NCBI RefSeq assembly: GCF_036924595.1
Contig: NZ_JAZHRV010000001.1
Coordinates: 7,653,501-7,717,500, forward strand
Reading direction: 5' to 3'
DNA from: Bradyrhizobium algeriense
GTDB lineage: Bacteria > Pseudomonadota > Alphaproteobacteria > Rhizobiales > Xanthobacteraceae
DNA: 64,000 nt
Made by a program: the position numbers and the translations under genes. A model generated the notes under the pieces. That model did no database searches. It was not told where the DNA came from and saw only the letters and a list, made by a program, of their open reading frames with translations. Positions within the stretch are counted from its first letter, which is position 1. The number at the start of each line of letters is the position of its first letter. Positions 1 through 64,000 of the stretch are shown piece after piece.

Positions 1-1
1 C

Positions 2-688
2 GCAACGGCGGCTGGCGACCAGCGCGTACCTTACTTCCAGCTTCTGACCTCGCGAACCTTCATCGGCTGCTGCGCCGCGACCTTCGGCGCTTATTGGGCG
101 CTGTCGCTCGGGTTGACCTGGTTCACGCCCTTCATCGTCAAGGGGCTCGGCTTTTCGCAACAGGATGCAGGCTGGGTTTCTGTGCTGCCCTGGGTGTTCG
201 GCGCCACTATCGTGCTGCTGACGGGCTGGATTTCGCAGGTGATGCTGATGCGCGGATACAGCACGCGCGGCGCTCGCGGCGTGCTCGGGTCAGTGCCCCT
301 GATCGTCGGCGGGTCGATCCTGGCGGCGCTGCCGCATGTCAACGGCGCGGGATGGCAGATCGCATTCCTCGTGGTCGGCTCCGGGCTCTGCGGTTCGATC
401 TATGTCGTCTGCCCGCCGATGCTCGGCGAATTCACGCCGGTCCAGCAGCGCGGCGCCGTGCTCGCGATCTACGGCGCGATCTATACGCTGGCGGGATTCA
501 TTGCCCCGTTGGTGATGGGCGTCGTGATCCAGAATGCGGCAGTGCCGCTCGACGGCTACATGACCGGCTTCACCATTAATGCGGTAGTGATGGCGGCGTC
601 GGGGCTGCTCGGGCTGTTGCTGCTCTGGCCGAACACGGAGCGCGCAAGGCTGATGCGCGAGGCGGCGGCGCAGCCGAAGTTCGCGTGA
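2..688 (+). CDS. MFS transporter, C-terminal part (5' end outside window)
   Basis: The reading frame is open from the window edge, so the start is missing; 228 residues are visible. They contain about six hydrophobic segments separated by short polar loops, ending in a basic tail, which matches the C-terminal half of a major facilitator superfamily carrier. A pocket-like segment (GLTWFTPFIVKGLGFS) and the following loop resemble anion or organic-acid:cation symporters, but the substrate cannot be told from this half. Its stop codon (686-688) lies just ahead of the next gene on the same strand, so the two are probably co-transcribed. Confidence 0.85.
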   Translation, partial: ATAAGDQRVPYFQLLTSRTFIGCCAATFGAYWALSLGLTWFTPFIVKGLGFSQQDAGWVSVLPWVFGATIVLLTGWISQVMLMRGYSTRGARGVLGSVPLIVGGSILAALPHVNGAGWQIAFLVVGSGLCGSIYVVCPPMLGEFTPVQQRGAVLAIYGAIYTLAGFIAPLVMGVVIQNAAVPLDGYMTGFTINAVVMAASGLLGLLLLWPNTERARLMREAAAQPKFA

Positions 689-693
689 GCGGA

Positions 694-1353
694 ATGGCCC
701 GCTACAAGCTGCATTGCATAGGTGCCTCGGGCAATTCCTATAAATTGGCGCTCTATCTGAATTGCGCCGGCCTCGACTGGGAGCCGGTGGGGGTCGACTT
801 TGCCGGCGGCCAGACCCGCGATCCGGGCTGGCGGGCAAATATGAACGCGATGGGCGAGGTCCCGGTGCTGGAAGTCGACGGGCAGTTCATGTCGCAGTCG
901 GGCGCGATCCTGATCTGGCTCGCGGAAACCACCGGCAAGTTTGCGCCCGGCGCTGACCAGCGATACGAGGCCTTGCGCTGGATCATGTTCGATAATCACA
1001 AGTTCACGAACAATCATGCGATGCACCGGTTTCAGAGGTCATTCATGCCGGAGCCGGTGCATCCGGCCATCCTGTCGTTCCTGCGCTCGCGTACCGAGGC
1101 GAGCTTTGCGATTGCCGAAAAGCATCTCGCCGATCGCGCCTTCATGCTCGGCGACAAGCCGACCATCGTGGACTTTTCCATGGCGGGATATGTGTATTAC
1201 CCCAAGGAGGAGACCGGCTTCGACATCGCGGCGGCTTTTCCGGCGCTCCATGCCTGGCGCGAGCGCCTCGCGGCGCTGCCGGGCTGGAAACCGCCCTACG
1301 AGCTGATGCCGGTGGGATCGGATCTGCGGCTCTCGATGCTCCGACCCGCATAA
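694..1353 (+). CDS. Glutathione S-transferase family protein
   Basis: The 219-residue product has the two-domain GST plan. An N-terminal thioredoxin-like fold (about residues 1-78) contains a Gly-Ala-Ser-Gly-Asn-Ser segment near residue 10, where the thiol-activating Ser/Cys of bacterial GSTs lies, and an EVPVLE-type cis-Pro loop. An all-helical C-terminal domain follows. I chose the ATG at 694; a GTG at 685 overlapping the stop of the upstream transporter is an alternative and would add three residues. The protein is expected in the cytoplasm, conjugating glutathione to electrophiles or acting in aromatic breakdown. The substrate is not predictable. The tight spacing to the transporter suggests one transcript. 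Confidence 0.85.
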   Translation: MARYKLHCIGASGNSYKLALYLNCAGLDWEPVGVDFAGGQTRDPGWRANMNAMGEVPVLEVDGQFMSQSGAILIWLAETTGKFAPGADQRYEALRWIMFDNHKFTNNHAMHRFQRSFMPEPVHPAILSFLRSRTEASFAIAEKHLADRAFMLGDKPTIVDFSMAGYVYYPKEETGFDIAAAFPALHAWRERLAALPGWKPPYELMPVGSDLRLSMLRPA

Positions 1354-1373
1354 TCCTGCAGCACGGAAACGAA

Positions 1374-3125
1374 CTAACTCGCCGCCGCGTCGAACTGCGG
1401 CTTTGAGCCCTGCGCGCCGCGCACCAGCTTGCCGGGACGGGCACCCGTCGCCTTGCCGCTGCGCTGCGTCACCAGGCCGGAGACGATGGTGGCCTCATAG
1501 CCGTCGACCTGCTGCATCAGGCGACGGCCGCCGACCGGCAGGTCGTAATGCACTTTCGGTGGATGCAGGTGCAAGCGGTCATAGTCGATCACGTTGACGT
1601 CGCCCTTGAAGCCCGGCGCGATCACACCCCGGTCGTAGAGGCCGACCGAGAGTGCGGTCTTGCGCGACTGCGCCGCCACCACGAACGGGATCGACAGCTT
1701 TTCGCCGCGGCTGCGGTCGCGCGTCCAGTGCGTCAGCAGATAGGTCGGGAAGCTGGCGTCGCAGATGATGCCGCAATGCGCGCCGCCGTCGGAGAGGCCC
1801 GGCACGGCGCTGGGTTCGCGCAGCATCTCATATACGGCATCGAGATTGCCGTCGGCATAATTGAGGAACGGCACATAGAGCATGCCGCGGCCCTCGTCCG
1901 TCAGCATCGCGTCGTAGGCGAGCTCTTCCGGCTGCCGGCCCTGGCGGCGGGCTTGCGGGCCGAGCGCATTTTCCGGCGGCTGCTCGTAGTCCGGGGGATT
2001 ACCGAGCTGATACATCTTGTCGTAGTTTGGCCGGAAGAACAGCGGATCGTCGGTCGCCGTCGCCGTCTCGCTCAGGATGGCGGCGCGCACTTCGGGCCGG
2101 CGCAAATGCGTCAGCCGCTCAGCCAGCGGCAGCTTGGCGATCGCGCGGTAGCTCGGATGGGTCTGGAATGGATTGCGCGACAATTCCAGCCCAAGCAGCA
2201 GCCCGACGGGACGCGCGGCAATCTGTGTCGTGATCGACAGGCCGCGGGCGGCGGCTTCGTTGATGGTGTCCATCGTCTGGCGCCAGCGTCGCGGCGCCTT
2301 GTCGGCTTGGGCTACAGAAAACGAGATCGGGCATTTGGTATTTTCAGCGACCCGCAGCATCATCGGCAGATCTTCGTCGACGGTGCTTTGGTCGAGCACG
2401 AATTGCAGCACGCTGCGGCCAACGCCGTGCATCGCGCTGGCGATCGCGGTCAATTCATCTTCGCCCGCTTTCAGCGTCGGTGTGTAGTCGCCGGTCGAGG
2501 TGCGGTGGTTGAGGGTGCGCGAGGTCGAGAAGCCAAGTGCGCCCGATCGCACGGCGTCTCCGGCGAGCGCCGCCATCGCCTTGTTGTCCTCAGGCGTTGC
2601 GGGATCGCGGCGCGCGCCGCGTTCGCCCATCACGTACACACGCAGCGCCGCATGCGGCAGTTGCGCGCCGATATCCATGTCGAAATTCCGCTTCGACAGC
2701 CACTCCATGTAGTCCGGGAAGCTTTCCCAGGCCCAGGGAATGCCGGCGCTCAGCACTGGCTCCGGGATGTCCTCGACGCCCTCCATCAACTGGATCAGCC
2801 TGACGTGGTCGGCCGGACGGCAGGGCGCGAAACCGACGCCGCAATTGCCCATGATCGCTGTCGTCACGCCGTTCTGCGACGAGGGCGTGATGTCCTGGCT
2901 CCAGGTGACCTGGCCGTCATAATGAGTGTGGACGTCGACGAAGCCCGGCGCAACCAGTTTGCCTTTGGCGTCGATTTCTTCCTTGCCCTTCGCGGCAACC
3001 TTGCCGACTTCGGTGATGCGCCCGCCGGAAATCGCCACATCGGCTTCGAACAATTCGCCACCCTTGCCATCGGCAATGGTGCCGCCGCGGATCACGAGGT
3101 CGGGGGTCGAGGTCATGGCTTCCAT
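1374..3125 (-). CDS. D-aminoacylase / N-acyl-D-amino-acid deacylase family amidohydrolase
   Basis: This 583-residue protein belongs to the amidohydrolase superfamily, D-aminoacylase branch. The N-terminal beta-sandwich leads into the metal-binding His66-x-His68 in the motif VHTHYDGQ, followed by a TIM barrel. A late segment with [12 protein letters not shown] carries the barrel-end Asp/His residues, and the C-terminal sandwich returns with a [10 protein letters not shown] strand. Such enzymes hydrolyse N-acyl-D-amino acids or related amides, but this clade is broad and the true substrate is unknown. An ATG nine bases downstream (3116) is a possible alternative start. The next gene leftwards on the complement ends far away, and the MFS gene upstream on the same strand lies only about 70 bases away, so the pair may be an operon. 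Confidence 0.88.
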
Positions 3126-3193
3126 CCCGGTTATGGTTTTTGTTGGCGCATCATCCGACGTCCCCTGATGCTGTCAACCGCCCGGGATGAGCC

Positions 3194-4432
3194 TCAGGAA
3201 TGCATTAGGTCCTTGACCGAGCTCTCTGACCGGCTCTGCGGCTTGCGGTCGGTTACGAGCGCCAGCAGCACCGTCATGACCATAAAGGCGACGGAGGCGC
3301 CAAACACCCAATGCGGCATGTTCTGGTCCATGATCCAGCCGAACAACAACGGGCTGAGGATGCCGCTGAAATTGAATCCGGTCGACACGATGCCGAACGC
3401 CCGTCCGGCCGCGCCTGCCGGAGCGGCGTTGCGCACCAGCATGTCGCGCGAGGGCGCGATGACGCCGCCGAGGAATCCGGCCAGCCCCATCGCGGCGGTC
3501 AGCACGGCCGACGGCAGGTTGATCGTCGCAATGATCGTGATGATGACGGCGTTGATCGCAAAGCACGCGGCGGCGACATTGCCGTGGCGCTTCGTGCGGT
3601 CGGCGAGGTAGCCGCCGGCCAGCACGCCGGCCGCGCTGGCGCCGAGAAAGGCGGTCAGCGCGATATTGGCGGCCGAGAATGTCACGCCATAGCCACTCAT
3701 CAGCGCGACCACGCCGAAATTGCTGATGCCGGCGTTGGACAGGCCGAGCAGCATGAAGAAGATCGTCAGCACGATGATGGCCGGCGTCACGATGCTCTGC
3801 TGCGGCGCCGGCACGCCATCGGACTTGCGATCGGCCGAGCTCGCATCGGGAATGCGGACCGCGATCAACAGCAGCGCCACAACAGGGCCGACCGCGCCGG
3901 CCACGATCAGGGCGCCGAGACCGCCGACGATTGCCACCAGCGCGGCCATGATCGCAGGCGCCACCGCGCCGCCAAGGAAGCCCGCAAAAGTGTGGACCGA
4001 AAACGCCCGGCCCATCCGCGCTTCATCCATATGCGTCGACAGGATCGCATAGTCGCACGGGTGATAGACGCTGTTGGCGAGCCCAAGCAGCGCGGCGCAG
4101 ACGATCAGCGAGACGTAACTCAGATGCAGGCCGAGCATGATCAGCGCCAGGCCGCCGACGGTGAGGCCGATCAGCAGCACCTTTCGCGCGCCGATATGGT
4201 CGGCGAGGTAGCCGATCGGCGCCTGCGTCAGGCCGGAGACGACGCCGAACACGGTGAGCGCAAAACCGAGCTCGATATAGCCGACGCCAAGCTGTTCTTT
4301 GAGGAACGGAAACAGCATCGGCAGCACGAAGAGATGGAAATGGCTGACCCAATGGGCGACCGAAATCGCAGCGAGCGTACGCAGCGAAGTGTCCGCTTTG
4401 GCTTGTTGCGGTGCGGCCAGAATGTCGACCAT
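3194..4432 (-). CDS. MFS transporter (12 TM)
   Basis: The 412-residue product has twelve predicted membrane helices and a typical MFS motif A after helix 2 (GYLADHIGARK, about residue 80), with a second copy (GGYLADRTKRHG) in the second half. The N-terminal helix with the run HWVSHFHLFVLPML resembles the fosmidomycin-resistance-like (FSR) subgroup of exporters. It lies upstream of the amidohydrolase on the same strand with about 70 bases between them, so it may move that enzyme's substrate or product. This functional link is inference only. Confidence 0.88.
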   Translation of the reverse strand: MVDILAAPQQAKADTSLRTLAAISVAHWVSHFHLFVLPMLFPFLKEQLGVGYIELGFALTVFGVVSGLTQAPIGYLADHIGARKVLLIGLTVGGLALIMLGLHLSYVSLIVCAALLGLANSVYHPCDYAILSTHMDEARMGRAFSVHTFAGFLGGAVAPAIMAALVAIVGGLGALIVAGAVGPVVALLLIAVRIPDASSADRKSDGVPAPQQSIVTPAIIVLTIFFMLLGLSNAGISNFGVVALMSGYGVTFSAANIALTAFLGASAAGVLAGGYLADRTKRHGNVAAACFAINAVIITIIATINLPSAVLTAAMGLAGFLGGVIAPSRDMLVRNAAPAGAAGRAFGIVSTGFNFSGILSPLLFGWIMDQNMPHWVFGASVAFMVMTVLLALVTDRKPQSRSESSVKDLMHS

Positions 4433-4466
4433 GTCAGCTCAAAATCCCGTGTCACTTCCGGCCCCT

Positions 4467-4566
4467 GGAGCGTTTTCCAGCGAAGTGGAACCGGTTCGCG
4501 TCAAGAAAACGCGTCAAATCAAAAATCCAGAGCCCCGTTCCGATTCCATCGGAACGAAAAAGGCTC
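4467..4566. repeat. Dispersed palindromic repeat, family G
   Basis: This lies in the intergenic region between the divergent MFS and ATP-grasp genes. It contains the phrase GAGCGTTTTCCAGCGAAGTG, then CGGTTCGCGTCAAGAAAACG, and ends in a hairpin GTTCCGAT-tcc-ATCGGAAC flanked by GAGCC/GGCTC. I recognise this wording as a repeat found in many copies in Bradyrhizobium and Rhodopseudomonas genomes; that is recall, not a search result. It may act as a transcript-end or spacer element. Only one copy is present in this window. Confidence 0.7.
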
Positions 4567-4704
4567 CTGGCAGCGGCGAAAATATCGTCCAGCCGTTATT
4601 TGTCCATGAATACCGCTGCATGGCTGCCCCGGCGGAGGGCAGGGACACGCCGATTGCATCATTAAATCGGGAGACAAAGGCGGCCGGCGCGGCAATGATC
4701 CGGC

Positions 4705-5955
4705 ATGCCTGATCCCGCAAAACCGCTCCGGGTGCTCGTCTCCGAAGGTTCCTCTACCTCGGCCCGGGAGGCGATTACGATTCTGGGTCTTTCGGGCCAC
4801 CACATCGAGGTCTGCGATCCCTCGCCGTGGTGCCTTTCGCGGTTCTCGCGGTTGGTTGCGAAGTTTCACCGTTGCCCCGGACTGCGGGATGACCCCGCCG
4901 GCTATCTGGCCTTCATCGAGCAGCGACTGGTCGACGGGAAATTCGATGTGCTGCTGCCGACGCATGAGCAGGGATTTTTGTTTGCCCGGGCGAGGCAGCG
5001 CATGGAAGGCTGCGTCGGCCTCGCGCTGCCGAGCTTCGAGAGCTACCGTACCGCGCACAGCAAGGCAGGCTTCAGCCGGCTGCTCGATCGATTGGGACTG
5101 CCGCAGCCGCCGACGCAAATCGTGACGTCGGCGCAGCAATTGCGTGAAGCCGTCCGATTTCCTGCCGTCGTCAAGACGTCGGTCGGCACCGCGAGCCGCG
5201 GCATCTGGTTCATACGCAATGCCGACGATCTCGAAAGCCCGCTGCACGATCTCGGCGCCGGCGATGCACTTGCCGACGAGATTTTGGTGCAAGACCTTGT
5301 CGCGGGCACGACCGAGAAGGCGCAGTCGGTGTTTTGCCGCGGCCAGATGATCGGCTTTCATGCCTATCGGCAGGTCATGCCCGGCATAGGCGGCGGCGAG
5401 GCGATCAAGCAGAGCGTGAGGCGGCCCATCGTGCGCGCGCATCTCGAAAAGGTCGGACAGGCGCTCGATTGGCACGGTGCGCTGTCGATCGACTACATCA
5501 TGCCGGATCATGGCGACGCGCCTTTGCTGATCGATGGCAATCCGCGTCTGGTCGAGCCAATGAACGCGTATCGCTCCGGCATCGATCTGGTTGGATTGCT
5601 GCTTCAGATCTCGCTCGGAGAGACACCTGCGCCCTTGCCGGAGAGCCGCGAGGGCGTGCTCACACATCTGGCGATGCAGGCGCTGCTCGGATGCGCCGCG
5701 CGCGGTGGGACGCGGTCCGACGTCGTCAGGGAAATCGTGCGTCTGTGCGCGAACAGCGCGCCCTATGCCGGCAGCAGCGAAGAACTCACGCCGATGCGAT
5801 CAGATTGGATCAGCGCTGTGCCGCTTGCGGTGACGGCAGCTTTGCTGCTGGCTTCGCCGAAGTCAGCGATAAAACTCGCGCGTGGCGGATTTGGTGCGCA
5901 TCTGCTCGATGTCGGGAGTATTCGAGCGATAGAGGGGGAGGGGTTTGGCACGTGA
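4705..5955 (+). CDS. ATP-grasp domain protein (carboxylate-amine ligase-like)
   Basis: The 416-residue protein starts with a Rossmann-like preATP-grasp domain (residues 8-90, including the strand LRVLVSEG). The ATP-grasp fold follows: ATP-contact Lys157 in FPAVVKTS, the Gly-Thr-Ala-Ser-Arg-Gly loop (161-166), and the Mg-binding end DGNPR at 277-281. This fold joins a carboxylate to an amine or thiol through an acyl-phosphate. The closest general resemblance is to the carbamoyl-phosphate synthase large-chain-like ATP-grasp proteins found in polysaccharide or peptide tailoring. No partner gene lies next to it, so the substrate is unknown. About 100 residues at the C-terminus are helical and poorly characterised. 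Confidence 0.8.
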   Translation: MPDPAKPLRVLVSEGSSTSAREAITILGLSGHHIEVCDPSPWCLSRFSRLVAKFHRCPGLRDDPAGYLAFIEQRLVDGKFDVLLPTHEQGFLFARARQRMEGCVGLALPSFESYRTAHSKAGFSRLLDRLGLPQPPTQIVTSAQQLREAVRFPAVVKTSVGTASRGIWFIRNADDLESPLHDLGAGDALADEILVQDLVAGTTEKAQSVFCRGQMIGFHAYRQVMPGIGGGEAIKQSVRRPIVRAHLEKVGQALDWHGALSIDYIMPDHGDAPLLIDGNPRLVEPMNAYRSGIDLVGLLLQISLGETPAPLPESREGVLTHLAMQALLGCAARGGTRSDVVREIVRLCANSAPYAGSSEELTPMRSDWISAVPLAVTAALLLASPKSAIKLARGGFGAHLLDVGSIRAIEGEGFGT

Positions 5956-5957
5956 GT

Positions 5958-6052
5958 CGTAGGGTGGACAAAGGCGCTCTTGCGCCGTGCCCACCATCTA
6001 TCCTCGACCGTCATCTCGAATGGTGGGCACGCTTGCGCTTTGCCCACCTACG
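5958..6052. repeat. Dispersed inverted repeat, family A, copy 1
   Basis: The outer arms begin CGTAGGGTGG and end CCACCTACG, with internal GTGCCCACCATC and the matching GATGGTGGGCAC near the centre (one mismatch, A for G at 5969). Two more copies lie at 13951-14044 and 60566-60655. It begins two bases after the ATP-grasp stop codon and could fold into a long hairpin in RNA from either strand, so it may act as a bidirectional terminator or a REP-like element. Confidence 0.85.
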
Positions 6053-6069
6053 AAGTTCCAGCTGTTGTG

Positions 6070-6225
6070 CTACAACGGCTCATCATCATTGCCGTGGCGG
6101 TCGCGCTTCGGCGTGGCGATGTCGCCGTCCTCGTAGTCCTCGTCCTCGACCGGCGCACGTTCCGGTTTTTTCGGCTTGTCGTCCGCCGGCTTCGGAGGCT
6201 CGTTCTTCCTGCCAGTTCCGCCCAT
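6070..6225 (-). CDS. Small acidic/charged protein of unknown function (51 aa)
   Basis: This is a short frame of 51 residues, beginning MGGTGRKNEPPKPADD and ending DRHGNDDEPL. The composition is strikingly polar, with runs of Lys/Pro in the first half and Glu/Asp in the second, and no hydrophobic core, so the protein is probably disordered. The frame uses GC-ending codons like its neighbours, which favours a real gene over chance. I recall similar short proteins annotated as hypothetical in Bradyrhizobium. No function can be proposed. Longer overlapping frames on both strands here look like shadows because they are rich in Arg and Ser. Confidence 0.6.
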   Translation of the reverse strand: MGGTGRKNEPPKPADDKPKKPERAPVEDEDYEDGDIATPKRDRHGNDDEPL

Positions 6226-6392
6226 CTGATGCCTTTTTCGTCGGATGAATCGACGTTGCTCTGCTTGCCGATTCGGAGTATCGGCATGATCTCAATCCGA
6301 TCGCGTTGGGCCGGCATGTTAGCGCCGGCCACAAGAACTTTCCTGCCCTTTTTGCGGCGTTCAGTCCAAAAGGGCCTTCACACGGAGCCAGC

Positions 6393-6635
6393 ATGAAGAA
6401 GCCCCGCCCTGCGGCGGAAGAACCGCAGCCGCGCAAAACCATCCGCGCCGACAAGGCGCCGACCACCGGTTACTCGCTGGTGGTGGACGGTCATTTCAAA
6501 TCGCATCACGACACAGTCGAGGCTGCCGAAGAGGCGGGCATGGCCCTGAAGAACAGGTTCCAGATGCTTCAGGTGCAGGTCTACGATGCCGAGAACAAGA
6601 CGCGTTCGATGATCGATTGGCCTGGGCCGGCGTAA
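6393..6635 (+). CDS. Hypothetical protein (80 aa)
   Basis: The start is the ATG at 6393, preceded by GGAG at a good distance. The 80-residue product begins MKKPRPAAEEPQPRKT and has a polar, proline-rich first third. A compact part follows with the alternating pattern TGYSLVVDGHFKSHHDTVEAAEEAG and later MLQVQVYDAENKTRSMID. That pattern (two strands, helix, two strands) suggests a small folded alpha/beta domain. No catalytic motif is visible and I do not recognise a family. Confidence 0.65.
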   Translation: MKKPRPAAEEPQPRKTIRADKAPTTGYSLVVDGHFKSHHDTVEAAEEAGMALKNRFQMLQVQVYDAENKTRSMIDWPGPA

Positions 6636-6672
6636 ACGCGGCGGATATCTGACCGACTTTTCGTTTCGGCCC

Positions 6673-6705
6673 GGCAAAAGCGCGAAGCGTCTTCGCGCTT
6701 TTGCC
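6673..6705. terminator. Perfect 15-bp stem hairpin between convergent genes
   Basis: The left arm GGCAAAAGCGCGAAG (6673-6687), a three-base loop CGT and the exact complement at 6691-6705 form a very stable stem. It sits between convergent genes (ends at 6635 and 6755), where a shared terminator is expected. There is no T-run on either side, so it would be a non-classical terminator or a transcript-protecting structure. Confidence 0.5.
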
Positions 6706-6754
6706 CGGGCGTGACGAGACGCCCGCATGACGAGACACCCCTAAGAGTCCGACC

Positions 6755-7045
6755 TCAGGTTCGCCGTCCGCCGTTCTGTTGGCTCGCCAGCCAGTCGGAC
6801 AAGGCCACCGGCTTCTCGTTCGACCGCTTGGTGCTGGCGGGCGCCTTTCTTGCGGCCTTCGCGGCGGGAGCACGTTGCGGCTCGGCTGCCTCGCGCGCGA
6901 GACGCAACGCCTTCAGCTTCGCCATATTGTCGAGCACAGCCTTGGCGCTGGCGTCGCGTTCGGCCTTGCCGGATCTCGCGTCCTGGGCGGCCTTTGTCGC
7001 CTTGTCCACACGGGCCTGGGCGCGATCACGATCTTCTTTCGTCAT
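6755..7045 (-). CDS. Small basic/alanine-rich protein, unknown (96 aa)
   Basis: The 96-residue product is rich in Ala, Lys and Arg and predicted helical, with a probable coiled-coil section over residues 3-55. It contains the core KLKALRLAREAA, nearly repeated in the upstream neighbour as KLRALRLAKEAA, so the two are diverged copies of one small family. Seven bases separate it from that neighbour, with AAGAGG serving as ribosome site, so they form an operon. The tail ends in SDWLASQQNGGRR. The function is unknown; the charge suggests nucleic-acid or ribosome contact, but that is a guess. Confidence 0.65.
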   Translation of the reverse strand: MTKEDRDRAQARVDKATKAAQDARSGKAERDASAKAVLDNMAKLKALRLAREAAEPQRAPAAKAARKAPASTKRSNEKPVALSDWLASQQNGGRRT

Positions 7046-7051
7046 TTCAGA

Positions 7052-7291
7052 TCAGCCTCTTTTCGCGGCCTTGGTCTTGGCCTTGCTTTTAACCGCCGGT
7101 TCCGGCGGGTTTTCACGGTCGGCCGCTTCCTTTGCCAGACGGAGCGCGCGCAACTTCTCGGTCCGCTTTCGGATCGCGATGTCGGCGGCCGCGATCTCGG
7201 CCATCGCCTTGATGCCTTCGACTTCCTGGGTGCGCTTCCGATTCAGCCGAATCTCCTTCAGTTCGGCGGCGCTCTTCGGCTCATCGTCCAT
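7052..7291 (-). CDS. Small basic/alanine-rich protein, unknown (79 aa), paralogue of next gene
   Basis: The 79-residue, strongly helical product starts MDDEPKSAAELKEIRLNRKR and ends in a Lys/Ala-rich tail (KSKAKTKAAKRG) like that of a nucleoid- or RNA-binding protein. It shares the motif KLRALRLAKEAA with the product of the gene immediately downstream and is read in the same operon. The ATG at 7291 is preceded by AGAGGT. I do not recognise a characterised family. Confidence 0.65.
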   Translation of the reverse strand: MDDEPKSAAELKEIRLNRKRTQEVEGIKAMAEIAAADIAIRKRTEKLRALRLAKEAADRENPPEPAVKSKAKTKAAKRG

Positions 7292-7405
7292 GTCATACCT
7301 CTGAAATCACGACAGATATCGTCGAGCGGTCTGCCGGCGGTTTACCACGGATCGGGGCGCAGAGGATGTTATTTTCGGTCGAAAAAGCCGCACTTTCTTG
7401 TCAAA

Positions 7406-8410
7406 TCAGCCCTCATTTTGAAGGGCCGCGTCGTCGTCGGCCTCGTCGGGCGCCGCAGCATCGAAGCTCGCCAGCCAGGCGCTCAGCGCCGCCGACGCAT
7501 GGCCCTGCGACTTCATCTGCCGCAATGCGATGCGGACGCTGATCCGGCCGTGGCGGTCACCGGCCACCGCCGTGGGCGGCTCGCCGGCAAGCACCGCATC
7601 GACCACCCGCCGCTTGGTCGCAAGGGCTGCGGGATCGCCGCACGCGGCCATCATCCGCTGAAAGGCATGATGGTGGGTGGCGTAGAACGGCCGGGCCTCG
7701 CCCAGGCCGTCCCGTGCCGGATGCGGCGGATAGAGATGCGCGCAGGGAATCCACCCCTGAGGCACCGGCTCGGTCGCGGGATGGGTTCGCCGGCTTTGCA
7801 GGAGCCGCGGCAGCACATGCGTGTGCGGTCCCTCCGGGCTCTTGCCCAAGGGCGGCGGGATCGGCTGATAGACCTCGATGCGGCCGAGCCGGCTGATGAA
7901 GACGCGGTGCGGATTGGCCGCGAGGATCATTGCCATGGCGGGATTGCCGGGCTCGAACACGGCGCGGCCGGCATGTTCGCGCAATCGCGCAGCGAGGCTG
8001 TGATCGTCGATTCGAATACAGCAATCGATCTGCAGCGCGCCGAAACCCAGATCGAACAGAACACAATTCCGGTCTTCCTCACGCGGCGCTTCGTGATCAG
8101 GGCCGATCTCCGTCAGCGCAATGCGCTGGTGCATGGCGCAATCATCTCGCGGCAGGCAAAGCGCGACCCGTTGATTCCACCCGGTCCTGGTGATGCCTTC
8201 CGACGCGAAGGGGCGGATGGCGGGATGCGGTTTGAGGGCAATGCCGCCGCGCGCCGTCACGGCCGAAACGGCCTCAGGCGTTTGGCTCAAGCGCACCGGC
8301 TCGTCAGGGGCGCGCGAAAATTCGGCGATGGCGCCGAAGGTGCCGAGGCTCCATTGCGTATCGGGATTGGATATCTCCCGCGGCAAGAGATCGATGGCTG
8401 CGGCGCTCAT
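7406..8410 (-). CDS. Uncharacterised protein downstream of btuB (about 334 aa)
   Basis: The product has no signal peptide or membrane segment and looks like a soluble cytoplasmic protein. Visible features are an early stretch NPDTQWSLGTFGAIAEF, a middle part rich in His, Cys and Asp (CCIRIDDHSLAARLREHAG), and HLYPPHPARDGLG followed by YATHHHAF. I recall alphaproteobacterial proteins of this kind in a family named DUF6925, but this is memory and unverified. I chose the ATG at 8410; a TTG start at 8473 would add 21 residues. It follows btuB on the same strand, separated by a hairpin, so it may belong to the B12-riboswitch-controlled unit. The clustered His/Cys residues could hint at metal or corrinoid handling; no function is established. 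Confidence 0.7.
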   Translation of the reverse strand: MSAAAIDLLPREISNPDTQWSLGTFGAIAEFSRAPDEPVRLSQTPEAVSAVTARGGIALKPHPAIRPFASEGITRTGWNQRVALCLPRDDCAMHQRIALTEIGPDHEAPREEDRNCVLFDLGFGALQIDCCIRIDDHSLAARLREHAGRAVFEPGNPAMAMILAANPHRVFISRLGRIEVYQPIPPPLGKSPEGPHTHVLPRLLQSRRTHPATEPVPQGWIPCAHLYPPHPARDGLGEARPFYATHHHAFQRMMAACGDPAALATKRRVVDAVLAGEPPTAVAGDRHGRISVRIALRQMKSQGHASAALSAWLASFDAAAPDEADDDAALQNEG

Positions 8411-8502
8411 CGCCGCCTGCGGAACGGAAGCGGGGCAGGCATGAAAAAAAATTCTCCCGGGCAATAGGCGCAAGGAGAATACCGTCTTGTCAGGTCAGGA
8501 CA

Positions 8503-8531
8503 AGCCGGTTCGGCATGGCGCCGAACCGGCT
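8503..8531. terminator. Hairpin with 11-bp perfect arms after btuB
   Basis: The arm AGCCGGTTCGG (8503-8513), a seven-base loop and the exact complement (8521-8531) lie eight bases beyond the btuB stop codon on the complement strand. There is no strong T-run, only TTGTCC, so it may partly terminate transcription or protect btuB mRNA rather than end transcription fully. The gene downstream on the same strand could therefore be transcribed at a lower level. Confidence 0.5.
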
Positions 8532-8538
8532 ATTGCGG

Positions 8539-10800
8539 TCAGAACGTCGCGCCGACCTTCACCATGTAGGTGCGGCCGGGAAGCGGATAGGCCGAGAAGC
8601 GACCCGGCGTGAACATGCTCGCGACGGCGTAGTCGTAGTACAGCGCGTCGAAGATATTGTTGACGGAGATCGACCAGAAGAAGCGCTCGTACGCGCCGCT
8701 CAGCTTGAAATCGACCGTTGCGCTCGCTGGAATCAGGCGTTGGGTATTGGCCTGGTCGTTGTCCATGAAGCGCTCGCTCCAGGCGCGCACCGTGGCGTCG
8801 GCGACGAGATAGTTCTGCCAGATATTCCAGCTGACGCCGGCGCTGCCGGTGTAGCGGGACACCAGCGGAACGTCGTTGCCGGCAAACGGGCCTTCGCGGA
8901 ACACCGCACGGGTATAGGCCATGCCGCCGCGCAACTGCACGGTATCGCTGACACGAAACGACGCGCTGGTTTCCGAGCCGTAGCGGCGGGTCGGATCGAG
9001 ATTGACGTTGAAGCGTTGTATCGGGTTGAACTGGAGTTCGTTCTCGAGGTCCATGTTATAGATGCTCGATTGAACTTCGAGCGGTCCGGATTTGATGCGA
9101 ACGCCGCCCTCGATGTCATGAGAGGTCTGGGTCTTCAGCCTGAAGTCACCGGGAAGCGCGTTGAAGAAGGGGTCGAAGGCGGGACCCGAGGAGAGCCTTT
9201 CATCGACGTTCGGCGTGCGGAACGCGCGTGCGGCCCGCCCAAACACCGAGAACACATTATTGAAGCGATGTTCGAGGCCGATATGCAGGGCGTATTGCCC
9301 TTCCTCGGAATCCAGCGGGAAATTCTGGACGCTGCACGAAAAGAATATCGCGCAGTTCGGATCGTTCTGGAGAATGTCCCGGGCTTTCAGGGTGGTCCGT
9401 TGCAGGCGTCCGCCATATGAAAAATCTGTCGTCGGCAGTAACCCGATGGTTTGCTGAAAGTACCCGGCGAGCGTTTGCTGTGACAAATCGTAGGTGTGAA
9501 TGGGGATCATGCCTTTGGCGACCGGACGCTCTGAGTGATAGGTCGCGTCGTAATAATCGACGCCGGTCAGGATGGCCGAAGGCATTCCGAAGATCACGTT
9601 CTTGATGCTCAAGCGCGGCGTGATCGACCATGTCTGCAGATGGCTGTCGACATAGTTGAACGGAATCGTCGGCAACAGCCCGAAGAACCCGGCCTGCTGC
9701 TTCTTGTCGCGCACGCCGCCATCGACGATGAGGTCAACGCCGTTCATCAAGGTCTTGGTGAAGCCGGCAGTGGCGTTGGCGCCCTGCTGGTTGCCATAGT
9801 CGAACGGGGTATTGGTGCCGCGGCGGTTGGTGACGAGCTGGTTCAGGCCGGTCGCCGGATCAACGGTGCGGCCGCCGGGGAAACCCAGCTTCTGGTCGTC
9901 GCCCGACAGCGTCAGGAACGCGGTGAGACCGGGCGTGGTGTAATTCAAATTGCCGACGCCATTGCGCTGGTCGAGGGCGTTGTTGACCCGATAGCCATCG
10001 GACTTGATGCCGTTGCCGTAGAACGACGTCGACCACGGCCCGTAATTGGTCGCGGCCGAAATCGAGGCCTGCCGCTGGTTGAACGATCCGACGCCGGCTT
10101 CAGCGCGGATCGCGACCGGTGGGCCGCCGACGCCGTTCTTCAGGACGATGTTGATGACGCCGCCGATCGCATTGTCGCCGTACAGCACCGCGCCACTGTT
10201 GCCGCGGGTGATTTCGATGCGCTCGATCGAATCGCGCGGAATGGTCGAGAAATCCACACCTTGTATGTCGACGTCATTGACCCTGCGTCCATTGATGAGG
10301 AGCAGGGTATTGGAGGAGGCGAACGCACCGAAGCCACGGAGGTCAACACTGGTCCTTGCGCCATTAACGCCGCCAAACAGGCTCGTCAGTTGCACGCCCG
10401 GTGTCTGTGCGATAATTTCCTGTACGGTGTAGGCCGGCGAACGCGCGATATCCTGCGCTGTTATGACCGCGGTCGATGTGCCGACGATGCCGTTGAATTG
10501 CCGGACAGCGCCTACGCCGGTCGAGAACGAGTCCGCTACCGGGCCGGGTGCCGACGCAGCGTCGGTGCGGGGTGTCGGAGATGTGCGAGGCACCGCGCGG
10601 CGCGAGGTTGATGGCTCACCGTAGGTCGGCTTGGCGCGGGTCCGGTTCGGGTCGGTGGGCGAGGTGATCTCGATCGGCGGCAATTGCTCGGATGGCGTCT
10701 GCTGCGCCTGCGCGCCGGAAATGCCGAGCGATACGACAGGTATCAGGAAACTGGAGGCAAGCCAGTAGCGGCGCTGCCGCGTGGCGATGGTGGAAGACAT
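8539..10800 (-). CDS. btuB: TonB-dependent outer-membrane receptor, vitamin B12 type (BtuB-like)
   Basis: The 753-residue product has a signal peptide (to about residue 33, GISGAQAQ), a proline-rich linker and a plug domain at about 105-222. The plug shows TVQEIIAQTPGV, LRGFGAFASSNTLLLINGRR and GNSGAVLYGDNAIGGVIN, all classic for TonB-dependent receptors. About 500 residues of beta-barrel follow, ending in a terminal Phe (VGATF) as required for outer-membrane insertion. A cobalamin riboswitch precedes it and a B12 ABC transporter is divergent, so the substrate is almost certainly cobalamin or another corrinoid. It would work with TonB-ExbB-ExbD encoded elsewhere. Expression is expected to fall when B12 is plentiful. 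Confidence 0.9.
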   Translation of the reverse strand: MSSTIATRQRRYWLASSFLIPVVSLGISGAQAQQTPSEQLPPIEITSPTDPNRTRAKPTYGEPSTSRRAVPRTSPTPRTDAASAPGPVADSFSTGVGAVRQFNGIVGTSTAVITAQDIARSPAYTVQEIIAQTPGVQLTSLFGGVNGARTSVDLRGFGAFASSNTLLLINGRRVNDVDIQGVDFSTIPRDSIERIEITRGNSGAVLYGDNAIGGVINIVLKNGVGGPPVAIRAEAGVGSFNQRQASISAATNYGPWSTSFYGNGIKSDGYRVNNALDQRNGVGNLNYTTPGLTAFLTLSGDDQKLGFPGGRTVDPATGLNQLVTNRRGTNTPFDYGNQQGANATAGFTKTLMNGVDLIVDGGVRDKKQQAGFFGLLPTIPFNYVDSHLQTWSITPRLSIKNVIFGMPSAILTGVDYYDATYHSERPVAKGMIPIHTYDLSQQTLAGYFQQTIGLLPTTDFSYGGRLQRTTLKARDILQNDPNCAIFFSCSVQNFPLDSEEGQYALHIGLEHRFNNVFSVFGRAARAFRTPNVDERLSSGPAFDPFFNALPGDFRLKTQTSHDIEGGVRIKSGPLEVQSSIYNMDLENELQFNPIQRFNVNLDPTRRYGSETSASFRVSDTVQLRGGMAYTRAVFREGPFAGNDVPLVSRYTGSAGVSWNIWQNYLVADATVRAWSERFMDNDQANTQRLIPASATVDFKLSGAYERFFWSISVNNIFDALYYDYAVASMFTPGRFSAYPLPGRTYMVKVGATF

Positions 10801-10919
10801 GGTTCAGACCTCGGTATGACGTCAGTGGCACGTCACAGCGAACCAAGTCTCACCATGTGCTAATGCAGCTTAGGTGAAGCTAATGCCTGTACTCCCCGAC
10901 CGACATCTTCGCGTGTGAC

Positions 10920-11105
10920 CACGGCTGACGGCAGGTCTCCTGGCTCGCGGGTCGTTACCCATCGTCGCCTTCCCAGGACCGAGATTCCCAGTGGCCTATG
11001 ACGAAGGATTCGCCGCTTACAGTTGCGGGGGCAGCCGCGGAATTGGGGGACTTCCCCGCACCGCATTCCCTTTTGATCCCCAAAAACGGGAACCGTCGGG
11101 AACTA
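10920..11105 (-). promoter_or_regulatory. Cobalamin riboswitch (AdoCbl aptamer) in btuB leader
   Basis: Read on the complement strand, the leader shows the conserved parts in order. An AAAAGGGAATGCGGTG start (about 11062-11077) is followed by the core CCCGCAACTG (11020-11029), then GCCACTGGG (10987-10995), and finally the B12 box AGCCAGGAGACCTGC at 10931-10945. This is the family's standard order and spacing. The btuB start codon is about 120 bases further on, leaving room for an expression platform. Ligand binding is expected to reduce btuB expression by hiding the ribosome site or by early termination. Confidence 0.93.
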
Positions 11106-11258
11106 TGGTAGAAGTTTGCCAAAGTTCGAGTCAATCCGCCTTGGGCGCGCTTGCGATGTCAACTGGACGAGTGCGCTATTTTTGCCGCATGAGCACTCCT
11201 GCCTGTTCTTTGCCTGCGCTCCTGTACCGGAGCGGGTAAACCTGCTTTAGGACGATCA

Positions 11259-12302
11259 ATGAGTGTTGAGGCTGTAACCGTGACCAACGAGGATGCCGCG
11301 CGCCGGCGGATCGGCGCGACCGCGGCGCTTGCCGCCCTCGTTGGGCTGCTGGTGCTGATCTCGCTGGGTATTGGTCCGGTGCGGCTGTCGCCGCTTGCCG
11401 TGGCGGAAGCGCTGTTCGGCGGCGGCAGCGAGGTTTCGCAGGTGATCGTGCGGGAAATCCGCCTGCCGCGGACGCTCTTGGCGCTGGCGATCGGCGCCAT
11501 CCTCGGGCTGTCAGGCGCATCGCTGCAGGGCCTGTTGCGCAATCCGCTGGCCTCGCCCGAGTTGTTCGGCGCGCCGCAATCGGCCGCGTTCGGTGCGGTG
11601 CTGGTGATCGCCTTGGGGCTGGCCGACGTGCGCTCCTACGCGCTGCCGGTCGCGGCGATCATCGCGGCGTTCGTTTCGGTGTTCGGGCTGCTGACCATCG
11701 CCGGGCGCAATGCCGGGCTGCTCATCCTCATCCTCTCGGGCCTCGCGATTTCGAGCTTCGCGGGCGCGGCCACCGCGCTGGTGATGAACCTCTCCAGCAA
11801 TCCCTTCGTGGTGCTGGAGATCGCGTTCTGGCTGCTCGGCTCGCTGGAGGACCGCAGTTTTCAGCATGTCATGCTGGCGTTTCCCTTCATCATTGCCGGC
11901 GCGATCATGCTGTTCAGCCAGCGCCATGCCTTTCGCGCGCTGAGCCTGGGCGAGGAAACCGCGCAAAGCCTCGGCGTCGATGTCGGCCGCCTGCGGCTGT
12001 TCGTGATTTCGGGCGTGGCGCTCGGCGTCGGCGGCGCGGTCGCCGTCACCGGCACCATCGGTTTCATAGGGCTGGTCGCGCCGCATCTGATGCGACCATT
12101 GATCGGCCACGATCCGGGACGGCTGTTGGTGCCGAGCGCGCTCGCAGGCTCGGCGCTGCTGCTGGCGGCCGATATCGCTGTTCGTATCATTCCCTCGACA
12201 TCGGACATCAAGGTCGGCGTGCTGACCTCGATCATCGGCGTGCCGTTCTTCCTCTATCTGATCATGCGCGAACGCCGCGCGCTCGGCGGAGGCGTCGCAT
12301 GA
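11259..12302 (+). CDS. btuC: Vitamin B12 ABC transporter permease (FecCD/BtuC family)
   Basis: The 347-residue membrane protein has about nine to ten hydrophobic helices. It carries family signatures such as REIRLPRTLLALAIGA, LLRNPLASPELFG and the C-terminal GFIGLVAPHLMRPLIGHD, which is the coupling segment that meets the ATPase. The length fits the FecCD/BtuC family. Alone it could be a haem or siderophore permease; the adjacent riboswitch-controlled btuB points to cobalamin. Its stop overlaps the ATPase start by four bases (ATGA). The 150 bases ahead hold no second riboswitch, so its control seems to differ from that of btuB. Confidence 0.87.
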   Translation: MSVEAVTVTNEDAARRRIGATAALAALVGLLVLISLGIGPVRLSPLAVAEALFGGGSEVSQVIVREIRLPRTLLALAIGAILGLSGASLQGLLRNPLASPELFGAPQSAAFGAVLVIALGLADVRSYALPVAAIIAAFVSVFGLLTIAGRNAGLLILILSGLAISSFAGAATALVMNLSSNPFVVLEIAFWLLGSLEDRSFQHVMLAFPFIIAGAIMLFSQRHAFRALSLGEETAQSLGVDVGRLRLFVISGVALGVGGAVAVTGTIGFIGLVAPHLMRPLIGHDPGRLLVPSALAGSALLLAADIAVRIIPSTSDIKVGVLTSIIGVPFFLYLIMRERRALGGGVA

Positions 12303-13081
12303 GCGAGGTGGCGCTTCTGATCGCAAGGGGACTCGGCGTGCGGCTCGCCGGCCGCGTCGTGCTGAAAGACGTTTCGCTGGCGCTGTCGCCGGGACATCTG
12401 GTGGCGCTGGTCGGGCCGAACGGCGCCGGCAAGACCACGCTGTTGCGGGCGCTGGCGGGATTGATCCCGTCCGAAGGCGAGATCGAGATCGGCGGCATCG
12501 CACTAGCTTCGCTTCCGCTGCGCGAGCGCGCAAAACGCTTTGGCTATCTGCCGCAGGGGCATGTGGTGCATTGGCCGCTGCCGGCGCGCGACATCGTGGC
12601 GCTCGGCCGCTATCCGCATGGCGCCACCGATCCGGCGCGGCTGTCGCCCAAAGATGCGGAGGCGGTGCTGCGCGCGATGCAGGCGGTCGACGTGATGGCG
12701 TTCAGCGATCGCCGCGTCACGGAATTGTCCGGCGGCGAGCGCAGCCGCGTCGCGCTGGCGCGCGCGCTGGCGGTGGAGGCACCGGTCATCCTGGCCGACG
12801 AGCCGACCGCCTCGCTCGACCCGCGGCATCAGATCGACGTCATGAAGAATCTGCGGGTGACTGCCGACAAGGGCGTGCTCGTCATTGTCGTGACGCATGA
12901 TCTGGGATTGGCGGCGCGGTTTGCCGACCATGTGCTGGTGCTGCGCGAAGGCCGCCTGGTGTCGCAGGGCGGGCCGGCGGCGGCGCTGTCCGAGCAGGTG
13001 ATGGCTGACGTGTTCAGGATCTCGGCCTATCGCGCGGAATTCCAGCGCGAGGCCGTGATCGTGCCGTGGGCGGATATCTGA
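12299..13081 (+). CDS. btuD: Vitamin B12 ABC transporter ATPase
   Basis: The 260-residue nucleotide-binding subunit carries Walker A GPNGAGKTT (39-47), a Q-loop near YLPQG (84-88), signature LSGGERSR (143-150), Walker B VILADEPT (163-170) and the switch His200 in VVTHD. It overlaps the permease gene by four bases, and the following binding-protein gene starts inside its stop codon, so the three are translationally coupled. It powers import of the substrate delivered by the periplasmic binding protein. Confidence 0.9.
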   Translation: MSEVALLIARGLGVRLAGRVVLKDVSLALSPGHLVALVGPNGAGKTTLLRALAGLIPSEGEIEIGGIALASLPLRERAKRFGYLPQGHVVHWPLPARDIVALGRYPHGATDPARLSPKDAEAVLRAMQAVDVMAFSDRRVTELSGGERSRVALARALAVEAPVILADEPTASLDPRHQIDVMKNLRVTADKGVLVIVVTHDLGLAARFADHVLVLREGRLVSQGGPAAALSEQVMADVFRISAYRAEFQREAVIVPWADI

Positions 13082-13932
13082 TGGATCGATATCTGGTGCG
13101 ATGGCGGCTGGCATTTCTGGTCGCGGTGATGGCACTTGCGTTGCCGGGCAGCACTGCGTTCGCAGCCAATCTGCCGCGCCTGGTGTCGATGAATGTCTGC
13201 ACCGACCAATTGCTGCTGACGCTGGCCGACCCCGAGCAGATTCTGGGATTGAGCCGGTTTTCGCGGGACGGCTGGCAATCGCAGGCGGGCGACATGAGCC
13301 GCTATCCGGTTCTCTCCGGAGGAGCCGAAGACGTGCTGCTCATCAGGCCCGACATCGTCGTCGCCAGCGCGTTCGACAAGCGCTCGACGCGGGAACTGTT
13401 GAAGGCCAAGGGGCTTCGTCTCGCCGAACTCGCCGTGCCGCGAACCCTCGACGAAGCGCGGCAGCAGATCCGCGAGGCTGGCGACATCACCGGTCATCCC
13501 GATCGCGCGGCGGCGGAAATCGCACGGCTTGATGCCGCGCTGGCGCGCGCCCGCCACGCGGTCTCGGAGCGCCATTACCGCGTGCTGCCGTTGTCGCGGC
13601 GCGGCTGGGTGGCGGGCAGCGACAGCTTTGTCGGGTCGCTGCTCAGCGAAATTGGCTTGCGCAGCGCAGCCGGTGATCTCGGCTTTGCCTTCGGCGGCTT
13701 TGCTTCGCTGGAAGCGATCGTGAACTTACGGCCGGACTTCATCGTGGTTTCGCAGGCCGGCGACACTGCGAGGGACGACGGCCAGGCGTTCCTGCTGCAT
13801 CCGGCGCTGGAGCGTTTTTATCCACCGGAAAAGCGCATCGTGATTCCGGAGCGCATGACCGAGTGCGGCGGCGTGCTGCTGGCGGATGCGCTGGATGCGC
13901 TGACGGCGGAGGTGAAGCGGGTGGGAAACTAA
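13081..13932 (+). CDS. btuF: Periplasmic cobalamin-binding protein (BtuF-like)
   Basis: The 283-residue product has a signal peptide of about 29 residues (ending TAFA before ANLPRLV). Two alpha/beta lobes joined by a long helix follow, typical of class III binding proteins. RLVSMNVCTDQLLLTLADP and the EDVLLIRPDIVVAS strand match the BtuF/FhuD pattern. The ATG at 13081 overlaps the btuD stop. It should capture corrinoid in the periplasm and hand it to BtuCD. Some family members bind haem or siderophores instead; the B12 assignment rests on neighbourhood. Confidence 0.82.
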   Translation: MDRYLVRWRLAFLVAVMALALPGSTAFAANLPRLVSMNVCTDQLLLTLADPEQILGLSRFSRDGWQSQAGDMSRYPVLSGGAEDVLLIRPDIVVASAFDKRSTRELLKAKGLRLAELAVPRTLDEARQQIREAGDITGHPDRAAAEIARLDAALARARHAVSERHYRVLPLSRRGWVAGSDSFVGSLLSEIGLRSAAGDLGFAFGGFASLEAIVNLRPDFIVVSQAGDTARDDGQAFLLHPALERFYPPEKRIVIPERMTECGGVLLADALDALTAEVKRVGN

Positions 13933-13950
13933 TTTCGTAGTTCGTAGTTT

Positions 13951-14044
13951 CGTAGGGTGGGCAAAGCGCAGCGTGCCCACCGTCCAGAGCGAATGTGTTG
14001 ATGGATGGTGGGCACGGCGCAAGGGCGCCTTTGCCCACCCTACG
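13951..14044. repeat. Dispersed inverted repeat, family A, copy 2
   Basis: The arms CGTAGGGTGGGCAAAG and CTTTGCCCACCCTACG frame a centre with GTGCCCACCGTCC and GATGGTGGGCAC. It lies between the convergent btuF and persulfide-dioxygenase genes. Just before it, the heptamer TTCGTAG occurs three times in 22 bases (13934-13955). As a hairpin it could end transcripts from both sides. Confidence 0.88.
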
Positions 14045-14050
14045 GGCATC

Positions 14051-15091
14051 TCACCCCATCACCACCGGTCCACCTACCTTCTTCCACGCATCGATACCGC
14101 CCTCGATATGCGCGGTGTTGGCGAGCCCCGCGTTCTTCGCGGCAGTCACCGCCATCGCAGAGCGTTCGCCGAAGGCGCAGAAGAACACCACGCGGCGGCC
14201 GGTGGCGGCGGCGACTTCGCGCAGCATGCCGCCGGGCTTGAGGCTCTCGGCGATGCCGGGATAGGGCGCATGCAGGGCGCCCGAGATCGTGCCGTGCTTG
14301 GCGCGCTCGCTGGTTTCGCGCAAATCCACCAGCAGGATGTCGGGCCGGCCGAGACGGTTGATCGCGTCGCGGGCAGAGAGCGCGAGCCCCTGCTTGGCGA
14401 GATCCTCCTGATGCAGGCCGACATGCATGTTGGCGGGCACCGCCACGTCCATCATCTTCGGGTTCGGCAGCTTCAGATTGGCCATCAGCTCGATATATTC
14501 GTCGACCGAGCGCACTTGAAGACGCGGATTGTAACGCCGCTCCTCGCCGATGGTGGAAACCGTGTCGCCCTTGTAGTCGTGGGCGGGAAATACCATGGTT
14601 TCATCCGGCAATTTCAGCAGCCGGTTGAAGATCGATTCGTATTGCGCGCGCGAAGAGCCGTTCTGAAAGTCGGTGCGGCCGGTGCCACGGATCAGAAGCG
14701 TATCGCCGGTGAAGACGCGGTCGCCCATCAAATAAGAGTAGGAATCGTCGGTGTGGCCGGGCGTGTACATGACGTCGAGGCTGAGGCCCTCGATCATCAC
14801 CTTGTCGCCGTCGGAAACCCGCATCGACACCACGTCGGCCTTGCTCTGCTCGCCCATGATGGTGATGCACTGGGTGCGGTCGCGCAGTTCGCCGAGGCCC
14901 GTGACGTGGTCGGCGTGCAGATGGGTGTCGACCGCCTTCACCAGTCGCAAATCCAGTTCGCGCAGCAGCTGGCAGTAGCGGTCGGCTTTCTCCAGCACGG
15001 GGTCGAGGATCAACGCCTCGCCGCCGGCGCGGCTCGCCAGCAGGTAGCTGTAGGTGCCCGAAACACTGTCGAAGAGCTGACGAAAGATCAT
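14051..15091 (-). CDS. Persulfide dioxygenase (ETHE1-like MBL fold) fused to a rhodanese domain
   Basis: The 346-residue protein starts with a metallo-beta-lactamase fold carrying the metal motif THLHADH (56-62), followed by YTPGHTDDSYS and FPAHDYKG, as in ETHE1-type sulfur dioxygenases. The last 110 or so residues form a rhodanese domain with the active-site loop Cys-Ala-Phe-Gly-Glu-Arg. Such fusions oxidise glutathione persulfide to sulfite and shuttle the sulfur. Its position at the end of the sox cluster fits disposal of persulfides formed during sulfide or thiosulfate oxidation. A gap of 138 bases from the DsrE-like gene leaves open a separate promoter. It would act in the cytoplasm since no signal peptide is seen. 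Confidence 0.85.
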   Translation of the reverse strand: MIFRQLFDSVSGTYSYLLASRAGGEALILDPVLEKADRYCQLLRELDLRLVKAVDTHLHADHVTGLGELRDRTQCITIMGEQSKADVVSMRVSDGDKVMIEGLSLDVMYTPGHTDDSYSYLMGDRVFTGDTLLIRGTGRTDFQNGSSRAQYESIFNRLLKLPDETMVFPAHDYKGDTVSTIGEERRYNPRLQVRSVDEYIELMANLKLPNPKMMDVAVPANMHVGLHQEDLAKQGLALSARDAINRLGRPDILLVDLRETSERAKHGTISGALHAPYPGIAESLKPGGMLREVAAATGRRVVFFCAFGERSAMAVTAAKNAGLANTAHIEGGIDAWKKVGGPVVMG

Positions 15092-15229
15092 GGCTACACG
15101 TCCGCGTTAATTCAGATCGGATCAGGGGCGGATGTAGCTCCAGCCCTGCTCCTACAATCCATCAATTGTACCACGGCCCACGGGGAGAGGTGATTTGTTT
15201 CGCTTCACTCGCAATCACGATGTCGGTGA

Positions 15230-15691
15230 TCATGGCCGCACCAGCGTATATCCGTTTTCGGTCAGAAAAAGAATTTGCGCGACGCCGACCTGCACCGGCG
15301 TCGCTGCTGAAATGAACTCCGGCCGCTTGCCGGCTTCGCGTTCGATTGTATCAACCGTGTTGAGGCAGATGTCGAAACGCGCACCCTGCGCCACCAGGCT
15401 CTCGACCATCTTGCGATTGGGATTTTCCGGGCGCAGCAGCTCGATGCCGGGGCCGAACGCCACGACCTCGATCGCGACCTTGTCGGGGTCGTAATGCTTC
15501 ATCAAATTGCTGGCGACGCTGAGCACGAGGCCCTGCTTGCGCGGGTCGTTGTCGGAGAGCTGCAGCACGATTCTGTGCTCGGCGAACGGCTTGTCCTGCA
15601 GCGGCGCCTGCTGGGCGTGCGTCGCAGACGCGGCGGCCGCGATCAGAAGCGCCGCGGCCATGGTGCGCGTGATGGCCGAAAAACCCATCAT
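15230..15691 (-). CDS. DsrE-family protein with signal peptide, sox-linked
   Basis: The 153-residue product has an N-terminal signal peptide (cleavage near SATHAQQAP). A DsrE/DsrF-like alpha/beta domain follows, recognisable by HRIVLQLSDNDPRKQ at the start and VAFGPGIELLRPEN in the middle. One Cys in the FDICLNTVD segment could carry sulfur. Its start codon overlaps the soxB stop by four bases, so it is translated with soxB. DsrE-like periplasmic proteins are frequent companions of sox clusters and may trap or transfer sulfane sulfur; the exact role is unproven. Confidence 0.8.
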   Translation of the reverse strand: MMGFSAITRTMAAALLIAAAASATHAQQAPLQDKPFAEHRIVLQLSDNDPRKQGLVLSVASNLMKHYDPDKVAIEVVAFGPGIELLRPENPNRKMVESLVAQGARFDICLNTVDTIEREAGKRPEFISAATPVQVGVAQILFLTENGYTLVRP

Positions 15692-17436
15692 CCTTGTCCC
15701 GCAATGCCCGGATTGTCCTCGACGCCTTTCAGCGTGACGCCAGGCAGCGACCGGTTGGGCGGCTTGCCCGACCGCAGATGTTTGGCGACCACGTCCCAGA
15801 CCGGCGCGCCGGTCTGCTCGTTGACCGAGGCCCACCCCGCCACCTTGTAGCGCTTGCCGGCCTCCAGCGCGTGGCCGTTATCGAGCTTGAGTTCGGAAAT
15901 CCGCTTGCCCACGCTCTCGTTCGGACTGCAGGTGTAGGCGAGCCCGCCGACGCGCACCATGTCGCCGCCCTGCTGGTAATAGGGATCGGCGTTGAAGAGA
16001 TTGTCGCAGATGTCTTCCAGCACGTCCTTGATCTGGCCGCCGGTCATGGTCTGGATGTAGGTCTCCGGATAGGTGACGGCGGTCTGCGCCATCACGTCCT
16101 CCATGGTCAGCGGCTGGCCTGCGAGCGCCGTAGTGCCCCAGCGGAAGCCCGGCGACAGCGCTATCTCGGCGTTCAGTTCGCCGAGCAGTGCGTCGCAGAT
16201 CAGTTGATCCATGCTGCCGCTGAAATTGCCGCGGCGATAGAGCAGGCGGTCGGCGGCGGCGATCTTTTCATCCAGCGTCGCCGCATGCGGCGCGCGTATC
16301 TTGTCGATCAGCGCCTGCATCGCCGGATCGGGCTTCAGCAGTTCCGAAAACACCGGGAGCAGCCGGTATCGCACGTTGCTGACCTTGCCCTTGCCGACCT
16401 CGAGATCGAGCACCGCCAGAAACTTGCCGTTCGAGCCGGCATTGGTGACGAGCGTGACGCCCGCCGGATTGGTCACGGCAATCGGCTGCGGCACGGCGTC
16501 GTGGGTATGGCCGCCGAGAATGACGTCGATGCCGGTGACGCGGCTGGCAAGCTTGAGGTCGACGTCCATTCCGTTATGCGAGAGCAGGATGACGGCATCG
16601 GCCTTGTCGGTGTTGCGATGGATATCGACGAGCTTTTGCAGCTCTTCATCGCGGATGCCGAATTTCCAGTCCGGCGTGAAACGCTTCGGGTGCGCGATCG
16701 GCACGTAGGGGAACGCCTGCCCGATCACGGCGATGCGATGCCCGCCGATCTCCTTGATGATGGACGGCTTGAAGACGCGTCCCGAGGCTGGATCGAACGC
16801 CTTGGCGTCGTTGAAGGCGGCTTCTTCCGTGAGAAAGACGTTCTGCGCCAGGAATTCGCCCTTGAAGCGTTCGAGGTTGGCGCGCAGCGCCTTTTCGCCA
16901 TAGGTGAATTCCCAATGGCCGGTCATCGCCTCGATGCCGAGCAGGTTGGCGGCGTCGACCATGTCGGCGCCCTGCAGCGTGTTGGAAAGGCCGCTGCCCT
17001 GCCAGAGATCGCCGCCGTCGAGCAGCAACGCGCGCCCCGCGCCGGCCTCGCTGCGCATCCGGTCGACCAATGTCTTGAGATGCGCAAAACCGCCGAGCTT
17101 GCCGAATCTCCCGGCGGCCTTCTCGAACTCGATGCAGGTGAAAGCATAGGCGTCGGCACTGTCGGGCCGGATGCCGAAGCGATCGAGAAACGCCCTTCCG
17201 ACCAGATGCGGCGGGTTGCCCCGCATCGGTCCGATGCCGAGATTGACGCTCGGCTCGCGGAAGAACACCGGCCGAAGCTGCGCATGGGTATCGGTGATGT
17301 GCAGGATGCGGGCATTGCCGAAGCGCTCGAGATCGTAAACGCCCGCATTCTCGGCGCCGCGCGCCAGCCGTGGCAGGCTGCCGGACAGGGTGGCGGCGCC
17401 CGCTAGCGTCAGGAAATCGCGGCGGCGGATGGTCAT
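15688..17436 (-). CDS. soxB: Thiosulfohydrolase SoxB
   Basis: The 582-residue product has a Tat signal with twin arginines (IRRRDFLTLAG), so it is exported folded. The metallophosphatase-like domain shows HITDTHAQL, LLDGGDLWQGS, TGHWEFTYG (the SoxB form of the GNHE motif), LSHNGMDVD and GGHTHDAVP, which together bind two manganese ions. The 5'-nucleotidase-type C-terminal domain follows. SoxB hydrolyses the terminal sulfone from cysteine S-thiosulfonate on SoxY, releasing sulfate. A palindromic repeat lies between it and the preceding gene. Confidence 0.95.
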   Translation of the reverse strand: MTIRRRDFLTLAGAATLSGSLPRLARGAENAGVYDLERFGNARILHITDTHAQLRPVFFREPSVNLGIGPMRGNPPHLVGRAFLDRFGIRPDSADAYAFTCIEFEKAAGRFGKLGGFAHLKTLVDRMRSEAGAGRALLLDGGDLWQGSGLSNTLQGADMVDAANLLGIEAMTGHWEFTYGEKALRANLERFKGEFLAQNVFLTEEAAFNDAKAFDPASGRVFKPSIIKEIGGHRIAVIGQAFPYVPIAHPKRFTPDWKFGIRDEELQKLVDIHRNTDKADAVILLSHNGMDVDLKLASRVTGIDVILGGHTHDAVPQPIAVTNPAGVTLVTNAGSNGKFLAVLDLEVGKGKVSNVRYRLLPVFSELLKPDPAMQALIDKIRAPHAATLDEKIAAADRLLYRRGNFSGSMDQLICDALLGELNAEIALSPGFRWGTTALAGQPLTMEDVMAQTAVTYPETYIQTMTGGQIKDVLEDICDNLFNADPYYQQGGDMVRVGGLAYTCSPNESVGKRISELKLDNGHALEAGKRYKVAGWASVNEQTGAPVWDVVAKHLRSGKPPNRSLPGVTLKGVEDNPGIAGQG

Positions 17437-17472
17437 GCGGGTCTCCGCGCGTCGTAAAGACTCTTAATTGTT

Positions 17473-17521
17473 GAGCATGATCTTGGCGGAAAACCGGTTT
17501 CCGCTTTTCCGGATCATGCTC
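17473..17521. repeat. Dispersed palindrome, family F, copy 1 (inside sox operon)
   Basis: GAGCATGATC at one end and GATCATGCTC at the other enclose GGCGGAAAACCGGTTTCCGC, giving an imperfect hairpin of about 49 bases. It sits in the 84-base gap upstream of soxB and touches the stop codon of the preceding gene. A related copy lies at 19036-19082, also between sox genes. Confidence 0.8.
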
Positions 17522-17838
17522 TAGCGAATTTCCATATCCTTCCAGCGGGTCTTCTCGCTGGTGGCCTGGAAGATCGAAGCCTTGGCCAAGGCCTCGGCTT
17601 CCTTGGCCGACGCCGTGGCCTTGTCGAAATCGCCGGCGTCAGCCGCCTTCTTCGCCGCCGTCAGCGTCGCCGCCGTGGTGGTCCATTGGTTGCGCAGTTT
17701 GCCGGCCTCCTTGTTGGCCGCTTCAGCCGCGGCGTAAGCCGCCTTGAAGTCGTCCTCGGAGCCTGCGGCGAGCGCGGACACCGCGCCTGCGGCAAGCAGT
17801 GCCAGAATCAACGCGGATTTCTGCATCACGTTCCTCAT
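17521..17838 (-). CDS. SoxXA-binding protein (small exported helical protein)
   Basis: The 105-residue product has a signal peptide (cut after SALAAG) and a single helical hairpin-like mature domain rich in Ala, Lys and Glu (DDFKAAYAAAEAANKEAG and an AKKAADAGDFDKA stretch). This size, position between soxA and soxB, and composition fit the SoxXA-binding protein family (sometimes called SAXB or SoxK), which stabilises the SoxXA cytochrome. Its start overlaps the soxA stop by four bases. No cysteine is present, so it has no direct sulfur chemistry. Confidence 0.78.
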   Translation of the reverse strand: MRNVMQKSALILALLAAGAVSALAAGSEDDFKAAYAAAEAANKEAGKLRNQWTTTAATLTAAKKAADAGDFDKATASAKEAEALAKASIFQATSEKTRWKDMEIR

Positions 17839-18701
17839 GGCCGCGCTCCCGGGCCTGAAATCGGCAGCCCGTTGCTGACATAGGACAGGTAGTATTCGAC
17901 GTTGCGGTATTCATCATCCTGCGGGCTCAGCGGCACGCCGCGGATCTGGCTGTTGCAGGTGGTGAAGCGGCGGCTGGTGGTGCCCATGCCGCTCCATTCC
18001 GAACGGTAGATCGGCATCGCGTTGACGATGCCAAGCGCAGGCGCCAGGATTTCGGCGCGGATGCGCTCGCCCGGGCTCTGCACGTGGCAGGTGGCGCAAG
18101 AGAAGTTTAGCTGGCCGCGTCGCGTGTAGAAATATTCCTTGCCGTTCTCGTAGGCCGCGAGCGCGCGGGGATCGTTCGGGATCTTGATGTCCATCGGCTT
18201 GCCGCGCGAAGTGAAGGCCATATAGGCGGTCAGCGCTGCCATTTCGTCCTTCACATAGGAGTACGGCGGTTCGCCATTGGCCTCGCGGCAGCGGTTCAGT
18301 GCGAGCTCCAGCGTGATGACCTTGCCTTCCTTCTCATCGAAGTAAGGATAGTTCTGGCGGATGCCGATGCCCTTGTTGGGGAAGCAATCTTCGTAGCTCT
18401 TGCCGTTCTTGAACGGCTTGGAGAACATTTCCTTGCCCATCTCGAGCGAGAATTCGTAAGGAGGGAATTGCTCCTTCTCCTGCCACTGCCGGTGCAGGTC
18501 CTCGTTCATCGAATAGGGGCCGTTGACGAAATCCTCGAACTTCACCTTGGGAAACTTGTCGGTGAAGAATTTCTGGAACGCCTTGGCGTCGGCGACCGGG
18601 TCGATCTTGTCTGCGGCATCAGAGGGCAGGCTGCCCGCAAGCGTCAGCGCTGCGAGTGCAAGCGCGGCGGACGCCAGATAGATCGCGGATCGCAGCTTCA
18701 T
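17835..18701 (-). CDS. soxA: L-cysteine S-thiosulfotransferase subunit SoxA (c-type cytochrome)
   Basis: The 288-residue exported protein has a signal peptide of about 29 residues. It has one c-type haem site CATCH (with the following HVQSPGERIR) and the catalytic Cys in RFTTCNSQIRG, where thiosulfate is loaded. Only one CxxCH is seen, so this is the mono-haem form; two other cysteines (EDCFPNKG and NRCREANGE) lie where di-haem SoxA has its second haem and may form a disulfide. With SoxX it oxidatively couples thiosulfate to SoxY. The gene overlaps soxZ upstream and the SoxXA-binding-protein gene downstream by four bases each. Confidence 0.95.
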   Translation of the reverse strand: MKLRSAIYLASAALALAALTLAGSLPSDAADKIDPVADAKAFQKFFTDKFPKVKFEDFVNGPYSMNEDLHRQWQEKEQFPPYEFSLEMGKEMFSKPFKNGKSYEDCFPNKGIGIRQNYPYFDEKEGKVITLELALNRCREANGEPPYSYVKDEMAALTAYMAFTSRGKPMDIKIPNDPRALAAYENGKEYFYTRRGQLNFSCATCHVQSPGERIRAEILAPALGIVNAMPIYRSEWSGMGTTSRRFTTCNSQIRGVPLSPQDDEYRNVEYYLSYVSNGLPISGPGARP

Positions 18702-19009
18702 TGGATCTTCGCCGTGGTGGTGTCGGTCGCGCCCTTGTTGTCGACCCAGCTGATCTTCAACTCGTCGCCCTTCTTGCCGCCCTTGAAGGCGAACTTGACG
18801 TAGGGATCCTTGGACACGCCGCCGCCCCAGTCGGCGGTGAACACGTTCTTGCCTTCATACTCGAAAGTCAGTTGCTGGATGAAATGCGGCGGAATGATCT
18901 CGCCCTTGGCGTCCTTGACGAAGCCGGAATCCATCGGATGCTGGATCAGCGCCTGCACCTCGGTGGTCTCGCCGCTCGAAGTGGCGCGCACGCGAATGGT
19001 CGATGCCAT
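18698..19009 (-). CDS. soxZ: Thiosulfate-oxidation carrier subunit SoxZ
   Basis: The 103-residue product has no signal peptide, as expected, since SoxZ is exported together with Tat-targeted SoxY. The immunoglobulin-like beta fold shows TIRVRATSSGETTEVQALIQ early, then HPMDSGFVKD, and KISWVDNKGATDT near the end, all typical for SoxZ. It forms the SoxYZ dimer that carries sulfur intermediates. It overlaps soxA by four bases. Confidence 0.95.
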   Translation of the reverse strand: MASTIRVRATSSGETTEVQALIQHPMDSGFVKDAKGEIIPPHFIQQLTFEYEGKNVFTADWGGGVSKDPYVKFAFKGGKKGDELKISWVDNKGATDTTTAKIQ

Positions 19010-19035
19010 CTGAATTCTCCTAGCCTGTTCCTTGG

Positions 19036-19082
19036 CGCATGATCTTGTCGAAAAACCGGTGTCTGGTTTCCCGGATCATGCG
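19036..19082. repeat. Dispersed palindrome, family F, copy 2 (inside sox operon)
   Basis: CGCATGATC ... GATCATGCG frames GTCGAAAAACCGGTGTCTGG, a diverged form of the copy at 17473-17521. It occupies the gap between soxY and soxZ. A hairpin here could tune the relative amounts of SoxY and SoxZ mRNA. Confidence 0.75.
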
Positions 19083-19092
19083 GCGCTGCCCG

Positions 19093-19587
19093 TTAGCCGC
19101 CGCAACCGCCGACGGTGACCTTGACTTCCTTGTTGGCGCTGTAGAGCTTGCCGCCGGCTTCCACGACCACGATCACGTTGCTGGTTCGCGCCATCTTGAT
19201 GCGGTTGGCGACGTTTGGAAGCGTGCCGGCCGGAATCTTGTAGGACGCCACCAGCGCGACCGGATTTTCGCTGACCAGGAACGAGATTGAGGTCACGTCC
19301 GGCAGCGTCGTCGTCACCGATATCGGAACCACGGCGCCGTTCTCCGCGATTTCGGGCGCGTCCATCTTGACCTTGTCCGAAGGCTCCGCCGTCTTGCCGT
19401 AGAGCGCCTTGATCGCGTCGGCTTCGCTCTTGGCCTTGAACGCCTCTTCCGGATATTTGTCGTTGGCTGCGGCAAGCGCCGGTGTCAGGCCAAAGGGAAG
19501 ATTACCGAGTCCGACGAGCGCGACTGCGCCTGCACCCTGCAGGAGCAGTCGCCGCGTGGCCGAAAATCCGACGTCAGTCATGTCCAT
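19093..19587 (-). CDS. soxY: Sulfur-carrier protein SoxY
   Basis: The 164-residue product has a Tat signal (SATRRLLLQGAG) and ends in VGGCGG. The C-terminal Cys is the swinging carrier on which thiosulfate is oxidised. The middle has the Ig-like strands of the family (VPISVTTTLPDVTSISFLV). Two ATGs are close together; the second, at 19581, has better spacing from GGAG and may be the true start. It pairs with SoxZ encoded just downstream. Confidence 0.95.
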   Translation of the reverse strand: MDMTDVGFSATRRLLLQGAGAVALVGLGNLPFGLTPALAAANDKYPEEAFKAKSEADAIKALYGKTAEPSDKVKMDAPEIAENGAVVPISVTTTLPDVTSISFLVSENPVALVASYKIPAGTLPNVANRIKMARTSNVIVVVEAGGKLYSANKEVKVTVGGCGG

Positions 19588-19641
19588 CGTCTCCTAAAGC
19601 GTGCGCGCGCACGTCACAGCCTTAAATCTCTTGGTCCTGCG

Positions 19642-20028
19642 TCACAGCGTTTGCAGGAAATCAACGACCGCTTCGATTTCCTTTGGAGTCAGAATCCGGT
19701 TTCGTCCGAATGGCGGCATCACGGTCAGGGGATTGCGCTCGGTTTCATCGTGAACGATCGCGACGAGGTCTGCGCGATTGGGATACTTGCTCTTGATGTC
19801 GATCAGTTCCGGTCCGATCGAGCCTGGAAGGTTGCCGCCCTTGATGACGTGGCAGGTCAGGCAATTGCCCTTGCTACGATCGAAGGCGAGCTTCTGGCCT
19901 TCGGCCGCGGCGGACTGCGCATGCGCCGTGCCTGCCGACAGCAAAGCGCCGATCACCAGCGCCAGCGTGAGCGCCGGGAGCCTTAACGCCAGAAGTCTTG
20001 CGGATTCCGTCAGGGAATGATCGGTCAC
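19642..20028 (-). CDS. soxX: SoxX, mono-haem c-type cytochrome of SoxXA
   Basis: From a GTG at 20028, 17 bases after the soxD stop, the product is 128 residues with a signal peptide (ending GTAHAQSA). It has one haem site, GNCLTCHVIKGG, and a probable axial Met in TVMPPFGRN. Longer in-frame starts run into soxD and would add an arginine-rich stretch unlike a signal sequence. SoxX accepts electrons during coupling of thiosulfate to SoxY and passes them to cytochrome c. Confidence 0.9.
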   Translation of the reverse strand: MTDHSLTESARLLALRLPALTLALVIGALLSAGTAHAQSAAAEGQKLAFDRSKGNCLTCHVIKGGNLPGSIGPELIDIKSKYPNRADLVAIVHDETERNPLTVMPPFGRNRILTPKEIEAVVDFLQTL

Positions 20029-20045
20029 GGGCGTTTCCGTCGTTT

Positions 20046-20717
20046 CTATTTCGATTGCATCGTGTCGAGCGGCCCGGTCGTGCGTGGCGTCAGGTCTCTG
20101 CCTTCCGCCGTCGACGATAGCCTGACATCGGCGGCGTTGACGCAATTATTCATGCAGGGCTTGGCCATCGTATCGGGGCGCGGGTCGGTCCAGATGAAAT
20201 TGTCGCGATTGCGCATTTTGACTTTCGGCAAGCTGTTGCGATCGGCAACGAATTCATTGGGAACGAGGTCGTTCAGGCTCAGAATATAGGCGGTCAAAGC
20301 ATAAACGTCATCTGCTGACAATGTGTGCGGCGCGGACATCGGCATGGCGCGGTTAATATAGTCCCATAGGGTCGGGGCGAACGGCCAGTAGCTGCCGACC
20401 GTCGGCTCCGGGCGCTCGTCCCGGAGCGATCCGACGCCGCCCACCAGCTTGGGGAAGCGGCCTTCGCCTTCGCCGAAGGTTCCATGACAGGCGGCGCATT
20501 GTTCGGCATAGACGTCGGCGCCCCGGTCAACCGTGCCCTTGCCCGGTGGCAGGCCTGCGCCGTCCTCGCCGCGCACGTCGATGTCCCATCCGGCGATCTG
20601 CGCCGGGCTCGCCACGCGGCCGTAACCGAACGAGCCGGGCTCTGCCGCGCCGGCGAGGCCTCCAGCCGCCAGCAAGATGGCCACGATCACCAGGCAAATC
20701 TTACGCGAGCTGAACAT
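20046..20717 (-). CDS. soxD: Cytochrome subunit of sulfite (sulfane) dehydrogenase, SoxD-type
   Basis: From the ATG at 20717 the product has 223 residues, a signal peptide (LLAAGGLAGAAEP), one haem-binding CAACH site and a likely axial Met in RAMPMSAPHTLS. The late CMNNC lacks a haem His, so unlike di-haem SoxD of Paracoccus this is a mono-haem form. It begins inside the end of soxC (17-base overlap), indicating translational coupling. It takes electrons from SoxC during oxidation of the SoxY-bound sulfane sulfur. Confidence 0.88.
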   Translation of the reverse strand: MFSSRKICLVIVAILLAAGGLAGAAEPGSFGYGRVASPAQIAGWDIDVRGEDGAGLPPGKGTVDRGADVYAEQCAACHGTFGEGEGRFPKLVGGVGSLRDERPEPTVGSYWPFAPTLWDYINRAMPMSAPHTLSADDVYALTAYILSLNDLVPNEFVADRNSLPKVKMRNRDNFIWTDPRPDTMAKPCMNNCVNAADVRLSSTAEGRDLTPRTTGPLDTMQSK

Positions 20718-22008
20718 TGAAGACGCTTCCGTCTGATTTGACCTGCCAGGTCTGGATTGAATTGTTGTGATAGATCGAGTTCGAGCCGCGCTGCTTTCGC
20801 AGCTCCGCAATCGTCGGCTGCACATAACCGGTCTCGTCGATGACGCGGGATGCGACCAGCGCCGGGCGGCCGTCCCAGCGCCAGGGCAGGGTGAATTTCG
20901 TCAGCGCCTTCGACAGCACCGGCTCATGCAGCCGCGCGGTTTGCCAGTTGACGCCGCCATCCATGGAAACGTCGACACGCCTGATCTTGCCGCTGCCGGT
21001 CCATGCCAGTCCCCTGATTTCATAGAGGCCGGGCCCATCGAGCGGCTTTTCCGGGCAGGGAAAGGTGATGACGGATTTGGCGTCGATCAGCCAGGTGAAG
21101 CCGCGCGAGGTGCCGTCCGGCATCAGGTCGGTGTATTTCGAGGTTTCCTCGCGGGAATGCCAGGGTTTGTCGCCGAGCTTGATCCGGCGCAGCCACTTGA
21201 TGTTGACATTGCCTTCCCAGCCCGGCACCACCAGCCGCAGCGGATAGCCCTGTTCGGGCCGCAGCGCCTCGCCGTTCTGCGCGTAGACCACGAGACAATC
21301 GTCGAGACATTTGTCGAGCGGCAGGCTGCGGTTCATATGCGCGCCATCGGCGCCTTCGACCATCGCCCACTTCGCTTCCTTTTTGACGCCGACCTCTTCC
21401 AGCAGCGTCGACAGTCTTACGCCGGTCCATTCGGCGCAACTGACCATGCCGTGGCTGAACTGCAGCGAGTTCATCTGCGCGGCGCGCCAGTTCATGCCGC
21501 CATTGGCCGGGCATTCGATGAAATGGATGCGCGTGATCTGCGGGAAGCGCAGGATGTCCTTCATGGTGAGCAGCAGCGGGCGCTCGACCAGCCCGTGGAT
21601 CATCAGTTTGTGCTGCGCCGGATCGATGTCGGGCCGTCCCGCATGGTGGCGCTCGAAGAACAATCCATTGGGTGTGATGATGCCGTGCAGGTCCTGCAGC
21701 GGCGAAAAGCTTACGGACGATTCCGCGCTGGCAGTGAGCCAGGGAACGTTGCGCCGGATGACGGAGGCTTCGGTATCCGCAGGCCGGCCATAGGGCCGAT
21801 CGACCACGCCAGCGCCGATCGATTGCGACCACGGAGCGTCCGCGGGAGGAGACGCCTGCGCGGGGCCGGCGGTCGCGGGTTTGCTGCCGAAGGCGAGGCT
21901 GCCGGCCAGCGCTGCGCCGAGGCCAAGAACGCGGCGTCGCCCCAAAGGCGCGTCCGCGCCGGCAAGATCGGAGAGAACAGCCTTGCTGCGTAACGGGTCA
22001 GGCCGCAC
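20701..22008 (-). CDS. soxC: Molybdopterin subunit of sulfane dehydrogenase, SoxC
   Basis: The product of about 435 residues has a Tat signal (GRRRVLGLGAALAG) and belongs to the sulfite oxidase family. HFIECPANGGMNWRAAQ, SCAEWTGVRLSTLLEE (with the likely Mo-ligand Cys), DKCLDDCLVVYAQNGE and WEGNVNIKWLRRI are visible, and the C-terminal Ig-like dimerisation domain is complete. I prefer the GTG at 22008 because GGGAGGGG lies eight bases upstream; an ATG at 22032 has no ribosome site. It is the first gene of the sox operon and is divergent from the ArsR regulator. Confidence 0.92.
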   Translation of the reverse strand: MRPDPLRSKAVLSDLAGADAPLGRRRVLGLGAALAGSLAFGSKPATAGPAQASPPADAPWSQSIGAGVVDRPYGRPADTEASVIRRNVPWLTASAESSVSFSPLQDLHGIITPNGLFFERHHAGRPDIDPAQHKLMIHGLVERPLLLTMKDILRFPQITRIHFIECPANGGMNWRAAQMNSLQFSHGMVSCAEWTGVRLSTLLEEVGVKKEAKWAMVEGADGAHMNRSLPLDKCLDDCLVVYAQNGEALRPEQGYPLRLVVPGWEGNVNIKWLRRIKLGDKPWHSREETSKYTDLMPDGTSRGFTWLIDAKSVITFPCPEKPLDGPGLYEIRGLAWTGSGKIRRVDVSMDGGVNWQTARLHEPVLSKALTKFTLPWRWDGRPALVASRVIDETGYVQPTIAELRKQRGSNSIYHNNSIQTWQVKSDGSVFNVQLA

Positions 22009-22078
22009 GTTTTCTTCCCCTCCCGGCCACATCGCCGCATCATTTCTTGCTTTTTTGAACCGGTATCGACATTTGCTA

Positions 22079-22096
22079 ATTTAGTCAATGCTAAAT
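22079..22096. promoter_or_regulatory. Inverted repeat in the sox divergent promoter, likely SoxR operator
   Basis: ATTTAG-TCAATG-CTAAAT has perfect six-base arms with a six-base spacer. A partial further half-site, TTTGCTAATT, overlaps on the left. It lies between the divergent soxC and ArsR-family genes in the only AT-rich patch of the area, as expected for the operator of a thiosulfate-responsive ArsR repressor. Confidence 0.6.
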
Positions 22097-22163
22097 AAAG
22101 GCTCGGACGTTAGTATGTCATGTGTGCTTCGCAGGCACGGAAAACCATCCTGGATTGGACGCG

Positions 22164-22529
22164 ATGAGAGCAGCCGCGGCGACAGCCCAAGAGCCACAAT
22201 CGGCCCCCGGCGCCGACGATGCGGCGGCGCTGAAGCAGCTGGCGAAGCAGGCCGGCGAAGCTACCCAACTCCTGAAAATGCTCGCCAACGAAAAGCGCTT
22301 GCTGATCCTCTGCTTTCTCGCCGTGCGCGGCGAGATGACGGTCGGGGAACTGGTCGGCATCGTCAAGCTGAGCCAGTCCGCATTGTCGCAACATTTGGCG
22401 AAATTGCGCGCCGACGGCCTGGTCGAATTCCGGCGGACGTCGCAGACGCTGCACTATCGCGTGGCCGATGAGCGTGCTTTGCGCCTGCTGCAGGTGCTGA
22501 AGGAAATGTATTGCGGCGAATTGAAGTGA
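22164..22529 (+). CDS. soxR: ArsR-family transcriptional repressor of the sox genes (SoxR-like)
   Basis: The 121-residue winged-helix protein has the helix-turn-helix MTVGELVGIVKLSQSALSQHLAKLR, a wing with LVEFRRTSQTLHYRV and two cysteines (LLILCFL and EMYCGELK) that could sense sulfur species. ArsR-type SoxR proteins of other sox clusters repress sox genes until thiosulfate is present. An upstream GTG at 22122 would add 14 residues; the ATG at 22164 is my choice. It is divergent from soxC. It is unrelated to the redox SoxR of enteric bacteria. Confidence 0.85.
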   Translation: MRAAAATAQEPQSAPGADDAAALKQLAKQAGEATQLLKMLANEKRLLILCFLAVRGEMTVGELVGIVKLSQSALSQHLAKLRADGLVEFRRTSQTLHYRVADERALRLLQVLKEMYCGELK

Positions 22530-22580
22530 CGCGCCGCATCCACATGTTCAGGATCATGGCGATTTTTGCGCGAGGCTAAC

Positions 22581-23267
22581 GTGGCGGAATATGTGGTGGA
22601 ATTCGGCAAGGATGGACGGCCGGTCGAACCCGACGGCCGGCTCGATGCGGCGGCGTTTCATCGCAACCATGCGCCGATCTGGGCGGTGCTGCAAAAATTC
22701 CTCGCCGGCAAATCTGGTGACGTGCTGGAGGCCGGCAGCGGCACCGGCCAGCATGTCGTGCACTTTGCAAAACATACTCCTGATATCATCTGGTGGCCGA
22801 GCGATCTCAACGAGCGGCACCTGAAGAGTATCGAAGCGTGGCGCGCTTATGCCGGCATGCCGAACATCCGTCCGCCGCTGCGGATCGATCTCACCGATCC
22901 CGCATGGTCTTCGGCCATGCAAGACGGCGGCGGTCCGGCGGAATTGCTGGCGGTGTTCTGCGCCAATGTGATCCACATAGCTCCATGGCGCGTCGCCGAG
23001 GGCCTGTTCGCCGGCGTGGGGCGATATCTGCGCGCTGACGGCCGGTTATTTCTTTACGGTCCTTTCAAGCGCGACGGCAAGCACACCGCGATGAGCAACG
23101 CCGTGTTCGACACCAGCCTGCGCGAGCAGGATGCCGAATGGGGCGTGCGCGACATCGCCGATCTCGAGAAGCTTGCGGCGGCAGCGGGTCTTGCCCTGAT
23201 CGAAACCGTGCCAATGCCCGCCAACAACCTGATCTTGGTCTACGGGCGATCGGCCGCATCGGCGTAG
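22581..23267 (+). CDS. DUF938-type SAM-dependent methyltransferase
   Basis: From the GTG at 22581 (GAGG ahead of it) the product has 228 residues. It shows the SAM-binding glycine loop VLEAGSGTGQHVVHFA, a WWPSDLNERHLKS segment and FCANVIHIAPW, which I associate with the DUF938 family. The substrate is unknown. The gene follows the sox regulator closely on the same strand but may have no functional link. Confidence 0.82.
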   Translation: MAEYVVEFGKDGRPVEPDGRLDAAAFHRNHAPIWAVLQKFLAGKSGDVLEAGSGTGQHVVHFAKHTPDIIWWPSDLNERHLKSIEAWRAYAGMPNIRPPLRIDLTDPAWSSAMQDGGGPAELLAVFCANVIHIAPWRVAEGLFAGVGRYLRADGRLFLYGPFKRDGKHTAMSNAVFDTSLREQDAEWGVRDIADLEKLAAAAGLALIETVPMPANNLILVYGRSAASA

Positions 23268-23282
23268 CGCCCTCTCCGCACC

Positions 23283-24152
23283 TCAGTGATAGGCGAGGCA
23301 CCACTCTGATCCGCGAAGCCAGCAGCGCTCGTCAGGAACGTCCTGGTCCCGGTACAGTCGTGTGACCTTTTGCCAGCCGCCACGGGCGAAGGCTTCAGCA
23401 AGCGCTCGTTCGGACGCCTCGTCGCGGCCGCCGGCGCAGGGGAATATCGCAACTGGCGAAATCCATTGTGCCAAATAGTTCGCGGCTCTTCGCTCAATTC
23501 GGAACACTGCGCCGGCGCTCGCCAAGCGCTCCGGCGCTATGCCGCCAAATCCCTGATCCGACGTCATCGGCATGATGAGGCGGCCGCCATCGGCAAGGCC
23601 ATCGAGCCAGCGTGCCGCTGGCTGGGTGCAGCCGGCGTTGACATAGATGACATCGGCGGCATCGAACGGCACCTGCGTGCCGTCGCCTTCAATCACCGCG
23701 ACATTCGCATAGGGCGCCAGGCTGGCTCTGGCACGCGCGGCGAGGCTCCCATCATATTCGATTCCCGTTACCCGCCCTGACGGCCCGACGAGATGCGCGA
23801 GGATGGCGGTGTAATAACCCGTACCAGTGCCAACATGCACCACGTGCCCGCCGACCGCGGGTAATGCCTGATGGATGAGATGGGCATGCAACGACGGTTG
23901 CCCGTTGTTGACGCGGCGCTCGGGCACCAGCGCGACCAGATCGTCGGTATAGAGATAGACGGGGTCGGCGTCGGGTGTCGACACATAGTCGCGCAGCCAT
24001 CGTCGCACCAGCCACGGACCTGGGCCGAGAAAATCCTCGCGGGGGATGACAGCAAACGCTTGGGCAAGGCGCGCATCGTCGACGCTTGCGGCGGCAAGTA
24101 CCTGCTTGGCGTATGCCGCACGAACGATGCGGAGTTCGGCTTGCGTGTCCAT
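23283..24152 (-). CDS. Protein-L-isoaspartate O-methyltransferase-like protein
   Basis: The 289-residue product begins MDTQAELRIVRAAYAKQVL, with an early FAVIPREDFLGPG and a SAM loop VVHVGTGTGYYTAIL like those of Pcm proteins. GDGTQVPFDAADVIYVNAG follows where family members bind the substrate. The C-terminal 80 residues (YLAQWISPVAIFPCAGG) extend beyond classical Pcm. The ATG at 24152 is preceded by GGAGA; another at 24164 is possible. It may repair isoaspartyl residues, but divergent Pcm-like proteins also modify small molecules. Confidence 0.8.
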   Translation of the reverse strand: MDTQAELRIVRAAYAKQVLAAASVDDARLAQAFAVIPREDFLGPGPWLVRRWLRDYVSTPDADPVYLYTDDLVALVPERRVNNGQPSLHAHLIHQALPAVGGHVVHVGTGTGYYTAILAHLVGPSGRVTGIEYDGSLAARARASLAPYANVAVIEGDGTQVPFDAADVIYVNAGCTQPAARWLDGLADGGRLIMPMTSDQGFGGIAPERLASAGAVFRIERRAANYLAQWISPVAIFPCAGGRDEASERALAEAFARGGWQKVTRLYRDQDVPDERCWLRGSEWCLAYH

Positions 24153-24185
24153 TTTGCTCTCCATCCCGGCCCATGCTATCAGTCT

Positions 24186-24220
24186 TGTGTGATTTGACAC
24201 ACCGATAGGTGTGTTAAATA
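24186..24220 (+). promoter_or_regulatory. Promoter and overlapping operator palindromes of the hicB-like gene
   Basis: A TTGACA -35 box (24194-24199) overlaps the perfect palindrome ACACACC-GATA-GGTGTGT (24197-24214), with a TAAATA-like -10 just after it (24215-24220). A second inverted repeat, TGTGT-GATTTG-ACACA (24186-24201), shares the middle arm. Occupation of these sites would block RNA polymerase. This layout strongly suggests autoregulation by the DNA-binding product of the next gene. Confidence 0.65.
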
Positions 24221-24245
24221 GCATACTCATCGTAAGGAGGCCAGA

Positions 24246-24740
24246 TTGAAAAAGCGGCTCTATCCGGCCGTGCTGGAGCGCGGTCCGCGCGGTGCGCTCG
24301 GCGCATGGTTTCCCGATTTTCCGGGCTGCGTGGCCGGCGGGCGGTCGCAGGAAGAGGCGATCGAGAAAGCGGAGGGTGCGCTGGCGCGAGCGGTGGACGG
24401 CATGGCAGAGCAGGGCAGGCCGCTGCCGGCGCCGACGCCGATCGCGCAGATCGCGTTGCCCAAGGGCGCCGACGTCGTCGCCTATTTCATCGTCGGGGTC
24501 GATCCGCCCGATCCGTCCGAGCGGGTGAACGTCTATTTGCCGAAGAGCCTGATTACGCGGATCGACAAGCGCGCCACGGAGCTTGGCATGAGCCGCTCCA
24601 GCTTCTTCGGCTTCGCAGCTACGATCGCGCTTGATTGGAATCCGGGTTTCCCGCACGCCGGCGCGGCGGATCCTCGCTCAAAGGTCCACAAGACCGGTGC
24701 GGTGCGAGCCCAAAGGAGACCAGGCAAGAGGCGGCCGTAA
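24246..24740 (+). CDS. HicB-family antitoxin-like protein (orphan)
   Basis: The 164-residue product starts at a TTG with an ideal AAGGAGG five bases ahead. The first 70 residues are a HicB-type domain (LYPAVLE, then GAWFPDFPGCVAGGRSQEEA), a degenerate RNase-H-like fold. Residues about 90-135 form a DNA-binding part (DPSERVNVYLPKSLITRIDK then RATELGMSRSSFFGFA) of ribbon-helix-helix style, and a basic tail follows. No hicA-like toxin fits in the 94 bases upstream or 87 bases downstream, so it is an orphan regulator or an antitoxin whose toxin has been lost. Confidence 0.82.
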   Translation: MKKRLYPAVLERGPRGALGAWFPDFPGCVAGGRSQEEAIEKAEGALARAVDGMAEQGRPLPAPTPIAQIALPKGADVVAYFIVGVDPPDPSERVNVYLPKSLITRIDKRATELGMSRSSFFGFAATIALDWNPGFPHAGAADPRSKVHKTGAVRAQRRPGKRRP

Positions 24741-24827
24741 AGGCGCGTTTTCGCGTGGCGTAATCTGTTGGCCGCGCGCGAGAGCGGCTGCGGTGCGCTG
24801 GCCCGCGCTTCGGCCCAAAGCGAAACA

Positions 24828-26894
24828 CTACGTGGCGTTATCCGCCCAGCCGATCTTGTTTCTCAGGAATGTGTAGCCGAGTGCGATGAACCCGGCGCGT
24901 TCGCGGTTGTCCTTGCCGTAGCCGTGACCGCCCGCCGCCGGTTCGTAGAAATGGGCTTCGTATCCCATCGCTTGCAGCTTGGCCGCCATCTTGCGGGCGT
25001 GGCCGGGATGAACGCGGTCGTCGCGGCGCGTGGTGGCGATCAGGATCGGCGGGTAGTTCTGGCCCGGTGTTGCAGCGTGATAGGCGGAATAGGTCTTCAG
25101 CCACTCCCACTCCGCGGACTTGTCGGGATCGCCATATTCCGCGATCCAGCTCGCGCCCGCGAGCAGCTTCGTGTAGCGGCGCATGTCGATCAGGGGAATC
25201 GTGCAGAACAGCGCGCCAAATCTTTCGGGGTAGCGCACCAGCATGTTGGTGATCAGGATGCCGCCGTTCGATCCGCCTTCGGCGGCAATTCGATTGGCGC
25301 GCGTCACGCCGCGCTTGACGAGGTCGGCGGCAACAGCCGCGAAATCATCATGCGCCAGCCGCTTTCCGGCGTAACGGCCGGCATCGTGCCAGCGCGTACC
25401 GAACTCGCCGCCGCCGCGGATATTGGCCTGCACCGTGGTGCCGCCGCGCTCCAGCCAGAGCTTGCCGAGCGCGGAGTTGTAATATGGTTTCACCGCAGCG
25501 CCGAAGCCGCCATAGGCGCTCATATAGAGCGGTGCATCGCCGGTCTCGGTGGCGGGACCGGTCTGCACATAGGGAATGCGCTCGCCGTCCACCGAAATCG
25601 CCTCATGGCGGGTGACGATAAGTCCGTCGGCGGAGAAGGTCTCCGGCGCCCGCTTCAATACAGCGGGGCTGGCTGTGCCCTCGATCAGCAGCAGCGAAGG
25701 CGGCGTCACGGGATCCTGCACATTGGCGAGCAGGTCGCCGTTGCTCTCGGCTTCGTGACGGTCGAGACGCCAGACATCGACCACACCGATTTCGGGAAGC
25801 CCCCGTAGTTGCGCGCGCGCCCAGCCGCTTGCCGACGGCGTGCAGATTTCGAACACCGGGCGCAACTCGTCGAGAACAGACAAGATAAGTTTGCCGGCCG
25901 TCCAGAAAAAGCCTTGTAGCGCCCGCCGTGGCTCCGGCTCGAAAACGACGGTGAAGTTTCGCTCGCCCGCCAGAAAGGCCGAGAGCGAGATGCCGAGCAC
26001 GCTGTCCGGCGCGTGGGTCTTGCCGGCGATCGTCCAGGCGCTGCGCAGTTTCACGACCAGCCAGTCGCCATGCGCTTCCATCCAGATGTCGGTCGGCAGG
26101 TCGAGCTTTGTGCGCGGACCGGCCTCGGTGCCGAGCCAGAGATTAAGATTGAAGAAGTCGATCCGATCGATGAACCACATCCGCTGCGTTGGCCCGGTGT
26201 CGTCAACGCTGCAGTACGCGGCCATCCGGTCGGCCGGCACTTCGAACAGTACCGGCGCTCTTTCCACGGGCTCGCCGCGGCGCCACAGCCGGACCGTTCT
26301 CGCATAGCCGGAATTTGTCGCCATGCCCTCGCCCAGGGCGCTCGAAAGCAGCAGCGTGTCGGCGTTGACCCATTCGACGCCGCTCTTGGCTTCACGCAGG
26401 GTGAATCCGTTTGCGACGAAAGCTTTGGCATCCAGATCGAATTCCCGCAGCGTTACCGCGTCACTGCCTCCCCGCGAAAGGGCTGTTATCACGCGTGAGT
26501 TGCCCGGCAGCGGCTGCGTCCAGCTGAGCAGCCAATCCTTGCCTTCTTCAGTGGCGAGGCGGTCGATGTCCAGCAGCGTCTCCCAGCCTGGCTCCGCATT
26601 GCGAAAATCCGCAAGCGTCGTGCGCCGCCAGAGGCCGCGCGGATTTTTGGCATCCTTCCAGAGATTGTAGACGAGCGCGCCCTGGCGCGTGACATAGGGA
26701 ATGTTGTCGGTGCGATCATAGATCGCCGCAAGCGCATCGCGATCAGTCTCGAATGGTCGGCCGCCGAAGGTTTCCAGCGTCAGCCGGCTTTGCCGGTCGA
26801 CGAAATCAAGCGCGCGTTCGCCCTCGACTTCCTCGAGCCAGAGATAGGGATCATCGTCGGGCGCGGCGATGGTCGGCCTGTCGTCGATTGGCAT
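24828..26894 (-). CDS. Prolyl oligopeptidase family serine peptidase (S9)
   Basis: From the ATG at 26894 the product has 688 residues and no signal peptide. The N-terminal part (PDDDPYLWLEEVEGERAL) is the conserved S9A entry, followed by a seven-bladed propeller of about 330 residues. The C-terminal alpha/beta hydrolase has Ser542 in GGSNGG, an Asp near 625 in RRDDRVHPGH and His657 in GGHGYG. It would cut peptides after proline or act as a related oligopeptidase in the cytoplasm. Longer upstream in-frame starts give Arg/His-rich nonsense and are rejected. Confidence 0.9.
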   Translation of the reverse strand: MPIDDRPTIAAPDDDPYLWLEEVEGERALDFVDRQSRLTLETFGGRPFETDRDALAAIYDRTDNIPYVTRQGALVYNLWKDAKNPRGLWRRTTLADFRNAEPGWETLLDIDRLATEEGKDWLLSWTQPLPGNSRVITALSRGGSDAVTLREFDLDAKAFVANGFTLREAKSGVEWVNADTLLLSSALGEGMATNSGYARTVRLWRRGEPVERAPVLFEVPADRMAAYCSVDDTGPTQRMWFIDRIDFFNLNLWLGTEAGPRTKLDLPTDIWMEAHGDWLVVKLRSAWTIAGKTHAPDSVLGISLSAFLAGERNFTVVFEPEPRRALQGFFWTAGKLILSVLDELRPVFEICTPSASGWARAQLRGLPEIGVVDVWRLDRHEAESNGDLLANVQDPVTPPSLLLIEGTASPAVLKRAPETFSADGLIVTRHEAISVDGERIPYVQTGPATETGDAPLYMSAYGGFGAAVKPYYNSALGKLWLERGGTTVQANIRGGGEFGTRWHDAGRYAGKRLAHDDFAAVAADLVKRGVTRANRIAAEGGSNGGILITNMLVRYPERFGALFCTIPLIDMRRYTKLLAGASWIAEYGDPDKSAEWEWLKTYSAYHAATPGQNYPPILIATTRRDDRVHPGHARKMAAKLQAMGYEAHFYEPAAGGHGYGKDNRERAGFIALGYTFLRNKIGWADNAT

Positions 26895-27110
26895 GGCTTG
26901 AACTCCAGGAAATGCCGGTCGCTTGTACCGCAATAGGGCATGATCGGGCGACCCTCGATGTAGGCTGTTGCCGGTGTGCTGTCCAATGCGCGCGCTTCGC
27001 ATAGCGCGCGCCCGTTTGCGCCGGTTGATCGCGTCGCCCAGCGTCTTCATAGTGCCCGCAAATGAATCGATAAGGCTCCTCCCCGGGGCCCTGCCGGGGC
27101 GGAATTGCCG

Positions 27111-28358
27111 ATGTTGGATACCACCACAGCTACCGAAGAGATCGCCAATGACGCACGCGCACGCGGCAATGTGCTGCGGCTCGCCGCGGCGCAGGCGCTG
27201 ACCGGCGCCAATTCGGCGGTCATTTTCGCCACCGGCTCGATCGTCGGCGCGACGCTGGCGCCGGGCATCTCGTTCGCCACCGTTCCGCTCTCGATGTATG
27301 TGCTGGGGCTCGCCGCCGGCACGCTGCCGACCGGCGCGATCTCGCGCGCCTATGGCCGCCGCATGGCTTTCATCATCGGCACGTTCTGCGGCGTGCTGAC
27401 CGGCGCGCTTGCCGCCATCGCGGTCCTGTATGCCTCGTTCTGGCTGTTCTGCGGCGCGACGTTTCTCGGCGGTCTCTACGGCGCGGTCGCGCAGTCCTAT
27501 CGTTTTGCCGCCGCCGACGGCGCCAGCACAGCGTTCCGGCCCAAGGCCATGTCGTGGGTGATGGCGGGCGGCGTGTTCGCCGGTGTGCTCGGTCCGCAGC
27601 TCGTGCAATGGACCATGGATATCTGGCCGCCTTATCTGTTTGCGTTCAGCTTCGTGGTGCAGGCCTTCGTCGCGCTGGTGGCGATGGCGGTGCTGTGGGG
27701 TGTCGATGCGCCGAAGCCCGCGCCGGCGGATATGCACGGCGGCCGGCCGCTGTTCGAGATCGCGCGGCAGCCGCGCTTCATTGCAGCCGCGCTATGCGGG
27801 GTGATTGCGTACCCCATGATGAACCTCGTGATGACCTCTGCGCCGCTCGCCATGAAGATGTGCGGATTGACCGTCAGCGATTCCAATTTCGGCATTCAGT
27901 GGCACATCGTGGCGATGTACGGGCCGAGCTTCTTCACGGGCTCGCTGATCGCACGTTTCGGCGCGCCGAAAATCGTTGCGCTCGGTCTGCTGCTGGAGGC
28001 GGCCGCGGCGGGAATCGGCCTTGCCGGCATCACCGCCATGCATTTCTGGGCGACGCTGATCGTGCTCGGGGTGGGCTGGAACTTTGCCTTCATCGGGGCG
28101 TCGGCGCTGGTGCTGGAGACGCATCGGCCGCAGGAACGCAACAAGGTGCAGGCCTTCAACGATTTCCTGGTGTTCGGAATGATGGCGCTGGGCTCGTTCT
28201 CGTCCGGCCAGTTGCTGGCGCATTACGGCTGGTCGATGGTAAATATGGTGGTGTTCCCGCCGGTGCTGCTCGGCCTTGCAGTGCTGTCTCTGGCCTCGCT
28301 CGCCAAGCGTCGGGCGAGGCTGCAGGCGGTCAACGAAATTCTTGATCCGAGTATTTGA
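27111..28358 (+). CDS. MFS transporter
   Basis: The 415-residue, 12-helix carrier has an unusual helix 1 with ALTGANSAVIFATGSIVGATL, motif A as GAISRAYGRRMAF, and a long central loop with DMHGGRPLFEIARQPRF. It resembles YnfM/quinolone-type exporters only generally. A GC-rich hairpin (CCCCGG ... CCGGGG, 27081-27099) lies just upstream of the ATG and might affect translation. The next gene is on the same strand 26 bases away. Confidence 0.87.
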   Translation: MLDTTTATEEIANDARARGNVLRLAAAQALTGANSAVIFATGSIVGATLAPGISFATVPLSMYVLGLAAGTLPTGAISRAYGRRMAFIIGTFCGVLTGALAAIAVLYASFWLFCGATFLGGLYGAVAQSYRFAAADGASTAFRPKAMSWVMAGGVFAGVLGPQLVQWTMDIWPPYLFAFSFVVQAFVALVAMAVLWGVDAPKPAPADMHGGRPLFEIARQPRFIAAALCGVIAYPMMNLVMTSAPLAMKMCGLTVSDSNFGIQWHIVAMYGPSFFTGSLIARFGAPKIVALGLLLEAAAAGIGLAGITAMHFWATLIVLGVGWNFAFIGASALVLETHRPQERNKVQAFNDFLVFGMMALGSFSSGQLLAHYGWSMVNMVVFPPVLLGLAVLSLASLAKRRARLQAVNEILDPSI

Positions 28359-28384
28359 TTACTGCTGAAGCTGTAGGAGGCCCC

Positions 28385-28741
28385 ATGCCGACGCGCGCCC
28401 GTCTCGATGAGTTCATTGCAGCCGTCGTCTCCGGCGACCACGCCGGAGCGATCGAGCGTTTCTACACGGAAGATGCCAGCATGCAGGAGAACGCGGCGCC
28501 GCCGCGGGTCGGTCGCGACGTCCTGGTCGCGCATGAGCGCGCGGTGCTGGAGCGCGTCAAGAGCGTGACGTCGACTTGCGTTGCCTCGGTCGTCGAGGGC
28601 GATCGCGTCGCAATCAACTGGGTGTTCGAGTTCGTCTATCATTCCGGCAAGACCGGCCGGTTCGACGAGGTCGCGCTGCAGGAATGGCGCGGCGACAGGG
28701 TGTTTCGCGAACGGTTCTTCTACGACCCGTCGAAGCCCTAG
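28385..28741 (+). CDS. SnoaL/NTF2-like small protein
   Basis: The 118-residue product fits the NTF2-like cone fold: an initial helix pair (RARLDEFIAAVVSGDHAGAI), FYTEDASMQENAAPP, and final strands with VALQEWRGDRVFRERFFYDP. SnoaL-like proteins may be isomerases, hydrolases or binding modules. The ribosome site AGGAGG lies at 28375-28380. Co-transcription with the upstream MFS gene is likely. Confidence 0.82.
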   Translation: MPTRARLDEFIAAVVSGDHAGAIERFYTEDASMQENAAPPRVGRDVLVAHERAVLERVKSVTSTCVASVVEGDRVAINWVFEFVYHSGKTGRFDEVALQEWRGDRVFRERFFYDPSKP

Positions 28742-28860
28742 CTGCCACCTGCTGACAGTTCGGTGTCCGTCGAATTGATGGCCCTTGCAGCCTTGTTTGC
28801 TGTTGCCGACATGTGCCGGGCAAGCACGGAAATGACGCGACAGCAACGAAGAGGCCTCTA

Positions 28861-30090
28861 TTGGACGCTCTCAACTACACCCCTCGCGACGAAACCTCGA
28901 TCCGCTACGACGGCTGGCGCATCGTCGTCGTCTGTTTCCTGCTGGCGACCTTCGGCTGGGCGTTCGGCTTCTATGGCCAGAGCGTCTATGTCGCCGAGTT
29001 GCAGCGGTTGCACGGCTGGCCGGCGTCGCTGATCTCGTCGGGTACGACGTTCTTCTATCTGTCGGGCGCGGCGCTGGTCGCCTTTGTCAGCGAGGCGATC
29101 AAGGGGTTCGGCCCCCGGAATTGCATGATCGCGGGCATCTGCACCATGGCTTTGGCCGCGATCTCGATCGGCCAGGTACGCGAGCCCTGGCAGCTCTATC
29201 TCGCCAACGCCGTGCTCGCCTTCGGCTGGGCCGGCACCAGCCTCGGCATGATCACCAACACGCTCGGCCTCTGGTTCGACAAAAAGCGCGGCATGGCGAT
29301 CAGCCTGGCGCTGAACGGCGCGAGCTTTGGCGGCATTGTCGGTGTGCCCTTGATGGTCATGGCGATCGGCTATTTCGGCTTCGCCGGCGCGATGACCGCC
29401 TCGGCCGCGGCGATGGTTATCGTGATGATTCCGGTGATCCTGCTGGCCGTCGGACGGCCGCCGGCTCATTCGGGCGCGGGCGCGATCGACGCTGCCGACA
29501 CGCCGTCGCCGACGCAAATTCGCGCACGGGCGTTCCGCGATGTCGGCTTCCTCTCGGTGTCAGCGGCGTTCGCGCTGGTGCTGTTCGCGCAGGTCGGCTT
29601 CATCGTGCATCTGATCGCGTTTCTGGATTCGGTGATCGGGCGGCAGCAGGCGGCAGTTGCGATGGCGCTGTTGACGGCGATGGCGGTGGTCGGCCGCGTG
29701 CTGTTTTCCTTCGTGATCGACCGGATGAACCAGCGGCTGGCGTCCTCGCTCTCCTTTGTCAGCCAGGCGGTCGCGCTCGTCATCGTCATCAACGTGCATC
29801 ATGATTACGCGCTGATCGCAGCCTGCGCGCTGTTCGGGTTTTCGGTCGGCAATCTGATCACGCTGCCGGCGCTGATCGTGCAGCGCGAATTCGACCCGCG
29901 TTCGTTCGGCGTGCTGGTCAGTTTGATCACGGCGATCAACCAGATCACCTACGCGTTCGGCCCCGGCGCGGTCGGCCTGCTGCGCGATCTCTCGGGAAGC
30001 TATACGCTGCCGTTCTACGGCTGCATCGCGGTGGAGCTGACGGCGGCCGTGCTGGTCATGATTCGGGGACACGCAAAGACCTCATCCTGA
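28861..30090 (+). CDS. MFS transporter
   Basis: The carrier has about 12 helices and 409 residues when read from the TTG at 28861 (AAGAGG seven bases ahead); a GTG at 28813 would add 16 residues. The N-terminal part DGWRIVVVCFLLATFGWAFGF and the SGTTFFYLSGAALVAF helix match the monocarboxylate/oxalate-type MFS branch. A central loop carries GAIDAADTPSPTQIRARAF. It is convergent with the MerR gene, whose stop overlaps its own by nine bases. Confidence 0.85.
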   Translation: MDALNYTPRDETSIRYDGWRIVVVCFLLATFGWAFGFYGQSVYVAELQRLHGWPASLISSGTTFFYLSGAALVAFVSEAIKGFGPRNCMIAGICTMALAAISIGQVREPWQLYLANAVLAFGWAGTSLGMITNTLGLWFDKKRGMAISLALNGASFGGIVGVPLMVMAIGYFGFAGAMTASAAAMVIVMIPVILLAVGRPPAHSGAGAIDAADTPSPTQIRARAFRDVGFLSVSAAFALVLFAQVGFIVHLIAFLDSVIGRQQAAVAMALLTAMAVVGRVLFSFVIDRMNQRLASSLSFVSQAVALVIVINVHHDYALIAACALFGFSVGNLITLPALIVQREFDPRSFGVLVSLITAINQITYAFGPGAVGLLRDLSGSYTLPFYGCIAVELTAAVLVMIRGHAKTSS

Positions 30091-30537
30091 GGAGCGGCGC
30101 TTAAGGCGCGTCTCGAAGGGTGGCTCCCGCGTCCTTCGGCCTATTGCGCCGGAGGCGGCGGCTCGCAGCATGCGGCGGAAAGTGGGGCATTCCATGTGGG
30201 TCCGCGCGGGGCAGGCAGCGGCGTGACGCAGGCCGTCGCGCATGGCGCTTAGCCTGCGGATATTTCTGTCAATCTCGTCCGCCTTGGCCGCAAGCATCCG
30301 CCGCTCGATGCGTGGCCGTCCGTCCGGCGCGAACATCAGCGCGATCTCGTCGAGCGAAAACCCGGCGGCGCGCCCGAGCGCAATCAGCGCGAGCTGTTCC
30401 AGTACCCCGGCATCGAACAGACGGCGCAGACCCCGCCTGCCGATGGAGGCGATCAGCCCCTTCTCCTCATAGTACCGCAGCGTCGATGCAGGAACGCCGG
30501 ACCGCTGTGCCACCTCAGCTATGTCCATATATTTCAT
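30082..30537 (-). CDS. MerR-family transcriptional regulator
   Basis: The 151-residue regulator has an N-terminal winged helix-turn-helix (MDIAEVAQRSGVPASTLRYY, EEKGLIASIGRRG), a dimerisation helix around 70-110 and two cysteines (HAAACPARTHMECPTF) seven residues apart that could bind metal or sense thiols. It is divergent from the methyltransferase gene, and a 14-bp palindrome lies between them. It probably controls that unit. It lacks the four-cysteine cluster of redox SoxR proteins. Confidence 0.88.
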   Translation of the reverse strand: MKYMDIAEVAQRSGVPASTLRYYEEKGLIASIGRRGLRRLFDAGVLEQLALIALGRAAGFSLDEIALMFAPDGRPRIERRMLAAKADEIDRNIRRLSAMRDGLRHAAACPARTHMECPTFRRMLRAAASGAIGRRTREPPFETRLKRRSSG

Positions 30538-30540
30538 CTC

Positions 30541-30571
30541 TTGACCTCAAGTCGACTTGAACTGGCAGAGT
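30541..30571 (+). promoter_or_regulatory. MerR-type promoter: 19-bp spacer with palindrome
   Basis: TTGACC (30541-30546) and CAGAGT (30566-30571) are separated by 19 bases, the over-long spacing that MerR proteins correct. The perfect palindrome TCAAGTCGACTTGA (30547-30560) lies in that spacer. The motif closely resembles the operator of the enteric redox SoxR (CCTCAAGT plus complement). It reads towards the methyltransferase. Confidence 0.7.
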
Positions 30572-30611
30572 GCAGCCTTCGGCGTCTCAAGGCAAGAAAA
30601 AGGAGACCATC

Positions 30612-31487
30612 ATGGATACCGCCCATCAGACCGATGTCGAGCAGACGGCGCTTTGGAACGGCCCGGCTGGACGCGCGTGGGTCGAGACGCAGGATCTGCT
30701 CGACCAGATGTTCAAACCGTTCGAGAATCTTCTCCTCGGAACGGCTCCCGCCGGACCCGCAGGTTGCGTGCTCGACGTCGGTTGCGGCACGGGCGGCACG
30801 ACGCTCGCCATCGCGCGGGCGCTCGGAGGTAAGGGCGCGTGCGTCGGCGTCGACATTTCAGAGCCTATGATTGCGGCTGCCCGGATTCGCGCCGAACGGC
30901 AAAGCGCGCCGGCAAGCTTCATGCGCGCCGACGCGCAGCGCCACCCGTTCGAACCAGCAAGCTTCGACCTGATTACTTCGCGCCTTGGCGTGATGTTCTT
31001 CGACGATCCTGTCCGGGCGTTTGCGAACTTGCGGCGTGCCGCAAAGGATGGCGCCGAACTCCGGTTTATCGCCTGGCGGAGTGCTGCGGAAAATCCGTTC
31101 ATGACCACAGCCGAGCGCGCCGCGGCACCACTGCTGCCAAACCTTCCCGCCCGCCGGCCGGACGCGCCGGGGCAATTCGCCTTCGCGGACCGGCACCGGG
31201 TCTGCACCATCCTCGAGGAGAGCGGCTGGACCGATATCGATATTCGGCCGATCGATGTTGACTGCACGCTGCCCGAGAAGGAGTTGGTCCGTTACCTGAC
31301 CCGGCTCGGCCCTGTGGGCCTGATCCTTCAGGAGACGGACGACCAGACCCGCGCGCAAGTCATCGAAACGGTTCGCCCCGCCTTTGATTCCTACGTGCGC
31401 GGAACGGACGTCCGGTTTACCGCCGCCTGCTGGATGGTCGGTGCCCGAGCGCCGTCAGTTGCATCGAGGGTCACCGCGCGTGGCTGA
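30612..31487 (+). CDS. Class I SAM-dependent methyltransferase
   Basis: The 291-residue enzyme has the motif VLDVGCGTGGTTLAIA for SAM binding, followed by VGVDISEPMIAAAR and the post-strand-4 ITSRLGVMFFDDP. AGGAGA lies eight bases ahead of the ATG. The C-terminal part (WMVGARAPS) is typical for ubiquinone/menaquinone-like methyltransferases acting on small molecules. It follows the MerR-type promoter, so it may respond to a toxic compound. The gene ends inside the next gene. Confidence 0.85.
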   Translation: MDTAHQTDVEQTALWNGPAGRAWVETQDLLDQMFKPFENLLLGTAPAGPAGCVLDVGCGTGGTTLAIARALGGKGACVGVDISEPMIAAARIRAERQSAPASFMRADAQRHPFEPASFDLITSRLGVMFFDDPVRAFANLRRAAKDGAELRFIAWRSAAENPFMTTAERAAAPLLPNLPARRPDAPGQFAFADRHRVCTILEESGWTDIDIRPIDVDCTLPEKELVRYLTRLGPVGLILQETDDQTRAQVIETVRPAFDSYVRGTDVRFTAACWMVGARAPSVASRVTARG

Positions 31488-31992
31488 GGCGGCGGACTAT
31501 CTCGCGTGCATTGTTCTGATCGGGATCGGCGCGACGGCGGTGATGGACTTGTGGTCCATCGCCCGAAAATGGCTGTTCGGCGTTCCTGCGCTGGACTATG
31601 CCTTGGTCGGTCGATGGCTCGGCCATCTGGCGCGTGGGCGCCTTCGTCATGATCGGATTGCTGCTTCGCCGCCAGTGTGGGGTGAGCGCCTGATCGGGTG
31701 GACCGCGCATTATCTGATCGGTATCGCGTTCGCGGCCGTGCTGCTGGCGATCTGGGGTCTCGACTGGGTTCGCCACCCGACGATCGGCCCCGCACTGATC
31801 GTCGGAATTGGCAGCGTGGCGGCGCCCTTTCTGTTGATGCAGCCGGGAATGGGCGCCGGCATTGCGGCCAGCCGCACGCCGCGTCCCGTTGCCGCCCGGC
31901 TCCACAGCCTGACGACGCACGGAATTTTCGGCGTTGGCCTCTATGCAGCGGGCTGGCTTACAAGTCTGTTGAACGCGTTTCTACAGCGCTAA
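31480..31992 (+). CDS. DUF2938 membrane protein
   Basis: From the GTG at 31480 the product has 170 residues with about four hydrophobic segments. Conserved pieces such as GIGATAVMDLWSIARKWLFG, a mid-section GWTAHYLIGIAFA and MQPGMGAGIAASRTPRP identify the DUF2938 family, which is uncharacterised. It overlaps the methyltransferase stop by eight bases and is therefore part of the same MerR-controlled operon. Confidence 0.8.
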   Translation: MAEAADYLACIVLIGIGATAVMDLWSIARKWLFGVPALDYALVGRWLGHLARGRLRHDRIAASPPVWGERLIGWTAHYLIGIAFAAVLLAIWGLDWVRHPTIGPALIVGIGSVAAPFLLMQPGMGAGIAASRTPRPVAARLHSLTTHGIFGVGLYAAGWLTSLLNAFLQR

Positions 31993-32038
31993 CAACACAA
32001 GGCGCGGTTCACTCGCTCGAGTTACGATGAATACGTGG

Positions 32039-32533
32039 CTACGTTTCCCGCTGCCTGAGCAAATCCTCCAGATCCAGCCGTTTCGTGCACATCGCGAGCG
32101 AGCCGTCCGGCGCGCGAGGCCAGTCCTCCTGCGGCCGGTCGCGGTAGAGCTCGACGCCGTTCTGGTCGGGATCGCGCAAATACAGCGCCTCGCTGACGCC
32201 GTGGTCGCTGGCACCATCAAGCTCGATGCCGGCCTGGATCACGCGATACAGCGCATCCGCCAGCGCCGGGCGCGTCGGATAGAGAATGGCGGTGTGAAAC
32301 AGCCCGGTGGTGCCCGGCGGCGGCGGATGGCCGCCTTTGCTTTCCCAGGTGTTGAGCCCGATGTGATGATGATAGCCGCCCGCCGAAATGAACGCCGCGC
32401 CCGAGCCCATCCGCTGCATCACCTCGAAGCCGAGCACGCCGCAATAGAAGCCGAGCGCACGCTCGAGATCGGCGACCTTGAGATGGACATGCCCGATCCG
32501 GGTGCCGGCGATGATGGGTGGGTTCTGGGGCAT
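32039..32533 (-). CDS. VOC-family protein (extradiol dioxygenase/glyoxalase-like)
   Basis: The 164-residue product is a single vicinal-oxygen-chelate module pair. The metal ligands are probably His of RIGHVHLKV, His of HHIGLNTW and Glu of NGVELYRD, which is the 2-His-1-carboxylate set of the extradiol branch. The family includes catechol 2,3-dioxygenase-like and lactoylglutathione lyase-like enzymes; the substrate is not predictable. A family B repeat follows about 25 bases upstream of its start. Confidence 0.85.
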   Translation of the reverse strand: MPQNPPIIAGTRIGHVHLKVADLERALGFYCGVLGFEVMQRMGSGAAFISAGGYHHHIGLNTWESKGGHPPPPGTTGLFHTAILYPTRPALADALYRVIQAGIELDGASDHGVSEALYLRDPDQNGVELYRDRPQEDWPRAPDGSLAMCTKRLDLEDLLRQRET

Positions 32534-32558
32534 GGTGTCTCCGCTCGCGATTCTTGAA

Positions 32559-32704
32559 CCTCGCCCCGCTTGCGGGGAGAGGTCGGACTTTACGCGAAGC
32601 GGAAAGTCCGGGTGAGGGGGTACCGGTCTATCGTCAGGTCACAATTCGCGGAGGGAGCCCCTCACCCCGACCCTCTCCCCGCAAGAGCGGGGAGAGGGGG
32701 AGGA
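32559..32704. repeat. Dispersed palindromic repeat, family B, copy 1
   Basis: The element begins CCTCGCCCCGCTTGCGGGGA and has an inner GGTGAGGGGG with matching CCCCTCACCCC, then CCCTCTCCCCGCAAGAGCGG. It can fold as nested hairpins. Other copies are at 44428-44610 and, inside a coding gene, at 56822-56949. Confidence 0.88.
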
Positions 32705-32710
32705 GAGAGC

Positions 32711-33256
32711 TCACGCAAGATCCGATATCTCGCCTTCCGGCAGCCCGAACTCAAACGTGTTCAGCGTCATCGACACCATGGTGTAATAGCCGCATAGCCC
32801 GATCACTTCGACAATCCCGCGTTCGCCAAGCACCTCCACCGCCTCATCGTACAGCGGCTTCGAGACACCTTTGCCCTCATGCAGCGATTTGGCGAGGTCG
32901 TAGATAATCTGGCCCTTGGGGTCGTCGAAGGTCGGCGTGCGGCGGTCGCGGATATCCTCGATGATCTTCGGGTCCATGCCGCCCTTCAGCGCCAGGCGCT
33001 TGTGCGCGTACCATTCGTAGTGCGAGGTCCAGTGCCGCGCGGTGACGAGGATCGCGATCTCGGAAAGCTTTGCGGGAAAGATCGTGTTGAAACGGAGTTG
33101 TTCGCCGAGCCGCGTGGCGTGCCGCGCCATGTCCGGGCTGTTGAGCCAGGCCATCATCGGCGCCGGCGGGGCGCCGCGCTTGCCGGATACTGCTTCGTCG
33201 TAGGTTTCTTTTTGTTCGGCGCTCATTTCGCCAGGCGAAAGCAACTTCAACCGCAT
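32711..33256 (-). CDS. Carboxymuconolactone decarboxylase family protein
   Basis: From the ATG at 33256 the 181-residue helical protein has the AhpD/CMD fold. LKLLSPGEMSAEQKETYDE leads into PMMAWLNSPDMARHATRLGE, then ILVTARHWTSHYEWYAHKR, where the family carries its active His/Glu pair. It lacks the CxxC of peroxidase-type AhpD and keeps only one Cys (IGLCGYY), so it is probably closer to decarboxylase or unknown-function members. It is divergent from an acyl-CoA dehydrogenase gene. Confidence 0.85.
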   Translation of the reverse strand: MRLKLLSPGEMSAEQKETYDEAVSGKRGAPPAPMMAWLNSPDMARHATRLGEQLRFNTIFPAKLSEIAILVTARHWTSHYEWYAHKRLALKGGMDPKIIEDIRDRRTPTFDDPKGQIIYDLAKSLHEGKGVSKPLYDEAVEVLGERGIVEVIGLCGYYTMVSMTLNTFEFGLPEGEISDLA

Positions 33257-33415
33257 GCCCGTTTCCTCTTGTTTTTCAATCGGTACGGCTTTGCGCATAC
33301 ACCCGATCGGGCATCATGACCACCGTCGGCGCGGCATGGGCTGACGTCAGACATATATTGAATTCCGCAACGCGAGGGCTAAGGTCACCTCAACATCCCA
33401 CATGGAAACGCCGAC

Positions 33416-34600
33416 ATGTCCGATCTGGAAACATTCCGCCGTGAAACCCGCGCCTGGCTGGAGGCCAATTGTCCGCCGGAGATGCGGCGTCCGATGACCT
33501 CGGAGAACGACACCTATTGGGGCGGGCGTAACGCCAAATTCTCGTCCGAGCCGCAACGCGTCTGGTTCGAGCGGATGCGCGACAAGGGCTGGACCGTGCC
33601 GGACTGGCCGAAGGAATATGGCGGCGGAGGGCTCGATCGCGCCGAGCACAAGGTGCTGCGTGAAGAAATGGCGGCGATGGGCGCCCGCTCCCCGCTGTCG
33701 AGTTTTGGTATCTGGATGCTCGGGCCGGCGCTGTTGAAATACGGCAACGAGGCGCAGAAGAAGGAGCATCTGCCAAAAATCGCCGCCGGCCTGATCCGCT
33801 GGTGCCAGGGCTATTCGGAGCCGAACGCCGGATCGGACCTCGCCTCGCTGCAGACCCGCGCCGAGAGCGACGGCGACGATTACATCATCACCGGCCAGAA
33901 GATCTGGACCTCCTACGCGAACTACGCCGACTGGATTTTTTGCCTGGTGCGCACTGACCCCACGGCGAAGAAGCATGACGGCATCAGTTTTATCCTGTTC
34001 GACATGGCCTCGAAGGGTGTGTCGACAAAACCCATTCTCCTGATCTCGGGTTATTCGCCGTTCTGCGAAACCTTCTTCGACAATGTGCGCGTGCCGAAGT
34101 CGCATGTGGTCGGCACCGTCAACCGTGGCTGGGATGTCGCGAAATATCTGCTGCAGCATGAACGCGCGATGATTTCGGGGATGGGCGAGCGCGGCGTCGG
34201 CCGGCCGCTCGGCCAGGTCGCCGCCGATTCCGTCGGCACCGACGAGCAAGGCCGGCTGGAAGACGCGATGCTGCGCAGCCAGATCTCGACCTTCGAAATC
34301 GACGAGGCGGCACTTGGCGCGGCGGCCGAACGCGCGGTCGATCTGGCCAAAGCCGGGCAGTCGCATCCGGCGTTTTCCTCGGCGATGAAGTATTACGGCA
34401 CCGAGCTCAACAAGCGCCGCCACGAAATCCTGATGTCGGCGGGCGGCATCGATGCGCTGGAATGGGAAAGCGAACGCTCCAGAGGCGGCGCCCGCCCGCG
34501 CGCCTGGCTGCGCACCAAGGCCAACTCGATCGAAGGCGGCACCAGCGAGGTGATGCTCGGCATCGTCGCCAAGCGCATCCTCGATCTGCCGGGGGCGTAG
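33416..34600 (+). CDS. Acyl-CoA dehydrogenase
   Basis: The 394-residue flavoenzyme shows the classical three-domain plan. The helical N-terminus contains WFERMRDKGWTVPDWPKEYG. The middle beta domain has WCQGYSEPNAGSDLASLQTR (FAD/substrate contact), and the C-terminal helical domain includes EGGTSEVMLGIVAKRI. It oxidises an acyl-CoA to the enoyl-CoA. The pairing with a second, shorter ACAD gene suggests a two-subunit enzyme, as in steroid or bile-acid-type ring degradation, but the substrate is unknown. Confidence 0.9.
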   Translation: MSDLETFRRETRAWLEANCPPEMRRPMTSENDTYWGGRNAKFSSEPQRVWFERMRDKGWTVPDWPKEYGGGGLDRAEHKVLREEMAAMGARSPLSSFGIWMLGPALLKYGNEAQKKEHLPKIAAGLIRWCQGYSEPNAGSDLASLQTRAESDGDDYIITGQKIWTSYANYADWIFCLVRTDPTAKKHDGISFILFDMASKGVSTKPILLISGYSPFCETFFDNVRVPKSHVVGTVNRGWDVAKYLLQHERAMISGMGERGVGRPLGQVAADSVGTDEQGRLEDAMLRSQISTFEIDEAALGAAAERAVDLAKAGQSHPAFSSAMKYYGTELNKRRHEILMSAGGIDALEWESERSRGGARPRAWLRTKANSIEGGTSEVMLGIVAKRILDLPGA

Positions 34601-34610
34601 CGCGCTCTAA

Positions 34611-34701
34611 CCGTCACGGCCGGGCTTGACCCGGCCATCCACGTCTTTCTTGCTGTTGCGACCAAGGACGTGGATGCCCGGGACAAGCCCGGGCATGACG
34701 G
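34611..34701. repeat. Dispersed inverted repeat, family E
   Basis: CCGTCACGGCCGGGCTTGAC opens and GACAAGCCCGGGCATGACGG closes the element, with ATCCACGTC and GACGTGGAT as inner arms. It lies between the two acyl-CoA dehydrogenase genes and could fold into one long hairpin, so it may uncouple their expression. Confidence 0.82.
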
Positions 34702-34744
34702 CAACAAAGTTAGTCCATCAACACAGCGTTATCGGAATCTATCA

Positions 34745-35884
34745 ATGCCCCTCGTCCTCACCGAAGAACAATCCATGCTGCGCGACAGCGCGCGCGGCCT
34801 TATCAGCGACAAGGCGCCGGTGTCGCATCTGCGCGGTCTGCGCGACAGCAAGGACGCAACGGGTTTTTCCCGCGACCTCTGGAAGGCGTTTGCCGAGATG
34901 GGCTTTTCCGGCCTGCTGGTGCCTGAAAATTTCGGCGGCAGCGGGCTTGGCTGTGTCGAGGCCGGCGTGGTGATGGAGGAAATCGGCCGCACGCTGATGC
35001 CGTCGCCGTTCTTGTCGACGGCGGTGCTGGCGGTCTCCGCGTTGTCGCGCGGCGGCAGCGAGGCGCAGAAATCGGCGCATCTGCCTGGGATTGCCGACGG
35101 CTCGCTGCTGGCCGCGCTTGCGATCGACGAAGGCGCAAAACATCGCCCGCTGCAGACCAAATTGCAGGCGGTTCGTTCCGGCAACGGTTTCAAGCTCAAC
35201 GGCGCCAAGGCGCTTGTGGTCGACGGCCACACCGCCGATCTCCTGATCGTCGCTGGCCGCACCGGCGGTGCTGCCGGCGAGCGCAGCGGGCTGACGCTGT
35301 TCCTGGTCGATCTCAAGGCCAATGGCGTCGCGATCGAACGCACCGTGATGGTGGATGCGCATAACGCCGCGCGAATCGAATTCGCCAATGTCGAGGTCGA
35401 CGCGGATCACGTGCTCGGCGAAGTCGACCAGGGTGCGGCGCTGCTGGACGGCGTGCTCAATATCGGCCGCGGTGCGGTGGCGTCCGAAATGGTCGGCTTG
35501 AGCGAGGAGGTGTTCAGCCGCACCGTCAGCTATCTGAAGGAGCGCAAGCAGTTCGGCAAGCTGATCGGCGAATTCCAGGCGCTGCAGCACCGTGCCGCGC
35601 AGCTCTACATCGATATCGAGATCACCCGCGCCGCCGTCCTGAAGGCGCTGCAGACGCTTGACGGCGATTTCGATCGCGCAAGCGCGGCGGTCGCAGTCGC
35701 CAAGGCCCGCGCCGGCACGACGGCGACGCTGGCGGTGCAGGAGGGCGTGCAGATGCACGGCGGCATGGGCATGACCGACCAGTTCGACATCGGCTTCTTC
35801 ATGAAGCGCGCGCGGGTCTGTCAGGAATTATTCGGCGACAGCAATTACCACGCCGATCAGTTGGCGCGGATGAAGAGTTATTGA
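34745..35884 (+). CDS. Acyl-CoA dehydrogenase (second gene of pair)
   Basis: The 379-residue ACAD-like flavoprotein has LTEEQSMLRDSARGLIS at the start, FSGLLVPENFGGSGLGCVEA and a C-terminal VQMHGGMGMTDQFDIGFFMK. The middle domain lacks the usual SEP-AGSD motif seen in the preceding gene, which fits the non-catalytic or partner subunit of heterotetrameric ACADs. I chose the ATG at 34745; longer starts run through the repeat. Confidence 0.88.
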   Translation: MPLVLTEEQSMLRDSARGLISDKAPVSHLRGLRDSKDATGFSRDLWKAFAEMGFSGLLVPENFGGSGLGCVEAGVVMEEIGRTLMPSPFLSTAVLAVSALSRGGSEAQKSAHLPGIADGSLLAALAIDEGAKHRPLQTKLQAVRSGNGFKLNGAKALVVDGHTADLLIVAGRTGGAAGERSGLTLFLVDLKANGVAIERTVMVDAHNAARIEFANVEVDADHVLGEVDQGAALLDGVLNIGRGAVASEMVGLSEEVFSRTVSYLKERKQFGKLIGEFQALQHRAAQLYIDIEITRAAVLKALQTLDGDFDRASAAVAVAKARAGTTATLAVQEGVQMHGGMGMTDQFDIGFFMKRARVCQELFGDSNYHADQLARMKSY

Positions 35885-35910
35885 TACTCATCGGCCTGCG
35901 CCCGCTCGCG

Positions 35911-36038
35911 CCCCACACACTAGTGTCGTCACCCGCGAAGGCGGGTGATCCAGTACGCCGCGGCCTTTCGTTCAATCGCCGACGTCTCTGGAATACTGGA
36001 TCGCCCGGTCAAGCCGGGCGACGACAGTAGTGGGTGTG
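35911..36038. repeat. Dispersed inverted repeat, family D
   Basis: GTGTCGTCACCCGCGAAGGC with GGGTGATCCAGTA is mirrored by TACTGGATCGCCCGGTCAAG and CCGGGCGACGAC. The outermost ACACACTAG and AGTGGGTGTG also partly pair. It fills the gap between the convergent ACAD and binding-protein genes and probably serves as the terminator for both. Confidence 0.8.
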
Positions 36039-36052
36039 GCTAGCGGAGAGAC

Positions 36053-37093
36053 CTACCTGATCGGCGGAGCGTACTGGATGCCGCCATTGCTCCAGAGCGA
36101 ATTCAGCCCGCGCGGGATCTTCAGCTTCGATCCTTCGCCGACATTGCGGTCATAGATCTCGCCGTAATTGCCGACATGACGGATGATCCGGGCGGCCCAG
36201 TCCTTGGATAGTCCGAGGTCTTCGCCGTAACTGCCTTCGGTGCCGACCAGCCGCATGACGTCGGGCTTCTTCGACTTCAGCGCCTCGTCGATGTTCTTCG
36301 AGGTGACGCCGAGTTCCTCGGCGTTGATCATCGCATACAGCGTCCACTTCACGATCATCATCCAGTCGTCGTCGCGCTGCCGTACCACGGGGGCGAGCGG
36401 CTCCTTGGAGATGACGTCGGGCAGGATGACGTTGTCGTTCGGTTGGGTAAGGTTCAACCGGAGTGCATAGAGCTGGGAGACGTCGCCGGTAAAGGTGTCA
36501 CATTTGCCGGACTCATAGGCTTTGAGCACCTCTTCCAGCCTGGGAAACTTGACCTCCGTGTATTTCATGTTGTTGGCGCGGAAGTAGTCGGCGAGGTTGA
36601 GCAGCGTCGTTGTCCCCTCCTGCACGCAAACCTTGCTGTTATTGAGGTCCAGCGCTGAATCGATGTTACGCGAGCGCGGCAGCATGAAACCCTGGCCGTC
36701 ATAATAGGCCACCGCCGGGAAATAGAGGTAGTTGTTGCTCTCGCGCGACATGCTCCAGGTCGTGTTGCGCGAGAGGATGTCGACCTTGCGGCTCTGCAGC
36801 TCCTTGAAACGCTCGCTGGCGTCCAGCGGCACGAATTTCGCCTTTTTGGGGTCGTCGAAAATGGCGGCGGCCACCGCGCGGCAGAAATCGACGTCGAAGC
36901 CGGTCCAGTCACCCCTGTCGTCGGGAATTGAGAAGCCCGGCAGACCCTTGTTGACGCCGCACAGCACGTCGCCGCGGCGGATGGTTCGCTTCAGGGTCTT
37001 GGTATCGTAACGCTCATAGGTGATCGCGATAGCCGCGACCGCGATTGCGACCGCCAGCCCGATGAGGAGGCCGCCTCGAAATGTCCGTAGCAT
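36053..37093 (-). CDS. Amino-acid ABC transporter substrate-binding protein (AapJ-like)
   Basis: The product has 346 residues from the ATG at 37093; a GTG at 37105 is possible. An N-terminal hydrophobic segment GGLLIGLAVAIAVAAIAI may be an uncleaved signal anchor. The family 3 binding-protein fold is shown by VLCGVNKGLPGFS, GFDVDFCRAVAAAIF, SRNTTWSMSRESNN and RHVGNYGEIYDRN, matching general L-amino-acid binding proteins such as AapJ. No permease or ATPase gene is adjacent, so it must work with a transporter encoded elsewhere. Confidence 0.87.
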   Translation of the reverse strand: MLRTFRGGLLIGLAVAIAVAAIAITYERYDTKTLKRTIRRGDVLCGVNKGLPGFSIPDDRGDWTGFDVDFCRAVAAAIFDDPKKAKFVPLDASERFKELQSRKVDILSRNTTWSMSRESNNYLYFPAVAYYDGQGFMLPRSRNIDSALDLNNSKVCVQEGTTTLLNLADYFRANNMKYTEVKFPRLEEVLKAYESGKCDTFTGDVSQLYALRLNLTQPNDNVILPDVISKEPLAPVVRQRDDDWMMIVKWTLYAMINAEELGVTSKNIDEALKSKKPDVMRLVGTEGSYGEDLGLSKDWAARIIRHVGNYGEIYDRNVGEGSKLKIPRGLNSLWSNGGIQYAPPIR

Positions 37094-37146
37094 TTTTAAA
37101 CTCACTAATTTCAGGGAATGGATCGGCAGGAGAGGCCGTGTCGCAA

Positions 37147-37746
37147 TTACAGTTCCGGCTTTTGCCGGATGATGACCTTGGTGCCGACCGGCACACGCTC
37201 ATAGAGGTCGGCGACGTCGGCGTTGACCAGCCGGAAGCAGCCGGATGAGACGGCGGTACCGATGGTGTCGGGCCGGTTGGTGCCGTGAATGCGGTAGACG
37301 GTGGTGCCGAGATACATCGCGCGCGCGCCGAGCGGATTGCCGGGGCCACCGGCCATGAAGCGCGGCAGATAGGGCTGGCGCGCAATCATCTCCGGCGGCG
37401 GCGTCCAGTCCGGCCATTCCGCCTTGCGCGTGATGTTGACGAGGCCCTGCCACTGGAATCCCTCGCGGCCGACGCCGATGCCATAGCGCAGCGCGCGGCC
37501 GTTGCCCTGAATGAGATAAAGATGGCGCTCGGCCGTGACGACGATGATGGTGCCCGGCGCCTCGCTGGTGCGATAGAACACCGCCGTCTTCTTGAATTGC
37601 GGATCGAGTTCGACGGATTCGTCAGCGATAAGCCCGGGCTGGTCGCCGACGTCGGGCTGTCGCGTCTGGGCCTGGCTCTGCGGGGCCGAAAGGATCAGGC
37701 CGCCCGTGGCGATCAACATCCAGATCAGGTGCCGAAACTTCGTCAT
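37147..37746 (-). CDS. L,D-transpeptidase (YkuD family)
   Basis: The 199-residue protein has a signal peptide (ending SQAQTRQ) and a YkuD catalytic domain with His154 in YRIHGTN and nucleophile Cys170 in SSGCFRLVN. It should form 3-3 peptidoglycan cross-links or attach proteins to the wall in the periplasm. The order signal, short linker, YkuD domain is common in Bradyrhizobiaceae, which have many paralogues. It lies upstream of the binding-protein gene on the same strand with about 50 bases between. Confidence 0.92.
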   Translation of the reverse strand: MTKFRHLIWMLIATGGLILSAPQSQAQTRQPDVGDQPGLIADESVELDPQFKKTAVFYRTSEAPGTIIVVTAERHLYLIQGNGRALRYGIGVGREGFQWQGLVNITRKAEWPDWTPPPEMIARQPYLPRFMAGGPGNPLGARAMYLGTTVYRIHGTNRPDTIGTAVSSGCFRLVNADVADLYERVPVGTKVIIRQKPEL

Positions 37747-37918
37747 CGCGAACTCTCCTTCTGGCGCGCTGGGCCAAGTGGCGGTGGACTTGGCCAAATC
37801 AACGGAACCATAAAATCTCAGGGCCAGCTAGATGGCAAGTTTAGGGCGAATGTGGCGAATATGTAACTGAAATGCCTTCTAATTTTACGCTCTGCCATAT
37901 TGGGCCGTCTGGCTGGCC

Positions 37919-38050
37919 TTATTTCGGCGCGATCCACAGCCTCAGCAAAAATGAAATCAGCGTCACGGTGCCGACGCCGCCGAGCCAAAGCGCGACGAAC
38001 CACAGCAGACGCTGTGTCAGCGGGCGCTGTTCTGGCTTGATCTGGCTCAA
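37919..38050 (-). CDS. DUF2474 small membrane subunit of bd-type oxidase (CydX-like, 43 aa)
   Basis: This frame starts at a TTG overlapping the cioB stop codon and encodes 43 residues. A charged start (SQIKPEQRPLTQR) is followed by one membrane helix (LLWFVALWLGGVGTVTLI) and a short basic end. Small single-helix DUF2474 proteins follow many cydAB/cioAB operons and are thought to act like CydX in stabilising the oxidase. Confidence 0.82.
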   Translation of the reverse strand: MSQIKPEQRPLTQRLLWFVALWLGGVGTVTLISFLLRLWIAPK

Positions 38051-39054
38051 TGATACCCGCTCTCGGGTTTGACCTTGCCGCGAAACACCCAATAGGCCCA
38101 GGCGGTATAGCCGAGGATCAGCGGAATCAGCGCGGCGACGCCGAACAGCATGAAGATCTGGCTGTTTGCCGGCGCTGCCGCCTGCCAGATCGTGATGCTC
38201 TGCGGCACGATGTAGGGATACATGCTGATGCCGAGCCCGGCATAGGACAGCGCGAACAGCGCCAGCGTCAGGAAGAACGGCTGGTAGTCATATTTCCTGG
38301 CAAGGCTGCGCAGCAGCAGGGCGGTGACTACAGCAACCGAAATCGGTACCTGTGCCGTCATGAGGACGTTCGGCCAGGCGAACCAGCGCTCGGTGTACTG
38401 TATATGGAGGAACGGCGTCGCGATGCTGACCGCGGCGATGGTCCCGAGCATCGCGAGCAACAGGACCCAGCTCAGGTGATAGGCGCGGTCGCGCAACTCG
38501 CCTTCCGTCTTCATGACAAGCCATGTCGCGCCTAACAGCGCATAGCCAACCACCAGCGATACACCGGTCAGGATGCTGAACGGCGTCAGCCAGTCCCACC
38601 AGCCGCCGGCATAGCTTCGTCCTTCGACATGCACGCCTTGCAGGATGGCGCCGAGTGCGATTCCCTGCGCCAGCGTCGCCAAAAGCGATCCGCCGAAAAA
38701 GGCGATGTCCCAGCGGTTACGCTGGGCCGTCGTGCGCCAACGGAATTCGAAGGCGACGCCGCGGAACACCAGGCCGAGCAGCATCACGATCATGGGCGTG
38801 TAAAGCGCCGGCATCAGTACCGCATAGGCCAGCGGAAACGCCGCCATCAGCCCGCCGCCGCCGAGCACCAGCCAGGTTTCGTTGCCGTCCCAGACCGGCG
38901 CGACACTGTTCATGACGACGTCGCGATCGCGTTTCTCCGGGAACAGCGGAAACAGGATGCCGAGGCCGAGGTCGAAGCCGTCCATCACGACATAGACAAA
39001 CACGGCGAAGGCGATGATGAAGGCCCAGATGATTGCGAGGTCGATTGCGATCAT
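38047..39054 (-). CDS. cioB: Cytochrome bd / cyanide-insensitive ubiquinol oxidase subunit II
   Basis: The 335-residue, eight-helix membrane protein has family landmarks VMDGFDLGLGILFPL, VWDGNETWLVLGGGGLMAAF and GYTAWAYWVFRGKV. The gene overlaps cioA by four bases. Together with subunit I it forms a high-affinity quinol oxidase that reduces O2 without pumping protons, useful at low oxygen or when the haem-copper oxidases are inhibited. Confidence 0.93.
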   Translation of the reverse strand: MIAIDLAIIWAFIIAFAVFVYVVMDGFDLGLGILFPLFPEKRDRDVVMNSVAPVWDGNETWLVLGGGGLMAAFPLAYAVLMPALYTPMIVMLLGLVFRGVAFEFRWRTTAQRNRWDIAFFGGSLLATLAQGIALGAILQGVHVEGRSYAGGWWDWLTPFSILTGVSLVVGYALLGATWLVMKTEGELRDRAYHLSWVLLLAMLGTIAAVSIATPFLHIQYTERWFAWPNVLMTAQVPISVAVVTALLLRSLARKYDYQPFFLTLALFALSYAGLGISMYPYIVPQSITIWQAAAPANSQIFMLFGVAALIPLILGYTAWAYWVFRGKVKPESGYH

Positions 39055-40484
39055 CGGGCGGCTCCCTCGGTAACCGCGCCCGCGGCGGGCGTGATGCCGG
39101 CCGAGCGGATCGGGACCTCGTGCGACGGCCCCTCTTCGCCGGGATGCGGCGGGGCCGCCATCAGGCGCAGCAGATAGATCACGCCGGCCGTGAAGACGGC
39201 GAAATACACGATGATGAAGGCGATCAGCGAGGAGGCGACTGCGGGCGCCGCCAGCGGGGAGGCGGATTCAGCCGTGCGCAGCAATCCATAGACCGTGAAC
39301 GGCTGGCGTCCGGTCTCGGTGGTGATCCAGCCCGCGAGCACGGCGATGAAGCCCGCGGGCGCCATTGCGACCGCGAACAAGTGCAACAGCCGGGAATCGT
39401 AGAGCTTGCCCTGCACGCGCATCAGCAGGCTGAACAGACCGAGCGCCAGCATGAGCAGTCCCATGCCGACCATGATCCGGAACGACCAGAACGTGATCGG
39501 CACCGGCGGCCAGTTTTCGCGCGGCACCGTGTCGAGGCCGGCCATCGGCGCGTCCGGCGAGTGCTTGAGGATCACCGAACCCAGCTTCGGCACTTCGATC
39601 GCGTAGTCGACCCTGCCGGCGCTCTGGTTGGGCAGGCCGAACAGGATCAGGGGCGCGCCGTCCTTGTGGCTCTGGAAATGGCCTTCCATCGCCATGATCT
39701 TCACCGGCTGATGCTCCAGCGTGTTGAGCCCGTGCTGGTCGCCGGCGAGGATCTGGATCGGCGCCACTAACGTGGCCATCCACATCGCCATCGAAAACAT
39801 CACCCGCGGGCCGGCGAGGTGGCGGTCGCGCAGCAGGTGCCAGGCGCCGACCGCGCCGACCACCAGCGCGGTGGTCAGATAGGCCGCCAGCACCATGTGC
39901 ACGAGACGGTAGGGGAATGACGGGTTGAAGATCACTTTCAGCCAGTCGGCGGCGATGAACTGCCCGTCGGCGTTGATGGCGTGGCCCGTCGGCGTCTGCA
40001 TCCAGGAATTCGCTGATAGAATCCAGAACGCCGAAATCAGCGTGCCGATCGCGACCATCAGCGTCGCCAGAAAATGCAGCTTTGGACCGACGCGCTGCAG
40101 GCCGAACAGCATCACGCCGAGAAAACCTGCCTCGAGGAAGAACGCAGTCAAAACCTCGTAAGCCATCAGCGGGCCGATCACCGGACCGGTCTTGTCGGAA
40201 AACGCCGACCAGTTGGTGCCGAACTGGTAGGACATCACGATGCCCGACACCACGCCCATGCCGAACGCGACGGCAAAGATCTTCAGCCAGTAGTTGAACA
40301 GGTTGATATAGACCTCGCGTCCGGTCCAAAGCCACAGCGCTTCGAGCACGGCGAGATAGCTGGCAAGCCCGATCGAGAAGGCAGGGAATATGATGTGGAA
40401 CGACATTGTGAAAGCAAACTGCGCCCGGGCCAATACGACCGCATCCCAGCCTTCGAACATCGGCACCACCTGTCGCAGTTTCAT
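39051..40484 (-). CDS. cioA: Cytochrome bd / cyanide-insensitive ubiquinol oxidase subunit I
   Basis: The 477-residue subunit has the b595-ligand His in FTMSFHIIFPAFSIGL, LVHMVLAAYL with another haem His, and ETGRQPFTVYGLLRT, the GRQP motif before the last helices. The quinol-binding Q-loop is short, as in the CIO type. The ATG at 40484 is used; an ATG at 40460 (MFEGWDAVV) has AGGTGG eight bases ahead and is a realistic alternative. I see no FNR/FixK box in the 120 bases upstream. Confidence 0.93.
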   Translation of the reverse strand: MKLRQVVPMFEGWDAVVLARAQFAFTMSFHIIFPAFSIGLASYLAVLEALWLWTGREVYINLFNYWLKIFAVAFGMGVVSGIVMSYQFGTNWSAFSDKTGPVIGPLMAYEVLTAFFLEAGFLGVMLFGLQRVGPKLHFLATLMVAIGTLISAFWILSANSWMQTPTGHAINADGQFIAADWLKVIFNPSFPYRLVHMVLAAYLTTALVVGAVGAWHLLRDRHLAGPRVMFSMAMWMATLVAPIQILAGDQHGLNTLEHQPVKIMAMEGHFQSHKDGAPLILFGLPNQSAGRVDYAIEVPKLGSVILKHSPDAPMAGLDTVPRENWPPVPITFWSFRIMVGMGLLMLALGLFSLLMRVQGKLYDSRLLHLFAVAMAPAGFIAVLAGWITTETGRQPFTVYGLLRTAESASPLAAPAVASSLIAFIIVYFAVFTAGVIYLLRLMAAPPHPGEEGPSHEVPIRSAGITPAAGAVTEGAAR

Positions 40485-40606
40485 CGGGCGCGATCTCGAA
40501 AAAACCGAACCAGAGTTTTCGAAAATTGCGCCCGAACCAGGCGTGTATCCTACCACGCCCGATACGACGATCATACCTGCGCGCCAAGCGGAACAGGCGT
40601 GCAGGT

Positions 40607-41575
40607 CTAGCCGACGTCCGATGGATTCAGTGCCAGTCGCCGGGCGATCTCTGCCCGCACGGCCCGGGTCTGCTCCTTACCGACCAGCACCGGACTGCGG
40701 ATCTTCCTGCCGGTGCGGAGCCGGATCGCGATGACGTAGTGGCTGCCCCTCCGGCCGCCGCTTTCGATGTCGATGCGCTCGACATCGTCATCGCTGACCG
40801 TATCCGTCTCTATCGTACCCTTCAACGACAGCCGTTCAAACCTGATGGCGCCGTCGCGGACAATCCAGAATGCACTGGTCCGATAGAGATGCCTGATCAG
40901 CACGAAGGCCATGATCGCGCCGAGCGACCAGACGGCGATTCCAAGGGTGGACAATTTGCCGCTCCAGAGCGCATAGACGAATGGAAGGCTCAGCGAGCAG
41001 GCGAACAGCACGACGAGAGCCCTGTAAGCCCGGATGCGTTTGGAACTGATCGGCTTACCCAGTCGTATCCGGGGATTGGCGGCGTCGAGCGGGTTCTCGG
41101 CTAATTCGGGAGCGGGCAACTGAAGCAGCCAGGCGACCTGCAAAGTGGTTTTTTGCACTTGGGTGACATCAGGCAGCGGAGGTGAGGTGAGCGTATCCCC
41201 CGATTCGGTCTCGACTACGAGGGCGAACTCCACCGATTTGCCGATGCTCTTTCGCAGACGCATCCCGGCTATTTCGTCGTCTCTGATCAATCTTCGGTGC
41301 AACTTCCCGAATGGACGCTGTTCGCCGATCAGGATTTCGCCTGACGTAATGATCCAGACGACGTTGCGATCAAAGAGCGCGGCGCTCAGCAGCAGGCACC
41401 CGAACAGCAACGCAAACAGGGCGGCGATGCCGAGCCATTGGTCGTTTGCAAGGTGAGCGAGGCCTGGCAGGGCGATCAAACACAAAATAGCGGCAATGCC
41501 TGCGAGAACGAGCCGCTCATTGAGCGACGTGCCCTTGCGCAGCCTGACTTCATTCTCGCTTGCCGCGGTATCCAT
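40607..41575 (-). CDS. Membrane protein with two helix pairs, unknown (about 322 aa)
   Basis: Two hydrophobic helix pairs are visible (LVLAGIAAILCLIALPGLAH with the next segment, and ALVVLFACSLSLPFVYALWS with IAVWSLGAIMAFVLI). Each is followed by a mostly beta segment, giving an internal repeat-like plan similar to PH-domain (YdbS/YdbT-like) membrane proteins. The first beta segment has ITSGEILIGEQRPFG and the last one FWIVRDGAIRFERL. I do not recognise a named family with certainty. The ATG at 41575 is chosen; a TTG 12 bases upstream also exists. Confidence 0.7.
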   Translation of the reverse strand: MDTAASENEVRLRKGTSLNERLVLAGIAAILCLIALPGLAHLANDQWLGIAALFALLFGCLLLSAALFDRNVVWIITSGEILIGEQRPFGKLHRRLIRDDEIAGMRLRKSIGKSVEFALVVETESGDTLTSPPLPDVTQVQKTTLQVAWLLQLPAPELAENPLDAANPRIRLGKPISSKRIRAYRALVVLFACSLSLPFVYALWSGKLSTLGIAVWSLGAIMAFVLIRHLYRTSAFWIVRDGAIRFERLSLKGTIETDTVSDDDVERIDIESGGRRGSHYVIAIRLRTGRKIRSPVLVGKEQTRAVRAEIARRLALNPSDVG

Positions 41576-41661
41576 CGTCGGCGGCAAACATCATGACCGG
41601 CGTGGTCACGTCAAGCCGCAAAAGTATGCGACCGTAATGTGACAGCCTCAGTTGATTTATC

Positions 41662-42228
41662 TCAGCTCGCCGCGTTCAGCAGCCGCGCCACCGTTCGGTC
41701 GATCTCCTCGTACTGGCCTTCACCATCGTGCTGGAACACTATCTTGCCATTCTGGTCGACGATATATTGCGCCGGCCAATAGCGGTTTCGGTAGGCGTTC
41801 CAGGTCTGCGAGTCGTTGTCCTGCGCCACCGGATAGGTGATGCCGTGCCGCTTCAGCGCCGTCCGGACATTGGACGCAGAGCGTTCGAACGGAAATTCCG
41901 GCGTGTGGATGCCGACGACGACGAGACCGCGATCCCTGTATTTGGCGTAGAGCTTGGTGACATGCGGCAGCGTGTTCACGCAGTTGACGCAGCCATAGGT
42001 CCAGAAATTCACCAGCACGACCTTGCCGCGGAGATCGGCCAGTTTGAGCGGCGCGGAATTGAACCAGTTGCCGAGGCCGACGAAATCGGGCGCGGTGGCC
42101 TGTGTCGCGGCGACCGTGAACGGTGTTTCCGTCGCGCGTGCCGCATCACCGCAGAAGGCTGGCACCGCGGAGCCTGCGAGAGAAAGCATCGCAATCCCGG
42201 CGGATGTGGCGAGCGAGCGTAGGGTCAT
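41662..42228 (-). CDS. Thioredoxin-like (TlpA/redoxin) exported protein
   Basis: The 188-residue product has a signal peptide (GSAVPAFCGDAA) and a thioredoxin fold with the CxxC motif at Cys80-Val-Asn-Cys83 within FWTYGCVNCVNT. Unlike classical TlpA, the motif has Val-Asn between the cysteines. The cis-Pro region is YWPAQYIVDQNGK. Together with CcdA upstream it forms a thiol-reducing path across the membrane that could serve cytochrome c maturation or peroxide defence. A start at 42240 is also possible; GGAGA favours 42228. Confidence 0.87.
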   Translation of the reverse strand: MTLRSLATSAGIAMLSLAGSAVPAFCGDAARATETPFTVAATQATAPDFVGLGNWFNSAPLKLADLRGKVVLVNFWTYGCVNCVNTLPHVTKLYAKYRDRGLVVVGIHTPEFPFERSASNVRTALKRHGITYPVAQDNDSQTWNAYRNRYWPAQYIVDQNGKIVFQHDGEGQYEEIDRTVARLLNAAS

Positions 42229-42244
42229 GGTGGTCTCCATTGGA

Positions 42245-42934
42245 TCAGAGGCCGATCTGGCCATTGGGGTAAAATCCGGTCAGCCACGCCACGATCAGCG
42301 TGTCGTACTGGAAGTAAGCGAGCAGCGCGAAAGCGATCACGACGACGCCGAACCCCTGCTGCAGGCGCGGGGCAATCCGCGCGACGCTGCGAACGCGGGT
42401 GGTGACGGCCTGGCCGCCATAGGCGATGGCAAGCATCGGCAGCGCCGCGCCGATGGCGTAGACGACGAGCAGCAGGCTCGCCCAGGCGGTGTCTTTCGAC
42501 GTCGCAATGACGGTCAGGATCGAACCCAGCACCGGGCCGGCGCAGGGCGTCCAGACCAGGCCGAGCGTGGTGCCCAGCACGAAGCCGCCAATCACGCCCT
42601 GACGGGATGCGGCCGAATGGCCGTTGAATCTGCCGATCCGGGTTGCGAGCCACTCGAACGGCGTCGGCCAGATCATCAGCAATCCAAAGCCGACCAGCAC
42701 GACCGCCGCGGTGTTTCGCAGATGATTCGGATCGAAATCGAACACGCGCGTGATCGCACTCAGCAGCAATGCCACCATCGAGAATGACATCACAAAGCCG
42801 AGCGCGATCATCGCCGGCCGTGCCTTGCCGGTCTGGCCGACCGATGCCCCGAGGAGGATAGGCAGCATCGGCAGCGTGCAAGGCGCAGCCACGGTGACGA
42901 CACCTGCGAGCAGCGCGAGAACGAGATTGAGCAT
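42245..42934 (-). CDS. ccdA: CcdA-like transmembrane thiol reductase
   Basis: The 229-residue, six-helix protein has the two conserved Pro-Cys motifs: Cys19 in VAAPCTLPMLPI and Cys131 in WTPCAGPVLGSI. These shuttle electrons from cytoplasmic thioredoxin to periplasmic partners. The TlpA-like gene lies 16 bases downstream on the same strand, so the pair is an operon and partners are likely. It is shorter than DsbD and has no periplasmic domains. Confidence 0.9.
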   Translation of the reverse strand: MLNLVLALLAGVVTVAAPCTLPMLPILLGASVGQTGKARPAMIALGFVMSFSMVALLLSAITRVFDFDPNHLRNTAAVVLVGFGLLMIWPTPFEWLATRIGRFNGHSAASRQGVIGGFVLGTTLGLVWTPCAGPVLGSILTVIATSKDTAWASLLLVVYAIGAALPMLAIAYGGQAVTTRVRSVARIAPRLQQGFGVVVIAFALLAYFQYDTLIVAWLTGFYPNGQIGL

Positions 42935-43198
42935 CGAAGGCGTCCATCACCGGGCCCGGCGGAACCTTTGCCGGGGTGCTTGATGAAATTCGCGGTGATG
43001 GGGCAGGGCGTTACGCGCGCGAAGGTCGGGAGGCGTCACGTCTCTGTGAGACTTTTTCGCTCGATGCACACGAAATCAGGCGCCAACGCAAAGCGACCCG
43101 GCTGGGGGGCATCCCGGCCGGGTCGTTGGAGGTTACTTGGGAGGTTGAGAGCTTGGAAGGCTAGAACTTGGAAAACCAGAACTTGGGAGGCGAGAAAT

Positions 43199-43399
43199 TC
43201 AGCGGGGGGTCTCGCTGTCGTAGGAGATCACGCAGACCTCCTTGGGACTCTTGGTGCCGCAGTCCACCACCTGTTCACGCACGAACGTCGAACCGCTGTC
43301 GCGCTGGGCGCGGGGCTGAACGTTCTGGGCCGACAGGGTGGCGAGCGTCGCGACGGCGCCGAGCGGGACGATGAAAAGGCGGAAGGACGGCTTCAGCAT
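43199..43399 (-). CDS. Small exported protein of unknown function (66 aa)
   Basis: The 66-residue product has a clear signal peptide (FRLFIVPLGAVATLATLSAQ). The mature part of about 45 residues contains two cysteines (VVDCGTKSPKEVCVISY) that probably form a disulfide. AGGAGA precedes the ATG. It would be a tiny periplasmic or secreted protein; no family is recognised. Confidence 0.65.
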   Translation of the reverse strand: MLKPSFRLFIVPLGAVATLATLSAQNVQPRAQRDSGSTFVREQVVDCGTKSPKEVCVISYDSETPR

Positions 43400-43575
43400 G
43401 TTCGCTCTCCTGTTCGGCGTTGGCGTTTAAGTTGTTGATGAAAGGTATAGGGGCTGAGTTTTTCTGGGTGATGTCGCCAATTGTTTCATTTGTTTCGCCG
43501 GAGGTAATCTTTGTCCGTCGAAATCGACCCGTTCCTCGCCCCAATGCCGTATTAACCTGTTGAAATATCTTCGCT

Positions 43576-44187
43576 TTATGCAGCGATACTGTCCACGCCG
43601 GCGCCCTTAAGCAACTCGGCCAATTGTTTGCGGGCATAGAACATCCGGGTCTTCACCGTGCTCTGGGGAATACCGATGATCGCGCCGGCCTCTTCCACCG
43701 ACTTCTCGTGGTAGTAGACCAGGTTGATGATCTCGCGATGGGCCGGCGACAGTTTTGCGACGCAGGCGCGCAGGATCGCGCTGGTGTTGCTGCGGTCGAG
43801 CGAAGCTTCCGGCGTGTCGGCCTCGTCGGCGATCTCCAGCACGTCTTCCTGCTCGATGTCCTCATGCTTGCGCTGGCGCAGCGCGGTCAGCGCCTTGAAG
43901 CGGGCAATCGACAGCAGCCAGGTCGAAACCTGCGAGCGGCCCTCGAACTGGCTGGCGGTCCGCCACACGTCGAGGAACACCTGGCTGACGAGGTCCTCCG
44001 CCATCGTGGTGTCGCGCACCATGCGCAGCACGAAGCGGTAAACCCGGACGTTATGACGGGAATAAAGCACATGCATCGCCGTGCGGTCGCCCTTGGCAAT
44101 ACTCTGCAGCAGCATTTCGTCGGATGTCGCGCGGGCGGCGGCAATCGACTTCTTGGCTGCGGCGTTGATGGCGATAACGTTCGACAT
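43576..44187 (-). CDS. ECF-type RNA polymerase sigma factor
   Basis: The 203-residue sigma factor has region 2 (HVLYSRHNVRVYRFVLRMV and EDLVSQVFLDVWRTASQF) and region 4 (LSPAHREIINLVYYHEKSVE with IGIPQSTVKTRMFYARKQL). These are the two parts kept in extracytoplasmic-function sigma factors. I start at the ATG at 44187; longer starts extend into a non-coding stretch with palindromes. No anti-sigma gene is adjacent, so its control is not obvious. Confidence 0.9.
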   Translation of the reverse strand: MSNVIAINAAAKKSIAAARATSDEMLLQSIAKGDRTAMHVLYSRHNVRVYRFVLRMVRDTTMAEDLVSQVFLDVWRTASQFEGRSQVSTWLLSIARFKALTALRQRKHEDIEQEDVLEIADEADTPEASLDRSNTSAILRACVAKLSPAHREIINLVYYHEKSVEEAGAIIGIPQSTVKTRMFYARKQLAELLKGAGVDSIAA

Positions 44188-44427
44188 GACAGGCTCCCAA
44201 TTCCCCACGCCCGGCGGCGTTTCGTTGGGAGGATTGTTAATGAGGCTCGGTTTCGGGATGTCTGCTCCAAAGGGGGAAAATGGTTTCGTGCAGGAGAGAA
44301 TTGTTTCGTCGCGGGGCCTGCGACGAAACATTCGGGGGTGAAAGGCGAGTAATTTCAATATGTGGAAAATTGGATGATTTCGGACGCGGATTTGTTCCGA
44401 TGCTTTTAGCAAGGACGGGGCTTTTAA
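44188..44427 (-). promoter_or_regulatory. Leader of the ECF sigma gene with GTTTCG motifs and a perfect inverted repeat
   Basis: This 240-base stretch contains no convincing gene. GTTTCG occurs at 44219, 44250, 44283 and 44303 (spacings 31, 33 and 20 bases). The last copy is part of an inverted repeat with 11-bp perfect arms, TGTTTCGTCGC-7 nt-GCGACGAAACA (44302-44330). This looks like a regulator array or transcript structure ahead of the sigma gene. No clear promoter consensus can be assigned. Confidence 0.45.
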
Positions 44428-44610
44428 CCTCGCCCCGCTTGCGGGGAGAGGTCGGATTGCCTCGGCGATGCGAAGCATCGTCCGGTGCAATCCGGGTGAG
44501 GGGGTACAGGTCCATCAATTGACAGCAGTGTTCGCGGAGAGAGCCCCTCACCCCAACCCTCTAAGAGCGAGCTTCGCTCGTCTCGACCCCGCAAGAGCGG
44601 GGCGAGGGAG
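44428..44610. repeat. Dispersed palindromic repeat, family B, copy 2 (expanded)
   Basis: It opens with CCTCGCCCCGCTTGCGGGGA, as copy 1 does, and closes with CCCCGCAAGAGCGGGGCGAG. Compared with copy 1 it has an extra block GATGCGAAGCATC in the first half and a block holding the small palindrome GAGCGAGCTTCGCTC before the final hairpin. It therefore looks like a repeat with nested insertions. Confidence 0.82.
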
Positions 44611-44619
44611 CGCACAACG

Positions 44620-45363
44620 CTAACCCTTCTCGCCCGTCGGCGAGAACAGATAGCCGCCGCCCCTGATCGTGCGGATCACGGCGGGCTTGGTCGGGTCGAT
44701 CTCGATCTTGCGCCGGATGCGCATGATCCGCAGGTCGACCGCGCGGTCGAAGGCTTCGGCGTCGCGCGCATTGGCCAGCTCCAGCAGCCGCTCGCGCGAC
44801 AAAACCCGCTTCGGGTTGGCTGCGAACACTTTCAACAGGCCGAATTCGGAGGCCGTCAGCGGATGCTCGTTACCTTCGTCGTCGCGCAGCGCCTGGGCTT
44901 CAAGGTCCAGCCATTTGGTGCCGAACCGCACCAACTGCGCCTTCTCCGTCTTTGTTGCAGCCGCAGCCTCAGGTGCTGTCGCCGCCTTGGCCGGCGTGCT
45001 GCGGCGAAGCACCGAGCGGATGCGCGCCATCAGTTCGCGCAGCTCGCAGGGCTTTGCGATGTAGTCGTCGGCGCCGAGTTCAAGCCCGACGACGCGGTCG
45101 ATCGGGCTCGCGGTCGCCGTCAGCATGATGACGGGGACGTTGATGCGGCTCTTCAGGTCTCGAATGATCGAAAGCCCGTCTTCCTCGGGCATGTTGAGGT
45201 CGAGCACGACGAGGTCGGGCACGTTGGTCTCGATCACGCTGCGCAGGCTTTTTCCGCCGTCGCACAGCGTGACGCCGAAACCGTGCATCTTGAGGTAATC
45301 GCCGACCATCTCGCGGGCCGGCGCCTCGTCGTCGACGATGATGATGTGCGGGCTCTGGGTCAT
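44620..45363 (-). CDS. OmpR-type response regulator
   Basis: The 247-residue product has a receiver domain with acidic pair Asp11-Asp12 and phospho-acceptor Asp55 (LVVLDLNMPEEDG). A linker rich in Ala follows (140-160), then a winged-helix DNA-binding domain (EHPLTASEFGLLKVFAANPK with RVLSRERLLE). The start overlaps the stop of the upstream hybrid kinase by four bases. It is the output of the operon; the target genes are unknown. Confidence 0.92.
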   Translation of the reverse strand: MTQSPHIIIVDDEAPAREMVGDYLKMHGFGVTLCDGGKSLRSVIETNVPDLVVLDLNMPEEDGLSIIRDLKSRINVPVIMLTATASPIDRVVGLELGADDYIAKPCELRELMARIRSVLRRSTPAKAATAPEAAAATKTEKAQLVRFGTKWLDLEAQALRDDEGNEHPLTASEFGLLKVFAANPKRVLSRERLLELANARDAEAFDRAVDLRIMRIRRKIEIDPTKPAVIRTIRGGGYLFSPTGEKG

Positions 45364-47105
45364 GTCGTCTCTGTCGCAGGCAGTGTAACGGTAAATGTCG
45401 ATCCCTGTCCGGGGCCGGCGCTTTCCGCGGTCACATGGCCGCCATGCATGTCGATGATACGTTTGACGATCGACAGTCCAAGGCCGGTCGAACTTTCCCC
45501 GGCCGTCGGCTTGGCCGAAAGCCGCTGGAAGCGGCCGAACAGCCGGCCGAGATCCTCCGGCGAAAGGCCGGCGCCCTGGTCGGCGATGCGGATCACCGTG
45601 TCGCCACCCTCATGGGTGACGGCTACCGTGATCTTGCCGCCGATCGGTGAATATTTGATGGCGTTGCTGAAGAGGTTGTCGATCGCCTCGCGGATCCGGT
45701 CGGCATCGCACATGGTGACGATGTTCGGCGGGGCGGACACGCTGATGGCCTGCTGCTTGTTGACCGCCGAGGGCAGGTTGGAATCCGCGACTTCGGTCAC
45801 GAGCGCTGCGATATCGACCGGTTCGCGGCGGATCGTGATGTCGAAGGCGTCCGCCATCGCATCCGAAATCAGGTGATCGACCATCGAGGTCAGGCGCTTG
45901 GTGGCGTCCCTGATATGCTCGACCTGGGCGGTGACGTTCTCCTTGGGCGAGCCGGCGCCGATCAGCTCGGTCAGCATTTCGGTGCGGCCGAGGATCACGC
46001 CGAGCGGGTTCTTCAAATCATGCGCGACGGTGCCGAGTATCTCGTTCTTGAAGCCGTTGGCGCGCTGCAGCCGCAGCCACTGCGCCGAGAGCCTTCGGTT
46101 GGCCTGCATCAGCGCGCGGGTGCGCTGGGCGACGCGGTCCTCGAGCTGGGTATTGGCCTCGTGCAGTTGCCGGTAGAGGATGACGTTGTCGAACGCGATC
46201 GACAGCCGGCTGGAGAAAATCTCGACCAGCGCGCGGTCGGTGTCGGAAAGCTGGCGCTCGGCCTGCAGCAGCACCACCACTTCGCGGCCAGAGCCGGTGC
46301 GCAGGTAAAGCACGCTGCGGTGGTCGGCGAATTCGTTCTTGCGACGCTGGAACGCGGCTTCCACCATCTGCCGCAAATCCGGATCGAGCGCCTTGGAGCT
46401 CGTGGTCCCGATGAAGCGGCTGTAGCAGCCCGAGCCTGCGAGGACCGAGAATTCGCTCCCAGGGGCGCCGTCGTCGCGCAGCACCAGGATGCCGGCGCAG
46501 TCGACATTGAGCAATGATGCGAGCTGGGTTAGCACGCCTTCCGCGAGCCGCTGCATCGATTTGAAGTCGTACAGCGTCGAGGCGGCGTCGATGATGATTT
46601 CAAGCCCGCGCCTGGTCTGCACCATGCGCTCGAGCTGCTGGTAGCTGCGCAGCGCCGCCGTGAGCGAGGTGAACAGCTTGTCGGCCGTGAGCTCGGTCTT
46701 GGCCTTGTAGTCGTTGATGTCGTACTGGACGATGACGCGGCGCTCGGGCGCTTGTCCCGGCTGGCCGGTGCGCAGGATGATGCGGACGGTCTCGTTCTTG
46801 AGCTCGTTGCGGATGTACTCGACGAGGTCGAGGCCCGCGACATCGGTTTCCATGATGACGTCGAGCAGCACCGCCGCCACGTCGGGATTTTCGCGCATCA
46901 AGGTGCGGCCCTCGGCCGCGGAATAGGCCGACAGGATTTCCAGCGTCGCGCCGTGGAGATTGTAGTCGCTCAGCGCAAAGCGGGTGCCCTCGTGCACCGC
47001 GGCATCGTCGTCGATGACGGCGATCTTCCATTTGCGGGCGGACGAGTCCTCCGGAACGGTCCCGGTATCGTCGATCAGGTGGAGGACATCGTCCTGTTCG
47101 GCCAT
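45360..47105 (-). CDS. Receiver-DUF3369-histidine kinase hybrid
   Basis: The 581-residue cytoplasmic protein begins with a receiver domain (acceptor Asp82 in VLLDVIMETD). A DUF3369/GAF-like sensor at about 170-310 follows, then a coiled-coil linker, the HisKA box with His362 (VAHDLKNPLGV) and a HATPase (DNLFSNAIKYSP, IADQGAGLSPEDLGRLF, STGLGLSIVKRI). An input receiver at the N-terminus means it can be controlled by a phosphoryl group from another kinase, most simply the one encoded just upstream, with which it overlaps by 31 bases. It would then phosphorylate the response regulator downstream. Confidence 0.9.
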   Translation of the reverse strand: MAEQDDVLHLIDDTGTVPEDSSARKWKIAVIDDDAAVHEGTRFALSDYNLHGATLEILSAYSAAEGRTLMRENPDVAAVLLDVIMETDVAGLDLVEYIRNELKNETVRIILRTGQPGQAPERRVIVQYDINDYKAKTELTADKLFTSLTAALRSYQQLERMVQTRRGLEIIIDAASTLYDFKSMQRLAEGVLTQLASLLNVDCAGILVLRDDGAPGSEFSVLAGSGCYSRFIGTTSSKALDPDLRQMVEAAFQRRKNEFADHRSVLYLRTGSGREVVVLLQAERQLSDTDRALVEIFSSRLSIAFDNVILYRQLHEANTQLEDRVAQRTRALMQANRRLSAQWLRLQRANGFKNEILGTVAHDLKNPLGVILGRTEMLTELIGAGSPKENVTAQVEHIRDATKRLTSMVDHLISDAMADAFDITIRREPVDIAALVTEVADSNLPSAVNKQQAISVSAPPNIVTMCDADRIREAIDNLFSNAIKYSPIGGKITVAVTHEGGDTVIRIADQGAGLSPEDLGRLFGRFQRLSAKPTAGESSTGLGLSIVKRIIDMHGGHVTAESAGPGQGSTFTVTLPATETT

Positions 47106-49168
47106 TGAGGAGTTCCGTCGGCTGCTGTCTGGTCTGTAATCGTGGGTTCGCCCCGGGCGACTTTAGGCATGATAATGCGGAATGTGGTGCCTTGTCCCAG
47201 CCTTGACTCCAGCATCATCCGGCCGCCGAGCTGTTGAGTGACAAGATTATAGACGATATGCAAGCCCAGCCCGGTACCGCCTTCGTTGCGACGCGTCGTA
47301 AAGAAGGGGTCGAACGCCTGCCGCTGCACGTCCGGCGTCATTCCGGCCCCATTGTCGGCAAAAATGATCTCGACATCGTCGCTGCCGCGCGCCCGCGCCG
47401 AGATCGTGATCGCCCCGGACCGGCCGTTGGCAAAGGCATGATTGGCGGCGTTGAGGAAAAGATTGGTTAATATCTGGCCGTAGGAGCCGGGATAGCCGTC
47501 GATGAAAAGCCCTTCCGGCACGTCGACCGACAGCGTGATCGCGGCCTTCTTCAGCACCGGTTTCAGGCTGGCGACGATCTGGTCGGTGGCCTCGCTGAGG
47601 TTGAATTGCCGGCGCTCGGCGTGCGAGCGGTCCACCGCCACCTGCTTGAACGACTGGATCAGCTCGCCGGCGCGGTGTAGGTTCGCCACCAGTTGCCCTG
47701 CGGCGTCGCGCGAGGACTTGACGAATTCGTCGAGCTTGGAGCGGCGCAGCGGCTCGGTGCGCAATTCCTGCTCGAACGTTTCAGCCCGGCGCGCAAAGCT
47801 CGACGCCACCGTCAGGCTGATGCCGATCGGGTTGTTCACCTCATGGGCGACGCCGGCGACCAGTCCGCCGAGCGCCGCCAGCCGTTCGGCGTCGATCAGG
47901 TTCTGCTGCGCGGTGTTGAGCTCGAGCAGCGCGCTTTCGGCCCTTTCCTTCGAGGCGCGCAGCTCGTCCTCGGTCTTGCGCTTGGCGATGGCGTTTTCGC
48001 GGAAGACGTCCACTGCGCGCGCCATGGCGCCGACTTCGTCCCGGGCGGTGGTGCCCTGCACCCGGCGATCGTAATTGCCCGAGGTGATCGCATGCATCGC
48101 CCGCAGGATCTGCTGCAGCGGCAGGCGGATCGAGAGCGCGATCAGGACGCCGGCGGACAGGATGATGCCGAGGAACATCACCGCGATCGACAGCACCCGG
48201 CGCGAGATGCCCGCCAGTGTCTTGTCGAACGTCTCCTGCGCCTTCTGCTCGCGCTGGCGCATCTTGACCGACAACTCGTCGATGACGCCGATCGCCTCGG
48301 CCTGGCTGGCATCGATGGTGTTGCGCAAGAGCTCGGTCCGGATCGTGAGCTGCTCGGTCAGCTTGGCCATCCCCTCGCGCAGCGCCACCGTCCGCGCCTT
48401 CAACCGCGTCAGCGCCATGCGCTGCAGGTCGTTGTCGGCGAGGTCGGCCATCGCGGGGATGGTATTCTCGATCGTCTCGGTGTTCCTGCGGGCGTCCTCG
48501 GCGGAGGTCGAGGCGCGCGACAGATAATAGGCGTTGGTAGCGACCAGCATGGCCGTGAACGCCTCGCGGGATTTCCCGAGTGCCGGCCAGATCTGCGCAT
48601 CGCGATGCCCGGTGGCGCCCTCGATGATCGAATACAGCCCGGCCATTTCCCGGGCCGGGCCCAGCACCTGCTGCTCATAGGTCCTGGTGATGGTGGCCTG
48701 CACGGCGCGCAATTCGCCGAAGCCGTTGAGGAAACGGTCGGTGACGTGTTCGAGCCGCTCGACCGATCCTGACAGCATCGGATCGTTCGCGGCGCGCGTG
48801 GTCAGCGTGCCGAGCACCGCTTCCCGGAGCAGCAGGATCTCGGCGAACAGGTCGGGGCTCGGCTGGTTGATGTAGCGATGGATCAGGTTCTGCAGCCGGC
48901 TGGTTTCGCTTTCCAGCAATGCCAGGATCTTGTCGGACTCGCGCACCTGCCGGACGTCGTCCCAGGCCGAGCCCAGCACCTTGGCGCCGTTCCAGATCAA
49001 TACGGCGAGCACCACGACGACGGCGGAGTTCAATCCCGCGATCGACAGGATGCGCCAGCGGATCGGCACCGCGCGCAGCCACTGCACGACGCGAAAACGC
49101 CCGCGCGCGGCGAAGCTCGGCGGCCGTTCCGCTGCTCGCTGTTGTTGCGGTGCGCCGGTCAAATTCAT
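47075..49168 (-). CDS. Membrane sensor histidine kinase with long helical periplasmic domain and HAMP
   Basis: The 697-residue product has TM1 at about 39-59, a periplasmic domain of about 265 residues predicted all-helical (no TorS-like sequence can be proved by eye), TM2 at about 325-347 and HAMP. A coiled-coil follows, then a HisKA box with His442 (VAHEVNNPIGI) and a HATPase with LFLNAANHAF, FADNGAGMTPDVQR and EGGTGLGLHIVYN. The long helical sensor suggests reception of a binding protein, as in TorS. The start overlaps the upstream small gene by four bases. Confidence 0.9.
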   Translation of the reverse strand: MNLTGAPQQQRAAERPPSFAARGRFRVVQWLRAVPIRWRILSIAGLNSAVVVVLAVLIWNGAKVLGSAWDDVRQVRESDKILALLESETSRLQNLIHRYINQPSPDLFAEILLLREAVLGTLTTRAANDPMLSGSVERLEHVTDRFLNGFGELRAVQATITRTYEQQVLGPAREMAGLYSIIEGATGHRDAQIWPALGKSREAFTAMLVATNAYYLSRASTSAEDARRNTETIENTIPAMADLADNDLQRMALTRLKARTVALREGMAKLTEQLTIRTELLRNTIDASQAEAIGVIDELSVKMRQREQKAQETFDKTLAGISRRVLSIAVMFLGIILSAGVLIALSIRLPLQQILRAMHAITSGNYDRRVQGTTARDEVGAMARAVDVFRENAIAKRKTEDELRASKERAESALLELNTAQQNLIDAERLAALGGLVAGVAHEVNNPIGISLTVASSFARRAETFEQELRTEPLRRSKLDEFVKSSRDAAGQLVANLHRAGELIQSFKQVAVDRSHAERRQFNLSEATDQIVASLKPVLKKAAITLSVDVPEGLFIDGYPGSYGQILTNLFLNAANHAFANGRSGAITISARARGSDDVEIIFADNGAGMTPDVQRQAFDPFFTTRRNEGGTGLGLHIVYNLVTQQLGGRMMLESRLGQGTTFRIIMPKVARGEPTITDQTAADGTPQWPNRTMSST

Positions 49169-49446
49169 TCCACTCCACGAAGACGCGTGATCAATAGCGG
49201 CGTCGTCGCCCCGATCAATGCAACGATGGTACGGTTGAGACCGGCCGCGCCGGTCTTGATTTGTTCGAGGGCTTCCTCCGCGCCGAGCCGGCGGGAATGG
49301 AACGCGTCGATCAAATGCCTCTCGTTCCGGGGATCGGGCATACCAAACTCGCGCGCAACAGCACCCGTTGAGACCGCCGTAAGCAACAGCGCACCAACAA
49401 GCACGAAGGTCCGCGAAAGGTTGGCGCGGCGATACACAGGCGACAA
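49165..49446 (-). CDS. Small exported protein, first gene of signalling operon (93 aa)
   Basis: The product has 93 residues from a TTG at 49446, or 90 from the GTG at 49437. A signal peptide (FVLVGALLLTAVSTGAVA) is followed by a short mature domain with MPDPRNERHLIDAFHSRRLG and a mildly hydrophobic end (TIVALIGATTPLLITRLRG) that may be a membrane anchor. It overlaps the sensor kinase gene by four bases, so it is probably an accessory of that kinase. No family is recognised. Confidence 0.65.
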   Translation of the reverse strand: MSPVYRRANLSRTFVLVGALLLTAVSTGAVAREFGMPDPRNERHLIDAFHSRRLGAEEALEQIKTGAAGLNRTIVALIGATTPLLITRLRGVE

Positions 49447-49697
49447 ATCCCCTTAGAGATTGAGTCTGCGGTGGGGGAGAAAAGGTTCAAGCATTTTTAG
49501 CAGAATTTACCGATGCTTGGCTATTGGCGGTTGGGCCGGCAGCCGGTTTTCCGCCAGTAATCCTGATAATCTCGCTACAATCTTAAATTGTGTTGTGCGC
49601 TGCGGCGATGCCGGGCGGATTGAAACCGCAGCCGCAGCGATTTATGAGGGCTTGGGAACCCATTTATCGAAGGCGCGGCAGAGCAAGGAAATCACCA
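49447..49697. promoter_or_regulatory. Divergent control region between signalling operon and binding protein
   Basis: This 251-base gap carries AT-rich patches including a TACAAT hexamer (49576-49581) and the small inverted repeat ACAAT-CTTAA-ATTGT (49577-49591). No matching -35 at normal spacing is evident. It is the place to look for the regulator's binding sites, since both flanking units start here. Confidence 0.4.
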
Positions 49698-51020
49698 GTG
49701 AAATTGGCCTTGAGATTCTTGCAATTCGCAGCCCTCGCCGCCACGGCGCTTGCGTCTCCGGCGCAGGCCGCCACCGAAATCATGTGGTGGCACGCGATGT
49801 CGGGGGAGCTCGGCAAGCAGCTCGAAAAGCTGGCGGCCGATTTCAATGCGTCGCAGTCCGACTATCGGATCGTGCCGACATACAAGGGCAACTACACCGA
49901 GACGGTGACGGCAGCGATCTTCGCGTTCCGTTCGCGAAGCCAGCCCGCCATCGTCCAGGTCAACGAGATCGCGACTGCGACCATGATGGCGGCAAAGGGC
50001 GCGATCTATCCGGTGTTCGACTTGATGCGCGATCAGTCGGAGCCTTTCTCGCCGGAGGCGTATCTGCCGGCCGTGACCGGCTATTATTCCGACGTCGCCG
50101 GCAACATGCTGTCGTTTCCGTTCAATGTCTCGACGCCGATCCTCTACTATAACAAGGACCTGTTTCGCGCCGCGGGCCTCGATCCGGAGGTGGCGCCGAA
50201 GACCTGGGCCGAGGTCGGCGCTGCGGCGAAGCGCCTGCGCGCGGCCGGCTCGCCTTGCGGGCTCACCACGTCCTGGCCTTCCTGGGTCCATGTCGAGAAT
50301 TTTTCCGCGTTCCACAATCTGCCATTGGCGACCCGGGCCAATGGCTTTGGCGGTCTCGATGCGGAGCTGACCTTCAATAACCAGGACGTGGTCCGGCACA
50401 TCGCGCAGCTCGCGGAATGGCAGGCGACGAAAGTTTTTGACTATAGCGGCCGCGGGCAATCGGCCGAGCCGCGTTTTCAGAAGGGCGAATGCGCCATCTT
50501 CATCGGCTCGTCCGGGACGCGCGCCGACATCAAGGCCAATTCCAAATTCGAGGTCGGTTACGGCATGATCCCGTACCGGCCCGAAACTACAGGCGCCCCG
50601 CAAAACTCCATTATCGGCGGCGCCACGCTTTGGGTGCTGCGCGACCGGCCGCGCACCGAATATGCCGGCGTCGCGCGGTTCTTCGCCTATCTGTCGAAGC
50701 CGGAAGTCCAGGCCGCCTGGCACCAGCACACCGGCTATCTGCCGATCACCCGCGCCGCCTTCGACCTCACCCGCGCGCAAGGCTTCTACGATCGCGATCC
50801 CGGTGCGGCGATCGGTATCGAGCAACTCACCTTGAAGCCGCCGACCGAGAATTCGAAGGGAATCCGGCTTGGGTCCTTTGTGCTGATCCGCAGCGTGATC
50901 GACGAAGAACTCGAGCAGGTTTTCAGCGCCAAGCAGTCCGCGCAGGCAGCCCTCGACCTCGCCGTCGAGCGCGGCAATCGCCTGCTGCGCCAGTTCGAGC
51001 GGGCCAATCCGGACAGATAG
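49698..51020 (+). CDS. Extracellular solute-binding protein, UgpB-like
   Basis: From the GTG at 49698 (AAGGA ahead) the product has 440 residues with a signal peptide ending SPAQA. The cluster B binding-protein fold shows TEIMWWHAMSGELGKQLEKL, NYTETVTAAIFAFRS, VGYGMIPYRPE and an end near RGNRLLRQFERA. WWHAMSGELG with the loop FNVSTPILYYNKDLF matches UgpB, the sn-glycerol-3-phosphate binding protein. No permease or ATPase genes are adjacent, so it may be an orphan or serve the divergent sensor. Confidence 0.85.
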   Translation: MKLALRFLQFAALAATALASPAQAATEIMWWHAMSGELGKQLEKLAADFNASQSDYRIVPTYKGNYTETVTAAIFAFRSRSQPAIVQVNEIATATMMAAKGAIYPVFDLMRDQSEPFSPEAYLPAVTGYYSDVAGNMLSFPFNVSTPILYYNKDLFRAAGLDPEVAPKTWAEVGAAAKRLRAAGSPCGLTTSWPSWVHVENFSAFHNLPLATRANGFGGLDAELTFNNQDVVRHIAQLAEWQATKVFDYSGRGQSAEPRFQKGECAIFIGSSGTRADIKANSKFEVGYGMIPYRPETTGAPQNSIIGGATLWVLRDRPRTEYAGVARFFAYLSKPEVQAAWHQHTGYLPITRAAFDLTRAQGFYDRDPGAAIGIEQLTLKPPTENSKGIRLGSFVLIRSVIDEELEQVFSAKQSAQAALDLAVERGNRLLRQFERANPDR

Positions 51021-51028
51021 ATCCACCC

Positions 51029-51106
51029 CGTCATTGCGAGCGAAGCGAAGCAATCCATCTGTCCCCGCGCCGAGGCGTGGATTGCTTCGCTTCGCTCGCA
51101 ATGACG
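51029..51106. repeat. Perfect inverted repeat, family C (29-bp arms)
   Basis: The arms starting CGTCATTGCGAGCGAAGCGA and ending with its exact complement are 29 bases each, with about 20 bases between. It follows eight bases after the binding-protein stop. The phrase GCGAAGCGAAGCAATCC is common in Bradyrhizobium intergenic repeats. A shorter related piece occurs near 15200 (TTCGCTTCACTCGCAATCACG). Confidence 0.88.
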
Positions 51107-51128
51107 AAAAATAAGGTCCAACGCCACC

Positions 51129-52085
51129 ATGACCGCATCGCTGCCGGCATTCACCGACTACGAACCCTTCCGCGCCTGGCGCGCCGATCCGGCGCAATGG
51201 CTGCCGATCGCGCGCGATATCGCCCGCAGCCACGGCCTGGCATGCGCGGCGCCGCACGTCTTCACCACCGGCACCAACGTCGTCGTGGCGCTCGATGAAA
51301 AACTCATCCTGAAGATTTTCCCGCCATTTCTTCGCAGCCAATTTGCTTCAGAACGAAGCACGCTCGCGCAGCTCCGTGGACAGCTTCGTATCGCGATCCC
51401 CGAAACCGTCGCCGAAGGGGAGCGCGACGGATGGCCATATCTCGTCATCACGCGGCTGTCGGGGGTGTTGGGTGGGGACGCGTGGCCGTCTATGCCGGAA
51501 GCGGACAAGGAACGCGTTCTTGCCGAAATAGGCGAGACCATTGCCGAGGTGCAGCGCGTTCCTGCCGGGGTGCTCGCGCAGATCGAGCCGAACTGGGACG
51601 TCTTCATGCCCGGGCAGATCGAGGGATGCCGTGCGCGGCACGAGCGTCTCGGATTGCCGCAGAAATTTCTGGATGGACTGGACGAACTGCTGCGCGATAC
51701 GGCGCCCATGCTGATTGCGCTGGACGGGCCGCCGGTGATCCTGACCGGCGAATACATCCCGGAGAATTTCCTGCTGAGCCGCGATGGCGGCGGTTGGCAC
51801 CTCGCTGGGTTGATCGATTTCGGCGACGTGATGACGGGCAGGGGCGAATACGACCTGCTGGGGCCGAGCGCCTTCATGACCGCCGGCATGCCGCGGCGGG
51901 TGCGGAGCCTGTTTGGGGGCTTCGGATATTCGGCTGCGGATATCACGCCCGACCTGAAACGGCGGCTGATGGTGCTGTTGCTGCTGCATCGTCACAGTGA
52001 TCCCGCCAGAAGCATCTGTATCGCGGGCTGGCAGCAGAAGGCCGCTGACCTCCGTGAACTGCAGGATTTGCTCTGGCCCATTTGA
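51129..52085 (+). CDS. Aminoglycoside phosphotransferase-like kinase with altered catalytic loop
   Basis: The 318-residue protein has the APH/choline-kinase fold with nucleotide Lys62 (KLILKIFPP), a hinge around YLVITRLSG and the metal-binding DFG at 230-232 (LAGLIDFGDV). The usual HxDxxxxN catalytic loop reads Thr206-Gly-Glu208-Tyr-Ile-Pro-Glu-Asn213, so the base Asp is replaced by Glu. It may be a weak or repurposed kinase. No resistance function should be assumed. Confidence 0.82.
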   Translation: MTASLPAFTDYEPFRAWRADPAQWLPIARDIARSHGLACAAPHVFTTGTNVVVALDEKLILKIFPPFLRSQFASERSTLAQLRGQLRIAIPETVAEGERDGWPYLVITRLSGVLGGDAWPSMPEADKERVLAEIGETIAEVQRVPAGVLAQIEPNWDVFMPGQIEGCRARHERLGLPQKFLDGLDELLRDTAPMLIALDGPPVILTGEYIPENFLLSRDGGGWHLAGLIDFGDVMTGRGEYDLLGPSAFMTAGMPRRVRSLFGGFGYSAADITPDLKRRLMVLLLLHRHSDPARSICIAGWQQKAADLRELQDLLWPI

Positions 52086-52144
52086 GTGTCGCACAGCAAT
52101 GGAGCGCTCAAAATATCTGCGTTAAAAGTAGGCAAATATGCCTC

Positions 52145-52156
52145 TTTGTATGCAAT
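52145..52156. promoter_or_regulatory. Candidate GntR operator upstream of the transporter operon
   Basis: TTTGTATGCAAT (with core TTGTATGCAA) matches the degenerate palindrome TTGTRTRCAA also found at 62533-62544 before the allophanate hydrolase gene. It lies about 95 bases upstream of the sigma-54-type promoter. Both sites would suit a FadR/VanR-type GntR protein, and such a gene is in the operon. Confidence 0.4.
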
Positions 52157-52250
52157 CAATGGGCCGGCGCGCTCAATCGAGAATCCCTGTTTGTTGTCCA
52201 TCCTGCCGATAAATCAGCGGCTTAGGCGAGGATTAGCTTTGTTTTAACGG

Positions 52251-52266
52251 TTGGCACAAACCTTGC
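52251..52266 (+). promoter_or_regulatory. Sigma-54 promoter of the transporter/hydrolase operon
   Basis: TTGGCACAAACCTTGC has the GG of the -24 element and the GC of the -12 element at exactly the required spacing (TGGCAC, five bases, TTGC). It is 47 bases ahead of the binding-protein start codon. Sigma-54 promoters need an activator such as NtrC, so this points to nitrogen control. Confidence 0.75.
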
Positions 52267-52313
52267 GATCCCGTTCCAAAGCCGTTTCCCCTCTGGCGTT
52301 TGGAGCATCACCC

Positions 52314-53933
52314 ATGAAGCGTCGCGATTTCCTCAAATCCGTCACCGGCGTTGCCGCGGGCGCGATGGTGCCCGCGCCGGCGATCTGGTCCGCGGCCAAG
52401 GCTGATGCGCGGTCGGAAACGCTGTTGATTGTCTCGGAAAGCGGCCCCAACAACCTCGACATTCACGGCGTCGGCACCAACGTGCCCGGCTATGAAGTGT
52501 CGTGGAATTGTTACGACCGCCTGATCAGCCACGAGATGAAGAGCGGTCCGGGCGGCGTGCCGTATTACGACCGCGACAAGTTCAAGCCTGAACTTGCCGA
52601 GGACATGAATGTCGGCGACATGTCGGTCACCTTCAAGCTGAAGAAGAAAGCCACGTTCCACGATGGCGCGCCGGTCACGGCCAAGGACGTCAAGTGGTCG
52701 CTCGATCGCGCGGTGAGCGTCGGCGGTTTTCCGACCTTCCAGATGGGCGCGGGCTCCCTGACCAAGCCCGAGCAGTTCGTCGTCGTCGACGACAACACGG
52801 TACGGGTCGATTTTGCCAAGAAGGATCGCCTGACTCTGCCGGATCTCGCGGTCATCGTCCCCTGCATCGTCAATTCCGAGCTGGTGAAGAAGAACGCCAC
52901 CGAGAAGGATCCCTGGGGTCTCGAATACACCAAGCAGCAGACCGCGGGCTCCGGCGCCTACAAAGTGACGAAGTGGACCGCCGGCACCGAAGTCATCATG
53001 GAGCGCAACGATTCGTGGGTCGGCGGTCCCTTGCCGAAGGTCAAGCGCGTGATCTGGCGCATGGTGCCGCAAGCCGGCAACCGCCGCGCGCTGCTGGAGC
53101 GCGGCGACGCCGACATCTCCTACGATCTGCCGAACAAGGATTTCGTCGAGCTGAAGGACAGCGGCAAGCTCAACATCGTCTCGGTGCCGTATTCCAATGG
53201 CGTCCAGTACATCGGCATGAACGTCAAGATCCCGCCGTTCGACAATCCCAAGGTTCGGCAGGCCGTCGCGTGCGCGATCCCCTACCAGAAGATCATGGAT
53301 GCGGTGCTGTTCGGCCTGGCCAAGCCGATGTTCGGCGCCGCTGCCGACAAGGCCACCGAGGTGGCGTGGCCGCAGCCGACCAAATACGTCACTGACATCG
53401 CCAAGGCCAAGGCATTGCTGGCGGAGGCCGGCCATCCCAACGGTTTCGAGACCACGCTGTCGTTCGACCTCGGCTTCGCCGGCGTCAACGAACCGCTCTG
53501 CGTGCTGGTGCAGGAGAGCCTCGCGCAGATCGGCATCAAGACCACCATCAACAAGATCCCCGGCGCCAACTGGCGCACCGAACTGAACAAGAAGGTGCTG
53601 CCGCTCTACACCAACGTGTTTTCCGGCTGGCTCGATTATCCCGAGTATTTCTTCATCTGGTGCTATGACGGCAAGAATTCGATCTTCAACACCATGAGCT
53701 ACCAGTCAAAGGCGATGGACGAGTTCATCCACGGCGCCGTCGACGCCGCGGCGATCGGCAACACCGCCAAATACGACACCGACGTAAAGGGTTTTGTCGA
53801 TCTCGCCTTCAAGGACATCCCGCGCATCCCGCTGTATCAGCCCTATGTCAACGTCGCGATGCAGAAGAATGTGTCGGGCTATCAGTACTGGTTCCACCGT
53901 CGCCTGGATTATCGCGCGCTCGTGAAAGCATAA
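52314..53933 (+). CDS. Dipeptide/peptide-type ABC transporter substrate-binding protein
   Basis: The 539-residue exported protein has a Tat-like signal (MKRRDFLKSVTGVAAGAMVP) and a family 5 binding fold. SVTFKLKKKATFHDGAPVTA, VKRVIWRMVPQAGNRRALLE and VPYSNGVQYIGMNVK are visible, with the DppA/OppA/NikA plan of two lobes plus an extra domain. It delivers its ligand to the permeases downstream. Given the hydrolases encoded next, the ligand may be a ureide or amide rather than a peptide. Confidence 0.9.
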   Translation: MKRRDFLKSVTGVAAGAMVPAPAIWSAAKADARSETLLIVSESGPNNLDIHGVGTNVPGYEVSWNCYDRLISHEMKSGPGGVPYYDRDKFKPELAEDMNVGDMSVTFKLKKKATFHDGAPVTAKDVKWSLDRAVSVGGFPTFQMGAGSLTKPEQFVVVDDNTVRVDFAKKDRLTLPDLAVIVPCIVNSELVKKNATEKDPWGLEYTKQQTAGSGAYKVTKWTAGTEVIMERNDSWVGGPLPKVKRVIWRMVPQAGNRRALLERGDADISYDLPNKDFVELKDSGKLNIVSVPYSNGVQYIGMNVKIPPFDNPKVRQAVACAIPYQKIMDAVLFGLAKPMFGAAADKATEVAWPQPTKYVTDIAKAKALLAEAGHPNGFETTLSFDLGFAGVNEPLCVLVQESLAQIGIKTTINKIPGANWRTELNKKVLPLYTNVFSGWLDYPEYFFIWCYDGKNSIFNTMSYQSKAMDEFIHGAVDAAAIGNTAKYDTDVKGFVDLAFKDIPRIPLYQPYVNVAMQKNVSGYQYWFHRRLDYRALVKA

Positions 53934-53945
53934 GAGGCGAGCGTC

Positions 53946-54959
53946 ATGCTGACCATGATCGGCAAGCGGCTGATGTTTGCGATCCCGTCGCTGATCGGGG
54001 TCGTGATCGTCACGTTCCTCCTGACGCGCGCATTGCCCGGCGATCCCGCGGCTTATTTCGCCGGACCCGCGGCGAGCAAGGAAGCCATTGAGCAGATCCG
54101 CAAGAAACTCGGCTTCGACAAGCCGCTGATCGAGCAGTTTTTCCGCTACACCAACGATCTCGCGCATGGCGATTTCGGCAACTCGCTCACCACGGGCCAG
54201 CCGGTCGCGACCGAAATTCGCAACCGCCTGCCGGCATCTGCCGAACTGACGCTGCTCGGCCTCGTCGTTTCGGTCATGATAGCCATCCCGCTCGGCGTGC
54301 TGGCGGCAACGCGCCCGGGCTCCTGGATCGACCATCTCTGTCGCATCACCACGACGGCCGGTGTATCGCTGCCGGTATTCTTTACAGGTCTGGTGCTGGT
54401 CTATGTGTTCTATTTCCGCCTCGGCTGGTCGCCGGCGCCGCTCGGCCGCCTCGACGTGTTCTATAGCGCGCCGCCCGCCGTGACCGGCCTTTATCTGATC
54501 GACGCCCTGATCGCGCGCGATCTCGAGACATTTCGTTCCGCGCTGAGCCAGTTGATCCTGCCGGCGGCAACGCTTGCAATCTTCTCGCTGGCGCCGATCG
54601 CGCGCATGACGCGGGCCTCGATGCTGGCGGTGCTGGCGTCCGATTTCGTCCGCACCGCGCGCGCCAGCGGGCTGTCGCCGTCGACCGTGATCGTCACCTA
54701 CGCGTTTCGCAACGCGATGCTACCGGTCATCACCACGCTCAGCATGGTGTTCTCGTTCCTGCTGGGGGCCAATGTGCTGGTCGAGAAAGTTTTCGCCTGG
54801 CCCGGCATCGGCTCCTACGCGGTGGAAGCGCTGATCTCGTCGGATTTCGCGCCGGTGCAGGGTTTCGTGCTGACCATGGCGGTCATGTACGTGCTGCTCA
54901 ATCTGATCATCGACATTCTCTACGGCGTGATCGATCCGCGCGTGCGACTGGAAGGGTGA
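53946..54959 (+). CDS. ABC transporter permease, DppB-like
   Basis: The 337-residue, six-helix protein has an N-terminal signature MIGKRLMFAIPSLIGVVIVT and TRALPGDPAAYFAG. The EAA coupling loop RTARASGLSPSTVIVTYAFR docks to the ATPase. It pairs with the DppC-like product of the next gene and lies 12 bases after the binding-protein gene. Confidence 0.93.
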   Translation: MLTMIGKRLMFAIPSLIGVVIVTFLLTRALPGDPAAYFAGPAASKEAIEQIRKKLGFDKPLIEQFFRYTNDLAHGDFGNSLTTGQPVATEIRNRLPASAELTLLGLVVSVMIAIPLGVLAATRPGSWIDHLCRITTTAGVSLPVFFTGLVLVYVFYFRLGWSPAPLGRLDVFYSAPPAVTGLYLIDALIARDLETFRSALSQLILPAATLAIFSLAPIARMTRASMLAVLASDFVRTARASGLSPSTVIVTYAFRNAMLPVITTLSMVFSFLLGANVLVEKVFAWPGIGSYAVEALISSDFAPVQGFVLTMAVMYVLLNLIIDILYGVIDPRVRLEG

Positions 54960-54968
54960 GGTTGGAAG

Positions 54969-55868
54969 ATGAGTAGCGTTGCGCCTGCCGCTGAGCCCGT
55001 CGGACCCGCGCGTACCTCGGGACTATCAGCGATGTTTGAGCACACCCGCTACGTGCTCGGCGAGAACCGCGTCACGGCGTTCGCCTTCGGCCTCTTGGTG
55101 ATCATCCTGTTCGCCGCGATCTTCGGCCCCTACATCGTGCCTTACGATCCGCTCGCCAGCGATACCGCTGCAGCCCTGAAACCGCCATCCGCGGCGCACT
55201 GGTTCGGCACCGATCAATTGGGCCGCGACATTTTCAGCCGCGTCGTCGTCGCCACGCGGCTCGATACCTTCATCGCGGTCGCCTCCGTGGCATTGGTGTT
55301 CCTGATGGGCGGGCTGGCCGGCATCGCCGCCGGTTATTTCGGCGGCTGGACCGACCGTATCGTCGGCCGTGTCGCCGACACCATCATGGCGTTTCCGCTG
55401 TTCGTGCTGGCGATGGGCATCGTCGCAGCGCTCGGCAATACCGTGCAGAACATCATCATCGCCACCGCGATCGTGAACTTTCCGCTCTATGCCCGCGTGG
55501 CGCGGGCCGAGGCGAACGTGCGCCGCAACGCCGGCTTCGTGCAGGCGGCGCGGCTGTCGGGCAACGGCGAAATGCGGATTCTGCTGGTGCACATCCTGCC
55601 CAACATCATGCCGATCATGATCGTGCAGATGTCGCTCACCATGGGTTACGCCATTCTCAACGCCGCCGGCCTCTCCTTCATCGGGCTCGGCGTGCGGCCG
55701 CCGACGGCGGAATGGGGCATCATGGTCGCGGAAGGCGCGGGCTTCATGGTGTCGGGCGAATGGTGGATCGCGCTGTTCCCGGGGCTTGCGCTGATGATCG
55801 CGGTGTTCTGCTTCAATTTGCTCGGCGACGGCCTGCGCGACATCGTCGATCCGCAGCGGAGGACGTGA
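54969..55868 (+). CDS. ABC transporter permease, DppC-like
   Basis: The 299-residue membrane subunit has the OppC_N segment VLGENRVTAFAFGLLVIILF and a HWFGTDQLGRDIFSRVVVAT motif. The coupling loop has FVQAARLSGNGEMRILLVHI and the end shows FNLLGDGLRDIVDPQRR. It is standard for the second permease of dipeptide/nickel-type systems. The next gene starts about 110 bases on. Confidence 0.93.
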   Translation: MSSVAPAAEPVGPARTSGLSAMFEHTRYVLGENRVTAFAFGLLVIILFAAIFGPYIVPYDPLASDTAAALKPPSAAHWFGTDQLGRDIFSRVVVATRLDTFIAVASVALVFLMGGLAGIAAGYFGGWTDRIVGRVADTIMAFPLFVLAMGIVAALGNTVQNIIIATAIVNFPLYARVARAEANVRRNAGFVQAARLSGNGEMRILLVHILPNIMPIMIVQMSLTMGYAILNAAGLSFIGLGVRPPTAEWGIMVAEGAGFMVSGEWWIALFPGLALMIAVFCFNLLGDGLRDIVDPQRRT

Positions 55869-55977
55869 TGGCTGATTCAAGCTTTGCTCGTCTCGGTCCC
55901 CGCAGGGGGAATGCGACAGGGGGGCTGACCGTTCTACTTTGCATGGGGTTGTTTTCGATATTTTTGCGGAGGCCGTC

Positions 55978-57789
55978 ATGACCGCCCAGCCCCTGCTCGA
56001 CGTCAACGACCTCACCGTCGAATTCACCACGCGCCGTGGCATCGTCAAGGCGGTGCAGCACGTCAACATCTCGGTCGGCAAGGGCGAAACGCTTGGCATC
56101 GTCGGCGAGTCCGGCTCCGGCAAATCGGTGACATCTTATGCCGTAATGCGGATCCTCGACCGCGCCGGCCGGATCGCCGACGGCTCGGTGATGTTCTCCG
56201 GCATCGACGTCAGGGCCGCGAGCGAAAACGAGATGCGCGATTTGCGCGGCCGCGAAATCTCGATGATCTTTCAGAATCCGCGCGCGGCGCTGAACCCGAT
56301 CCGGAAAGTGGGCGACCAGATCGAGGACGTGCTGCGCCAGCATGTGCAGAGCGCGGGCAGCGACCGCGGCGAGAAGGCGATCGAGGCGCTGGAGCAAGTC
56401 AAGATCGCCCGTCCCCGCGAGCGCTATCACGCCTATCCGTTCGAACTTTCCGGCGGCATGTGCCAGCGCGTCGTGATCGCGCTGGCGCTGGCCTGCAATC
56501 CGCAGCTCCTGATCGCGGACGAACCGACCACCGGCCTCGACGTCACCACGCAGAAGGCGGTGATGGATTTGATCGTGGAACTGACCAAGCGCCGGAATAT
56601 GTCGACCATCCTGATCACACATGATCTGGGGCTCGCCGCCGCCTATTGCGACCGCGTGGTGGTGATGGAGAAGGGCCGGGTGGTGGAGACGGCGAAGTCA
56701 GCGGATATCTTTGCCAGGCCCGAGCACGCCTATACGAAGAAACTGATGCGCGCGACGCCGAGGATCGGCGTGTCGTTGCGGGATTTGCTGCCGGAAGAAG
56801 ACCCTGCGGCGCTTTCTTCAGCCTCGCCCCGCGCGCGGGGAGAGGCCGACGCACGAAGTGCGGCGGGTGAGGGGCTGCCTCCGCGGACTGCGATCGTGGA
56901 GAGAGCCCCTCACCCCGACCCTCTCCCCGTGAAGGACGGGGAGAGGGAGCAGAAACCCCTCCTCCTCGTCGAAAAGCTCGTCAAGGAATATCCGCGCCAA
57001 GGCGCCACCGCCGTGCTCGGCAAACTGTTCTCCCGCAAGCCGCCGGTCGAGACGGAAATATTCCGCGCGGTTGACGGCATCGGCTTCACCGTCGGGCATG
57101 GCGAGAGCGTCGGCCTGGTCGGCGAGTCCGGCTGCGGCAAATCCACCACATCGATGATGGTGATGCGGCTGCTCGACCAGACCTCCGGCCGCATCCTGTT
57201 CGATGGCGAGGAAATCGGCGCCATCCTGCCGCAGGCCTTTGCGCGACTGCCGCAGCGCAAGAGCATCCAGATGGTGTTCCAGGACCCGACCGACAGCCTC
57301 AACCCGCGCTTCACGGCGGCGCGGGCCATCGCTGATCCGATCATGCAGCTCGGCGACGTCAGGGGACGTGACGCGCTGCGCGCGCGCTGCGAGGAGTTGG
57401 CCGGCCTGGTCGGCCTGCCCATCAACCTGCTCGATCGCTTTCCGCACCAATTATCCGGCGGCCAGAAGGCCCGTGTCGGCATCGCACGCGCCATCGCGCT
57501 GCATCCAAAGCTCGTGATCCTCGACGAGCCGACGGCGGCGCTCGACGTCTCCGTGCAGGCCGTCGTGCTCAATCTGCTGCAGGATCTCAAGGCGTCGATG
57601 GGCATGAGTTATTTGTTTGTGTCCCATGATTTGAACGTGGTGCGCTTGCTGTGCGATCGTGTCATCGTGATGCGTGCGGGGCGAATCGTCGAGCAGGGCT
57701 CGTCCGAGCGCGTGCTCGGCGATCCGCAGGATGCCTACACCAAGGAATTGCTGACGGCGATCCCGCATCCGCCGTTGCCGGTTCACTAG
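55978..57789 (+). CDS. Fused DppD-DppF-type ABC ATPase, with repeat-derived linker
   Basis: The 603-residue protein contains two complete nucleotide-binding domains. NBD1 (about 1-265) has GESGSGKS, FELSGGMCQRV and LLIADEPTTGLD. NBD2 (about 327-600) has GESGCGKS, HQLSGGQKARVGIA and LVILDEPTAALD. The linker at residues about 282-324 is encoded by a family B palindromic repeat (56822-56949) and reads as ASPRARGEADARSAAG and APHPDPLPVKDGERE. The insert adds about 43 residues without breaking the frame and sits where tolerance is greatest. It powers the transporter above. Separate dppD and dppF genes are commoner than the fusion. Confidence 0.92.
   Translation: MTAQPLLDVNDLTVEFTTRRGIVKAVQHVNISVGKGETLGIVGESGSGKSVTSYAVMRILDRAGRIADGSVMFSGIDVRAASENEMRDLRGREISMIFQNPRAALNPIRKVGDQIEDVLRQHVQSAGSDRGEKAIEALEQVKIARPRERYHAYPFELSGGMCQRVVIALALACNPQLLIADEPTTGLDVTTQKAVMDLIVELTKRRNMSTILITHDLGLAAAYCDRVVVMEKGRVVETAKSADIFARPEHAYTKKLMRATPRIGVSLRDLLPEEDPAALSSASPRARGEADARSAAGEGLPPRTAIVERAPHPDPLPVKDGEREQKPLLLVEKLVKEYPRQGATAVLGKLFSRKPPVETEIFRAVDGIGFTVGHGESVGLVGESGCGKSTTSMMVMRLLDQTSGRILFDGEEIGAILPQAFARLPQRKSIQMVFQDPTDSLNPRFTAARAIADPIMQLGDVRGRDALRARCEELAGLVGLPINLLDRFPHQLSGGQKARVGIARAIALHPKLVILDEPTAALDVSVQAVVLNLLQDLKASMGMSYLFVSHDLNVVRLLCDRVIVMRAGRIVEQGSSERVLGDPQDAYTKELLTAIPHPPLPVH
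56822..56949 (+). repeat. Family B palindromic repeat inside the ATPase coding sequence, copy 3
   Basis: CCTCGCCCCGCGCGCGGGGA, GGTGAGGGG, CCCCTCACCCC and CCTCTCCCCG ... CGGGGAGAGG follow the plan of the intergenic copies at 32559 and 44428. Its length and flanks keep the reading frame, and it is placed between two NBDs. The phrase APHPDPLP is the peptide that this repeat gives in this frame. Confidence 0.9.
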
Positions 57790-57810
57790 AGAGTTGAGTG
57801 AGAGCGAAAA

Positions 57811-57993
57811 ATGCCCGCCGATCCGCTGGACGATTACATCAACGCCGTATCCAACGCGCTGGCGCTGCCGGTCGAGGAAGCCTGGCGGCCTGCCGTGCGG
57901 GCAAATCTCGAAGTGTCGCTGAGGCTGGCGCGGCTGGTCGATGAATTCCCGCTGCCGGACGAAACCGAGCCGGCCAGTGTCTACACAGCCTGA
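57811..57993 (+). CDS. atzG: AtzG-like small subunit (DUF4089)
   Basis: The 60-residue helical protein contains PLDDYINAVSNALALPVEEA and NLEVSLRLARLVDEFPLP, the DUF4089 pattern. AtzG is known to be the small partner needed for assembly and activity of the carboxybiuret hydrolase AtzE, and the equivalent HpxX accompanies the oxalurate-type amidase HpxY. The amidase gene follows within eight bases. It is slightly shorter than typical AtzG. Confidence 0.85.
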   Translation: MPADPLDDYINAVSNALALPVEEAWRPAVRANLEVSLRLARLVDEFPLPDETEPASVYTA

Positions 57994-58000
57994 TAGCGCC

Positions 58001-59398
58001 ATGACTGTAAACACCGACGGGCTGTCAGCCCAACAAATCGCGCAGGCCGTAACAGACGGCAAGCTGTCCGCGCTTGACGCGACCGAGGCCGCGCTGGCGC
58101 GGATCGCCAAACACGATTCCGTTCTGAATTCGTTCACCGACGTCACCGCCGACCGTGCGCGTGCAAAAGCCCGCGCGGTCGATGCCGCGATCTCCGCCGG
58201 CCAGAAGGTCGGTCCGCTCGCCGGCGTGCCGTTCGCGGTCAAGAACCTGTTCGACGTCAAAGGTCTTTCAACCCGCGCCGGGTCGAAGATCAATCGCGAT
58301 CTGGCGCCGTCGCCGCGTGATGCCACGCTGATCGAGCGCATGGAGGCCGCCGGCGCCGTGCTGGTCGGCGCGCTCAACATGGGCGAATACGCCTACGATT
58401 TTACGGGCGAGAACGTGCATGACGGTCCGTCGCGCAATCCGCATGATCCGACGCGGATGACCGGCGGCTCCTCGGGCGGCTCCGGCAGTGCGGTTGGCGG
58501 CGCGCTCGTTCCGATCGCCCTGGGATCCGACACCAATGGTTCGATCCGCGTGCCATCGTCGTTCTGCGGCGTCTTTGGCTTGAAGCCGACCTACGGCCGG
58601 CTGTCGCGGGCGCGGTCGTTTCCCTTTGTCGCAAGCTTCGATCATCTCGGCCCGTTCGCACGCAGCGTCGGCGATCTCGCGCTGGCCTATGACGCCATGC
58701 AGGGCCCTGACGCCGATGACGCGGCCTGCACGACACGGCCGGTTGAACCGGTCACCTCACTGCTGGCGCAGGGTGTCTCGGGCCTGCGGGTCGCGGTGGC
58801 CGGCGGCTATTTTCAGAAGAACGTCTTTCCCGAAGCGGTCGAGGCTGTCGCGCGCGTTGCCAAGGCGCTCGATGCCACGCAAACAATCGAAATTCCGGAG
58901 GCAGCGCGCGCCCGCGCGGCGGCTTACGTGATCTCCACCACTGAAGGCGCATCGCTTCATCTCGACCGGCTGCGAAAACGTCCGAATGATTTCGATCCGG
59001 CGGTGCGGGATCGCCTGATCGCGGGTGCGATGGTCCCGGCGCCTTTGGTCGATCGCGCGCAGAAATTCCGCCGCTGGTATCGCGCAAAGGTGCTCGAACT
59101 GTTCAAGTCGGTGGACGTGATCATCGCCCCGGCCACGCCCTGCATCGCGCCCAAGCTCGGTCAGGTGAATTTCGTGCTCGACGGCGTCGAGCTCCCCGTG
59201 CGCGCCAATATCGGCATCCACACCCAGCCGATTTCGTTCATCGGCCTGCCCGTCGTCGCGGTGCCGGTGCCGCTGGAGCCGATGCCGATCGGCGTGCAGA
59301 TCATCGCCGCTCCCTGGCGCGAAGATATCGCGTTGCGGGTTGCACATGCGCTGGAACGTATGGGCGTTGCCGCGGCTCCAGCCCCGAGAGGATTATGA
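58001..59398 (+). CDS. atzE: AtzE-family amidase (1-carboxybiuret hydrolase / HpxY-like)
   Basis: The 465-residue amidase-signature enzyme has a Ser-cisSer-Lys triad: Lys81 (PFAVKNLFD), Ser157/158 ([10 protein letters not shown]) and nucleophile Ser181 ([10 protein letters not shown]). Ending and start overlap the flanking genes (ATGA with the next). The AtzE family deaminates 1-carboxybiuret in cyanurate breakdown; close relatives in hpx clusters act on oxalurate-like ureides. The exact substrate is uncertain. Its association with AtzG and AtzH-like genes is characteristic. Confidence 0.87.
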
Positions 59399-59811
59399 CG
59401 ATGGAGATCGATCTTCCCGACGTACTGGCCGAAGTGACCGCGCAATTCGCACGCTACGAGAAGGCGCTGGTGTCGAACGATGTGGCGGTGCTCGATGAAC
59501 TGTTCCGCAACGATCGCCGCACGCTGCGCTACGGCATTGGTGAAAATCTCTACGGCTACGACGCGATCATGGCGTTCCGCGCCGCCCGCTCGCCGGTCGG
59601 GCTGATGCGGCGGACCGACAAGACCGTGATCACGACCTATGGCCGTGACGCGGCGGTCGCCTCGACGCTGTTCTATCGCGAGGGCGCGCCGGGCAAAGTC
59701 GGACGGCAGATGCAAACCTGGGTACGTTTTCCGGAAGGGTGGAGGATTGTCGCGGCCCATGTCAGCATCATCAATGATCCCGAAGCTCCCAAGGTGGATT
59801 CGAAGTCATGA
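59395..59811 (+). CDS. AtzH/HpxZ-like protein (DUF3225, SnoaL fold)
   Basis: The 138-residue NTF2/SnoaL-like protein has [20 protein letters not shown], a [19 protein letters not shown] segment and [20 protein letters not shown], the DUF3225 plan. In cyanurate degraders the AtzH member helps convert the AtzE product (1,3-dicarboxyurea) to allophanate; HpxZ of oxalurate clusters is related. Overlaps of four bases tie it to the genes on both sides. The assignment is by family and context. Confidence 0.82.
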
Positions 59812-60542
59812 GTCTTGACGATCTTCGCACGCCAACGCCGCCATCCGGCGCGGAGGCCGAGACGCCGGTCCGGCGCGTCGATCGGCCTTCGTCGCTGCGG
59901 AACAAGGTCACGCGCGCGGAAGAGCTGCGGCTGCAGTTGGCCGACGAGATCGTGCGCGGCGTGCTGGCGCCGGGATCGGCGCTCGACGAGACCGATATCG
60001 CGCGGCGCTTTTCCGTGTCGCGCACGCCGGTTCGCGAGGCGCTGCGGCAACTGGTGGCGAGCGGGCTGGTCGAAGCCCGCGCCCACCGCGGCGCCGTGGT
60101 CGCGCAGCCCTCGCTGGATCGTTTGACTGAAATGTTCGAGGCGATGGCGGAACTGGAAGCGCTGTGCGCCGGGCTCGCGGCGGAGCGGATGCCGCCGGGG
60201 GATCGCCAGAAGCTGGAAGCGGTCCACGAGGAATTGCGGGTGCTGAGCCACGCCGGCAATCCCGAACGCTTTCACGAGGTCAACGAGCGCTTCCACAACG
60301 CGATCTATGCCGGCTCGCAGAACGGCTATATCGCCGAGATGACGCTGGCGACGCGGGTGCGGGTGCAGCCGTTCCGCCGCGCCCAGTTCCGCAACCTCGG
60401 GCGGCTGGCGAAATCGCACGCCGAGCACGACCGCGTCGTGGTCGCCATCATGCGCGGCGACAAGGCGGGTGCAGCGGCCGCGATGCGCGCCCATATCGAA
60501 CTGGTGCGCGGGGAGTATGAGCTCTACGCGGTGTCGGTGTAA
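59808..60542 (+). CDS. GntR-family regulator (FCD/FadR branch)
   Basis: The 244-residue protein has a winged helix-turn-helix at about 37-100 ([20 protein letters not shown]) and an all-helical FCD effector domain at 110-230. The latter shows metal/ligand His residues in the pattern [11 protein letters not shown] and SHAEHDRVV. It is the last gene of the operon and a candidate regulator of both nitrogen-scavenging units via TTGTRTRCAA sites. The ligand may be the imported ureide or a breakdown product. Confidence 0.9.
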
Positions 60543-60565
60543 GGCTTTCGCCGCTTGCGCAAGAC

Positions 60566-60655
60566 CGTAGGGTGGGCAAAGGCGCTTAAGCGCCGTGCCC
60601 ACCATCTTTCCGCTGCTGCATTGATGGTGGGCACGCTTCGCTTTGCCCACCCTAC
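60566..60655. repeat. Dispersed inverted repeat, family A, copy 3
   Basis: CGTAGGGTGGGCAAAGGCGC opens and GCTTTGCCCACCCTAC closes it, with GTGCCCACCATC and GATGGTGGGCAC inside, close to the copies at 5958 and 13951. It lies exactly between the convergent GntR and allophanate hydrolase genes, again in terminator position. Confidence 0.88.
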
Positions 60656-60665
60656 AAAATGACGG

Positions 60666-62474
60666 CTAGACGCCCGCTTTCTCCGCCATGAACGCGCGCC
60701 AGCCACCGTAGGCCGAAATATCGCGTGCGCCATTGATCGCGGCAGGTTCGACGACAAAGCCCTTCACACCTCTTCCATCTGCGAGCCGTACCGTCCCAAT
60801 CCCGAGCGGCGGCGGGATCGCGGCGACGAACTTGCCGAAGGCTGCGGCCGACAGCGCCCATAGCTCCAGCTTGATCGAGCTGCCCGCGCCTGTGTCCACG
60901 CGCAGCATGCCAGGTTTTGGCGGCGTGGTGTCGAGCGCATAGAGTTTGTAATCGGGCGCGGTGGTGGCCTCTTCGAGCAGGCGTCCGCCGAGCACCTGCA
61001 GTTCGCCGTTGAGCGCCATGCCGGAGAGGTGCGCGCCGACCACGGCGATGGTGATTTCATCGTTGCTGGTGCCGGCCGGCAATGGCGCGAGCGCGGGCTG
61101 CGTCAGGCCCTTGGCCCCCATCTTCAGTTTGGTGTCGGCATGAAACACCCGTCCGATGCTGGCGAGCGCTGCGTCGCGTCCGGCGGGCGCAAGCAGCGTG
61201 ATGCCGAATGGAATGCCGTCCGCGCGCATCGCGGCCGGCAGCGCGAGGCCGCAGAGGTCGAGCAAATTCACAAAATTGGTGTAGGTGCCGAGCCTCGAGT
61301 TGAGCTCGATCGGATTGGCCAGCACCTGCGCGGTCGAATAGGCGGTCGGGGCCGTCGGCAGCACCATCGCGTCGAGATTGGCGAAGGCGCGCTCGGCCAC
61401 GCGGCGCAGCGCCTGCAGCCGATAGAGCGAGGCAAAGGTGTCGGCGGCGGTGAGCCGCGCACCGGCGGCCGTGATTTCGCGCGTTACCGGATGGATCGAA
61501 TCCGGCGATGACGCCAAGAGGTCACGGATGACAAGATAACGTTCGGCGACCCACGGGCCCTCATAGAGCAGCCGCGCGGTCTCATAAAACGGCTCGAGAT
61601 CGAATTCGACCAGCGTGGCGCCGAGCGATGTCCAGCGCGCAAGCGCTTCGCCATAGGCTTTCTCCGCGGCGCGGTCGCCGAAGAAGATCAGTTGGCCATT
61701 GCGCGGCACGCCCAATCGCAATTGGCCGGGAAACGCGGACACGGCTCCCAGCGGCCGGTCGCGCGAAAACGGGTCGGCGCCATCAGGGCCGGCCATCGCA
61801 GCCAGTGCGGTCATCGCGTCGTCGACGGTGAGCGAGAACACCGAAATGCAGTCCAGCGTCCGGCACGCCGGAACGAGCCCGGCGTTGGAGATCAGCCCGA
61901 GGCTCGGCTTAAGTCCGACGATGTTGTTGAGCATCGCCGGTACGCGGCCCGAACCGGCGGTGTCGGTGCCGAGTGCGAGCGGCACGAGGCCTGCGGAAAC
62001 CGCGACCGCCGATCCCGAACTCGATCCGCCTGGAATCAGATCGGCGCGGATCGGATTGACGGGAATGCCGTAGGGCGAGCGGACGCCGACCAGGCCGGTT
62101 GCGAACTGGTCGAGATTGGTCTTGCCGATGATGATGGCGCCGGCCGCCCGCAGTTTAGCGACCGCGGTCGAATCCTGCGCGGGCAAATAGGAAAAGGCCG
62201 GGCAGGCCGCCGTGGTCGGCAAACCCTGCGCGTCGATATTGTCCTTCACCGCGACCGGCACGCCATACAGCGGAAGCGCCGCCGCATCCTTCGAGGCCAG
62301 CGCTTCGGCATCCGCCAGCGCCTCCTTCTCGTCGCGCAGGCTGATGAACACGGCCGGATCGTTATAGGCGCGGATGCGCTGATAGAAGCGGGCGATGGTT
62401 TGCGCCGGGGTCATGGTCGCGGCGCGGTGCGCGGCGACGATGGCGGCAACGGTTTCAGGCGTGTCAGACCCCAT
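60666..62474 (-). CDS. atzF: Allophanate hydrolase (AtzF-like)
   Basis: The 602-residue protein has an amidase domain (1-440) with Lys77 (VPVAVKDNI), Ser151/152 (PGGSSSGSA) and Ser175 (TDTAGSGRVPA). A distinct C-terminal domain (about 470-602; FVVEPAAINGARDISAYGGW) is typical of allophanate hydrolases. It converts allophanate to ammonia and CO2. I start at the ATG at 62474 because the sigma-54-type promoter lies at 62519-62533 and the longer start (62543) would lie upstream of it. No urea carboxylase is encoded nearby, so allophanate probably comes from the AtzE/H pathway. Confidence 0.9.
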   Translation of the reverse strand: MGSDTPETVAAIVAAHRAATMTPAQTIARFYQRIRAYNDPAVFISLRDEKEALADAEALASKDAAALPLYGVPVAVKDNIDAQGLPTTAACPAFSYLPAQDSTAVAKLRAAGAIIIGKTNLDQFATGLVGVRSPYGIPVNPIRADLIPGGSSSGSAVAVSAGLVPLALGTDTAGSGRVPAMLNNIVGLKPSLGLISNAGLVPACRTLDCISVFSLTVDDAMTALAAMAGPDGADPFSRDRPLGAVSAFPGQLRLGVPRNGQLIFFGDRAAEKAYGEALARWTSLGATLVEFDLEPFYETARLLYEGPWVAERYLVIRDLLASSPDSIHPVTREITAAGARLTAADTFASLYRLQALRRVAERAFANLDAMVLPTAPTAYSTAQVLANPIELNSRLGTYTNFVNLLDLCGLALPAAMRADGIPFGITLLAPAGRDAALASIGRVFHADTKLKMGAKGLTQPALAPLPAGTSNDEITIAVVGAHLSGMALNGELQVLGGRLLEEATTAPDYKLYALDTTPPKPGMLRVDTGAGSSIKLELWALSAAAFGKFVAAIPPPLGIGTVRLADGRGVKGFVVEPAAINGARDISAYGGWRAFMAEKAGV

Positions 62475-62518
62475 GGCGAGCAAAAAACTCCGGCGAGCAA
62501 AGGTTACCGCGAATGAAA

Positions 62519-62534
62519 GCAAGCGATGTGCCAT
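62519..62534 (-). promoter_or_regulatory. Sigma-54 promoter of the allophanate hydrolase gene
   Basis: On the complement strand the sequence ATGGCACATCGCTTGC has TGGCAC, five bases and TTGC, the same pattern as at 52251-52266. It is 45 bases ahead of the atzF start codon. Two such sites in front of both arms of one pathway are unlikely to be chance. Confidence 0.75.
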
Positions 62535-62544
62535 TGTGTACAAT
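62533..62544. promoter_or_regulatory. Candidate GntR operator next to the atzF promoter
   Basis: ATTGTGTACAAT has perfect five-base arms and touches the -24 end of the promoter. It shares the form TTGTRTRCAA with the site at 52145-52156. Bound GntR protein could block sigma-54 polymerase here. Confidence 0.5.
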
Positions 62545-62686
62545 CGTTGGATGGCGCCAGCCTTAAACGATAGGTACGTAATATCAGTTGTTTAGGACAC
62601 GAGCATGCTCATGCTGCGTGCTTGGCGCGGCCGAGTATATGCCTAAAATATGAGCGGTGAGGCCTAAGGCGAGGCTGCGGCCCCGC

Positions 62687-63220
62687 TCAGGTGAACGCGG
62701 ACAGGATTTGCAGCAGCCGCTCGCGGTTTTCCTTGCCGATTTTATCGGCCACATGGCGCTCATGTTCAGCGGCGAGCCGCCTGAACTGCGCCAGTGCGGT
62801 CCTGCCGCGCGCGGTCAGGTGCAGGGCGTTGGAGCGCCGGTCGGTGGCCGATTGGATGCGGCTGACGAGGTTGCGATGTTCGAGACTGTCCACCAGATGC
62901 ACCAACCTGGCGCGCTCGATCCCGAGCCGCTTGGCGACCGCCATCTGGCTCAGGCCGGGATTGGCGCCGATCACCGTCATCACCGAATACTGCGTGGGCC
63001 GGATGTCGACGGCGGCGAGCGTGCGGATAAAATCCTGAAAAATCCAGATCTGGAAGCGCCGTACCGCATAACCGGCGTGGCCCGCCAGCGCGTCGAGGGC
63101 GATCTCGTCATCCATGACGCTGCTTTGCGCGCTGCCGTTTCCGGCTTGCTTGCGGCCGGAACGCGGTCGCGCGCTTGCGCGCGATTTGGCCGTTCTGGGC
63201 ATGTGACTGTTTCCCGCCAT
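62687..63220 (-). CDS. MarR-family regulator (likely of feruloyl-CoA synthase)
   Basis: The 177-residue protein begins after AGGAGAGG at the ATG at 63220. Its first 40 residues are basic and disordered, followed by a MarR dimer fold (RPTQYSVMTVIGANPGLSQM, VAKRLGIERARLVHLVDSLE, and RIQSATDRRSNALHLTARG as the wing). It is divergent from feruloyl-CoA synthase, and a palindrome lies between them. Related MarR proteins in R. palustris and others repress phenylpropanoid genes until the CoA-ester appears. Confidence 0.85.
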   Translation of the reverse strand: MAGNSHMPRTAKSRASARPRSGRKQAGNGSAQSSVMDDEIALDALAGHAGYAVRRFQIWIFQDFIRTLAAVDIRPTQYSVMTVIGANPGLSQMAVAKRLGIERARLVHLVDSLEHRNLVSRIQSATDRRSNALHLTARGRTALAQFRRLAAEHERHVADKIGKENRERLLQILSAFT

Positions 63221-63260
63221 CGCCTCTCCTTCTAACGCTTCGCGCACTTCAGGGGAAGAT

Positions 63261-63285
63261 TGTTGTTGACGACAACAATTGTTGT
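63261..63285. promoter_or_regulatory. Palindromic operator between marR and fcs
   Basis: The perfect 14-bp palindrome ACAACAATTGTTGT (63272-63285) is overlapped on its left by TGTTGT-TGACG-ACAACA (63261-63277). This is the arrangement expected for a MarR operator in a divergent promoter. Both genes start within 90 bases. Confidence 0.65.
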
Positions 63286-63372
63286 GCTCAACATTAGGGC
63301 CAAGCAGCCCTTCGAGCTGCACGCCGGCATGACGCACGGCAATCCCGTAACCAGCCGGGACAGGAGGAAACC

Positions 63373-64000
63373 ATGACCCTCGCCGCCGCAAGCGGTGACA
63401 ATTCCCGCAGCCTGTTCGCGATGCCCGCGATTGTCGCCGACCGCCGCGCCGACGGCAGCATTCTGGTGCGGTCGACCGTGCGGCTGCAGCCGGGCGCGCG
63501 TTGCATCGGCGACTGGCTGGAGCATTGGGCGCGGCAGGCGCCGGAGCGGGTTTTTCTCGCCGATCGTACGAGCGCCGATGCGCCGTGGTCGACGGTCACC
63601 TACCAGGACGCGCTGATGCAGGTTCGCGCGAGCGCCGCGTGGGTCCTCGCGCAAGGGCTGAGCGCCGAGCGTCCGCTGGTGATCCTGTCCGATAACAGCG
63701 TCGAACACGCGCTGTTCGCGCTCGCGGCCCAGCATGTTGGCGTGCCATCGGCCTCGATCTCGCCGGCCTATTCGCTGATGTCGAAAGACTTCGACAAGCT
63801 CCGGAGCATGATCACGCTGCTCGAGCCCGGCGCGATCTATGTTTCCGGCACGAAACCGTTCGCGGCGGCGCTGGCGGCGATCAGGCCGCTGCATTCGGCC
63901 GCGATCGTCAGCGGCAGCGCTGGGGACACCGACGCCATCTCGTTTCGCAACATTGCGGCCACGCCGGAAACGCCCGACGTCGAAAAAGCCTTTGCCGCGA
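63373..64000 (+). CDS. fcs: Feruloyl-CoA synthase, N-terminal part (3' end outside window)
   Basis: The frame is open from an ATG with AGGAGG six bases ahead to the window edge, giving 209 codons. The N-terminal AMP-binding fold shows IGDWLEHWARQAPERVFLAD, VTYQDALMQVRASAAWVL, then RPLVILSDNSVEHALFALAA and PSASISPAYSLMSKDFDKL. I recognise this run as feruloyl-CoA synthase-like; a related aryl-CoA ligase remains possible. It activates ferulate or coumarate to the CoA ester. The adenylation motifs lie beyond the window. Confidence 0.8.
   Translation, partial: MTLAAASGDNSRSLFAMPAIVADRRADGSILVRSTVRLQPGARCIGDWLEHWARQAPERVFLADRTSADAPWSTVTYQDALMQVRASAAWVLAQGLSAERPLVILSDNSVEHALFALAAQHVGVPSASISPAYSLMSKDFDKLRSMITLLEPGAIYVSGTKPFAAALAAIRPLHSAAIVSGSAGDTDAISFRNIAATPETPDVEKAFAA

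Follow-up and report, generated by a model that had tools for sequence, protein, structure and literature searches.

The atz genes of Pseudomonas ADP are carried in a single plasmid operon with a LysR regulator, and nitrogen limitation acts there through a sigma-54-dependent atzR promoter together with the pathway-specific regulator. The enterobacterial ggt-atzG-atzE-atzH clusters correspond to hpxWXYZ, and the hpx genes are under nitrogen control. One study predicts that NtrC controls atzF in Rhizobiales (PMC5343134), and in a second the atzF, atzE, and isochorismatase genes are decreased in rpoN mutants of Bradyrhizobium DOA9 (PMC13207237). According to the accessible part of a further report, triuret hydrolase (TrtA) and cyanuric acid hydrolase (AtzD) both yield carboxybiuret, i.e., the substrate of AtzEG (PMC7948467).

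A related locus was analysed in Bradyrhizobium algeriense, within a window of 64 kb, i.e., the whole stretch of DNA that the positions refer to. As an earlier note on this DNA had described, an operon of ABC transporter, AtzG/AtzE/AtzH, and GntR genes is followed by a convergent allophanate hydrolase gene. The features are as follows.

52118..52134, + strand: NtrC-type enhancer site (TGC-N11-GCA) TGCGTTAAAAGTAGGCA, 134 bp upstream of the -24 element
52146..52155, + strand: palindrome-like TTGTATGCAA, candidate GntR/FCD operator
52212..52224, + strand: IHF-like site AATCAGCGGCTTA
52252-52266, + strand: sigma-54 -24/-12 promoter of the transporter/atzGEH/gntR operon, TGGCACAAACCTTGC
52314..53933, + strand: ABC substrate-binding protein, SBP_bac_5, start MKRRDFLK, with a Tat-like signal (by eye)
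53946..54959, + strand: ABC permease, DppB/OppB type
54969..55868, + strand: ABC permease, DppC/OppC type
55978..57789, + strand: double ABC ATPase, from the first ATG at 55978 (longest frame from 55939, TTG)
57811..57993, + strand: atzG, small subunit of 1-carboxybiuret hydrolase, 60 aa (PF13318, E 2.7e-17)
58001..59398, + strand: atzE, catalytic subunit of 1-carboxybiuret hydrolase, above the TIGR02715 cut-off
59395..59811, + strand: atzH, proposed 1,3-dicarboxyurea decarboxylating amidohydrolase (PF11533)
59808..60542, + strand: GntR/FCD transcription regulator, the candidate for binding the TTGTAYRCAA box
60666..62474, - strand: atzF, allophanate hydrolase with a C-terminal AH_C domain, convergent
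62533-62519, - strand: sigma-54 -24/-12 promoter of atzF, TGGCACATCGCTTGC
62534..62543, - strand: palindrome-like TTGTACACAA, abutting the atzF -24 element
62582..62594, + strand: IHF-like site TATCAGTTGTTTA, in the orientation opposite to the atzF promoter
62640..62656, - strand: NtrC-type enhancer site (YGC-N11-GCA) CGCTCATATTTTAGGCA, 123 bp upstream of the -24 element

AtzG, AtzE, AtzH, and AtzF were all present, as in the atzDGEHF genes of Pseudomonas ADP in the available text of PMC6219798. AtzE aligned with 6c62 over most of its length. Since position 57941, where the longest frame begins, falls within atzG, the start of AtzE is most likely 58001. AtzH keeps a Tyr and an Arg equivalent to Tyr22 and Arg46, in a numbering derived from the alignment. 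An alternative in-frame start of atzF, TTG, lies at 62483. One related locus (L070) lacks the transporter genes but has atzGEH, gntR, and atzF.

The locus had been called complete, but AtzD, BiuH, and TrtA lie megabases away. The cyanuric acid hydrolase is encoded together with the biuret hydrolase (BiuH) 3.8 Mb from the locus (atzD at about 3.77 Mb), and the triuret hydrolase gene trtA 3.0 Mb from it. Thus, unlike in Pseudomonas ADP, the genes occupy three chromosomal places, atzD is outside the operon of atzGEH, and the candidate regulator is of the GntR/FCD type. TrtA has the catalytic triad and 6/6 specificity residues, i.e., F35, N41, A134, E160, Y187, and I205, and scores 263 against a BiuH cut-off of 370. 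BiuH has the alternate residues at 6/6 of these positions.

The pattern TGGCAC-N5-TTGC with -24/-12 spacing was re-read exactly at both sites, and both have the GG and GC doublets at the fixed spacing of sigma-54 promoters. The promoter of the transporter operon ends 47 bases before the ATG at 52314, as claimed, and that of atzF 44 bases, rather than 45, before the ATG at 62474. The 64-kb window held three exact matches, whereas 100 shuffles averaged 0.14 and none of them reached three; with one mismatch allowed, the window showed no excess (4 against 5.55 expected). The third exact match, at 13130-13144 (+), appears to be a coincidence; the frame of a Peripla_BP_2 protein begins right there. 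One sigma-54 gene was recognized in the genome by its N-terminal domain.

When relatives were compared, as had been recommended, the sigma-54 sites were found to be kept. TGGCAY-N5-TTGC preceded the transporter operon in 63/63 related loci and atzF in 76/78, the window's own loci included, and the exact TGGCAC form was present in 58/63 and 73/78, respectively. At loci L081 and L107 no recognisable -24/-12 element was found upstream of atzF. The rest of the upstream DNA has diverged, with a mean column identity of 54% among 19 sequences.

The earlier note had also advised a search for NtrC sites, and TGC-N11-GCA was indeed found about 120-135 bp upstream of the -24 element in related loci. Enhancer, IHF, and palindrome counts were compared with 40 shuffles, for 63 transporter-operon and 76 atzF loci. 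The strict TGC-N11-GCA form occurred in 36/63 transporter-operon loci, for the most part at -132 to -136 (shuffles gave 5.8), and in 43/76 atzF loci (7.0 in shuffles); it was absent from the other 27/63 and 33/76. The relaxed YGC-N11-GCR form was found in 74/76 atzF loci against 31.4 in shuffles, clustered at -121 to -133. The sites lie within the range of NtrC regulons, i.e., TGC-N11-GCA roughly 80-150 bp upstream, and the window's own atzF site starts with CGC instead of TGC (CGC-N11-GCA). Because YGC-N11-GCR is common by chance, the strict form was used genome-wide and position was relied on elsewhere. At the 28 exact sigma-54 sites of the chromosome, the strict form was found five times against 1.06 (2/500 shuffles reach 5), and the relaxed form nine times against 5.5 (26/500 shuffles reach 9).

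The IHF motif WATCARNNNNTTR was less uniform than the NtrC-type site. It was found in 21/63 transporter-operon loci (1.2 in shuffles), at -40 in 21/21, and its strict form in 18/76 atzF loci, always at -59 to -61 (shuffles gave 0.6); 42/63 and 58/76 loci, respectively, are without it. An IHF-like site is thereby shown, at the level of sequence, in part of both sets of loci. For trtA and biuH it was dropped from the common layout, since the strict motif was missing from both promoters in this genome and was found in 1/20 trtA loci.

A second conserved element is a palindrome. TGTAYRCA was found upstream of the transporter operon in 62/63 loci, against 0.4 in shuffles, and upstream of atzF in 73/76, 70 of these at -9. 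In the genome of B. algeriense, TTGTAYRCAA occurs at nine places, four of which are the sigma-54 promoters of the transporter operon, atzF, trtA, and the biuH operon. The pattern was not enriched genome-wide (9 matches against 16 for the reversed pattern), and the wider palindrome TTGYRYRCAA, with 85 places against 41 in the reversed control, was too loose to use. A sigma-54 site and an enhancer accompany TTGTAYRCAA upstream of trtA and of the biuH operon as well; the elements of the latter, i.e., the transporter/biuH operon beside atzD, were examined in the B. algeriense genome. Directly upstream of atzD no exact sigma-54 site was found.

The 24-base composite TGTACACAATGGCAY-N5-TTGC was present in 188/195 Bradyrhizobium genomes, and the reversed control gave 0 matches. 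The 30 composite loci that were read precede a trtA-type gene in 20 cases and atzF in 10, so both genes could be found in Bradyrhizobium by this pattern. YGC-N11-GCA stands 111-124 bases upstream of the composite in 28/30 of them, against 0.82 in shuffles. The comparison across Bradyrhizobium thus showed a -24/-12 element, an enhancer-type site at a near-fixed distance, and a palindrome before both the transporter-atzGEH-gntR operon and atzF. The palindrome at four promoters points to a putative pathway-specific regulator, most likely the operon's own GntR protein, acting alongside NtrC.

It is reasonable to ask whether the -24/-12 matches arose by chance, with the genes read from ordinary promoters. 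The 8.10 Mb chromosome holds 28 matches of TGGCAC-N5-TTGC against 10 of the reversed pattern, so about one third could be chance. However, the sites are kept before the same genes in 63/63 and 76/78 loci in otherwise diverged DNA, and chance matches were rejected on this ground; atzF and atzE also decrease in the rpoN mutants of a relative (PMC13207237). This explanation is hardly credible. Sigma-54 control is therefore well supported by the conservation among relatives and by the rpoN transcriptomes. Of the proposed switch by nitrogen limitation through NtrC, the limitation is likewise well supported, and the TGC-N11-GCA site suggests the part of NtrC. It is quite unlikely that another enhancer-binding protein activates these promoters, although candidates exist. 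The Sigma54_activat domain gave ten matches, of which six were strong, i.e., NtrC, NtrX, and four others, and by eye GAFTGA was found in NtrC and in four more enhancer-binding proteins. NtrC itself scored 747 bits with TIGR01818 against a curated cut-off of 558.6, whereas 0/6 of the strong proteins reached the NifA cut-off, so NifA was set aside. One of the four others is FlbD, a flagellar regulator. The genome's own nitrogen genes also lend another activator some weight: the glnK-type loci (L125, L127) had no relaxed -24/-12 element, other glutamine synthetase loci (L190, L191) had no matching enhancer at a promoter, and the urtA promoter had -24/-12 and no clear TGC-N11-GCA. However, sites of this type were found upstream of NarK-type and formate/nitrite-type transporter genes and, with one mismatch, of glnB. 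The enteric NtrC consensus has the arms TGCACC/GGTGCA, which were not seen at these enhancer sites. This difference was dropped as an argument against NtrC because the rhizobial site is TGC-N11-GCA, confirmed by footprinting in S. meliloti with an A/T-rich centre; the promoter in question is repressed by NtrC (PMC10746234).

With NtrC-driven sigma-54 promoters retained, the palindrome could still belong to another regulator, e.g., another GntR-type protein or the MocR-type GntR protein encoded divergently to the biuH operon. Five more places in the genome carry the palindrome, and the GntR query gave 25 genome matches. Nevertheless, the gntR orthologue lies inside the regulated operon and was carried by 21/21 composite-bearing genomes tested and by 1/7 without the composite, in which the target genes may be missing too. 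Such a palindrome, ATGTATACAT, is the known binding site of the FCD protein Atu1419 (PMC7797058). Another owner is considered unlikely. Of the GntR/FCD operator form NyGTNxACNy, TTGTACACAA is a fit and TTGTATGCAA is off by one base (AC read as GC). A similarly low probability is given to the possibility that the operon serves another substrate (oxalurate-, ureide-, or peptide-like) and that only atzF and trtA act in triuret/biuret use. AtzH also matches the HpxZ model and the operon encodes a binding protein of peptide/glutathione type, but atzF adjoins the operon and shares its control elements, and TrtA and AtzD each make the AtzEG substrate carboxybiuret in the available text of PMC7948467.

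The preferred reading, with a probability of roughly 0.7, is a dispersed cyanurate/triuret/biuret regulon controlled by nitrogen limitation, presumably through NtrC, and probably by a substrate that signals through the GntR protein of the operon. When nitrogen is short, phosphorylated NtrC would bind the TGC-N11-GCA sites and open the sigma-54 complex, and IHF may assist at some of the promoters. The pathway-specific regulator, most likely GntR, would occupy TTGTAYRCAA. At atzF and trtA, where the palindrome stands against the -24 element, it would block polymerase; at the transporter and biuH operons, where the palindrome stands beside the NtrC site, it would hinder NtrC. A pathway compound would then release it. 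By enzyme homology, triuret (through TrtA) or cyanuric acid (through AtzD) would be converted to carboxybiuret, carboxybiuret to allophanate by AtzEG and AtzH, biuret to allophanate by BiuH, and allophanate to ammonia by AtzF. More tentatively, this may be a near-core regulon of Bradyrhizobium with an AND gate of NtrC-sigma-54 and a GntR repressor, turned on only if a shortage of nitrogen coincides with the presence of a pathway compound. If so, triuret, an oxidation product of uric acid, would regularly supply nitrogen around the roots of legumes.

The guess of two promoters has become a testable regulon: four promoters, spread over three places on the chromosome, where sites are proposed for NtrC and a local regulator and, at two of them, for IHF. 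Triuret hydrolase, a recent discovery, is thereby connected with nitrogen control in an important genus of plant-associated bacteria, and the candidate GntR regulator gains a set of proposed targets.

Compared with described systems, the enterobacterial clusters likewise have AtzG/E/H-type genes near nitrogen-compound genes, but, in the available text of PMC6219798, a gamma-glutamyltransferase-like gene instead of allophanate hydrolase, and a LysR-type gene nearby. TrtA, BiuH, and AtzF of Herbaspirillum BH-1 and Rhizobium leguminosarum share the enzymes, the chemistry, and the funnel to allophanate; there, as far as the accessible part of PMC7948467 describes, the genes form operons, whereas here trtA lies apart from biuH and atzF, and AtzEG joins the set, taking carboxybiuret directly. 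The rhizobial NtrC/sigma-54 regulon, in the available text of its reports, has the same -24/-12 element, TGC-N11-GCA, and nitrogen-scavenging targets including atzF and atzE; the scattered set of biuH, trtA, and atzGEH-transporter genes and the palindrome are not described in that text (PMC5343134, PMC13207237), nor are any of these genes named in the available part of a Bradyrhizobium start-site study. The kind of control is therefore already known, and the new part is a scattered gene set tied together by a shared switch.

The two sigma-54 promoters that the earlier note had placed in the window were exact and correctly positioned in a sequence check. TGGCAC-N5-TTGC lies at 52252-52266 (+) before the ABC transporter/atzGEH/gntR operon and at 62533-62519 (-) before the convergent atzF (allophanate hydrolase) gene. 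The window held three exact matches vs 0.14 expected, and the whole genome, one contig of 8,102,604 bases on which the window spans 7,653,501-7,717,500, held 28 vs 10 for the reversed pattern. The third match in the window is probably a coincidence:

window 13130-13144, + strand, exact -24/-12 match where a Peripla_BP_2 reading frame begins

An APH-family phosphotransferase-like gene was located just upstream of the operon (51129-52085, +), and on the named models for aminoglycoside phosphotransferases its protein scored far under the cut-offs.

For conservation, the window GntR was searched against named genomes and the best 80 of 181 relatives were kept. Among these 80, 76 were labelled Bradyrhizobium and four had higher-rank metagenome labels; the closest by GntR was B. 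algeriense RST91 (99%). The gene order with convergent atzF was common to most loci on sufficiently long contigs, and one locus (L070) was missing the transporter genes. The set comprised the 80 related loci and the own locus (81), of which 63 upstream regions were usable for the binding-protein gene, i.e., the first gene of the operon (18 had no start of it), and 78 for atzF. The exact element was found in 58/63 and 73/78, respectively. When TGGCAT was permitted, as TGGCAY-N5-TTGC, the comparison in related genomes proposed by the earlier note gave 63/63 and 76/78, counts that are not independent because the organisms are related. Neither form was present before atzF in L081 and L107. The surrounding DNA was diverged, i.e., 54% mean column identity in an alignment of 19 sequences, and the -24/-12 element stood out.

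The claim of a complete nitrogen-scavenging locus did not hold, as the cyanuric acid (atzD), biuret (biuH) and triuret (trtA) hydrolase genes were at other places of the genome. Two of them, on the contig (C1) and in own-genome loci L123 and L152, are as follows:

C1:3939962-3941053 (L123 14947-16119), - strand, atzD, cyanuric acid hydrolase, above the AtzD cut-off
C1:4725158-4725859 (L152 9155-9859), - strand, trtA, isochorismatase-type hydrolase, behind TTGTACACAATGGCACGCGCCTTGC

The atzD gene, the only one found in the genome, is flanked by two of the 28 sigma-54 sites (3933721 and 3941242) and sits between two transporter operons, with a site for each; no exact site was seen directly before atzD itself. 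Site 3933721 precedes an operon in opposite orientation to atzD, encoding a binding protein, two BPD_transp_2 permeases, BiuH (420 vs cut-off 370), an ATPase and uracil phosphoribosyltransferase, and TTGCATACAA and TGCCGTAAATTTAGGCA lie upstream of it. Its binding protein was BMP-type by eye only, and the frame (L123 8813-9926, +) was broken near the start, by assembly error or as a pseudogene.

The isochorismatase-type product is predicted to be triuret hydrolase, because it had 6/6 of the TrtA-vs-BiuH residues of the TrtA paper, scored 263 on the BiuH model, under the cut-off of 370, and had 6xix and 6xj4/6xje as best solved relatives, 6XJE being a TrtA structure in PMC7948467. The BiuH-type protein near atzD had 6/6 alternate residues, both numberings being derived via alignment. 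By the same paper, carboxybiuret, the AtzEG substrate, is the product of both TrtA and AtzD (PMC7948467). In L152, a LysR-type gene lies upstream of trtA on the same strand, with its end overlapping the enhancer site. Of the window enzymes, AtzE aligned to 6c62 over most of its length, AtzF had a length fitting the two-domain form, and AtzH kept the Tyr and Arg equivalent to Tyr22 and Arg46 (numbering from alignment; PMC6219798). The best solved relatives of the window binding protein were remote peptide-type and related proteins.

Blocks upstream of the -24 element, which is the reference for their negative positions, were tallied in 63 operon and 76 atzF promoters having -24/-12 against 40 dinucleotide shuffles. 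NtrC-type sites, TGC-N11-GCA, which the earlier note had suggested searching for, were found in 36/63 operon promoters (shuffle mean 5.8), for the most part between -132 and -136. In 43/76 atzF promoters (7.0) they were present too, and almost every copy lay either at -131 to -133 or roughly one turn of the helix nearer (-121 to -123). Enhancer, then IHF bend, then promoter is a common sigma-54 arrangement. The IHF-like WATCARNNNNTTR was found in 21/63 operon promoters (1.2), all at -40, and in opposite orientation in 18/76 atzF promoters (0.6), all at -59 to -61; the majority had no strict motif, so the IHF assignment is one by position alone. The strict match was also absent from the own trtA and biuH operon promoters.

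A further element, TGTAYRCA, was present in 62/63 operon promoters (0.4), either between -103 and -107 or between -94 and -96, and in 73/76 atzF promoters (0.4), 70 of them at -9, adjoining the -24 element. The copies at the two window promoters are TTGTATGCAA and TTGTACACAA. Genome-wide, TTGTAYRCAA occurred at 9 places, fewer than the 16 of the reversed control, thus without overall enrichment. Besides the window promoters, two of the other seven places were the trtA and biuH operon promoters, where about 0.006 would be expected within 130 bases of the other 26 sigma-54 sites, an estimate partly after the fact because the copies were noticed by eye ahead of the count.

The 24-base composite of palindrome and -24/-12, TGTACACAATGGCAY-N5-TTGC, was found in 188/195 Bradyrhizobium genomes, own included, and its reversed pattern in none of the 195. 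Two copies were present in 134 genomes, one in 53 and three in one. Of 30 loci inspected, 20 were before a trtA-type gene and 10 before atzF (four identified by sequence pattern, six from N-termini); the trtA-type gene of L152 and atzF likewise have the same composite promoter. YGC-N11-GCA lay 111-124 bases upstream of the composite in 28/30 loci vs 0.82 in 100 shuffles, with a second one at -84 to -88 in 16/20 trtA loci and 0 of 10 atzF loci. The strict IHF motif was in 1/20 trtA loci.

The palindrome is probably bound by the FCD-type GntR protein encoded in the window operon. Such proteins are described to bind NyGTNxACNy palindromes (PMC4494728), and Atu1419 binds ATGTATACAT (PMC7797058). 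Among 28 of the 195 genomes tested, an orthologue (at least 78% identity) was found in 21/21 with the composite and 1/7 without, a close one missing in the other six; this co-occurrence gives weak support because the composite-less genomes are small and target genes may be missing too. Those genomes, G006, G030, G041, G075, G115, G137 and G165, were all 3.4-5.3 Mb.

As for NtrC, the motif given for S. meliloti combines TGC-N11-GCA and an A/T-rich region (PMC10746234). Gel shifts, footprinting and mutation confirmed it at an NtrC-repressed promoter, and according to the same paper it can also be recognised at glnII of several rhizobia. In Rhizobiales, atzF is among predicted NtrC targets (PMC5343134). 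One NtrC of the own genome exceeded its curated cut-off; NtrX and FlbD were also found, one of each. The strict enhancer occurred at -140 to -70 of 5/28 genomic sigma-54 sites vs 1.06 in shuffles (2/500 reach 5), i.e., those of a NarK-type gene, the biuH operon, trtA, a formate/nitrite-type transporter and the window operon. At glnB, TGCCTATTTTGTAAGCT at -103 had one mismatch. No matching enhancer was found at the glnK-type and urtA loci of this genome, nor at its other glutamine synthetase loci, a result that speaks against straightforward control by NtrC.

The sigma factor may be common to a wider nitrogen-scavenging set. Exact sites were present before uricase (L007), NarK-type (L006), formate/nitrite-type (L020) and Asp/Glu/hydantoin racemase-type (L015) genes, the NarK-type transporter scoring under its model's cut-off. 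Another site precedes a hook-like flagellar protein (by eye). A single sigma-54 gene was found in this genome and no activator up to the NifA cut-off, which suggests that the usual nif control is absent.

Taken with the conservation and enhancer sites, the rpoN mutants of Bradyrhizobium DOA9 bear out the nitrogen-control type of promoter given by the earlier note, as real and conserved. In these mutants, atzF, atzE, peptide-type transporter and isochorismatase genes were down (PMC13207237). The two promoters are a further instance of known promoter control, partly in print. The best reading of the new part is that they would belong to a dispersed cyanurate/triuret/biuret regulon having a second operator, probably read by GntR. 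The literature search, which reached few subscription papers, found neither the combined regulon nor the palindrome described. In DOA9, one isochorismatase gene has the predicted site TGGCACGGCGCTTGC at -37, which is also in many trtA promoters of the Bradyrhizobium genomes compared. The same site is present in the own genome:

L010 1501-1515, + strand, TGGCACGGCGCTTGC, upstream of a gene whose product looks EF-hand-like by eye

In DOA9, too, TGGCACGGCGCTTGC is listed for an EF-hand gene (PMC13207237).
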